Shown here: positions 1 through 47,045 of the stretch, piece by piece
Numbering within the stretch: position 1 is the stretch's first letter
Layout of the letters: each line of letters opens with the position of its first letter
Assembly (NCBI RefSeq): GCF_000003605.2
Contig: NW_003156736.1
Coordinates: forward strand, 310,837 to 357,881
Length of the DNA stretch: 47,045 bases
Source: Saccoglossus kowalevskii
Taxonomy: Eukaryota > Hemichordata > Enteropneusta > Harrimaniidae
Direction of reading: 5' to 3'
Notes under the pieces: model-generated
The model's input: the letters and a program-made list of their open reading frames with translations, nothing else
Told to the model about the DNA's origin: nothing
The model's database searches: none
Translations under genes and position numbers: made by a program

Positions 1-2327
1 GTTCATCAGTGATTTTCGTGGTTTCGGAGAGTGATGATTAAATTTAATAACATATGCTTGCTTTACATTACTAAACTGTTTTAATTCTATCATTTCTATT
101 ATTTTGAGCAAGGACAAGGTCCTGTACCGGGACATTGTCGCTCGGTCCCATAGACGTCCATGCATTGAGACGAATAGATCGTCAGGCCCCTGTGGTTATA
201 CGTTCAGACTCTGAGTTGGTTGCCCAACCAGTCAGCTGGCGTGTGTACGTATTAACGTCAACTCTCAGTGAAAAGGCCATTGTTTTAATATGGATGGACT
301 TTGATTGATCATTAGAAACTGTCGGCATTTTTTTTTGGAGGGGGAGGTGCATTCTCCTTCCCAGAGTTCCTTGCGGTTAGATCACCGAAAGTACTAGTAT
401 CTCTGCCACCACACACCGCCATTTTGTGGTGAAACACCACAAGACTTTTACTACGCGTATTATTTGCGTATTTTTGTTATTAGAGGGATCTAGTGTTGAT
501 TTATTACTACTGGAAAACAAGCTTTAAAATATTTTATCGATAGCTGATAACGATATTTCCGTAAATGCACTGTCAAGGGTGAAATAGTTATAATTTACAG
601 AAGAAAATAATTTCATGCGGCGGAATAACTGTTGCTAAGGTGTTAGTCGGTTCATCAAGCTGACGGCCCTGTCGATCGCTAGGCGAAGACTATGAAGAAA
701 GGAAAGCACTTCGTGGTATTGACAGCGAACACGTTCTATTGCCACTCCGTTTGTGCTAAGGAAAGTAAAAGTATGAGCTTCTCACTGTGAAAACAGCCAA
801 AATCCACAAACAACGCGCACGCTTTCGTTGGGTTCGAAAATCGAACACCTGCATTGCAATGGTTTGGTGCGCGTTTTTGAAAGTCGTACCACTGTGATGC
901 ATTGACCAATCAACGACAAGCATAAGATCGCGTGGTGGCAGAGATATATTCGTGATAGAACTCTGCCTGGGGAGATTGGGGGAGGTGGTCACCCAGAAAA
1001 CAAAACAACACACACGTTTGATAGAAGAGAGATAACAGCAAAATATTCATCATTACGAATATAAAAAAAAAATATTGTTTACACACAAAAAAAACTTGCT
1101 ATCTTACATTCCAGCGTACTAGACATAATATACTGTGAACGTATTATTTATTCGGCTATTTTTCACTCAAAAAAATGAATTCCGTGTATTAGCTATACCG
1201 GACTGGGCAAAATTTTGGTTGTTGTTAGAGATGTAGTTGTAAAATACGTCACGTATAGCTGTTATGGGGACCTCAATCGGAAGACACGTATCCGGGGGGG
1301 GGGGGGGTTGGTTATAGAACTTGCCTAATGGGGACGTGCCCCTAAAATGGGTCTCGTTTTTTTTGAATTTTAGGTATAAGTTTCGGACTTATTTCTGGTC
1401 AAGACAAAAATTTTCCGATTTGGTATACTTATGGGTCCGTATATAAGCAAATATCTCCACCTCAGATCCCGGCCTCAGATCCATATATACATTAACCCGG
1501 AAATTAAACAAGGCAATCAACATTTAAACGGAGATTTAACACGGAGTAGAAGAGGGCGCGCATTCTTCAGTGAAACCTGCTTCTATTGGAGATGCTCTTC
1601 TAATAGAGCAAATATTTCCAATAAACAGAAATGGTACTTTGGCATAAATATGGGTATAGATTTTGTCACTATCAAGGTATAAAAATGGTCACACTTTTGA
1701 GCACTCAGGGGCATCTCCCAACCAAGCTATGTATCAACTGCCCCCCCCGTATGTTGTTAGCAAATTGGTCGCTAAGCAATGACGACAACGACGACCGCTC
1801 CCGACATCTCATACCAATACGTAAAACTTCACCATACTGCACTTTTATGGACGAGAATTCCATACAAATATTATATCACTACTGCCTTTGTACTGAGCGT
1901 TCGTTTTAGAGTGAATCAACTAGCATTCAATACAACCATAACACATCAAGACAATTGAAGGTTAGGTAACACTTGCCAACTTTTCTAAAATAACATGGAC
2001 TTTAAAACTGGTACAATTAAACGTCTTCGGTGCCCTAGACCCCTGGATGACCACAAACCATGGTCCTTGTGATACTGACGGCTCATATACTTGACAGTAT
2101 GAGCAAACCCTCGTACTGATCGATTAACTCGTACTGATCGATTAACTCGTACTGATCGATTAACAGTAAAGTTCACAAGCCTGGTCGTTAACTTGAACTC
2201 GAACTTTGTACAAATGCCAGAAACGTACTTGTGTTGCAAATAAATGTTTCTGTTTCGCTGAATTTAAAGATCGTCACACTAAGGAACCCTGGCGTTTCCA
2301 AGTGTCACGCTCATTAGTCCCACTTAC
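1..2327. other. Non-coding, CpG-rich flank left of the AIG1-like exon array
   Basis: I see no convincing exon on either strand. The open frames here (for example minus 756-1013 and plus 1431-1909) show no family resemblance. The stretch should lie in the intron that joins the AIG1-like first exons to their shared body, which would be left of base 1 on the minus strand. It contains a G-run near 1297-1310, a triple 18-bp tandem repeat (2111-2164), and near 1577-1615 a short piece related to the direct repeats at 26.3 kb (the shared string is CTAATAGAGCAAATAT). I looked for the second exon of an AIG1-type gene (a membrane segment following directly on the WNL motif) and did not find one, but a short divergent exon could be missed by eye. 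Confidence 0.6.
2111..2164. repeat. Tandem repeat, three exact 18-bp units
   Basis: The unit TCGTACTGATCGATTAAC occurs three times head to tail without a mismatch. It lies about 160 bp beyond the splice donor of the most distal AIG1-like first exon, on the intron side. Each unit contains TGATCGATTA, which holds an ATTA homeodomain-type core. The repeat is too short and too identical to be a CRISPR array, and the context is eukaryotic. It may be a polymorphic minisatellite or a clustered binding site. Confidence 0.9.
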
Positions 2328-2471
2328 CAGGTTCCAGACAGTCAGTATTTTATAACGCCCTCCGAAACTTTGCGGCAATACGCCTGACCGATAGAGCGAG
2401 GTGTCGTAACGCAATGAAACAAAATCTAACCAAAATAAACTGCAATGAAATACAACTTGCGCTCGTGTCAT
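2328..2471 (-). CDS. AIG1/ADTRP-like variable first exon E (48 aa, partial gene)
   Basis: The exon encodes the N-terminus of a FAR-17a/AIG1-like integral membrane hydrolase; AIG1 and ADTRP cleave fatty acid esters of hydroxy fatty acids in membranes. Reading the minus strand from the ATG at 2471 gives 48 codons ending ...SFGGRYKILTVWNL, followed directly by the donor GTAAGT, so the exon ends in phase 0. Residues about 5-20 are hydrophobic (membrane segment 1). Thr44 in the ILT motif aligns with human AIG1 Thr43, the nucleophile. The frame is open upstream of this Met, but that part has no similarity to the sister exons. It is the exon closest to the presumed shared body. Its start lies only 434 bp below the end of exon D, too little room for the rest of a gene between them. 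The catalytic histidine must come from downstream exons outside the window. Confidence 0.72.
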
Positions 2472-2905
2472 GTCAGCCAATATAGAAGTCAAATATAGGG
2501 TATATAGACTGGAATGCATCGGTTTAAAAATAAACTTGTTGTACCCGTTGCTTATACAGTATAAGCTATTTATAGCGATATGTACTGGCTTAAAGCACGT
2601 GAGTGTAACATGCGCGACGTATTTCTCCGTTCCGTACTTGAAATAACTGGGGGGAAAAAACAATATTTTGTTTCTTTAATAGTTTCCTTGAAATTCCTTG
2701 AGAGAATTTGATCGTATAAGTTGCGCTTTAGTGACGTTGGCAGTCGTCAGAGGGCGCAACTCAGCAACCTTCCCAGGTTAGCCTAATTTTTCGTCCAGGT
2801 TACGCAAACCCAAAACACAAGATACATACGTTTTACACGTTTAGGATTCGCGAAATTCTAGGATTCTAGACTGAGATAACGTGGTCGGCCATTTTAAAGA
2901 CTTAC
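2472..2905. other. Spacer between first exons E and D
   Basis: These 434 bp separate two AIG1-like first exons on the minus strand. They probably hold the promoter of exon E: the minus strand has a TATATA-like stretch near 2497-2505, about 30 bp above the start codon. No exon with the next AIG1-type membrane segment is visible. This shortness is the main argument that exon D splices past exon E. Confidence 0.5.
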
Positions 2906-3070
2906 CATGTTCCAGATAGTGAGAAACTTTGCATTCCCACCAAAACTTCGCGGTCCGACAGCTCTCATCATGTCGTCAGCCAGGATTGTCATGTCGTAAT
3001 AAATACCAAAGGCGTATATGACAAAGATGGAAGTATGGGAAAGAAAACGGAAAATATACTCGGACGCCAT
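2906..3070 (-). CDS. AIG1/ADTRP-like variable first exon D (55 aa, partial gene)
   Basis: This is an N-terminal exon of an AIG1/ADTRP-type membrane hydrolase. The ATG at 3070 has an ideal context (CCACCATGG) and opens 55 codons ending ...SFGGNAKFLTIWNM, followed by the donor GTAAGT in phase 0. A hydrophobic segment covers about residues 8-24. The GIYYD motif after it and the FGGxxKFLTxWN block match the family; human AIG1 has YGGSWKFLTF at the same place. Thr51 is the predicted nucleophile. It is most similar to exon C (shared GP-x-SF-x-GNAKFLT), which suggests these two are the younger duplicates. The last residue is Met where the other four have Leu. The rest of the protein is not in the window. 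Confidence 0.8.
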
Positions 3071-4816
3071 GGTGGAAATCACGCTGACCCTCTGAGGTGC
3101 AATGTCGATCTGTGCAGGTGATTAAAATATTGTTTTTTCCCCGACCTTTGGTCGCTCCATGCGGGTACAATATTTTGACCCGAGCTAATCTATGTAAATT
3201 ATCTGGTCATTTCTCCAATCTGATCAAAATTCGATTATAGTATAGGCTCAATTTATGTATATTTTTTTTTTCAATTTCCATATTTTATTCATTGTCTAGC
3301 TGCATGGCGACTGTTGCTACATCTGAGTGCGTACACTAGACGTAGGGACTTCAACTCGCTTGGCAGATAACACTTACACTCGAGAGGCACTGTAATCGAC
3401 CCAAAAAAACGCACGCCAGAGGTTTCTCACAGATAGTGTAGCATTTATTTCATAACCGACCCACCACAATGGTCGCAAACTAGCCCGCCAACCCTCCGTC
3501 TCCGGCCGGGTTACCAACAATAATACATTTATCTTTATGACATCGCGTGACGACGGTGACGCGCTGCGTGACGACGGTGACGCGCTGCGTGTCGACTATG
3601 GCGTTTCTGTAGTATTTAATGAGAAGTTTACATTTCTCCAATTTACCATAGCCATGTCTGAAATATATTGTATGGAGTATATGTATTAGTAGATAAGGAG
3701 GAAACGTATGTTATTGACTTAATGTTTCCAAGGAGTGCATTTTCACTTAAACTGTAGAATAAGAATACAACAATAGTGAACCGCGACGCAACCAGCGTAA
3801 CTGACAAGTACCACATTTGCACATGCGCAAAACAGCAAACACCTTTGGGGTGAATCAAGATGGATGTATGTGGTCAGAACCTACAGGGCAACGAAGTCCG
3901 GAACAAGCATTCATCTCTTGACACTTCTCATCACCGATATTGAAAATAATATAATTACAGGCATATTACGTAACAAATGATATTTCAACTCACGATCACA
4001 ACATTCAGAGTCGTCTATGAATATCTGTTTTTCGTACAGAGAGTTACAGCATGTCCAGTTGAGGGCGGCCAAGCAACTTTCCGTCTATCGGCAGCTGGAT
4101 GTGTGCTGCCGAGGTCCGATAGCATATACGACAACAATGGTGTGGAATAGGTAATGCAAAACGAACACCATGTCTGCGACCTACTTGCCTCGATTATCCG
4201 CATCCATGACCGCATGATGAAGTTTTTGCTAGACTTTGTTCATTACGTATAAAGTACATTGACACCTACGTACATTATGTAATCTCGTTCCCTGTGATAA
4301 AACATTGATATCGTAAATAGATGGGTGCGATCCCAGCTAAAATAGATTTACGTCGTCCATGAAAGGTACTAACGGACGTTAGTACTTTCCATGCTTCGTC
4401 TCACCATCTCACGTTTATTTGTTTTCCTTTTGTTGAGTCTGTTGACATGAGTTGTTCGATGGTACTTACATTTTTTTCTCAATTTTATCATTATTTTGTT
4501 CGTATATTTTTAATAATTTTTGGTTCGTCATTATAATATGGTCATTCGTACAGTCATTGTTTAATTTTTTCCAATAATTTCCTGCGCACCCTTTTAAATT
4601 TAATGTTTTCAGTCACGGTGAATTTACCTACATAAGTTTCACGAAACATGCCTGCCCAGAATATATTAGGAGTACGTTTTTCTTTACTCTGTGTTCCGTA
4701 GTGACTTTCCCCCCTCCCCTCCCGGGGAATTACAGTTCAAAATATTGCCTTTAGAATTCAAACTAAGCGTGAGTGCCACGTGATATTGGGGGGGGGGGGG
4801 TCTTTTATCGACTTAC
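3071..4816. other. Spacer between first exons D and C
   Basis: No coding exon is recognised in this 1.75 kb. It contains a 21-bp GC-rich tandem repeat (3545-3590) and an imperfect hairpin around 4360-4392. The G-run at about 4789-4800 abuts the donor of exon C. A minus frame at 4015-4215 is open but unlike any family I know. The promoter of exon D should lie just above 3070 on the minus strand; I see no clear TATA there. Confidence 0.5.
3545..3590. repeat. Tandem repeat, 21-bp GC-rich unit, 2.2 copies
   Basis: The unit GCGTGACGACGGTGACGCGCT is present twice without mismatch (3545-3565 and 3566-3586), followed by the start of a third. Each unit contains two TGACG half-CRE motifs. Its GC content stands out against its AT-rich surroundings. 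It lies between first exons D and C. Confidence 0.85.
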
Positions 4817-4975
4817 CAGGTTCCAGCTAGTAAGAAATTTTGCATTTCCACAAAAACTAGGGGGTCCGACAATCTTCCTTAAATTGCCAGCTATCGTAGT
4901 AGAGTTGTAATGAATCCCGCTAACGTATATGACAACGATGCAAATGTGAACGAGAAGACGCCAAATATACGCCAT
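4817..4975 (-). CDS. AIG1/ADTRP-like variable first exon C (53 aa, partial gene)
   Basis: This is an N-terminal exon of an AIG1/ADTRP-type membrane hydrolase. From the ATG at 4975 (context CAGAATGGCG) it reads 53 codons ending ...SFCGNAKFLTSWNL and then the donor GTAAGT, phase 0. A hydrophobic segment spans about residues 7-22, followed by the YY/HYN-type linker. Thr49 aligns with AIG1 Thr43. Cys42 replaces the first Gly of the usual FGG motif, and Ser50 replaces the residue after the nucleophile, so the pocket side may differ from the sisters. A longer open frame runs upstream to 5209, but only the part from this Met is homologous, so I choose this start. Closest relative: exon D. Confidence 0.78.
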
Positions 4976-5822
4976 TCTGAAAACTGACTGTGCCAATTGA
5001 ACTGAACAGTGAACAGTTCGACCTTTGCCCAGATAACAATACACAGAGGCGGCGGCACGAATTTTAACATGGGGGGGGGGGGTCTGCTCACTAACTTTGC
5101 GTCGAAGGCGCGACCTTACTATGTGGTCTGGGGGCATCCGCCCTCTCAAACATTTTGAAATATAGACCCTAAAAAACGCAATTTCCTGTATTTTGAGGGG
5201 CTGACACAAAGGGTTTCAGCGTGATTTTGAGGGGCGACCACCCAACATTTTTTTCGGGCAGTCACCCCTCTGCACCCTGTACCGCCGCCACTGGTACAAT
5301 CATATACACCGTCGGCGCATCCTCTACTGTATGAGCGCCACCTAGAGCAAAAAAATGAATTGTATGTTAAATCACCAAATATCTAAATTAAAAGCCTCCG
5401 TCAGTCTGAACTTGAAAGGCTCTATTTCATATTTGTTAGACGAGTTATCGAGGTATACCCTGACTCGCGATTATCGTTTGTTTAATATTCGAATCATAAC
5501 GGTGCGACGAATGGGAGAGCAGGAAAGATACAGTGAACAGATTGTTGTGTTGGAGCAAAGACTATAGAGTCTATATAGTCTTTGGTTTGGAGGTATCAAC
5601 ACCGACCCGGCTTATTGTAAACGAAGAAACGAAACGAAACGACCCCTGAGCTGCCAGGAAATTAATATTGATGGGAACGGCGGATTGATATACTTCTCCG
5701 CGATCGAGGTGAAAATGACATACATATATTGTTGCTTTCTGGTACACATTCAGAGTGTAGTCAGCATAAACGTCAGTTTATAGCTCCGGCAAAGGGTTAA
5801 ACAACAACTGCAACGTACTCAC
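4976..5822. other. Spacer between first exons C and B
   Basis: I see no exon of the AIG1 family here. The stretch contains a G-run at about 5071-5081 and a hairpin at 5556-5584. A plus-strand frame at 5355-5567 is open but has no recognisable domain. Just above exon C the minus strand lacks an obvious TATA box. Confidence 0.5.
5556..5584. repeat. Short inverted repeat (hairpin)
   Basis: CAAAGACTATA pairs with TATAGTCTTTG across a short loop. It is one of several near-perfect short palindromes in the spacers of the AIG1-like exon array (see also 6113-6147, 7358-7387 and 7453-7488). No run of T follows, and a bacterial terminator makes no sense here. Confidence 0.85.
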
Positions 5823-5969
5823 CAAATTCCAAAAAGTCAGGAATTGCCAAGCGCCCCCAAATCGGTGCGCACTGGGCATTTTAGGGTTGACATAGGTAGC
5901 ACGGTACATGTAAGATAAAATGTAAATTACAAACACCGCCAAGTGAATACAAATCAGAGAGGGATTCAT
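5823..5969 (-). CDS. AIG1/ADTRP-like variable first exon B (49 aa, partial gene)
   Basis: This exon is the closest of the five to human AIG1. From the ATG at 5969 it reads 49 codons, with a hydrophobic segment at about residues 6-21 and then MPSAHRFGGAWQFLTFWNL, which parallels human AIG1 MPSHQTYGGSWKFLTF residue by residue. The donor GTGAGT follows in phase 0. Thr45 is the predicted nucleophile. As in the sisters, only the first membrane segment and the nucleophile-bearing loop are encoded; the remaining membrane segments and the catalytic histidine must come from other exons. The product would be an integral membrane, probably endomembrane, lipid esterase. Because this exon keeps the family sequence best, it may be the ancestral copy. 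Confidence 0.83.
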
Positions 5970-6965
5970 CGCAACGGAACCACGGTGGCACGATATTTAA
6001 AGCCCAATACACGTACTTCCAGGTTTGTGACCTATGACATGTTGACCTTTGACATGAAAGACAAAAACATTTGAATCACTGATCTGTTTTGAAATCATGA
6101 TCTTCACGCGAGCACGGTTACTAAAAAAATCTTTTTTAGTAACCGTGACGCGAGGGACCACTCCATCCCGGAACATGCCAGATATATACGGTGGCGCAAC
6201 ACATAGGAATGCAGTTGGGGATTGGGATTTGTTCGTCTTCAAAAGCTCAGATCCGTCCCATTTTATAAATTGGCGAATCTCAGAACTGCATTTATTATGG
6301 GTGGAAATACACGATATGACATCATATGACATCACATACAACAATTATTATGGCCCTTAACATTTATCGAAATTGTTACATTTGTCTATTAATTCGGAAT
6401 AAGAAAAAAAACAGCAAACTGAAAACCTTATATATATATATTTTTTATATAAATATGTCTTTTTTGAAAAAAATAAATAAATAAACAGCACGTTTTCATA
6501 TCATTTACGATTCCAAAATCGTGTTTGTGCAGCCACCCCACCTCAAAAATGTCAAGAGTTTGTATAACCATTCATAATGCCAGTCTCATTGTCGGTGACC
6601 CGAAACAAACGTTCCTTGGCCGGCGAAGATAATGCGCGGCATAGTGCGAGGCATAGTGACGACTAATGCCGTGAAATCGCGCCCTCTAGCGTACATGAGC
6701 GAGGCCCCTATAACATTGTATGCATTATTGGTAGTAGGCATTTCCCGGGCACTTTAAAGGGATGATATATAACAGAATTAATAGTTTCTTTTGAACAGGA
6801 ACGGGTATTTTTATTTCTTTTTCTAGCTCGTTGTTCAAACTTTGACGACGATCATTTTCTTCATGAAAAACCAACCAACTTGAGGATAGTTACACATACT
6901 GACATATTGAAACACTTGTTGTTTTTATGCCCAATATACTTTGTGAATTTCTGATCTATACTTAC
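5970..6965. other. Spacer between first exons B and A
   Basis: No recognisable exon is present in this 1 kb. It holds a perfect hairpin (6113-6147), an AT microsatellite-like tract (about 6431-6480) and a CpG-rich patch near 6600-6720. Open frames on both strands at 6000-6360 cover the hairpin and look like chance frames. The promoter of exon B may lie just above 5969 on the minus strand. Confidence 0.5.
6113..6147. repeat. Perfect inverted repeat, 16-bp arms
   Basis: CACGGTTACTAAAAAA and its exact reverse complement are separated by three bases. The flanks also repeat ACGCGAG directly on both sides. It lies about 150 bp upstream of first exon B on the minus strand, so it could be part of its promoter or a cruciform-forming boundary. 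It may equally be the remains of a small foldback element. Confidence 0.9.
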
Positions 6966-7133
6966 CAGATTCCAAAATGTTATCATTTTCAACTTTCCAA
7001 ACCCTGATCTAAAACGCTTTCTCAATCTTGGCGACTGTGTGCTAAGATTAATGGAGAGATCGTAATAATACGCATACAGATATACAACGATTACAGTCAG
7101 GTGAAACAACAAGGAAGACCAACGAGTCGCCAT
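6966..7133 (-). CDS. AIG1/ADTRP-like variable first exon A (56 aa, partial gene)
   Basis: This is the most upstream of the five minus-strand first exons and the one nearest the HIVEP gene. The ATG at 7133 (ACAATATGGCG) starts 56 codons ending ...GFGKLKMITFWNL and the donor GTAAG, phase 0. A hydrophobic segment covers about residues 6-23, followed by YYYD like the YYD of exon D. The linker is longer and very basic (RLRKRFR at about 36-42). Thr52 aligns with the AIG1 nucleophile. It is the most divergent of the set because the FGG motif has become FGK. The distance from this start to the HIVEP start codon is about 4 kb, and the two genes are divergently oriented. Confidence 0.77.
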
Positions 7134-7357
7134 ATTGTCGCTTGAAGGGCACGTGCAGGCAGGGCAAAGGCCATTGATTTCAGTGTAAGCTTATCTGGTT
7201 CGGGATCTCCGTATAGAAATCATGTTGGTTGGAAATATAATTGAACTTTCCGTCTTCTATGCTAAACGACATGACATAAAATGAAAGATGATTTTAAATA
7301 CGAATAATATGAATTTCGAATTCATGAATAATTCCTACCCAGACTACTACATTTTAC

Positions 7358-7387
7358 CACAGTCCCTCTATAGATAGAGGGACTGTG
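7358..7387. repeat. Perfect inverted repeat, 14-bp arms
   Basis: CACAGTCCCTCTAT and its exact reverse complement are separated by two bases. It lies about 225 bp upstream of first exon A on the minus strand, next to the CRE at 7403. Such a perfect palindrome can form a cruciform or bind a dimeric factor. I do not recognise the motif. Confidence 0.9.
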
Positions 7388-7402
7388 ATTTTACGTTAGA
7401 GA

Positions 7403-7410
7403 TGACGTCA
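7403..7410. promoter_or_regulatory. Consensus CRE (TGACGTCA)
   Basis: A full palindromic CREB/ATF site lies about 270 bp upstream of the start codon of AIG1-like exon A (minus strand). Another full site is at 10905, upstream of HIVEP. Eight-base matches occur by chance, but the position in the CpG-rich divergent promoter region makes it plausible. Confidence 0.45.
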
Positions 7411-7452
7411 AATCGGCAAAACAAATGTTTATATACTGACATCCGAGTTACA

Positions 7453-7488
7453 CCTCAGACAACTAATAAAGTTACTAACTGTCTGAGG
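7453..7488. repeat. Short inverted repeat (CCTCAGACA arms)
   Basis: CCTCAGACA pairs with TGTCTGAGG around an 18-base spacer. It is one of four short palindromes in the 5.5-7.5 kb region. CAGACA/TGTCTG contains the Smad box GTCT on both arms. Confidence 0.8.
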
Positions 7489-7612
7489 TTACACACACTG
7501 GTCACACCCGGCGCGAAGTTGCGATAACGGCTCGCATAACTTTCAGTCTCACGTTTATGACGCAATGCCGATGATAATGTGTGGGAAAGCTGGCGTGACC
7601 CGGGCCTTGGCC

Positions 7613-7650
7613 TATAAATAAAGCATGGCAGTCAGAATGGTGTGACTCAA
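7613..7650 (+). promoter_or_regulatory. Candidate TATA-box core promoter, plus strand
   Basis: TATAAATA at 7613-7620 sits at the edge of a GC-rich stretch, and start-like sequence (TCAGAAT at 7632, CTCAAGT near 7647) follows at a suitable distance. Transcription would run away from AIG1-like exon A, toward HIVEP. It could be a far-upstream HIVEP promoter or serve a non-coding RNA; an open frame at 7661-7867 shows no known domain. Not tested by any transcript evidence. Confidence 0.35.
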
Positions 7651-8261
7651 GTCAGCCTGAGTGTGCCGGGCAAAGACGGAAAGTTCTCGTATCTACCCTT
7701 CTATCAGCAATTTTTCATTAACACTTAACGCAATCCTAGAAAGAAGGATTGTTTTTACAAATAAAAAAATCAGAAGAAAAAGAACATTGAGAGAAAAGCA
7801 AACACACAAATCCGAAAGAAAGAAAATATGCGATATCGTAACAAGACAGGAAGTAGTCCCAGTTTAAATCCAGGGTCCGTGGAAGGATGCCAGCGGTGAC
7901 AGTTATGTACTATGCATTCACACGCCGAGAAACGCAAAATTGAAAAGAGGCGCCGGAATTTAAATTTTTCGCATTTCTCATATTGATATATTGATTTATC
8001 ACATTTGTATATTTATTGAATACATTATCATTATTTCTACAATTATGTAGCAAGATATTGAGCAAACGATGTGTGTATTGGATTAGTTAGTGTATTATTA
8101 GAATAGTAATAAATACAATACATTGTTGCTTCTTAACGAACGCACTGCGTTGCAATATATGGGAGTACAACTGTACTATAAAATGACAAAACACCCGGCA
8201 AAGCATCCTACAAGATTTGGTCCTTTGTATAGGGTTTGGTTGGTTCCATAATGAAGTAATG

Positions 8262-8450
8262 TAGAGTACTTTATTTTCACTTCGAATTTATTTTCGCTGA
8301 AATGAAGGAATGATTCAGTGAAAATAAATCCAGCGAATATACATTTTTTCCCTATATTTTACATTAAACTTGTCAAAAATCAGTGAAAATAAATTCCACA
8401 CAAAACACCAAAAACGTCTTTTCAGCGAAAATTAATTCCAGCTAAGTAAT
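8262..8450. mobile_element. Degenerate foldback MITE, family A
   Basis: The stretch begins GAGTACTTTATTTTCAC and ends with GCGAAAATTAATTCCAG. In between it carries the blocks of the intact family A copies (for example 25410-25621): AATGATTCAGTGAAAATAAATCCAG, split here around its usual centre, and TCAGTGAAAATAAATTCCA. The terminal TACTGTA/TACAGTA boxes are eroded, so this is an old copy. Confidence 0.7.
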
Positions 8451-8944
8451 TCGTATTGTCCCACACTCCCAGTTTCTTGGAAATTTAGGCATTGCTGTAG
8501 TTACATGTATTTTAGAGAATTTAGCCTGGCCAGTTTTAGACTGATTTTGTTCATCATTGTTGCCAAAAATTGACGTTTACCAAAAACAAGAAATATTTGA
8601 AGCAGGTACATTAATTTTCATACATTTATTATTTAGTTTATTTGAAATTTCATTCAAATTAAAATATTCTTTTACCAAATACTAGTATACCCAAATCAGA
8701 GAAGGGATGATTTTCAAAAAGTGTTGATTGTAGTAATCAAGGAAATGATGTTCATTTTATGCAAACTAATATACAAATTTACTCATAAATTATGAAACAA
8801 TCAATTACTTTAATTGCGAGAAACTAAAAGTCATACAAAGTCTGCAACTACTGTTTATTCTGAATGTAAACATGCCAAACAAAGCACGAATATGTTTTTG
8901 ACACTGAGAAAAAACAATCAATTCTAAAATACTCACCATGAAAC

Positions 8945-8964
8945 CATGGAACTATAGTTCCATG
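8945..8964. repeat. Perfect 20-bp palindrome CATGGAAC/GTTCCATG
   Basis: CATGGAACTATAGTTCCATG is its own reverse complement. An almost identical palindrome with one extra base lies at 9552-9572. Two copies 600 bp apart, upstream of HIVEP, could be a dimer-binding site or the ends of a small vanished element. Confidence 0.85.
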
Positions 8965-9551
8965 ATGAAACATACTAAAATAACAAAAATAGCAAATCGC
9001 ATCTATTGTGTCTCCATGGTAACCGAAACCTGGTCTTTCCAAAAATATAATCGATATTTTGTCAGTGTCTGAAGGACAAACTCTTCTAAAAAACAAGTAA
9101 ATTTGTTCATAAGCTGCTATCTGACAATGAATGATCATTGAAAACATTCCCCTTTCCATGGCAAAAAAGTTTCAAACCTCCAATTTAATCAGGTTATCCT
9201 TGCATAAAGGCACACTCCAGGGGATCTCTGATCCAGGGCGACACCTGGAAATGTTACGAAAATTCGTCCATAACCGTTGATGATAAATCACTGTGTGTAT
9301 TTTTTTTAGTTACCTTGCTGACAAACAGATGAGCAAACAAATCAACTAACCAATTCAATGCCAACAAAAAAACATAATATTTTCATTGGTGGAGGTAATT
9401 GTCATTATATAAAAACATGCCAAATAGACATTGTTTTTTAATTTTGTTGGTATTTAAAAAAAAACACCGTTAATCATGAGTTAAACTCATGGTCGGAGCT
9501 AGAAGATACATTTGATACTTACAGGTTCCTATAGAGCATGGTTACTAGTAT

Positions 9552-9572
9552 CATGGAACTTATAGTTCCATG
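9552..9572. repeat. Second copy of the CATGGAAC palindrome
   Basis: The arms CATGGAACT/AGTTCCATG match the 8945-8964 palindrome, with a three-base centre. A CTAG-rich stretch surrounds it. Confidence 0.8.
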
Positions 9573-10170
9573 CTAGTATATACTAGTATGTCGTATGGGA
9601 CTCATATCATGGACACGGTGCGTCGCCCGCTGCGCTTTGGAAGAATGTCGATTACACATTGCAACTTGGTTACAAAATGAGAGCTGAAAAAGATATATAG
9701 TTTCTTCTTCAAGTCGACGCCTTCTCTGAACCCCCCTCTCTACCACCACCACCGAGAAGCGAGAAAAGGAGTATAATCCCTCGGGGTTATTTCGGGGTTA
9801 TAGACGAGTCTGGAAAACGGCTTCACAGTGCGTGACAGGGGTTGTCGTCAAAGAAAATGTTAAAACAAATATAGTTTCCAATAGTTAGCTAACTGAACAC
9901 CCGTAACGAATGATATTCAAGTTATTTTCGAGTTATCTGTAAAATGGTGGTTTTCAAACTCGGGTACAAGAGAATTTGAGTTTGTTTGTGTTAATAAGTT
10001 ATTTCCTTTTTGTAAAACAAACACACTACTGTTGTTTCGCTGTGATTGTGAAAACGGCTTCCCTGGGCCTGTAAATATTTAAAAGACAGGCTTATTTATT
10101 GGACATGGGCCAATTTTAATTTCCGTAAACACAATTGCTTCCTTAAATGCAAGAGATAGTGGTAGACACG

Positions 10171-10181
10171 AAAATGGCGAC
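10171..10181 (+). promoter_or_regulatory. YY1-like site (AAAATGGCGAC)
   Basis: AAAATGGCGAC matches the YY1 core AAnATGGCG. YY1 sites in this orientation often sit just downstream of transcription starts. It lies about 0.9 kb upstream of the HIVEP start codon in CpG-rich DNA, so it could mark a HIVEP start near 10.15 kb. The inference rests on one motif. Confidence 0.35.
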
Positions 10182-10904
10182 ACTTGTGTAAACACTAGTA
10201 CATTGTAAATAGTGTGTGCTCATCGACCCCTCCAATGATGGATAGCAACGTAATCTTACAACCCCGTAACATTTGTTGATTACTAGGTCAACGTGGGTCA
10301 ATTACAGCGCCTCATTTGCATAACAATCTTTGAATTTTATGTATCCATCCACGCCCGCGTAAATGACGTGAGTCGCAATAAAATAGTGCAACTGAATTCA
10401 AAGTTTAAATACAGAATCGGAACGAATTTGAATATAAATCATGTTGGAATTGAATATGTTTTGTTCAGAACTGGAACAGAAACATCATAAATCAATTAGA
10501 TTTATTAAATACTTCCAAAATGCGTGATTGTTAATGCTGTTAAATGATGGAGATTACGAAGTTTCACAATATTTGAAAAAGTGTACTTTTCATTGGTAAT
10601 CATACAATTAGAAATGAGTCGTCAGATAAATTGAATATTAAAACATAATATAATTTAAAAAATTAGTTTTTTTTTTTTTTTAATAATTCAGAATAGAATG
10701 GTGAACTTCATAAGTGTGCTTATTTCTCCCAGAATTCTTTAAAAAAATAGCCAAATCATATAACAAATCAGTATCCTGTTCATTTGTTGTGGCTTTCCCT
10801 GGGGGTTGTCCTCGGTGCGGAGTGATACACTGTAGGATCCTCGTGATTGTTACCGGGATATCCGTCTAGCCTCGGTCTGGGGCGTGGTATGGATCCAACT
10901 CTAC

Positions 10905-10912
10905 TGACGTCA
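10905..10912. promoter_or_regulatory. Consensus CRE (TGACGTCA) upstream of HIVEP
   Basis: A full CREB/ATF palindrome lies about 195 bp upstream of the HIVEP start codon, inside the CpG-rich promoter region, and 160 bp from the kappa-B palindrome. Confidence 0.45.
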
Positions 10913-11071
10913 TTACAATACATGGTTTTTGTCTTCGGTAAAACCGTCGAATTTCCACTAATTTCGAGCCGAAACATAACTGGCGTTTTCAACAGAAGAC
11001 ATTTGGAATGTCAAGTTCTTGAAAATCTACGCCTATTGGGTGTGTAACGATAGGATACTCGACACATTGAC

Positions 11072-11082
11072 GGGGAATTCCC
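11072..11082. promoter_or_regulatory. HIVEP: Palindromic kappa-B site GGGGAATTCCC
   Basis: The 11-mer GGGGAATTCCC fits the Rel/NF-kappa-B consensus GGGRNWYYCC on both strands and is 25 bp upstream of the HIVEP ATG. HIVEP proteins themselves bind kappa-B-type sequences through their ZAS zinc-finger pairs (known for the vertebrate family). The site could therefore carry auto-regulation or Rel control. It may be inside the 5' UTR, depending on where transcription starts. Confidence 0.55.
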
Positions 11083-11095
11083 AGTGCGTAGCTGC

Positions 11096-11104
11096 ATGTC
11101 GTAG
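11096..11104 (+). promoter_or_regulatory. HIVEP: Minimal upstream ORF (ATG-TCG-TAG) next to the HIVEP start
   Basis: A two-codon ORF ends two bases before the HIVEP ATG at 11107. If the transcript leader covers it, ribosomes starting there would terminate almost on top of the main start. Its own context is weak (CTGC before ATG). An in-frame TAG at 11089 shows that the main ATG is the first possible start of the coding frame. Confidence 0.4.
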
Positions 11105-11106
11105 CT

Positions 11107-11146
11107 ATGCCACGTCAAAAACAATCCAAACCTAAACGTCTCGAAG
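11107..11146 (+). CDS. HIVEP: HIVEP/Schnurri coding exon 1 (13 codons + 1 nt)
   Basis: The exon reads MPRQKQSKPKRLE and one extra base, then the donor GTAGGT (phase 1). Human HIVEP1 begins MPRTKQIHPRNL, so this is the expected N-terminus. It also resembles the RBBP4/NuRD-binding N-terminal motif of FOG1, SALL, BCL11 and ZNF827 (MSRRKQ or MPRRKQ followed by x-x-P). An in-frame stop at 11089 supports this ATG. The phase fits exon 2 at 31277, and the exon 2 phase fits exon 3, so the three join in one frame. The link across a 20 kb intron is inferred from phase and family similarity, without transcript data. Using a separate exon for this peptide would allow alternative promoters to include or skip it. 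Confidence 0.75.
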
Positions 11147-14100
11147 GTAGGTCATTTTTCACTCTTTTCCACCCTTTTAAAAGTCCACCTGTGATAGAAA
11201 CATTTTCGGACATTCAAAAACCGTACCACTGTACCTTTTTTAGATGCCAATGTCGGGCATTTGTTGGGTAAAATTGGGTGAAAACACGAGGAATTTCGGG
11301 GAAACACCTCGCTCGGTGTCGTTGGGGTTCCCTCATTATATATTCACAGTTTTTATCTACCAGCTTTCGACAAATTGTGGCCAAAGTGCAGGGTCTCGTG
11401 CCGTAATTTCAGTTAATACGACTCAGTTTATAACCCCGTTGCAAGAGTTTATTATTTTCAGCACGCTGCATTGCCCAAATTCAGCGGCGTAAGGGGAAAT
11501 CACCAACAGAAATTCGTTGGCCGATTCGGGAAAGCCTTTTTATAAAAAGCCATGCAGGACATACCATTTTACATATCAATGGCGGGGGGCACACCATGCT
11601 TAATGGAGGGACATAGTGACGCAGCAATGTTTTCATTTTCTTCAGCGTTTTACAGTAAACACGAGCCTAATTTCAAAGTAATCAAATTAGAAGTACTGAA
11701 GTACAGTTATTCAGTCCCAGAAACAAATGTATGCCGCTTATTAGGCTGTTTTGAGAGAAAACGCTTTCGTGATTCGAACTGGGTTTGTTTTGCAATGTTT
11801 GGACCTGCGCGTTGCACATACATTACTCATTTCTATAGAAAAGCCCCAAACGGAAATTAATCATCCCCTGAAATATTTTACCTTAAAAAACGAATCTATT
11901 TTTGAAGTGATTCGAATAGATTTAATGGCTTACAGTTTTGTAAATACAGATGCATATTATTTGTTTAATGTTTACGTGCAAGACTGGTCTATACAGTGTG
12001 AAGAGCAAGTCTTTAAGTTACCGGGCGGACGAGTTTATTTTTGTACTAATATTCTACTTTATACGTGAAATATCGGCCAGACGCCTACGTAGTTGATAAA
12101 TTACATCTCATTTATTTTTAAAATTAAACTTCTCTTCCGTCTTGCGAGCGTTATCTTATTCTAGGTCACCGCGTTGTTGTTTTGGAAGTACGCGGGGGTG
12201 TACATTCAATGGCTGCCATGTTGCACACAAGGAGGCAGAGAGAATCCCGGTTTGTCACCTGTCAATCTACGTTCAGCGGCTTTTTTGTAATGGCCCGCCC
12301 ACATCCAGACATACTGAGGGAATCCCATATTCCGCATAACTACTACAGATTGTTTGAATGCCTTTCCACGTTTATGTATGGTTCCACCAAGAAAAAAAAT
12401 ATTGCATTTCTGTTATTGTGTCAGTCAGGGTGGCACCATACATGTATTTAAAATGTTACTTTGGTCCCCTCCAAAAAAAAAAAACACGATGAAAGTCCTT
12501 GAAAATTTGTATGCATTATTAATTTAGTTTAAATTTAAATAATATTAACAGAGTTGGTGTAGTATTAAGGGTGCATAATAGTCTTGTCATTAACACCATT
12601 TTAATTGCATAAAACATGAGTGCAATACTTAAGATAAGATTTGGGGGTAGGTTAGGAGTAATATACATGTATTGCATGGGGGTTCATTTGTGGTTTGAAA
12701 TATTGTCAAAATAATAATTACTTACCAGTGTAACAAACTCCACACCCTTGTTGTACACAAACTATGCCTATTTAACTACTAGTATATTTCAATCACAAAG
12801 TTGAAATTTATTCTTCTATAACAACATTTATAATATAATTTTGTTTTGTTTAGTCTAGATTTCTCCATTATGACCTAATAATTAGCCTAGACAAAAAAAA
12901 TGTTTTTTGCCACCTATTATGTTGCTGTAACTTGCTATTCAAAAATGACTTCACCAGATGCTGTGATTCATGTGAAAATACTGTTTTTCTTCACACGAAT
13001 GCTGATTTTGGCAAAAACCTTTCAACCTTGCATGCACGATCACATACAAATAAGCTTGTAGCTGCTGTTACTAAAATATAGTGTGAACTGAGTGCGTGAA
13101 TCCAAATGATAGAACAGCCACTTAAACCTATACAGTAGTATCAGTAGTATACATTTGTATGTACATTCGTATGCAAATCATGTACAATGAAGACACTCCA
13201 GGTATGATGACTTCTAAATTCTGGTGGTTTCAAATTCCCAGATGATTAAGTAATATTGTCTGATTATTGTCATTTTATGGCAGTCCTTGAAATAATATTT
13301 GCCAGACTTTATTCATTCGTGTTGAATTCATCAAACATTCAGCTGACTGTAATTTAAATAGTATCATACTGACCTGCTTTCTAGCGGTATAAATTTAGCT
13401 GAAAATTAATACATGTTACCATGGCAACACTGTTGCTAGTTAAGTATGTCTCCTCCTGTTCATTGTAATACATGGAATTAATTTTCATTTTAACTGGTTT
13501 GTATTAAGTTTATTTTCACTGATTTTTGATGAGTTGAATTTAAAATATAGAAAAATACTGTAGAATACTTTATTTTCGCTTGGAATTTATTTTCACTATT
13601 TTCGCTGAAGGGATGATTCCGTAAAAATAAAATCCAGAGAATATACTTTTTTTCCTATATTTCACATTCACCTCGTCAAAAATCAGTGAAAATAAATTCC
13701 ATAAAGAACGCCCATAAAGGCAGCAAAAATAATGTATTCCACAGTAAGTATTTTCACTGGATTTTATCTTCACTGATTCATCTTTCTCTATCAAAAATAA
13801 AGTAGTACAAGCATATACAGTACTCTATTTATCTTGCCTGAAACACCCTGGCATAAGGTATTCTGGATTGCTGTCTGTTCTCACCATTGGTGTTAGTGTC
13901 AGTTTCATGAACTTATATTTGCAAATATAAAAAAATATACTATTCTAGAATTTATCTTCTTAGGCCGTAGAGCTAAAAAAAGAGCTCCACTATTTTTCAT
14001 TTTTATTTTGCATACTATAATTCCAAGTAAGTGTCTGTCCTCACATCTGTTGTCTTTGTCGTCCACATCGTAAACATGTCACATGTATGTTTACAATAAA

Positions 14101-14425
14101 GTTTTGGTAAAATGGTTGTGTAGCAGTTTCAAACTTTTAAACATGCATGTGTTTGTTTGTGGAAATCTTGAGCTTCAATTATTCTTTCTACTGAGTAGGA
14201 CCTATATTTCCTGTTACAAATATTTTTTTCTGATTTAGTCTGATTAACAGGTCTGTGTGTTCGATTGGGGGATCACCAACTATCCAAATTATTTTTGCAT
14301 AACATAGCATTAGTCTTGGTCGAAAAACGCCAAGTAAAACTAAAAACCAAAATAACAATAAATAAAATGTGGAAAAAAATCACTATAACATTCAATGTAA
14401 TAGAGTTGGTTAACTTGTTCTATAT
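11147..14425. other. HIVEP intron 1, first part
   Basis: From 11147 to about 12.4 kb the DNA is still CpG-rich, and open frames are fairly long on the plus strand (11244-11492, 11552-11860, 11751-12068, 12142-12451). None has a recognisable domain. The frame at 12182-12451 includes ATGGCTGCCATGTTG at about 12211, YY1-like, and might be an alternative leader exon. After about 12.4 kb CpG becomes rare. A foldback MITE of family A lies at 13556-13746. Confidence 0.5.
13556..13746. mobile_element. Foldback MITE, family A
   Basis: It begins TACTGTAGAATACTTTATTT and ends with TATTCCACAGTA. The inside carries the family blocks TTTTCGCTTGGAAT and TCAGTGAAAATAAATTCCA. The bases TA at each outer end fit a TA target, typical of Tc1/mariner-type MITEs. 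A truncated second copy in the opposite orientation lies just to the left (about 13495-13553). Confidence 0.75.
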
Positions 14426-14775
14426 CAGTGTTCTCCCCGGAAATTTAAACCACTGTGACGGTAAACATTATAAATATGCATAACAATTGCAATCATTTGC
14501 ATAATTATTTCAAACAGAAATTGTTATGAGTAACATACTCAATTACATATTGCACAATATTATTCACTTACCCCAGTACAAAACTCTTATCGCATTAAGA
14601 GTATTACAACTTCACACAAGTTTTTAGCATTTTATCAATTTGATTTGAAAAAAGTCAGCAATGGCACAGTGGAAATAACCCACTGTGCCAGTTTGAATAA
14701 TGACTGTGGCGGTGTCAGACCTAAGTGGTGGTTAAACAGAGCACTGTTGCATTACCACGCCTCTGAATCATTGTA
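14426..14775. repeat. Interspersed repeat R1, copy 1
   Basis: It starts GTGTTCTCCCCGGAAATTTA and runs through GTGACGGTAAA, ATTTGCATAATTATTTCAAAC, a TCAATTTGATTT block and GACTGTGGCGGTGTCAGAC. Two more copies with the same order of blocks lie at about 23704-24260 and 30759-31195. I see no coding capacity or clear terminal repeats. Confidence 0.75.
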
Positions 14776-14864
14776 TGCCTTGCAGAAGACTGCATTTTTA
14801 ATCAAATTACTTGGAGAACACTGAAGATGCTCCTAAGCTGTGAAAATATGGTCTAAATAATGTG

Positions 14865-15227
14865 TACTGTAAAATGAGTAATTTTCACTGGNNNNNNNNN
14901 NNNNNNNNNNNNNNNNNNNNNNNNNNNNNNNNNNNNNNNNNNNNNNNNNNNNNNNNNNNNNNNNNNNNNNNNNNNNNNNNNNNNNNNNNNNNNNNNNNNN
15001 NNNNNNNNNNNNNNNNNNNNNNNNNNNNNNNNNNNNNNNNNNNNNNNNNNNNNNNNNNNNNNNNNNNNNNNNNNNNNNNNNNNNNNNNNNNNNNNNNNNN
15101 NNNNNNNNNNNNNNNNNNNNNNNNNNNNNNNNNNNNNNNNNNNNNNNNNNNNNNNNNNNNNNNNNNNNNNNNNNNNNNNNNNNNNNNNNNNNNNNNNNNN
15201 NCAGTGAAAATTAGTCATTTTACAGTA
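14865..15227. mobile_element. Foldback MITE, family B, interrupted by an assembly gap
   Basis: The left end TACTGTAAAATGAGTAATTTT and the right end (reverse complement: TACTGTAAAATGACTAATTTT) face each other around 310 unknown bases (14892-15201). The ends match family B copies at 20679 and 24934. The gap is therefore probably the hairpin-forming interior. The true length may differ from 310. Confidence 0.8.
14892..15201. other. Assembly gap (310 N)
   Basis: These are unknown bases only. The open frames reported through here are artefacts of N translation. The gap is flanked by the two inverted ends of a family B MITE. Confidence 0.99.
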
Positions 15228-17364
15228 ATTTACTGATGTTTCATGTCCAGTCAGCATGTCTTGCCATTAATCTTTCTGAATCCTGCCACCTTCTCAGACA
15301 TGACTACCTACCCATTAATTATTTATATCTCAAGTTAGATGTTTTATCAAGTTAAATGTTTTTTTTACTCCATGAATTTATACAAACAACATTGATCATG
15401 TTTTCATAATTAATACTGTTTCTAAAGAGTGGTGGACAAGACATGCTCATGCATATTCAAATTTTATGTAAATGTACATGTATGTGTTGTACATACAATG
15501 TACATATGTCACATGGGACTCGCATCATGCACAGCTAGTCGAGTCAATCACTGCCCTTTGAGTATGCAAAGTTGAAATCTACCATGTGATCAGCTAATCC
15601 TATAAAATCTGTGCACTGTATACGGTGCATATGATTTGTATGATTTTCATATACTGAATTGATATCATAAGTAATTTTAATTTTCACTACCATTATATTG
15701 ACAAACCTATATTCATGGATTACTCCATATGAATCGCATCTGGTATATGGCTCTAAATTAGATTCAGTAACTTAAATCCTGTCGTAATTGAATCCTGGGT
15801 AAACCTTCGTGTAACACCATATCTACTCCTTTTTCCATATCAAAGACCTCTGGAATGGTCTAGCTGTATGAGCTACTGTAAAATACTTTATTTTAGCTGT
15901 AATTAATTTTTGCTGGAAAGACTTTTTAGGTGTTTTGTATTGAATTTATTTTCACTGATTTCTGATGAGTTGAATGTAAAATATAGGAAAAAAGGTATAT
16001 TGGCTGGATTTCATTTGCACTGAATCATTCCTTCAGCGAAAATTAATTCCAAGCAAAAATAAAGTATTTTACAGTAAGATCTTTCAGAATTGATGCAACA
16101 TTTTGATTTTGATGTAGTAAACGGTGGACCATTTTAAACTTATCTGTATAGGAAAATTTATCATCACCATTGTCTAGGTGGAAAACAATGTTTACATATA
16201 CATGTAGATGGAAAAAGCATTAATAACGTGCTCGTACACCTTAAATTGTATTTATTGTATGCAGAATCATTAAAATATGACTTAATTTCAGCATAGAGGC
16301 ATCTGTCATTTACATCAGCTCAAAATACAGTACAAAGATTGATCCAGAGAAAAAAATCCTGCTTTAAAAAGTAGGAAAATAGTTTAAGCAGTTGCTCGCC
16401 AGATTTTCTAATGGTCCCCCTCTAATTCTTGGGAACTGTGTATTATTTAATAAATAAGGGGCTATATAAATTGATAAGAAAACATGTTTTTATTGGTCTT
16501 TTTTGTGGTGAAAAAAGAATCAATTGGTATTATAATTTGTTAATGTTTTTGTTATTGCCCCGGTTTCCTGTATCAATATCATATGGCTGGAGCTGTCATC
16601 CCTATGTTTGATTGGTTTAGTCCAGGCTTTACAGCTGATTGAATTTCATTGGATTTCTATATTTTTTCTCTGTTTGTTGCTGCAAAAAAAATTGATTTTA
16701 CTCTGATCATAGTTCCTATTTTTACGAGACCTCCCAAAAAAACGATGAGAGGTACATAACAGGCGTAATGATTTATAAATTAATCTAGTAAAGTAAATTC
16801 TGTGAAAAAAGATGTTCATGTAAACCTGCAAGTTTGCTAGAAAGTTATCATCTGTCACTAAATTTTTTATTACCGGTAACTGCTTTTTAAGTTGTGATAA
16901 TACTGTATCGTCAGTATCTCCCTATACAGCTGAGTTAAAGCAAAGCAGACTCAACTGTACATAGTTTTGTAAACTGATATCTATACTAAGACCTTCAGGG
17001 AAAGGCTTAGGAATTGATAGCTTACCTGCATTAAAATTTCCAGACGTTTGGATAAAAAAAGGGGAAAACATCAACCACGAGGCAATTTTTTTTACTAATT
17101 TCACGGTATAATTTTTTTTTATTCCTAGCACATTTCAAATTCCATAAATAGTTAAGTGCATATGTGAAACTAAAATTCCTACTTCTGCAGTCTTGGATAC
17201 AAGTTTATATATAATTCTACAATATTTCTTCTTAGTTTTACGTCAGCAGACACGTATGGTTGTCATCAGAGTTTTGTGTCAATCTGTGCCACAGGCAAGG
17301 ATTGATGCTACTCTTGTTGTTTTCGACTGTGTCTGCCTATATTAACCTCAGAATTTCAGAGTGT
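15228..17364. other. HIVEP intron 1, 15.2-17.4 kb
   Basis: AT-rich, CpG-poor intron. The only structure I can name is the family A MITE at 15874-16076. Small open frames (16429-16611 plus, 16646-16858 minus, 16922-17131 minus) are AT-rich and unlike known proteins. Confidence 0.6.
15874..16076. mobile_element. Foldback MITE, family A, intact ends
   Basis: It begins TACTGTAAAATACTTTATTT and ends with AAATAAAGTATTTTACAGTA, exact inverted complements for at least 20 bases. Further matching arms (AATTAATTTTTGCTG / CAGCGAAAATTAATT) lie inside. TA at both ends fits a TA target-site duplication. There is no transposase; it is non-autonomous, probably Tc1/mariner-like. Confidence 0.88.
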
Positions 17365-17552
17365 TGCAAAATCACTAATTTTCACTGGGTTTAAATTTTG
17401 CTGATTTACCAGGCATATTCAGTGGATTTTAAATTCACAGTTTTATCATTTAGATAATGTGTTCTATGCTAAATTTTACATATTCACTGGGTTTTAATTT
17501 AGCGCATTTTCCAGTCAGCGAAATAAGCTGAATAATTAACCCTTTTACAGTA
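17365..17552. mobile_element. Foldback MITE, family B
   Basis: The right end CCCTTTTACAGTA is intact; the left end is eroded to TGCAAAATCACTAATTTT. The interior CAGTGGATTTTAAATTCAC ... GATAATGTGTTCTATGCTAA is shared with the copies at 20679 and 24934. Confidence 0.8.
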
Positions 17553-18094
17553 TATTTATCACATGTATAAAGTGAAACTACAAAGTGTTGAAACTATATA
17601 AATATGTCATTGTGCATTCCTATTATGGTGATTTTGTTGGCACCACGATGTTTATACTTCACACGAACATCTTGCATATAATGCGTAGAAATTCTGCTTG
17701 TTCATGTTATTTGCACCAATTTGCTAGGATTTATTTTTTAATTTCCACCAATCTTTTGCGGGGTCTGAATAATAGTTCTGAAAATAAACACACTAGCTGC
17801 CAACAGGAATAATAATTTTTATGTCACAGTTATTGGACTGTATATAAACCTGGAAGCTCCGGGCAACCTTCAGGTAGCATGTACAATGAACAAAACTCAG
17901 CAGTATATGACGTCAAACTATGTGATATGCATTCTTGATGTGTCCTGTATTACGTCACACTGTGAAGACACACACGTTATGCTTGTTGTACATGTACGGA
18001 CTGATGACTTTTCCTCCGGTTCAGTCTCCACTTTTTTTTTCCTGAAAAAAAATTGCAATATCAAGCCAAAAAAATAGTGAGAAAAATGTTAACT

Positions 18095-18235
18095 TTCAGT
18101 TAAGCCTAATCTCACAACAAATTGGATTAAAATTACAATCGATAACAAAAGATAGATTAACTTTGTAAACAACATAAGCAATAGTGTCCCATGATTCTTT
18201 GGTGCAATCCCTGGGCTTGGAAGTTTCCCCTTTAA
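18095..18235. mobile_element. Small MITE-like element, copy 1
   Basis: The sequence from AGTTAAGCCTAATCTCACAAC to CTTGGAAGTTTCCCCTTTAA occurs in reverse orientation at 29065-29213, including the shared core ATTCTTTGGTGCAATCC. Both ends carry AAAGGGG(A/C)-type termini in the better-preserved copy. It is non-coding. Confidence 0.75.
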
Positions 18236-18829
18236 CCCTTTGAGCAGCATTGTCAACTTTTGGCACCATCCACGAAATATCTCTGTGCCTCTTGCTCCCG
18301 ACATGAAATCTTGATAAAAGTTGTCAAAAACTAAAAGCCAATGCCAGATACTGTCTGTATGATTCAAAACTATGTTGAAATTTAAGGAAAATGTTGAGAA
18401 ATGTGTAAAAATTTTAGCTGTATATTTGGCGGGGGAAATATCTGGCAGTCAAAGATTTAAGATTTAAGATTCAACAAGATGTGTGTGACAACAATTACTC
18501 GCAAATTGTTTGATGTGCAATATGTCAGTGCCTACAATAAAAACATGTCTGGTCATCTAACCCTAACTTATTTTATAGGGGCATATTATCGCATTTTTTG
18601 TTTGTTTGACCTTACATAAACAAAAACGCTTGTATCTGGTAAAATATTCTGTAAGCCAACAAAGTTGAATACTATAAACTATTAAATTTTCACTGCTAGA
18701 AATGTTTGCAATTATGGGATTTTATGTCATTTGTAAAAAATTTAGTCATAGTTACTGATACTTTGTTTTAAGACCCAAAGAAATTGTCACTGTTATAGAA
18801 TAAACCATTTTCCATTCACTGTGGGAATC

Positions 18830-19207
18830 ACGTGTTATGCGTGAAATCGAATGTAAAAACAGGACAAACAAAGGTCATAGCGTCGTAGTGGCGTCAAACA
18901 TCGCGTGGGATTCGACAAACGCGAACATATTTTCGGGGGCATTTCCAAGCTTAATAATGTGCTGTACACATTCGATGATAGACAATTTCGATTAAGTGAG
19001 GGTATTTGGAAGCAATATTCCTCTGTCGAAGATCAGCCGGTCGATATGAGCTATGAAATAAAGAAATTCGAGTTCAAAATCAAATCAATCGATTTTTGCG
19101 GCAGATGTTCAACGTGCGTTTTTCATGCAACTCGCGAGATCTCACAATTGAACAGAAAATCACCTATTTTGCGATTTCCTTTGACTGAAAAAATTTGTTT
19201 CTGGTGA
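18830..19207. other. CpG-rich patch inside intron 1, with a 100-codon open frame
   Basis: CpG dinucleotides are frequent here (for example GCGTCGTAGTGGCGTC, CATCGCGTGGGATTCG, ACTCGCGAGATC), while the neighbouring kilobases have almost none. A plus-strand frame at 18905-19207 reads through; I recognise no domain in it. The patch starts with CACGTG at 18830. It could be an unmethylated internal promoter or enhancer of HIVEP, or a young insertion that has not yet lost its CpGs. Confidence 0.5.
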
Positions 19208-20678
19208 TATTAAAGCAGTTTAATTACTGCACTTACACATTCACCCAACATGTCATCTTTGAGTCACTTAAAGGAATGTGCCTGATTGGCTGCCCAACCC
19301 TAACACCTAACAGTCAGGCCAATCAGAAAACAGCTTGTTTGTTTGGCGAATCAAATTCTGCCTTGTATATCTGCTTTGACTCAACTGTCATTATGTGGTG
19401 TATTCTAGAAATCTGCAGGAATTTACAATTTTTTAGGGAGATTTTACGAGAGCTTCAGTTGCCAAACCAGTCAGGTTACCTTAAAAATTCATAAATAGTT
19501 ATAAAATCAACCTTTTTTTTTCTGTATCTGCTGTATTGAGAGTAATGCACTCTGTGAGCATTTTCAAAGTTTTGTTTTTATTTTGAAATATTCGATCGTC
19601 AATGATTGCATTCATTGCAGGGGAATAAAAACGAGGATTTGTCAGGATTCTGTCTTGTCACAAATGTCTGTGGAATCCAACCTTTGTGAATCCATGTGTT
19701 GCTACACAATTTAAAAGCGTTGGCAAAAAAAGTCAAGCACACAATCAAAGTTTGGAAGATGCAATGATCGCCTGCATTCGTACATGCCGAGAAACATTGA
19801 AATTTGAACGTCTGTACATTTTCCACAAGTCACACAAAATCAGACCAACAAATATTTTGCATAATCTTTCAAAGACCTGACTAAAGCTCTATGAATGCTC
19901 TTAGAGTACAGCCTTAAAGCCCTCCTAGAGATTTCTCATCTTGAAATCCTTCTAAAAATATTTTCAATTGAAGTGTTTCACTGTGTATGGAAAGAAGCAA
20001 ATACTACATGGTTTTTTTACACAGCAGTTTAAATAATTGACATTAAGAATGTCTAATATTTATTATCTGTATATTACCGAAAGCGATATTTCGAGACAAA
20101 TCAAAGACTTTGATGTATTGTGGAATCGCTTTCTTCACATTTTTTATGGATGTGCAGCTAACAGAAGTTCATACAATGACCAACTGCAAACTTGACTTCT
20201 ATTTTTAATACCCCCCCCCTAAATCTCCTTTATAAGGGATTATCCAAACTAGGGAAGGGAAAGCTGGAGGGTTTTGATAAAAAAAATATTGTTGTGCGAA
20301 AAATAATAATGTATTACCGGTATGTAGCACAAATGTAAAAACGAAAATGGACACCGATCCCAGGCTTTCTGGATCTAAAAAAACATCCTCTGAAGAAGAA
20401 GACAAACATTCCCCCTTTCTACCATATGTGGCACAGTTCACCAATATGCAAAATTTAAAATGAAAAATGTGTCGGGCACATGTTTGGAACTGACATGCAA
20501 GATGACTATAAGGAAAGTCTTTGGTGGGGGGGGGGGTCTTAGCATTTTCATTCATCTCTGTCACAATCACACAGTCCCACAAGTGTCCCAGTTCTATGAG
20601 CGTGTTAAACATAGGACTTTAATCAGACTGGCTTAAAGTGTCCTTGTATGCGATTTGAAGATTAAGGTATATACAGGT

Positions 20679-20889
20679 TACTGTAAAATGACTAATTTTC
20701 ACTGGTTTTAAATTTCACTGATTTACCATTTCAGGCATATTCAGTAGGTTTTAAATTCACGGTTTTATTATTTAGATAATGTGTTCTATGGTCAATTTTA
20801 CATATTCACTGGGTTTTAATTTAGCTCATTATCCAGTCAGCGAAATAAGCAAAATTAAAACCCAGTGAATAATTTACCCTTTTACAGTA
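20679..20889. mobile_element. Foldback MITE, family B, intact ends
   Basis: It begins TACTGTAAAATGACTAATTT and ends with ACCCTTTTACAGTA. Inside are GGTTTTAAATTCACGGTTTTA and the inverted pair ATTCACTGGGTTTTAATTT / AAATTAAAACCCAGTGAAT. TA borders fit a TA target. It is directly followed by a C-run (about 20893-20910). Confidence 0.88.
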
Positions 20890-22005
20890 TTCACCCCCCC
20901 CCCCCCCCCCATTGCTCTAACCATAGGATGAAAATGTTTAACTGCATCACACTTCAAAGGAATAAAATATTGTCCTTTGTATTACGTACCATGTGTTTGA
21001 TGCGCCGTTCCATGCAACTCTAATCTCAATTATGTTCATAGTAAGTCAAATTTTCCCCAGTCAGGGCTTTTTGCTGAGGAAAATATAGTTTTAGCCGCAC
21101 TCGCTACAGGGTTTGAAATAGAATTTTTTCCTTGCATGCATAGTGTGCATGTTGAATTTGAAATTTACCTGCACTAAATTGTTGTGAAATGCACCACTTT
21201 TAAAGTTTAAACAAAATTTACGGGTTCTCTATTGATGCGATCACGAAAGAATTTGCTTTTTTTGAGTTGTCTTACAATGTTGGTTGAACTTAATTTAGGC
21301 TTAGTGAATATAATGAGAAAATGTTGTGTTAATTTCTACATGCACAGCGTGCACATTATATTTTGAGTTTACTTGCACTAGCTAATAATCTATGTGCATA
21401 GTGCAGTGTGCACCCCAGAGTATTTCTACCCCTGCGCTAATAATATCTTTTATTTCTTTGACTGGTTTATCAATTTGGGGAGAAATGAAAATTCATGAAT
21501 TTGTCCGAAAATTGCAAAATACACATTGTTGTGGGGGGTGATATGTTTTTTTTTTAAATGATGACCATTATGATTTTCACCAAATAATTCATATTTTGTA
21601 TTTACTATTATCCATTGGTGGTGAAATTGACACAATTTATTCTAACCAAATCTTAAAGAAAATGACGACTGGCAAATGGTATGCTGAATCATTGGAGTTT
21701 TATCAGAATATTGTTCTTCAATGTCAACATAGTACTGTAAAAATGTCTTTTCAGTGAAAATTAATTCCAACTAAAATAAATTATTTTACAGTACTACATG
21801 TACCTGTTATCAATATTGGCAATATTTGCCCATTGTCAGAGTACATGACATAATTGTAGATAAAAAAAACGCCCATTATTTGTCTAACTCTTTGTTCAGT
21901 GTGTCAGTCAGTCAGTTAGTTTCCAAGATGATTCAGTTTCAATTCCCATGTACAAGTAGTTCAAAAATCTGTGAACCAAAATGAAAACACATAAACTAAC
22001 TGTAA
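20890..22005. other. HIVEP intron 1, 20.9-22.0 kb
   Basis: A poly-C run, then AT-rich intron. A 61-bp deletion derivative of MITE family A lies at 21733-21793. Nothing else is recognised. Confidence 0.6.
21733..21793. mobile_element. Short family A MITE derivative (61 bp)
   Basis: TACTGTAAAAATGTCTTTTCAGTGAA opens it, with the first 20 bases read as TACTGTAAAAATGTCTTTTC, and it closes with AATTATTTTACAGTA. The interior GTGAAAATTAATTCCAACTA is one arm of family A. It looks like an internal deletion that kept both termini. Confidence 0.7.
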
Positions 22006-22325
22006 CCAGTGCTTGGTAGCCTAGTGGTTGTCGCATCAGACTCATTGCAGGTAGACCCAGGTTTAAATCCTACTTTAGGCTGAACATCAAAAGGGTTGAC
22101 CCCTACCCTGGATGAGTGTGCCACAGACTCAATGGTAAGGCCTATTCCACTGTCCGAGATTCATTCACTAAGGAATGCGATTTGGGGGGAACCTTGGTTA
22201 AGGTCCGCAGGTGCTTATGTTCGACCGAGCCTGTTTGACGCCAGGATAGCGCATTAAATTGTCATTTGATAGGGAGATGGCTACACAGCCTAGTCATGTA
22301 GTCACAAACATGAATATGACTTCTG
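22006..22325 (+). mobile_element. tRNA-derived SINE
   Basis: The head resembles a tRNA gene: A box TAGCCTAGTGG at 22017-22027 and B box GGTTTAAATCC at 22070-22080, at tRNA-like spacing. A tRNA-unrelated body follows (GCCTATTCCACTGTCCGAG..., GGAACCTTGGTTAAGGTCC..., GATGGCTACACAGCCTAGTC) to about 22325. It is not a functional tRNA: the anticodon arm is not well formed. I cannot name the SINE family, and the 3' limit is approximate. Confidence 0.75.
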
Positions 22326-24933
22326 TGGCAAAAACACACTAGTACTTGCAATTTGCACATACAAAAAAAAGTCAGGAGAGACAACAGTAACATTCAATGT
22401 CTGGAACTGTCGCCTGGCACAAAAAAAAATAACTGTCTATCATTTCAGGATCAGTGAATATTAATACTCAGGTACGCATAACATAATTTCTTTTTTTTAG
22501 CGTGTCTATTCTTGCATGAGTTAAATAATTTGATTTAAAGGGTAGAGGTCCTTATGTAGTGTAGGGTGTAAATAAACAATGTATTTTACCATACCAATAT
22601 GCTATTCAGTCAGTCGGCAAATCGAGGACATTATTAATGCAGCATCCTTAAAAGTGTAAGTCTTGATGAAAGTATGAAATCTGATTAATTAAAATCCAAT
22701 GCAGTTACATTGTAGAAGTTTAATTTTTTTTTTATCACCATAGATCTATTTTTGTGAGTACCGTATTATTTGCAGTTTTTCAATTTCTCATATGTGACTG
22801 AGGTACGATGTATGAAAAACTGAAAGAGGTCAAATAAAACCAAAAACGGTACATGTAGATAAACAAAAATTTGAACTAGCAAAATATTTAAAAAAAATTA
22901 GAGCTGTATGTATTATGCTCTTAGGGAAGGGTAAATAATGTACCTCTGCCAATTTTATTTTACTGAATCATGTCAACAAAGATATTATGCTAGATACAAG
23001 TCTTGTGGCAACATTGTACAATGCTATTAATAACACATATCATTTACTGCTTTTTATGATGAAGAGTATAAATAGAAAGAAATCCAGTTGGATGCTTGTT
23101 GTTGCCGAGGCTTCCCCATGCCATGCTTTAACCTAATATGGAGAATGAATCCTGTGCTATGAAAGTCAGCCTATTTTTATCATCAGATTATGTTGCTCAT
23201 GTGACTACAATTGACATTTTTGTTTTGTGATAAATCAATATGGTGTTGTCCTTCAAGAAAAAAAAAAGTTATTGCTAATTTTAATTTATATTTGTATATA
23301 CAAGTAATGAAATTTGGTAAATTTCAAACCACTAGTCTGCGACATTTAAAGAATGGAATTATTTTTTGTATAGACTAATTAAACTAAAAATAGTACTATT
23401 CCTCTGCCATTATCATCTTTTTTTCATATGAAATTACAATTTAGTCAAATTTGGAGGAAAGATTAAATTGACTGTTTAAAATGAGGCTCTATTATCGGCC
23501 CACACTGTTTTAATTCATGTCATAAAGCATGTTTAAAAATAAAATGAATGCATTATGGGAAATAGTGCATGTATTTCCCTGTGTCAGTTGTCAGTTTAAG
23601 AGATTTACCTCTATGTTGATTTTGTTGTTGTGAATTTGTTGTGGTGTGTTGGTGAAAACATGGTTATAGTGTGAGCTGTGAGCTGTGTATTGTTTTTTCT
23701 ACTGCAGTGTTCTCCCAGAAATTTAAACCATTGTGACGGTAAAAATTTACATACTAATTTGCATAACAGTATTTGCATAATTATTCCAAACATAAATTGT
23801 GATATTTAACCTGTTCAATTGCACAATGCACAAAATTATTGACTTACAAAACTACCGGGTATTCATGAGTATTACAACTACACACACGCTTTAAGTTTTT
23901 AGCAACAATTTGGTTTAACCTTTTCACCACTAGACTACCTCACCCAAGTTTTTTCTCATATTCTTCAATATTTCTGGAAATAAACTAATTTCGAAGCCAA
24001 CATATATGTGTCTGAGTCAATTTTTAGTTTTTACTCAAAAAATTTGGTTAATTTCTCTCAATCTTAAGAAGGAAATTACATACTATATACAGGACTATTT
24101 TGTGAATTTGTGATAAAAAGAGGGAACTGGTGGTGGAAAGGTTAAAAATCAGCAATGATGCAGTTGAAATGACACTGTGGTATTTAAGATAGTGACTGTG
24201 GCAGAGTCAGATCAGTGTGGTGGTAAAACAAAGCACTGTGGTAATACTGTCACTCTGTTTGTATCCTTGAAAGAACATTGCTGAATGACCATTGCACTGT
24301 TCATTAAGCTGTGATTTATATGAACACCTGTGGTGGGCAATGGAAAGTGCTGGAATTCGAGAGCAGGAAGCAGAACTCTGGGCCCCCTTTATCCATCAAC
24401 AAAAAATCATTCCACACTTTTCTATGACCCTCGTATCTACATTAGAATTTTATGACACTTTAATTAGCATTTCCAATTAAAAAAAATAAATTTACACAGA
24501 CATTATGAGCATATTATCATGCAACAAGCAAAATTAAAACTCATGACTGCAGAAAATGCGCCTCGCTGCTGTAAGCTGAGCACACTGTCCCCAAAAAACT
24601 CTGATTTAAATACTGTGTAGTTAACACGCTCTTACAGGGGCTAAGATGTACTTGCGCAATTCAAAACTTCATACCCCTAAAGCTATCATATCGTGGTCCC
24701 TATGCAGGGTTATTTGTACCAGAACTAGAAATTGGTGAAAAAAAGTTCAGTGAAGTAGACATGGAGTGTTTAAAAATTTGTTGACGATTGCTTTTAAAGG
24801 TCGAAGGGATTGCGGCCTAGTGTTGCTAAGGGGACTGCCCTCGAAGAAAAGTTTATTTCCATCACAAGCAGTGACAACAAACACACTGTTTACTGTAAAT
24901 GCATAAAATATTTGCTGGTTTTTAATTTCGCTA
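22326..24933. other. HIVEP intron 1, 22.3-24.9 kb
   Basis: AT-rich intron. It contains repeat R1 copy 2 (23704-24260). The open frame at 24292-24480 has no recognisable domain. The remainder shows no structure I can name. Confidence 0.6.
23704..24260. repeat. Interspersed repeat R1, copy 2 (with an internal insertion)
   Basis: It starts CAGTGTTCTCCCAGAAATTTA and has the R1 blocks GTGACGGTAAA, TTTGCATAATTATTCCAAAC, and GACTGTGGCAGAGTCAGATC. About 220 bp near 23920-24145 that are absent from copies 1 and 3 separate the two halves. Confidence 0.7.
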
Positions 24934-25143
24934 TACTGTAAAATGACTAATTTTCACTGGGTTTAAATTTCGCTGATTTACCATTTTAGGCATATTCAGT
25001 GGGTTTTAAATTCACGGTTTTATCATTCAGATAATGTGTTCTATGCTAAATTTGACATATTCACTGGGTTTTAATTTAGCACATTTTCGAGTCGGCGAAA
25101 TAAGCAAAATTAAAACCCAGTGAGTAATTAACCCTTTACAGTA
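24934..25143. mobile_element. Foldback MITE, family B, intact ends
   Basis: It begins TACTGTAAAATGACTAATTT and ends with AACCCTTTACAGTA. It is nearly identical to the copy at 20679-20889 across its length, which suggests recent activity. Confidence 0.88.
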
Positions 25144-25409
25144 TTGCTTGTTAAGTGAAATACCATGAACATGTTCAAAGAATAGAACTCATTATTTCCC
25201 TGCCAAATTTATGAGCTTAAAACCCAGTGAAATTGCTGGAAGCATCAAAATAATGAAATTAAATGTGAGTGAAAATAAATGGTTTCCTAGTACATAAGTT
25301 ATCTCCATGGTTAGAGTGATATCAAACAGGCTTGATAAGAACGTATTAGCATGCAACAGGCGAAATTCAAACTCATAACCATGACAAATTTGTCTTGTTA
25401 ATTTTATAA

Positions 25410-25621
25410 TACTGTAAAATACTTTATTTTCACTTGGAATTAATTTTCGCTATTTTCGCTGAAGGAATGATTCAGTGAAAATAAAATCCAGTGAATATAC
25501 CTTTTTTCCTATCTTTTAGATTAAATTCGCCAAAAATCAGTGAAAATAAATTCCATACAAAACACCTAAAAAGTCTTTTTAGCGAAAATTAATTTCAGTG
25601 AAAATAAAATATTTTATAGTA
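25410..25621. mobile_element. Foldback MITE, family A, intact ends
   Basis: It begins TACTGTAAAATACTTTATTT and ends with AAATAAAATATTTTATAGTA. It carries the inside blocks GAATGATTCAGTGAAAATAA and AGCGAAAATTAATTTCAGTG. It is in opposite orientation to the copies at 15874 and 27035. A short open frame beginning at 25598 overlaps its right end and is probably chance. Confidence 0.87.
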
Positions 25622-27034
25622 AGTACACAAGTAAGATTTAATGATTTATTTGATGTTCACACAACATGTACATATTTAATAAATTTATTCTGTAGGAATG
25701 ATATTTTCAATGTAGAACAACATGTATTGCTCTATTCACTGTGCTTGAATACCAGTGTGGTTGTCATGTATTTTCAAACACCCCTTTGTTATAAATGGTA
25801 TGACCCAGCTGCAGGTTTCAATAGTAGAGGTCAGCCAGCCTGGTGGCATCAAAAGGCATTCATTGGTCAGTTCTGTACACTCATTATTTACGAGTATGAT
25901 TTGTTGGAACCATGCCAAGTCACTAGCACATTCATAATAACTACTCAAACAACTGCATATGTACGCTAGTTTGCTGATAATAAATATAATTGCAATTCTA
26001 CAATCAGTTACTGTGTCATTTCACTAACACTGTCACACATAGTTATTAAGGGAGAGAGGTATCACTTTCTTAAAGTTGAGGTGAACGAACTTGGGTACTA
26101 TTAGTCATTATGCAAATTAGGGGTGTTTCCTTGTACCACTCCAGTTTGTATACATGTACACACAGTGCTATTCATTACGTCCTCTTTAAATGGGGTCAAA
26201 CTAAAACCAGCAAGCTGTTTGTTTTTTTATAGGGGAGATTATATCTGGGACCATTATTATTTCTCCTATTCACTGTATTTGCTCTATTAGAAGCGCAATT
26301 CCAATATAACCACATATAAACCAAAAATCACATTTGCTGTATAATAAATCATTAAAATATTACTTGTTTCATTAAAATCATTAAAATATTTCTATGTATC
26401 AGATGGTGACTTCTGCTCTATTAGAAGCGCAGTTCTAATAGAACCACTTATAAACCAAAAATCACATTCGCTGTATAAGGAATCGTTTAAATATTACTTG
26501 TTTTGACCATAGAAACACGTCTGTATTGTATGTATGCACATGTGCTACTAATAGAGCAAATATGGTACTGGAATAGTGAAACTATGTAACACATGGTGAT
26601 TTCTGTCACTGGAGGTTATGTTGTATTAAAGGTTTATCAATACATTTTTGTCAAAGTTTTGGGAATTTTATGCTGATTACTTATAAAAAGATTCAGGTCA
26701 TTGCTACACATGGTATAATATGAATTAAAAAATTGGTGTTTCCATGAACCAAATTTTCAATAACACACAGAATCAGTATGCACAACAAAAGACAATTTTT
26801 AATTTATCCAAGTCCAGCTTATTTGAATTTTGATAAACTCAAATAAACATGTTTTTGTTGCAACAGTACTATAATTTTTCTGGACAAATATTATCCTAAA
26901 TGTACGAGTTGGGGATTTGTAAAAGAGTAATCACTTTCACTTAAAGACCACCTCTCTATAATGATAATTTTAATAAAATCTCTTGGGTGGTCACTATACC
27001 TACACATTTACCTAAATTTGCCTGTACATACATG
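25622..27034. other. HIVEP intron 1, 25.6-27.0 kb
   Basis: Intron without a recognised gene. It holds the direct repeats at 26281 and 26415. Frames at 25598-25969 (both strands) are open for up to 123 codons but show no family signature. Confidence 0.55.
26281..26502. repeat. Direct repeat, two ~90-bp copies
   Basis: Copies at 26281-26370 and 26415-26502 share GCTCTATTAGAAGCGCA, TAAACCAAAAATCACATT and the AATATTACTTGTTT end. The string CTAATAGAGCAAATAT nearby (26553) also occurs at about 1600, so this belongs to a dispersed family. Confidence 0.8.
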
Positions 27035-27246
27035 TACAGTGAAATACTTTATTTTAGCTGGAATTAATTTTCGCTGAAAAGACTTTTTGGGTGTTTTGTA
27101 CGGTGTTTAATTTCACTGATTTTGGATGAGTTGAATGTGAAACATAGGAAAAAAGGTATATTTGCTGGATTTTGTTTTCACTGAATCATCCCTTCAGTGA
27201 AAAATGCAAAATTCAATTACAAGTGAAAATTAAGTATTTTACAGTA
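27035..27246. mobile_element. Foldback MITE, family A
   Basis: The left end TACAGTGAAATACTTTATTTT and right end AATTAAGTATTTTACAGTA are inverted complements with few mismatches. The interior GGAAAAAAGGTATATTTGCTG matches the copy at 15874. Confidence 0.83.
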
Positions 27247-28604
27247 TTAAACATTCAACAAATTTTAACGTTTATTGTTAATATCATATGAAGTTAATAT
27301 ATAAACATAAAAATGTCAACATTCATTTTTACTTCAACATTAAAATGTTAAAAAACGCACCAAAAAATGACAAATAATTGCTCAACTGTGCAAAAAGTGA
27401 AAATAAAAGTATTGATCAATATTGAGTATATACTTGTGTTTTATCATCAATTTATTTGTCTGCTATGAGTGCCATAATTTTTTCTGTCAAATATCCTGTC
27501 AACATTTTCCTGGTTTTGTGTATTTTTTTCGTTTATTTTTTTATTTCTTGGGTCAGATAGAAAATTATGATCGAAATTTTGGAAAAAAAATGGGGGTAAT
27601 TAGTGTAAAGTGACAAAAGTGGACTTTTGGGCTCAAAGGTTTAAACCCTGATCTCAAAACTGAATGTTATGCTGAACTGAACTGTTATGCAAATTTATGG
27701 AGATTGCTAATTTGCATACAAATAGTTTTTTTTCCCAGGATAGCACATCGATCAAATATATATGTTTACGCTAATCATAATGTAACTAAATATAGATACA
27801 GTGTATCAAATAAATGCGATAGGAAAATAAACTTGTTTAAAAGGTCTATTTTCTATCTTCTCCTAGTGTCATAAATCTAATTATTAAAATTAAAATTAGT
27901 AATGAAGTTGTAAACACTGCCATTCCTTGAGTCTTGAGGATTGATAGCATTCTCTATAATTCGTAAAAATTTTGGTTTTGAAAAAAAAAATAATGGTTCC
28001 ACATGAGTATTTGGAATACTAGTATACTATATGCCAACATAAATGCATGCTTGTTGCATTCTGGCATAGAATCCTTCAAAGTACATGCTTAACTGAGTTA
28101 ATTATAGGGCTGATTAAAAACACACCACCTTGAGTGTGGGAGAATCAGTTTTTTACACATCGTGTTTTATTGACTTTTGCGAATTATGATCATTGTAAAA
28201 CCCCAGCTTCGAAAGTATGTTTAGAGTTGCAACAACAATAAAATACACTGGCAGGCGAGAATATGTTAGTATAAAAATACAGTAAAACTAATGACATTGA
28301 CTAATGTGTGGTGGAGGACAATGTGAACCTGTACTGCCTTAGTGTATACATTCCAGTATTCTCACCATTGAACTTATTATTATACATCTGTCACCGTAAC
28401 GCCATGAGTTACAGCGTGCCATAATTTCGTGATATTTTACAGGGTATTTTCATTCTACCATAAAAGAAAATGTGTGTAAGCGTCCTCTAATAATAAAAAC
28501 AAACATGGCTGCCACCAGGGTTTGACCAGACTCCACATAAAGAAGTTCGCTGATTCTGCTCTAAACGTTTTTGCATTTGGCATTCCCATGATGTATCGTA
28601 AGAA

Positions 28605-28779
28605 GGAAAAGATATATAATAATAAGGTTATCACGAGAATACCTCAAAGTATGCACTCAGACAGTACACCGTTGCATTGACCTCCACTGCGCGTCAGTTG
28701 ATACTCTCGCTGTACTGTCTTCGTGCATACTTTGACATATCCTCGTAATAACCTCATATTATTATACATCTTTTTCCAG
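28605..28779. repeat. Foldback element, ~65-bp arms, CpG-rich
   Basis: The arm GGAAAAGATATATAATAATA ... TCAAAGTATGCACTCAGACAG returns in inverted form on the right (GACAGTAC and GTGCATACTTTGACATAT, then TAATAACCTCATATTATTAT). CpGs are frequent, unlike the flanks, pointing to a young insertion. Confidence 0.8.
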
Positions 28780-29064
28780 CTTGTAATAATAATTTGATGT
28801 GAGATAACAGCACAAAATGGCAATGAGAAACACTGCGCTGTGTGAACATTTCAATTTCTATCACATACTATAATGCTTTTGCATCCGATGAAAATAAAAG
28901 AAAGTGTTTGCATGTGTTGTAAATGTCATGCATATTTTCTAAATACCGGGTACATAACACTTTTGAACACGTCTGTATGGCATTTTATGGTCAGATGAAT
29001 TCTATTGTTCTAAGTGTTTGATGTATAATAATAGAAATTATTGGTGCGTAAAAAATACCCTGAA

Positions 29065-29213
29065 AGAGGAACCTTCCAAGCCCAAGGATTGCACCAAAGA
29101 ATCATGGGACACTATTGTTAATCTATCTTTTTTATCCATTGTAATTTCAATCCAGAAAGTAAATTTGTTGTGAGATTAGGCTTAATTGGAAGTGCCCCTT
29201 TAAATTTTTTAGG
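29065..29213. mobile_element. Small MITE-like element, copy 2 (inverted)
   Basis: It is the reverse complement of 18095-18235: CCTTCCAAGCCCAAGGATTG ... ATTAGGCTTAATTGGAAGTG, closing CCCCTTTAAA. The shared core GATTGCACCAAAGAATCATG is almost exact. Confidence 0.75.
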
Positions 29214-30758
29214 ATGTAACTATGTGTTGCTATTTCCATTAGATCCCGTTTTTGATTTGTCTTAACTGAAAATTCTACTTATGTAGTTACATGTACAGTG
29301 TTTTCCTCAGAAACATAGCATACAGTATTGGTCAATTTACATAACATTAGAATATTTTTAAATAATCACCTGTATTCACTGTTATGCTCAATTGGTTCTA
29401 TTGTTTATCCAAAATTAAACAGTTGGGAGCCCCTACTCTATAATGCCCTGGGAAGAACCCTGATGTACAATTTACTGTCAGACATCATACTTTGCATATC
29501 ATGTAATCTATTCTAGTGATAGCTATTTATCTTTTCCTGGAATTGGTAGTATTCTTTCTTTATAATTTCCTGGAAAACATATCTCATAACATTTCTACTT
29601 ACCTGCTCGTGCACTGAAGCCAAATGTTGTAAAAAAATGTGAATATTAATTAGCTAATTTGCATAAAACATTTGTGTACCTCTTGTATTTCATATCAAAT
29701 AGCTCCTCATATCTGCTGTACCCACTTCTTTTGTTTTTATAAATAGCCTTGCACACCACCACCCCACAGCTCCTCCATATTGTAAGTGTGTAAGTGTGCC
29801 ACAGTTTTCCGTGCAGTGTTCGTTCAAATTCCATATGGCTCCATATCAAAAATGCTGTGGTGCGACTTAAAGTGCCATTTAATTTCCTTAATTCAATATG
29901 CAGAAAATGCATTTTTAGAATTCCAGTTTCAAAGGAAAGTGAATAAAAGACAAAGTGCATTCCTGTAGACAATAGGAATTATTTCTTGCCCATAGCACCT
30001 CACAAAGGCCTTTATGAAATGGTTGTATTACTGTAAGTCAAGTGTTGCACTTTATGTATACATGTATTTGATAACTTATCCGGTTAATTTTCCAATAGGT
30101 CAACTAAAGTAAATTTATACCTACTATGCAATCATAAACAAACTCACAGTTCAAGATAAAACAAAGTATTCTATTCAGTTAAATTTACCTTCAGAATTCA
30201 CCACTTCTTTTGTTATAGTTCAGTTCCAAATTTTGGCAGGTAAATACAGTGAAAATTGCATTTTTCATTTACCAAAAAGTCAATTTCCATATTGTCCTTA
30301 AATATACAACATTTAAACAATCTATAACTGTATGGTACCACTATGTGACTGTTATATGAGATATTTGGTGGTTTAAGTATGTGTGAATTGTAGAAATGTT
30401 AATTAAATATCAACGTTCACATTTTAAGGCGTTTCAGTTTGTTCTGACGCTGGCGTTTGTTTTGGTTTGCGGTATGATTGTGCGTTCAAAAGTGTTTCAA
30501 TATGTTTGAATTCATGAAGATTCACTTCTGTTCCAATTTACTGTTAGCAGCAGAATTTGAATTTGAATCAAAGCAGAATGCATGAGAATTCAAATCATCA
30601 CATTTTACGGATTACCGTTAATCTCATGACCCCAATAAAGCTCCATGAATGGCAGTGTGCAACTTTATTATACTCTGTGGTTATTTACACTGCACTCCAA
30701 TCATTTACATCAGACACGAGCCCCAACATGTCTAAGGCATTGCAAGATACATACATGT

Positions 30759-31195
30759 AGTGTTCTACCCTGAAATTAAAAACACTGCGTCGGTAAAAAT
30801 GTACATACTAATTTGCATAACATTTGCATATTATTTGCATAACCTTTTCAAACAAATGTTTATTTAAAACTACATAATAATAATAAAAATAGGCATCAGA
30901 GCACTTTGTTGGTGTATTTTTAGTTTGTCCCATTCCAGTATAATGATTACCTACTCAATTAAACAATGCACAAAACTGTTATTGCTTCATGACTGTTACA
31001 ACTACATACATGTTTCAAGTTTTCAACAATTTATCAATTTGATTTAAAAAGTCAGCATCAGCATAGTGGGAATAAACTACTGTGACAGTTAGGATAATGA
31101 CTGTGGCGGTGTTAGACTGGTGTGGTGGTAAAACAAAGCATTGAGGAAGTACTGCCATGCTGTTTGAATCCTGGGCAGAACACTACCTATATGAA
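30759..31195. repeat. Interspersed repeat R1, copy 3
   Basis: It begins AGTGTTCTACCCTGAAATTA and includes CGTCGGTAAAAATG, ACTAATTTGCATAAC, a TTATCAATTTGATTT block and GACTGTGGCGGTGTTAGAC. It ends about 80 bp before HIVEP exon 2. Confidence 0.72.
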
Positions 31196-31276
31196 TCAGT
31201 ATAGCTGAGTCATACACTGATATTGTGTATAAATAGTCTTATTTACTTACTAGTTACTTTTTTTTTTATATTTCAG

Positions 31277-31330
31277 AGCAAAGAGCAAAGGTCACAGGTC
31301 TGATCCAAGATAAGGATGAAGTTAAGTCAG
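31277..31330 (+). CDS. HIVEP: HIVEP/Schnurri coding exon 2 (54 nt)
   Basis: A polypyrimidine tract ending TTTCAG precedes it and the donor GTATGT follows. With the one base carried over from exon 1 it reads E-QRAKVTGLIQDKDEVKS and carries one base to exon 3 (phase 1-1). The frame is open, and joins to GNGKDDVEKPAKKAR in exon 3. The peptide is charged and has no known domain; in human HIVEP1 the equivalent position is also a short charged stretch. Because the length is a multiple of three and both borders are phase 1, skipping it would keep the frame. The call depends on splice signals and phase only. Confidence 0.7.
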
Positions 31331-32201
31331 GTATGTGTAAAATAGGTCATACATAAAGGTCACACATTATGATTCTTCTAGCAATCATGTTCATTTAATA
31401 CTGTAAACCACTGAATTTTAATAATTTTATGGTATTCATGTCGCAGAATTCATTGACACTATGTGTCTTATTACCCCGGAATACTGTAAAACCATTTATT
31501 TTCACTAACAATTAATTAAACTTTTCTTATGTCTTGAGCGTATCTAGGTTCTAACTAAGTTCACAAATTTGCGAGGGAAACAGTGAGTTCTATTGTTATT
31601 TGAAATGATCCAGTCAATTTGATTTAGCAAAAAAAGCTACATATCATTTTAGCAAATTTGGCTCAATGCAAAAGTTAACACAATCTTAATTTAGCTAAAG
31701 TGCCAACAATCACATTGTAAGATTATACTTTCTTTTAGCTACAATACATCTTTAATCAGTCTAATTACAAATTAGCAAAAGTAGCTAAAATAACATACTA
31801 GCTTCTTGCATTTTTTGGAGAAAATAATTGAAAAAAACTATCATTCGTTAGTGAATCTATACTTGATGAAAGTACCAGGATGTGTGACCTTCAGGAGTTT
31901 ATGGGTAAGGCATGTTGTTGTACTTGGCCATTAATGTCACAAATTGTCTTTTGTTGTTCAAAATTGTGAATATTAATTACTGTAGCTAATTTGCAAAATT
32001 TTTCCATTTTTGCAAACATTTTGATAGCGACCTAAAGGCAATGGTAAAGAATAATCCATACATTTTAGTATAGAAAATGTGGAAGAAAAAATATTGTGTT
32101 TGAAAGGTTCATGTCCATTTTCTTTATAGCTACTGATACATGTGTAATGGTGAAATGTTTTGAAACTGTCGTTCACATTTATTTGTTGTTTACCCCTGCA
32201 G
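31331..32201. other. HIVEP intron 2 (871 bp)
   Basis: GTATGT at the left and TTTACCCCTGCAG at the right. It includes the left part of a family C MITE (TACTGTAAAACCATTTATTT at 31482). The open frame of exon 3 runs back to an ATG at 32096, but that stretch is hydrophobic, low in charge and intronic in character. Confidence 0.75.
31482..31660. mobile_element. Family C MITE, partial
   Basis: TACTGTAAAACCATTTATTTTCACT is shared with the intact copy at 45493-45667 (first 20 bases TACTGTAAAACCATTTATTT), as is TAAGTTCACAAATTTGC. No right terminus is visible; the limit is approximate. Confidence 0.6.
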
Positions 32202-35200
32202 GTAACGGGAAAGATGATGTTGAAAAACCTGCAAAAAAAGCCAGGTTGGACATGGGTAAAAAGACTAACAAAAGGAAAGCTAAGAAAAGCGAGTCGGTGA
32301 GAACAACAAGATGCAAAGCTGTTAAAAAGAGACTTAAATTAAAATTAAAAGAACGGACACAGCCACAGAGAATTGCAGTGACTGCTAGGAACAATGAAAA
32401 ATTGTCAAATAAATCGCAGGGATCGACCAAAAGTGAGGTGGCAACTGTTGATGATGATTCAGTTATCGATAAATATGACTTGATTAAATCTCATAACTCT
32501 AGATCTGCCAAGCTGTCAAAAACTAAGGATAGTCCAGTTAAAACAACAGAGCAGAGTCCTCCGGCACCATCACTTGAGAGACATAGGTCCATGAGAGAAT
32601 GTAGGGTTGGGAATAATTCTGATACTGAAATGCCCATCCTAGAGCCAGTTGATGCTGAAAAGAAAGATGCAGAGAACTCTATGAAGGGTGTAAAAGAGGA
32701 GCATGTTGAAGGGGGGAAAACAACTACAGAAAATATGACTGCACATGAAGCATTGTCCAGAAAGTTTGCTTTAGAGGCATTGCTGCAGATAACACACACT
32801 GAACTGCATACTTTGTCTGCACAAGAGCAAGAGGAACAGTTGTCACGCCAACGCATTGCTCATCGTCAACAACATTTGTTGCAACAACGACAACTGATGA
32901 TTCAACAACACCAACACCAACAGCAGCAGCAGCAGCAGCAACAACAACAACAACAACATCAGCAAAACATGCAGCAAGAGGAACACGTTTGTGGCAACGT
33001 GGAGGAAAATGCTGAATCAGAAAATTCAGCTGCTACAGGTAGATCATTTGTGAAAGTCTCTGATAGTGATAAAGGTATTGTGAAATACCAACTGAAATCA
33101 GAAACTCTGGAGGAGCAAGGGTTAAAACTTGTGTATACTGCACAAACAGGTGATCAAATCGAACACAATCCAATAAGCTATGGAGCTTATCGACCAAGAA
33201 AATCAAGTAAGCCATTGGATCCAATGAGAGAGGTGCTGAAAAAAGACAACAAACCACCTAAAAAACCAGGCAGACACATTTGTCAGTTTTGTGGGAGAGG
33301 ATGTGCTAAGCCAAGTGTTCTAAAGAAGCATATTCGCTCTCACACAAATGAGAGACCTTATCCTTGTAATATATGTGGGTTTGCCTTCAAGACAAAAAGC
33401 AACTTGTACAAACACAAGAAGTCACATGCACATGCAATCAAGGCTGGACTTGCACCAAACTTGGATGAAGCTACTAAAATAATTGATTACCCTGACAACA
33501 TTGATGATTCAGATGGAAGCAGTGACGACGAAGATGATAGTGGCACTGAAGGTAGTCCGGAAAGTAGTCATTCACATTCACAACTGAGACGATCTGAATG
33601 TGAATATGATGACCAAGTGTGTGAGAATCTTATCTCATCAAGTCCGTCTTACAGACACTATGTTCCTGCTCATTGTATTCCAGAACGTGCAGTTCCTGTC
33701 TATCTCATGCCTGTAGCCATGCAACAGGATGGAAAATTTATATATGATACAAGTATTCCAAGTATAATGGGAAAGGAAAGGAATGATGATGTTAGGACAG
33801 GTATGATGCAAAGATGTTATCCTTCGCAAGCTGTTGTTCCTAATGTGAAATATTCTGATGTTGTGATGACCAAACAGAATGAAGGTTCAACTGAAGTTCA
33901 AAAAGAGAACCCTGAAACCACACAAGAAACAAAAGAATGTGATGATGTTTCTGAGAATCATGAATCTGAACAGCCTTTATCATCCTCTGATAGGGGTTCT
34001 TTTCATCATGAGAACGTTGCTGGATTTCAAATTGATATGCAAACTGGTAAAGCAGTGCCTGTGACCCATAATCTTACTCCCCAGCCTACCTTACCTACAG
34101 CTGGAAAACTCAGTACATCAGAGGTTTCCAGTCCAGGATCAGGTGTTGCCACACCCACAACCCCAAAAAGTATTGATAGACAAAGCCTTCATGAGCGGAT
34201 TAAGCGGTTAATCTCACAGAATGAAGCAATTGTGGATAATCCAATGTTAGAAAGTGTCAAACCTCGTAGAATGTCTGGTCCAAGAAGAGAAAGCACTGAC
34301 AACATAATTATAACCACTGAACGTGGAGACGGAACTGTTTCAGTGACAACAAAAGGGAAGAGCAGAACTGGTGAAAATGCTGTGAAAGATGGGAGAAGTT
34401 TCAGTTCAGAGTCTCCTTTGTCGTCAATTAAGGAAGGCAAACCAAAGAAGGAAAGGAAGAAAAGAGAGAGAAAGCCTAAAGTTGCTGAGCCTGTTTTGCC
34501 AGTAACTCCTCTCTTTGACAGCAAACTTGCTGAAGAGATGCAAAGACATATGTCAGAGGCATTAATGCCTGGAAAGAAAGATGTCATCAGGAGCATATTA
34601 ATGCAAGGAAGGGAAGAGCCCTCACCACAGGCTTTTGTTCCGCCTATTGCTGCTGTTCCAGAGTCAAACACAATACATGAACAAATGCAACTGCATCATA
34701 ATTTACAACCAACAAGTACGATTCAAGTGATGGATCAAGAACATCAAAGTAACACTCTGATTATTTCTCCACAAGAACATTATTCTACAATTTCCCAGGA
34801 AGGTGAATTTCACCAATCTAACTTGCCTTCTCCTGGAAGAGAAACTAAAAAGATTAAAAAACAAAGGCGGTCACGTAAGGAGAAAAAACATGCAGTGGAC
34901 ATTTCACCAGTCAGTGAAATAGCAAAAAATGCATCTGATCATTTTCAAGAAGCACATCTTGAATTGTTGGTCAAGGTTAAAAATAGAGCAGGACAGAATA
35001 TTGCGGCAAAATCTTCAGCTCAGGAAATCTCAGTGATTCAGCATACTAATACCGCTCTTACAAAGAACTCTGATTATTCCATATCAACTGAAAATCCCTT
35101 ACATATTGATCCAGAATCTTCAGCGACTATTAAACCATCCTCCACAAGTAGTGCCTACTTGCAGCCTGTTGATAGTACAGTGCAGGAAAGTTCACCATCA

Positions 35201-38200
35201 GCTTTGCCAATATTGAAATTATATGAAATGGCAGGAACTAAGATAGAAAAGGCTAATCATGTCAAATGCACGAAACATTCTGAAAGTTTACTGGTTCCTG
35301 AACACAAAGCCTCTGTATCTGAAAATAATACAGAGGTTGCATCAAAGGAGTGTTCATTGGAGATTCACTCCAAGCAGAAATTGTCAGACGAGTTCAATAA
35401 ACATAAAATATGTTCTGAGGCTGAACCTTTAATTACAGACTACTCCAGATTACAACCTTTAAATATCTCAAAACCTTCTCTATCGTCTGAAACCATTACA
35501 GTAACAAGCCTATCTTGGTCAGGCATCACAAATTATTCAACTGCACAGATGCAAGTGCAGTCACCTAAAATTACTGACTATTCACAAATTCCTCCACTTC
35601 CTGAAGATTTTGTTTATAAACTTTCATATAAGCCACCTATGGTCAGTTGTTCTTCACCTTTGACATCAAGAGGATTGAAACGCAGCATATCACTAGAGTC
35701 AACATTGGCGCCAACACAGAAAATAAGGTCCAAATTGGAAATTCCAGTTTCTTCTGCACTTGCTAAAGAGTTGTCAGCATCGTCACATCTTGCATTGTCA
35801 TCGGTAGTGTCATCCCCTTCAATTCCAATCCCATTAGTTGTTTCACCTCGACAATTGTCAAGCAGTCAGGGCATAGCAGCTTCAACGATATCACCTACAA
35901 ATGTTATTTCAGGACAAATACTTAGCATATCCCCTGTAAAACCTGCTTCACCATTAGGAGGGCCTGTGCCACCTAAACTACTAGTTCTCAGACCTAGCGA
36001 ACCTATTTCAGTAACTGCACAGAAAGTTGTTATGCCTGGAACGCCAGTTGGAGCGATTGTACTTGCTCATGTTCCATATACTAATTCTCCTGCTACATTG
36101 GAAGCCATGTCACATGTAACATTCTGCTGTTTACAGAGGCCACAGCCAATGTATGTTGTACAAGGAGCTAACCATGCCATCTCAATGTACTCAAATTGGA
36201 GAGTCAGTCATCAAAACACTAATCCTTTAGGGATGCCAACGAAGGTCCTTTTGTCACTGTATAACACATCAAAACGAAGACGGAATGGACCTTTCTATGT
36301 CAGTGCAGCAATCACACCAAAGGGTGTTGGGAATTTGACTCATTCAAGCCTTTGGAACTATGATTATAATGTCAAGAGCCTGGAACAAACTGTCAAAACA
36401 GAAGTTAAAACTACCAGCACTACTCCAACGTCAGACATTGACAATTCTGAAAACAAAGAGGAACCTCATACTAAGGACCATTATACCAAAGAATCCTTGA
36501 TGCAAGAACTCATTGAACAAAAAATTAAGGAAAGGAAAATGAAGGAGTTGATTGAAAAAACAGAGCCTAGTCGAATACCCATTTTCAGAGGTGGCTACAA
36601 ATCAAATGAGGAATACATCTATGTCAGAGGCAGAGGGCGTGGGAAATATGTTTGCGAAGAGTGTGGGATCAGATGCAAGAAACCTAGCATGTTAAAGAAA
36701 CACATTCGGACCCATACTGATCTGAGACCTTATCACTGTAACTTCTGTAACTTTTCCTTCAAGACGAAGGGCAACCTAACTAAACATATGAAGTCCAAAG
36801 CTCACAACAAAAAGTGCCTTGAAAATGGTGTAACTGTCACAGAAGTGGACGGAGAAGCAGTGTATGATGACCGTGTCATTTCCAGACTAAGTCTGTCTGA
36901 TGATAAAATTGAGGACCATCAGTTCTCGGATGATGATGATGAAGGTACTGATTCTGCAGAATCTGATTCGGATGGTGAACACGATGACAACTATTCAGAA
37001 CAACCAATGGAAATTGACTCCTCTTCATCTGATTCATTATCGGCTAAACTCAAAATTGATCATGAACCAACCCATGTTGCTATGGCTAAGCCAGATGGAT
37101 CTGATCCTGATATCAAGGAACTAACAATTAATCCATCATGTGAATATACTGCACCATGTTCTCAGATTACGCCAACTTTGGAGCAGTCTATAGCCACAAC
37201 TAAAATTGTAGCTGGGCATAACTTTGGACAAGTGCAGATGCAGATGCCATTAATGGCACTAAGCACAGATGCTGTTCATGATATTGGAGAAATAAAAATA
37301 CCAGGAGCAATTGATAATACCAAAAAAGACAGTGGCAGACTATGTGACTTGATTGTTGCATTAAAAACTAGGACTAAAACTCCTGAAAAACAACCTGGGG
37401 ACAAAGAAGCACTGCCAGAAGCCGACAAGGAGCCAGTGAAAGAACGAAAACTTACAAAGTCTGAAGTTGTTGGGAAGCTTTCTCAGCATCTCAGCAACAA
37501 ATATCAACAAAATTTACAAAAACAAATGGCTGATAGACAGATGATTCAACAACTACTTCAGCAAAAACAGCAACAGGATCCTTCTCTGAGTGATACAAGG
37601 TGGCTAACAAACTTTACAAGCTCTGGCTACTCATCTACAGCAGTGGTGCTGACGCCACAAAAAGGTTCAAATGCATCAGCAAATCCTCTTCCAATTCTAG
37701 ATAAATATGGGCACATTACCCCTCCTTTACCTTATCTATCTAATATGTATGCTTACAGAGTTTCCACAAGAGTTAATGACTCAACATTTGGTCAATCACA
37801 GATTGAATCAGAACTTATACAACCAACACCAGTTACCGTGTTGCCAGAAGCAATGTCTACGATTACATTGCCTTCTGTAGTTACTTCAACCGTATTTCCT
37901 TCAACTGAAGAAAATAATCCTGACATTAAAAACAGCGTAAGCTCAAGTGCGGTAAAATCTCAACTCTCGATGCCCATGGCATCTCTCAGTAATTTTGCAC
38001 TTTTCCCAACCAGCAGTGGATTGTCATCACAGTCAGCATCAGATCACTCAAAGATGTTGTACACTTCAGCATCTGGGACACAAACAACTTTGGTATCAAG
38101 TGCAACTGTGGCTATAGGCACCAGTAATCTTAAGCTGAAGATACCATCTCCTGCTGCTAATGTGGATGGGGGGATTATGAAAACAGGAGGCTCGACAATT

Positions 38201-40426
38201 ACATCCCTTTTGAACTTGCCTGTTGCTCCAGTTCTCTCGTCAGTTCCACAGTTACCACACAGCATGAAATTGAAATCTCCTTTGCAAACTATCTCATCAG
38301 TTTGTGTTAATCCAGTCAGTTCAGTTACACAGACACCCAGTTCTGTGTCCGGGTTTCTTCCCAGCATGTCAAAAGTAATTGTACAACCTGTCAACACTAG
38401 CTCAGATGCTACTCAATCACTTGGCATTGGATCAACCACTGTAGCACATTCCAGCTTCTCACCATCATCTTTCAGTTTCTCAGAAGCATCAAAGCCGGTA
38501 AATTATCCCCACACACTGTTTAACTTAACACAAACCAGCACAACAGCAACACCTCAATTCAGCATCCCACAGCCTGTGTTCAGCTTCTCTAGATCGGCAA
38601 CCAACATTTCACAACCAACATTTAGAATAACTGGAGTCAACACATCAAGCAGTACTCTACAGTCCTTACTCAGTGTTGCTGGGATGAATGCACCAGTGCC
38701 TCAAAGCAGTTTCGCACAATCTATGCTGAGTTTTACTGGTATATCCACACAAGCAAACATTCCCCCATCTCTATTAACCTTGAGTGGGAATGGAACTAAT
38801 TTCAAACCCAACAATGTATCAACACATAATCCACCGGTTATGACACCAACTGGATTTTCCATTCCCAGTTCCTCCCCAAGGCTGTTTCCTCATGGTGAAG
38901 TTCCATTGGCACCAGCATCACCAGTTATCTCATCACCTCGGCCCAGATCTCGTAGGAAAAGTTCTACAAAAGAAGAACAAAGGAAAAGTGCATCTCCAGA
39001 AATTGTGGGTGGATCACTTTATCACATGATCCCTGAACGTGGGAGAGTGACTGTTAAGATGGAGCATGCAGACATAGATGCTCGTATTCACCATGAAACT
39101 ATCGCTCAATTAAGAATTCCAAATATGTCACCACATTTGGAAAGCACTCTGGGAGCCAATGAGCTGTCACCAGCAAGTTCTGTTAATATGCCACCTGTTA
39201 ATCCAACTTCACAAGCATCAGTGAGGTCAAAGGTCCCACCTCCACAGTGTGAGCCAATATCAGACGATGAAGTATTTGATGAAAACAATGATGGATATAC
39301 TCCAAAAGAAAACAAATTGCAGGAAATTAATTACACCTCCAAAGTTAGAACATCACCAAATCAAACCAAGTCTTTGCCGGCAACTACCCAAGTAGCTTCT
39401 GCCATGCCTGTGAAAAAATTGTTTACCACTGGATCTATGTCTGTTATCCCACCTCATGTACCTCTAACAACGGATCCAAGAATGGTACAACCACTGCATT
39501 TTTCCAGTTTACCTCACTCATGTTCTATTAAACAGTTACTGTTGTCACGACCTCCACCTCGTCAACTGAGCCCGGAGGAAGCATTACCAGGACGCTTCCC
39601 AAGTACAAGTCATCAGGCAGAGGCTATGTCTGCTGGACAATCAGTGCATGGATTTGGATACCCTAGAATGTTTGGATCTGATAAAGGGGGAAATTTCTCA
39701 ACAATGCCACGAACATCATCACCAAAACTGCATGTTGCAGAAACAGACGAATCGTCAAAGGATACTCCTGCAAACAGTGGACTTAAATGCAATGTCTGTT
39801 TTCGGGACTTCTTGAAGCCAAGTCAGCTTCGGATTCATATGAGAATACATGCTGATGACCGACCTTTCACTTGTCGGGAATGCTGCATTTCATTTCGTAC
39901 AAAAGGTCATTTACAGAAACATGAACGATCGCAGTCTCACTTGTCAAAAGTGGAAGCTGTGGAATTGCCTTCATCGGATTGTCAGGACCCAAGACCCTTC
40001 AAATGCAAAGAATGTACAATTGCTTTCAGAATCCCAGGACACTTGGCTAAACATCTACGATCCAAGTTACATTTGAATGCTTTAGATAGACAAGGAAAGG
40101 GTAATACAAAACTAGACGAGGATGATGACGATAAAAGTCACTGTTCAGATTCAGATTTATTGGTGTTGAGTCCGGGAGAATATTCGGACAAATCGATTAT
40201 TAGTCCCGAAATTGAGTTTGTAGAAAGTAGGACAGAAATAGCACGTTCCAGCATCAGTAGTGAAAAAACAGAGACTGATGAAGTGAAATGTGAGACAGAT
40301 AAGGAGAGCCAGGCAAGTCATGAGAAATTAGTTAATGAAAGTGTGCCTTCTGCTGTGCCTAGTCCTACTGCAGTGCAGCACCAAGAAAAACATTCAACAG
40401 TCTCTCAGAGACCTGCTAATACCTAA
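32202..40426 (+). CDS. HIVEP: HIVEP/Schnurri zinc-finger transcription factor, terminal exon 3 (8.2 kb)
   Basis: Nuclear DNA-binding regulator of the ZAS family, known to bind kappa-B-like sites and, as Schnurri, to act with Smads in BMP signalling. With exons 1-2 the protein is about 2772 residues; numbers below are for that product. A polyQ/H tract spans 266-286. ZAS-N: C2H2 fingers 392-412 and 420-440, then an acidic run at about 460-480. ERIKRLISQNEAIVDN...KPRR (696-721) and EISVIQHTN (973-981) match human HIVEP1/3. Basic clusters at about 778-792 and 914-928 look like nuclear signals. Block 1334-1424 (NPLGMPTK) and GGYKSNEEY (1495-1503) precede ZAS-C fingers 1516-1536 and 1544-1566, with an acidic stretch from 1602. 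A C-terminal triplet covers 2561-2581, 2589-2611 and 2633-2655. The solitary CCHC finger of vertebrate HIVEPs is not seen. Stop TAA at 40424. The symbol denotes the family, not an orthologue. Confidence 0.96.
32903..32965 (+). repeat. HIVEP: Polyglutamine/histidine tract in HIVEP
   Basis: 21 codons of CAA/CAG with a few CAC/CAT, residues 266-286. An uninterrupted CAG block of about seven is followed by CAA. Such tracts vary in length between individuals and often sit in coiled-coil or activation regions; upstream residues (EQEEQLSRQRIAHRQQ) are helical and Q-rich. Confidence 0.9.
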
Positions 40427-40763
40427 GCTATATAAATAGTGCCTGCCATTGCAGCTGTGTGTTTTAAAACTCTGTGCATTTCTAAATTACCTTATAATTG
40501 ATTGATTTTGCTTGATGACATTTTCTCTACGAGTTCAATCAGTTGCTTTTGTATACTCAACGTGGTAAAGAAAAGAGAATTTTTCCAGATAGAATTTTTT
40601 TTATTTAACACAGAATATGGTTTTAAATATCAGATGTATAGCAATGTCGCTTAATTCCTCTTAGCTGATCTTGCATTCTTAGGTTCATTGTAACTTTTGA
40701 ATGATACTCCCACCACGCAAAATTTCACAGGAAGCAACTTTGCTATTTTCTCCAAAAAAGGTT

Positions 40764-41096
40764 AAAGGAAAAGTCAAGTCTAACAACTTAATAATCCCAG
40801 ACGAAAGAGCTCGGCAAATGTAAGAACATGCAAGTTACAGCTTTTTCATATCACTTTTCATTCTCTAGATATTTAACTTTTCATTAGTTTATGTAGTCCA
40901 CCATCTTGGTTGTTCAGCAAAGGATTATGGGTAAAGTATGACATCATATCCTCTGTTGTCAGAAATTGAGAAAATGATTTCATACTGATAAAAAGTTGAA
41001 TATCTAGAGAATGAAAAGTGATATAAAAAAACTTTAAATTGCATTCTCCTACATTTGTGAAGGAAACATTATGTTGTTTGGCTTGACTTCCCCTTT
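40764..41096. mobile_element. Foldback MITE in the HIVEP 3' UTR, ~120-bp arms
   Basis: The left arm starts AAAGGAAAAGTCAAGTCTAA and the right arm ends GGCTTGACTTCCCCTTT; they pair almost throughout, including ATATCACTTTTCATTCTCTAG against CTAGAGAATGAAAAGTGATAT. The centre (CCACCATCTTGGTTGTTCAGC) is unpaired. No transposase. In the mRNA it would fold into a long hairpin. Confidence 0.85.
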
Positions 41097-41957
41097 GAAT
41101 TTCATATTATATTTATATAAAATATTTTAAAATCTATATAAATTTCAAATGACAGTTGAAAACAGCTTGACCAATCATTTGCATGCATGGCTGTAAAGCG
41201 ACTCTGATAAAGGGCATTGCGTAATGGCTTCTATGACCAATGAAGCATATTTTTTTGGGATTTGAATGAAACTGGGTCTTCCAGGATAAATGTCATATCA
41301 ATTTTTTATAAATTTCCGTGCAAAAAAAAAAAAATGTATTCATGCAATTCACTGTATTAGAGCTGCATTCTGAAATCAGTCATTGGATTTTTGGAGTGTT
41401 AAGTGAAATTTGGTTCGAATTTGTGGTAATTGCTAGAACTATTTTAAAATTCTGTATTGTGCAAAATTTCTATTGGCTTAAATTGTTCAGATCAGATGCA
41501 GACATTTGTGAATCTATGTGTGTCCGAACACAAAAGTCCTCGCAAATGGAATGTAATTGACATTTGAGCATTTATAGTATATATTTCTTGCAATTAACAC
41601 ACATTCAAACCATCAGTCTAGCACAATGTCAACAATACAGCTTAAAGAAGGATCACAGACTGCAATGTTAAGACATCAGTAAAATGTTCACTGCTAAACA
41701 TTCTCGCAATTTTCCACATCATAACATTTTTCAAAATATATCTTGAAAATTACTGTATTGTACAGCTTACTGTATGGTACTCTATTAGTAGTGTATGTGT
41801 TTATGTATAACAAAGATGTCGATGGTCAAAATAAGTTGTGGTGAAAGACAAAAAAAAAAAATTAAAACACCTCAGTCGGCATACCACTTTGTTTTCAATA
41901 TCGTTACATTGCACATGTACAACCATTTTATGCAAATTCCAATGCCTGTGGTGCTTT

Positions 41958-41963
41958 AATAAA
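41958..41963 (+). terminator. HIVEP: Candidate HIVEP polyadenylation signal
   Basis: Canonical AATAAA in TTTAATAAAGTTTGAG, followed by a TTCTTCTGTCTG stretch about 30 bases on. It is the first good signal after the stop in this orientation that is followed by a T/GT-rich element. Confidence 0.5.
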
Positions 41964-42318
41964 GTTTGAGTTGACTGCTACTAGATTCTTCTGTCTGAAA
42001 GAATGCCTTCTATATTTTGCATAGCCATAGTTTTCAGTTGTGATTTTCTAGAAACATCACATATTTTTGCATTTTGAGGTATTCCAGTATCTTTATTTAT
42101 TTATTTCAGTAAATTTTAAATTTTAACTGTATATCTAAGCAACTGATAAAACTGGTTGGAGTCAGTTTTCATTTATGCAGATTGAACATGTAAATTATAA
42201 AATTAATTGACACCTGAAAAATGTGTCGCAATGAACTCAAATAGACATTATATGGAACAGAAGGACTTTGTTTTGACATGTGCTATACAAACCGAAAACA
42301 ATGTGAACTGGCACTCGC

Positions 42319-44097
42319 ATGGAACTTGAACCTGGACTTGCAAGCAGTACAGATATATTCGCCCAGAAAGAAAAGAAATACTTTGAAATAATCCTGGAAA
42401 CTAATTACCTTCTGACTATCATGGTGGTCTGTATGTATGTTACTGTTGTCAGCAGTGGACAGATTTTTACAGAGGAACGCAAAGATGACACCTGGAAAAT
42501 ATCTATCATGGTTTGCAGTTGCATTGTGCAAGATGAACACAGTCTTGGTAAGTAGGATCACAGCTATGAATGGTGAGTCCCACACAACACAAATGTGGAC
42601 CATGGCAACCAATTATAAAAGATTGCTAATGTAGATGTGAATTACAGTATATTTTTCAATTATTCTAGTGTCATTGTCATTCTATTTGATAACTTCGTCA
42701 TGACCTCTACTGTAAAATATGTTATTTGATGTGCGTAAACCTCAAATATAATACAAAATCCATGTAGCTTGAAAGCTTGCAAAGTCAAGGTTCATTTTAC
42801 CTATCACCATGTGCTAACTAGAAAAATGTACGTCGTTGTGGGTTGTGTCCGGAAAAGTAAAAGAAGATGAAAATCCATAATCTTACATTCACATCCGCGT
42901 TTTTACACTATGAACAATGTGAATATGGTGACCGCTGGATAATGGCACATTGGCGATAACTCTAGGCAATGTTTCTGTGGACCATATATTTTTGTCTTTT
43001 GCGAAAGTTTCAATTGAGCAATAATTCTGGGCCATGTAAAAAATCATAAAGTAATATATACATAATAACTTGTTTGAATCAAGCATATATTGAATTCAAC
43101 CAGTACATTTCAGTATAACAACTTAAACTGTCTGAAAATTTGGTGTTCAGAAAAATCTGAATAAAATCTGATGTATTTTACTTTTTTTTTTAATTTTATA
43201 TTTTTTGTTACGTACTAGTACACGTACTTGTGATTCGGTATATTTTTAACTTTGCAATTACCATAACTTTAAAAAAACTATCAACAAATTAATAATAGAT
43301 CCAAATAAAAAAAAAATATAAAAAAAAAAAATAAGAAAAAAAAAATGAAAAAAAAAAGCCAAAACTGGGATCTTATTTTAATCAGATTGAATATAACAGT
43401 GACAGTACCGGTAAGTCCATTTATGTCAGCATAACATGTTCGCATCAATTTTCTCAAATACAAAAAAACATATCTGTACAAGATAAAATGTTTTTGCATT
43501 GTTCTTGTTTATTGAAATTATTAAACATTTCGGTTTGAAAAATTATGCCAAGTAAGGGACAACGTCAAAAAGTTTCCATCCTACAAAAACGATTTTATTT
43601 TTTAATGAATCAAAAAAATCTTGGAGTATCTGTAGTTCGTTTTTTTTCTATTATCCAATCATGGATAGAAATAACCAAAAAGGAAAAAAAACATCCAAGA
43701 CGAGAAAATGGTCTGGTTCGAGTGTAAATCTGTGCGTCAAATGAGGTGCATTTGTAAAATCTTTTTACACCCACCCAACAACCAACTGCTATGCAATACT
43801 ACTGTCAGATTATCAATTTGTATTTAATGGTGAATGTAGTCTAACGCCATGACCAATATTTATCAATTAAGTTTCAGTGGGGGGTAGGGGGGTTTGGAAA
43901 AAAACTAAAGGAATTAAGTTTTTTATCCGACATCAATCTTTTGACGTCGTCCCTAAGAACTCTGTATAAAAGCTTCATAAAACATGTTTAAAAATAAATT
44001 ATATAATTGCAGGAATTGCAACTGAGAAGTTCACAAAGCAAGATGGATCAATGATGGTGTGCACTGCTTTATGGATATCAGAGATTCATGAATGAAT
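42319..44097 (+). CDS. Weak two-exon gene candidate
   Basis: A plus frame from the ATG at 42319 is open to the strong donor GTAAGT at 42547 (exon 42319-42546, phase 1). The acceptor TAATTGCAG at about 44012 is followed by GAATTGCAACTGAG, which continues in the same phase as GIATEKFTKQDGS... to a TGA near 44097. The joined product would be about 103 residues with one hydrophobic segment (YLLTIMVVCMYVTVV). I recognise no family. An alternative frame over the first exon (from 42487, MTPGKYLSWFAVALC) looks like a signal peptide but meets a stop after joining. Chance is quite possible. Confidence 0.18.
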
Positions 44098-44514
44098 ACA
44101 GATGGTCTGATTCATCTAGCAAAATGGACCTCTTACTAGTAGTGTATCATGAATTATGTGATACCAGAGATGGTATGATTCATGCAGCCAGAAGAAACAG
44201 CTTTGGATTATGTACTTTCATACCACGGACAAATGAACAAGACATTGAGTATAATCTGCGACTTGAATATCATCAAGAATCCTGTTCTGAAATCAAAACC
44301 ATGTAGAACACATTTATATTTAAACCGATTCTGTCATAACTAAACTAGGCATGTGAAGTTTTTCCTGGCATTGTGTGTGCTGCTCTGTAATTCAAATACA
44401 ATGTGTAAGCAAGAAATGCTTGCAACTCTTGGTCGTAGTAAATACTTTACGATTTCTACATTCTACAAGTCATTGGTTACGTTGAACCCTGAGAAATACT
44501 CAGGTTTTGTTCAA

Positions 44515-44830
44515 TATTAATATTAAAGCACGGTGATCGTCGTGTTGCGCATGTGCGACATTTGTGTTGATCAACATTGATTTTCCCATAATCCAATGCG
44601 CTCTTCAAATGGAAATCACAAGTACGAGGTTTGACCTGGGCACGACTTGCACTGAATACCACCGGTGACACCTTCGATACCTTTCAATCAACTAAAAATT
44701 ATTAAAGCTTCGAAATGTCTGAGTTTATACTCGTTGATCTGCGCAACAGTCAAAGTCGCCATCTTTGTTTATATAAGACCTATATATCTCGCGCATACAT
44801 TCTGATTGGCACTTGCTGCATGTCGCAAAA
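44515..44830. promoter_or_regulatory. CpG-rich promoter-like patch with YY1/TISU and NRF1-like motifs
   Basis: CpGs cluster here in otherwise CpG-poor DNA. TTGCGCATGTGCGACA (about 44546) is a near match to the NRF1 palindrome GCGCANGCGC. On the minus strand TATATAA is followed by CAAAGATGGCGACTTTG (44769-44753), a YY1/TISU-like start element whose ATG opens a 24-codon frame (MATLTVAQINEYKLRHFEAL...). This suggests a minus-strand transcription start near 44.77 kb, but I could not follow it into a gene. Confidence 0.35.
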
Positions 44831-45492
44831 TTGTCATAACTGCATAGCAGTTATTACAATACGTTCTCCAGAAATGGACACAGCATTTTGATCATTTATT
44901 TTATTTTAATTTATCTCATCTCTAACAGCTTTAAAAGTTTGTAATTAGGAAAAATACAGTAAAATCAAAATTTTCACTGGGTTTAATTTTAGCAAATACT
45001 CACTACATTTTTAAAGCCACTGCTTTGTGAAGGAAATATTACATACTACAATTAATAACTGAGTAAAAATCTTGTATTGCTGCTTTATTTTTCAAATTTT
45101 TTTCAGAAATTGACACTTATAGCACTGTTCTCGAACATGTCATTAATTACGACTTACTGTAAATTACCGTACTCACAGAATTCATTATACACAAGCAATC
45201 TTTCAATGCTCTTTTGCAGCAGTTCGAACCAGTCTTCTGCTTACTGCCAAAGTATTGAAAAAAAATTAAAAGAACATTTTGGGACCATCTTTTTCTTTTG
45301 CAGATGCAGCGCCCTCAGTGGTCAACATTGAGTGAAATTCTAACTTCTATTCTAGTGGCTTGTGGCAGTATCATTTATTTCGTTTTTATTTGATTTTTGT
45401 GGTATCCACTAAAATATGCTGAAATAGTCTTGACTGTCGTCTATGTAGATTTACATATAAACAGTATGTATTTAACAATGTCATGTGTATGA

Positions 45493-45667
45493 TACTGTAA
45501 AACCATTTATTTTCACTATTGTAATATTTTGAGCTTATTCACGGGGCTTTAAGTTCACAAATTTGCCAGTAGAACAATTAGTTCTTTTGCATTTTCACCT
45601 CGATTTAAATTAGCGGATTTTATTTGTCAGTGGAAATAGCGAGTGAATAATTAATATATTTACAGTA
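45493..45667. mobile_element. Foldback MITE, family C, intact ends
   Basis: It begins TACTGTAAAACCATTTATTT and ends with AATTAATATATTTACAGTA. It shares the TACTGTAAA terminus and TA border with families A and B but has a different interior (CACGGGGCTTTAAGTTCAC, CCTCGATTTAAATTAGCGG). Confidence 0.83.
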
Positions 45668-47045
45668 CATTCTTGATTTACTTGTGTCGCAGTTGATCCG
45701 GTGTTTGAATGTTTTGTAATTATTGGGGCAATGTATGGAAGGTTGTGTTAAGTTGTGTTGATATGGATTGATAATGCTAAAACATTTCAAAAAATTGACA
45801 TTTGACTTTCCTATATCAGGTTTTCATTATATACAATGGAAGGTTGTCTCTCCCATAATGCATTGCATATATGCTCAGTAACATGTTCAGTGATGCAGAA
45901 TTTGAATTAGGCTTAAACCACCTTAAACAAACATAAACTTGAACATTCAAGTGGCAGGCATTGAACACATCTGTTGGAAGTAATTAAATTAAACCAAAAA
46001 ATTAATTTCACACATATTTTACAAGAGATTTGTATATATTTTGTCAGTTTGAGAGTTATATAATTTATGTTTGGTAACCATTAGCAACCATACAGAACTT
46101 TGATACACGTTTTTTTTCAAGATCTTGATTAATAAATAGCCCACTAAAGTTTCAAATGTGGGGATTGTTTGTTAGTCTATATTATAAATGTAAATACAGT
46201 TTAAAATTTGAAAAAAAGACGGATACAATTTTGAGGTTTGTTTAACTCTTTGTACAGATTTTCAGGAGTTATTAAATCATGTTATAAAACATTTATAGAA
46301 TTCTTGTTTATTATTTTTTTGCTATTTTACTCAAGTTGAAAAGATTCATGGTTTTGCAATTAAAATGTTTATTTTGAAGAACTAAAAAAATCGTCCCATC
46401 TTGATTGAAATGTTGTCTCATTTGCATAAATTAATATTCATGAGCAATGAAAAACTTGTCTTCGTGCCAAAATGCTTTTAGATAGCCTGCATGGTAATTG
46501 ACTAATTCCATCATCATGAGATAAAAAAGTGTTTTTTGTGATGTGTTCTTTTTTTAAAACTGAAAGTAACCACAGTTTATTCTTGTGATCATAGCAATTT
46601 ACAAAATTCAGGAAGGATGCAGAAGCATGTTGACATTTCACTCTAGTACTATTGTTCAAATTTGCGCATAATATAATAATAAGTGTTATCAGTGACAAGT
46701 TACTAAATTAGTATGCATTTCGAGAAATCACCATTAGGAGTAATTTTGAACGCAATAAAATCGCATGTAGAACTCACTCCAGCAAGAAACTACTTGCGCC
46801 AATCTGATTAAAATCTGATGTAGTGTACAGGCTTTAATTATTTTGGCTATAAACTTATTTTAATTTAATTTTTTATTACTTTTGTTATTAATGCCTTTTT
46901 ATTTTATTATTATTTTACTTTGATTTTGATTTCATGTTTTTTTTTTGATTCCGCCCTACCTACATCTGATCCGATGCCTACATGTATGTAAGTCCCGTTC
47001 AAATCTTGCCTAAATAACAACCAATCACAGCCCCCCACAAAATAA

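Follow-up and report, generated by a model that had tools for sequence, protein, structure and literature searches.

Five homologous first coding exons beside a HIVEP-type gene: probable alternative first exons of a single AIG1/ADTRP-type gene in Saccoglossus kowalevskii

The stretch of DNA analysed (the window; 47,045 nucleotides) carries five short coding exons close to its left edge, all on the minus strand. Read in the direction of transcription, these are exon A (6966..7133, 56 codons, donor GTAAGT), exon B (5823..5969, 49 codons, donor GTGAGT), exon C (4817..4975, 53 codons, donor GTAAGT), exon D (2906..3070, 55 codons, donor GTAAGT) and exon E (2328..2471, 48 codons, donor GTAAGT). A sequence-only reading had placed five minus-strand exons at these coordinates, and its codon counts, ATG starts and phase-0 donors were all reproduced in the letters, as was the spacing of 434 bp between exons D and E. 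Their character as first exons also held up, each having an ATG, an open frame and a phase-0 donor of the form GTRAGT, with all five pointing in one direction. A purine occupies position -3 of the ATG in every case, and exon D starts in the context ACC-ATGG. Scans of the window for tRNAs and Rfam families gave no matches.

To the right of the array, on the opposite strand and in divergent orientation, lies a HIVEP/Schnurri-type zinc-finger exon (32069..40423, plus strand) with an open frame of 2785 aa; in human, too, the orientation is divergent. This exon specifies three zinc-finger clusters and a Gln run; C2H2 fingers were recognised by Pfam, and all 57 residues of PDB entry 1bbo (human MBP-1) were matched at 1.1e-29, while an NCBIfam scan of the exon rendered no matches. 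EDN- or HIVEP-like genes adjoin AIG genes in lamprey and cartilaginous fish (PMC8394805), and ADTRP and HIVEP1 are listed at a single pig locus. Such a neighbour, as seen in vertebrates, marks out the AIG locus and counts as supporting evidence. Genes of the AIG and HIVEP types standing side by side in what appears to be an invertebrate would be in line with an old linkage.

AIG1 and ADTRP are threonine hydrolases that degrade FAHFA lipids. The assignment of the array to this family, as originally read, is supported by matches of two of the five exons to PF04750 (Far-17a/AIG1), by the catalytic Thr in all five and by the HIVEP neighbour. Exon B matched PF04750 at E 8.9e-5 (22.5 bits) and exon D at E 6e-4 (19.8 bits), both under the cut-off of 24.5 bits, one exon spanning only about 43 of the 206 positions of the family model; exons A, C and E, searched singly, gave no match to it, and A and E matched no Pfam family at all. 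Exon B was also matched in tblastn by human AIG1 (E 0.001). The catalytic role of T43 of AIG1 and T47 of ADTRP is given in PMC8123165, and the T43A primers given in PMC11139994 place T43 within K-F-L-[T]-F-I-D. The Thr that aligns with these residues is kept in 5/5 exons; aligned with the N-termini of human AIG1 and ADTRP, seven rows in all, the exons have three invariant columns, and this Thr is one of them. A search of the PDB by sequence for AIG1 relatives (E ≤ 1) found none.

Two further features attributed to every exon were borne out only in part. The block SFGGxxKFLTxWNL is complete in exon D alone, where M replaces the last L, and is divergent in exon A (SGFGKLKMITFWNL); its W-N is kept in all five. 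As for the single hydrophobic segment, the best 17-residue Kyte-Doolittle means were 1.64 (A), 2.36 (B), 2.09 (C), 1.68 (D) and 1.41 (E, the weakest). Shuffled letters reached these values in 237, 21, 279, 451 and 513 of 2000 trials, respectively, so that the segment stands clearly above shuffled letters in exon B, and not in A, C, D or E.

The five exons are homologous to one another. When exon D was used as a tblastn query, exon C was recovered at 2e-15, E at 1e-5, B at 3e-5 and A at 8e-5; exon A was recovered from B, D and E (among the matches listed), and the closest relative of C is D, with 57% aa identity. This exon-against-exon evidence of homology is independent of how any motif or profile was built. 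A profile of the five exons scored each of them at E 9e-23 to 4e-27, as it must by construction, and found nothing better than E 0.046 when a sixth exon was sought in the window. A 30-base motif-plus-donor pattern matched five times in the window and never in 100 shuffles. Over the readable part of the 572-Mb genome the same pattern again matched five times, always in this array, with no control matches; since the pattern was derived from the five exons, their own matching is by construction and its absence elsewhere is the actual result. Genome queries with single exons returned the array exons plus two weak matches on other contigs: one on C1667 (E 1.82, with two stops) and one on C3895 (E 0.74).

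Synonymous differences exceeded nonsynonymous ones (pS > pN) in 10/10 exon pairs, with Fisher p values from 1e-7 to 0.042, the pairs not being independent and nine of the ten being near saturation at synonymous sites. The least saturated pair was C-D (dN 0.29, dS 0.73). Once shared coordinates and exon ends were set aside, the 800-bp flanks showed chance-level similarity, the best match (E 0.018) being a run of G. Since all pairs show pS > pN and the flanks resemble each other only at chance level, the exons look old and constrained. A substitution-only neutral simulation, run at half the C-D dS, left the ATG, open frame and GTRAGT all intact in 0.7–1.4% of copies. This constraint lies in the past, and does not prove present use. 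The tandem exon duplication might be real and yet be a remnant of birth and death, with one or two exons (e.g. D or B) used now, the others recently silenced or lowly used, and no choice of isoform. The divergent motif of exon A, the weak hydrophobic segment of exon E and the lack of a promoter signal above background all fit such a history, and pseudogene and relic exons occur in UGT1-type clusters according to the available portion of PMC1885805. However, the ATG, frame, catalytic Thr, W-N and full GTRAGT are kept in every exon despite the old divergence, and the excess of pS over pN extends to every pair; we consider a remnant of this kind unlikely, though it is the foremost of the alternatives.

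The proposal that each exon has its own promoter gained no backing from the upstream sequences. TATA-like words were present within 130 bp upstream of three of the five exons (A, B and E), compared with 127 of 211 background positions, and no upstream element common to the exons rose above chance. A different source of the five starts would be a single upstream promoter and a common untranslated leader exon, joined by mutually exclusive splicing to just one start-codon exon of the five. Acceptor-like ends are visible by eye just before some starts: exon C has TTTTCAG one base ahead of its ATG, and CCCTTCAAG lies upstream of the start of exon A. An acceptor is not, however, found at a matching place in all five, exon B having no AG (by eye) in the 40 bases upstream, and the start contexts are ordinary. 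A common leader therefore appears improbable.

Between the exons, as originally read, no later AIG1-type exon was found. When the four gaps and positions 1–2327 were each translated in the three minus-strand frames, PF04750 appeared in none of the 15 products, although a very divergent exon could escape such a search, while a control interval around exon B was detected at 9e-5. Nor did these short-interval Pfam scans find complete AIG1-type exon sets between the five. Whole-frame Pfam scans of positions 1–9000 also found nothing, but they missed exons B and D as well and are therefore uninformative, which is why short intervals with a control were used. Directly left of the window, 36,075 bp are N in the assembly. 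The neighbourhood was read to 160 kb on the left, where the farthest 20 kb and much of what lies nearer are N, and to 50 kb on the right, where the nearest 30 kb are N, using tblastn (the first eight stretches and the window), a two-sequence AIG1/ADTRP profile and motif scans. No convincing AIG exon emerged from the 132,657 readable bases, window included, with these weak tools; among the matches listed, the two-sequence profile gave exon B at 4e-4, E at 0.25 and D at 2.9. Genome-wide, PF04750 had no matches at E ≤ 0.001 and only exons B and D at E ≤ 10, and human AIG1 had none in a search so insensitive that even exon B was missed; because the first look at the genome was insensitive, AIG absence elsewhere is weak evidence. 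A pattern coding for NH[GA]MHT occurred at 10 places (two in the control), none AIG-like on translation. The pattern W-x-N-H-x-x-H-T occurred at six (two in the control); of the three places read, the one at C1357:267578 spells W-I-N-H-T-L-H-T, possibly an exon of an AIG body that lies on a different contig. The N-filled 36 kb has room for more than one body, and invertebrate AIG genes appear to be diversified within phyla (PMC8394805, section 3.1), so several separate AIG1-type genes could have had their first exons clustered by chance, with several bodies within the gap. Duplication of whole genes in tandem would, however, place bodies between the first exons, where none was found, and this origin seems very improbable.

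Taken together, the array probably represents alternative first coding exons of a single AIG1/ADTRP-type gene beside the HIVEP-type gene. More tentatively, five promoter-and-exon cassettes could supply differing first membrane segments and active-site threonines to one constant hydrolase body. Transcription would begin at one of the five exons, whose donor would skip the rest of the array and be spliced to an acceptor beyond the left edge of the window that all five have in common. Each first exon would bring the first membrane segment and the catalytic Thr; the catalytic His and the remaining membrane segments would come from the common exons. In this way the cell would pick a nucleophile-bearing first cassette for a constant body, and the resulting isoforms would come under different promoter control and would differ around the active site, in regulation or in the range of substrates. 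This model of isoform choice is drawn by analogy with UGT1A, which varies its substrate-recognition half. Five related front ends, each with the cutting residue, suggest an organism that swaps the business end of an enzyme by choice of start. If so, the catalytic Thr of an integral-membrane lipid hydrolase would sit in the part that is exchanged, a first-exon switch could retune the active site, and one locus would yield a family of lipid hydrolases. Having five natural versions of the N-terminus on a single body would allow a direct test of how substrate choice is encoded there in AIG1 and ADTRP.

Alternative first-exon arrays are already known from UGT1A, GCNT2 and the clustered protocadherins; new here would be a nucleophile-bearing exon as the exchanged part. 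Like those clusters (UGT1, GCNT2, protocadherins), the array has tandem homologous first exons on the same strand, of similar length and frame. The exons of the array are coding and share one splice phase, as in a cluster of the UGT1A type, and no constant exons were found between the variable ones (PF04750, 0/15 translations), as such a cluster requires. The UGT1 variable first exons join common exons and carry the specificity-determining half (PMC1885805, available portion). In contrast, the present array belongs to another enzyme family, its exons are short (48–56 codons) and its variable part includes a catalytic residue; UGT1 has a conserved upstream motif, while none was found here, where the array is known from first exons alone. 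Chelicerate Dscam, as far as the available portion of PMC4835542 describes it, is likewise an invertebrate gene diversified through tandem 5′ cassettes, although it encodes a cell-adhesion receptor rather than a membrane hydrolase. A literature search met no alternative-first-exon array in the AIG1/ADTRP family. With that family (FAR-17a/AIG1, PF04750) the locus shares the N-terminal segment, the K-F-L-T motif with its catalytic Thr and the HIVEP neighbour, and it differs in having five N-termini where one is usual.

Five homologous first coding exons, termed A to E from right to left, lie on the minus strand exactly where the sequence-only reading had placed them: A at 7133-6966, B at 5969-5823, C at 4975-4817, D at 3070-2906 and E at 2471-2328. 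As also claimed there, each starts with an ATG, keeps an open frame and ends at a consensus phase-0 donor, W-N-[L/M] being followed by GTRAGT in all five. Seven columns of the five-row alignment were invariant (M1, H11, Y24, G46, T52, W54 and N55, exon A numbering). The single hydrophobic segment ascribed to every exon held up clearly only in B, where shuffled letters reached the 17-residue segment in 21 of 2000 cases, against 237 in A, 279 in C, 451 in D and 513 in E, the weakest case. The resemblance among the exons is beyond chance, since tblastn queries with single exons recovered other exons of the array (with exon D as query, C at 2e-15, E at 1e-5, B at 3e-5 and A at 8e-5). When the genome (572 Mb in 4830 contigs, some of the sequence N), in which the window is C4612:310837-357881, was queried with each exon, array members were returned together with just two weak matches elsewhere, one on contig C1667 (E = 1.82, containing two stops) and one on C3895 (E = 0.74). 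The five exons also served to build a 30-base pattern of motif plus donor, which matches them by construction; in the genome it hit exactly A-E, and its reversed control hit nothing. Because part of the genome is N and the first search step is insensitive, the absence of related exons elsewhere is unproven.

Exons B and D matched the Pfam family PF04750 (Far-17a_AIG1) at 8.9e-5 and 6e-4, respectively, in each case below the cut-off curated for the whole protein; A, C and E gave no match. When the exons were aligned with the N-termini of human AIG1 and ADTRP, the invariant columns were M1, P35 and T52. T52, present in all five exons, aligned with T43 of AIG1 and T47 of ADTRP, the catalytic threonines according to PMC8123165 and PMC8394805; T43A primers printed in PMC11139994 code for K-F-L-A-F-I-D, which locates T43 inside the K-F-L-T motif. 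The nucleophile thus sits in the variable exon; the catalytic histidine must come from a later exon. That histidine is H134 (AIG1) or H131 (ADTRP) in PMC8123165, an H134A mutant being assayed in PMC11139994, and His181 and His149 in PMC8394805, which disagrees. On another contig, G000:C1357:267578-267600 (plus strand) codes for W-I-N-H-T-L-H-T, resembling the W-L-N-H-x-M-H-T that holds the catalytic histidine of AIG1, and possibly marks a second AIG-type gene.

To the right of the array, a HIVEP/Schnurri-type gene has one very large plus-strand exon (32069-40423), a 2785-aa open frame with a glutamine run and three clusters of zinc fingers, C2H2 by Pfam (near residues 403-454, 1526-1582 and 2568-2625). 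Among PDB chains, human MBP-1 (HIVEP1) matched over all its 57 residues (1.1e-29); one PRDM9 chain scored higher (1.6e-31, four matched stretches). Array and neighbour are divergently oriented, as are the human pairs AIG1-HIVEP2 and ADTRP-HIVEP1. This neighbour supports the AIG1/ADTRP identification independently of the exons' own similarity and, with the threonine aligned in all five, sustains the identity first proposed. In lamprey and cartilaginous fish, AIG genes adjoin EDN-like or HIVEP-like genes (PMC8394805), and ADTRP and HIVEP1 are given at the same locus in pig (PMC9849246).

In all 10 exon pairs pS exceeded pN (Fisher p 1e-7 to 0.042), the order being reversed in 0-73 of 2000 bootstraps. 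Nine pairs were near synonymous saturation; C-D was unsaturated (dN 0.29, dS 0.73). Apart from shared coordinates and exon ends, the 800-bp flanks on each side showed chance-level similarity (best match E = 0.018, a run of G), so the likeness is preserved in the exons alone. In a neutral simulation with substitutions only (0.365 changes per site), ATG, open frame and GTRAGT survived in 0.7-1.4% of copies, or 2.0-4.7% when the donor was relaxed to GT. The exons thus look old and functional; past constraint is not, however, present use of all five, and a main rival is a set of duplicates of which some are silenced. Small tandem repeats lie beside exons E and D (2110-2164, 18-bp unit x 3.1; 3545-3596, 21-bp unit x 2.5). 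The region of the five exons also has short hairpins at 6113-6147, 7358-7387, 4358-4393 and 7452-7489, whose 14-18-base arms are 83-100% complementary and separated by 2-3 bases; they are possibly remnants of small mobile elements.

As in the sequence-only reading, no later AIG1-type exon was found between the five: the gaps A-B, B-C, C-D and D-E and positions 1-2327 were each translated in all three minus-strand frames, X standing for a stop, and PF04750 was found in none of the 15 translations, while exon B was recovered at 9e-5 from a control interval treated likewise (5523-6269). Motif scans and a two-sequence AIG1/ADTRP profile, itself weak (exon B 4e-4, E 0.25, D 2.9), found none either. 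The evidence for this absence is good but not absolute, as a single very divergent exon could escape. The stretch where a body shared by the five first exons is expected, 36,075 bp on the left of the window, is N; a 310-N run inside the window (14892-15201) is probably an assembly gap.

A purine stands at -3 of the ATG in all five exons. TATA-like words occurred within 130 bp upstream of three of the five (A, B and E) versus 127 of 211 background positions, and no upstream element common to A-E rose above chance. In the other main rival, one leader common to all five exons would be joined to them by mutually exclusive splicing. A TATA-like word, CCTATAAATA (7611-7620, plus strand), lies some 480 bp upstream of exon A and possibly belongs to a divergent promoter.

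Exons A-E are most likely a UGT1A-like array of alternative first exons. The first membrane segment and the catalytic threonine would come from whichever of the five is used, and the choice of first exon by the cell could alter substrate range, regulation or both. Among titles and abstract openings, in a body of literature with few subscription papers, no first-exon array was reported for AIG1, ADTRP or FAR-17a; novelty is judged on the literature alone, and automatic isoform models in genome annotations may already contain the array. In UGT1 (PMC1885805), variable exons are each transcribed from a promoter of their own and code for the aglycone-recognition half, which is joined to constant exons, whereas the variable part proposed here is the first membrane segment with the catalytic threonine. 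The kind of arrangement is already known; what appears to be new is its occurrence in the AIG1/ADTRP family, where the exon that is exchanged would bear the nucleophile.
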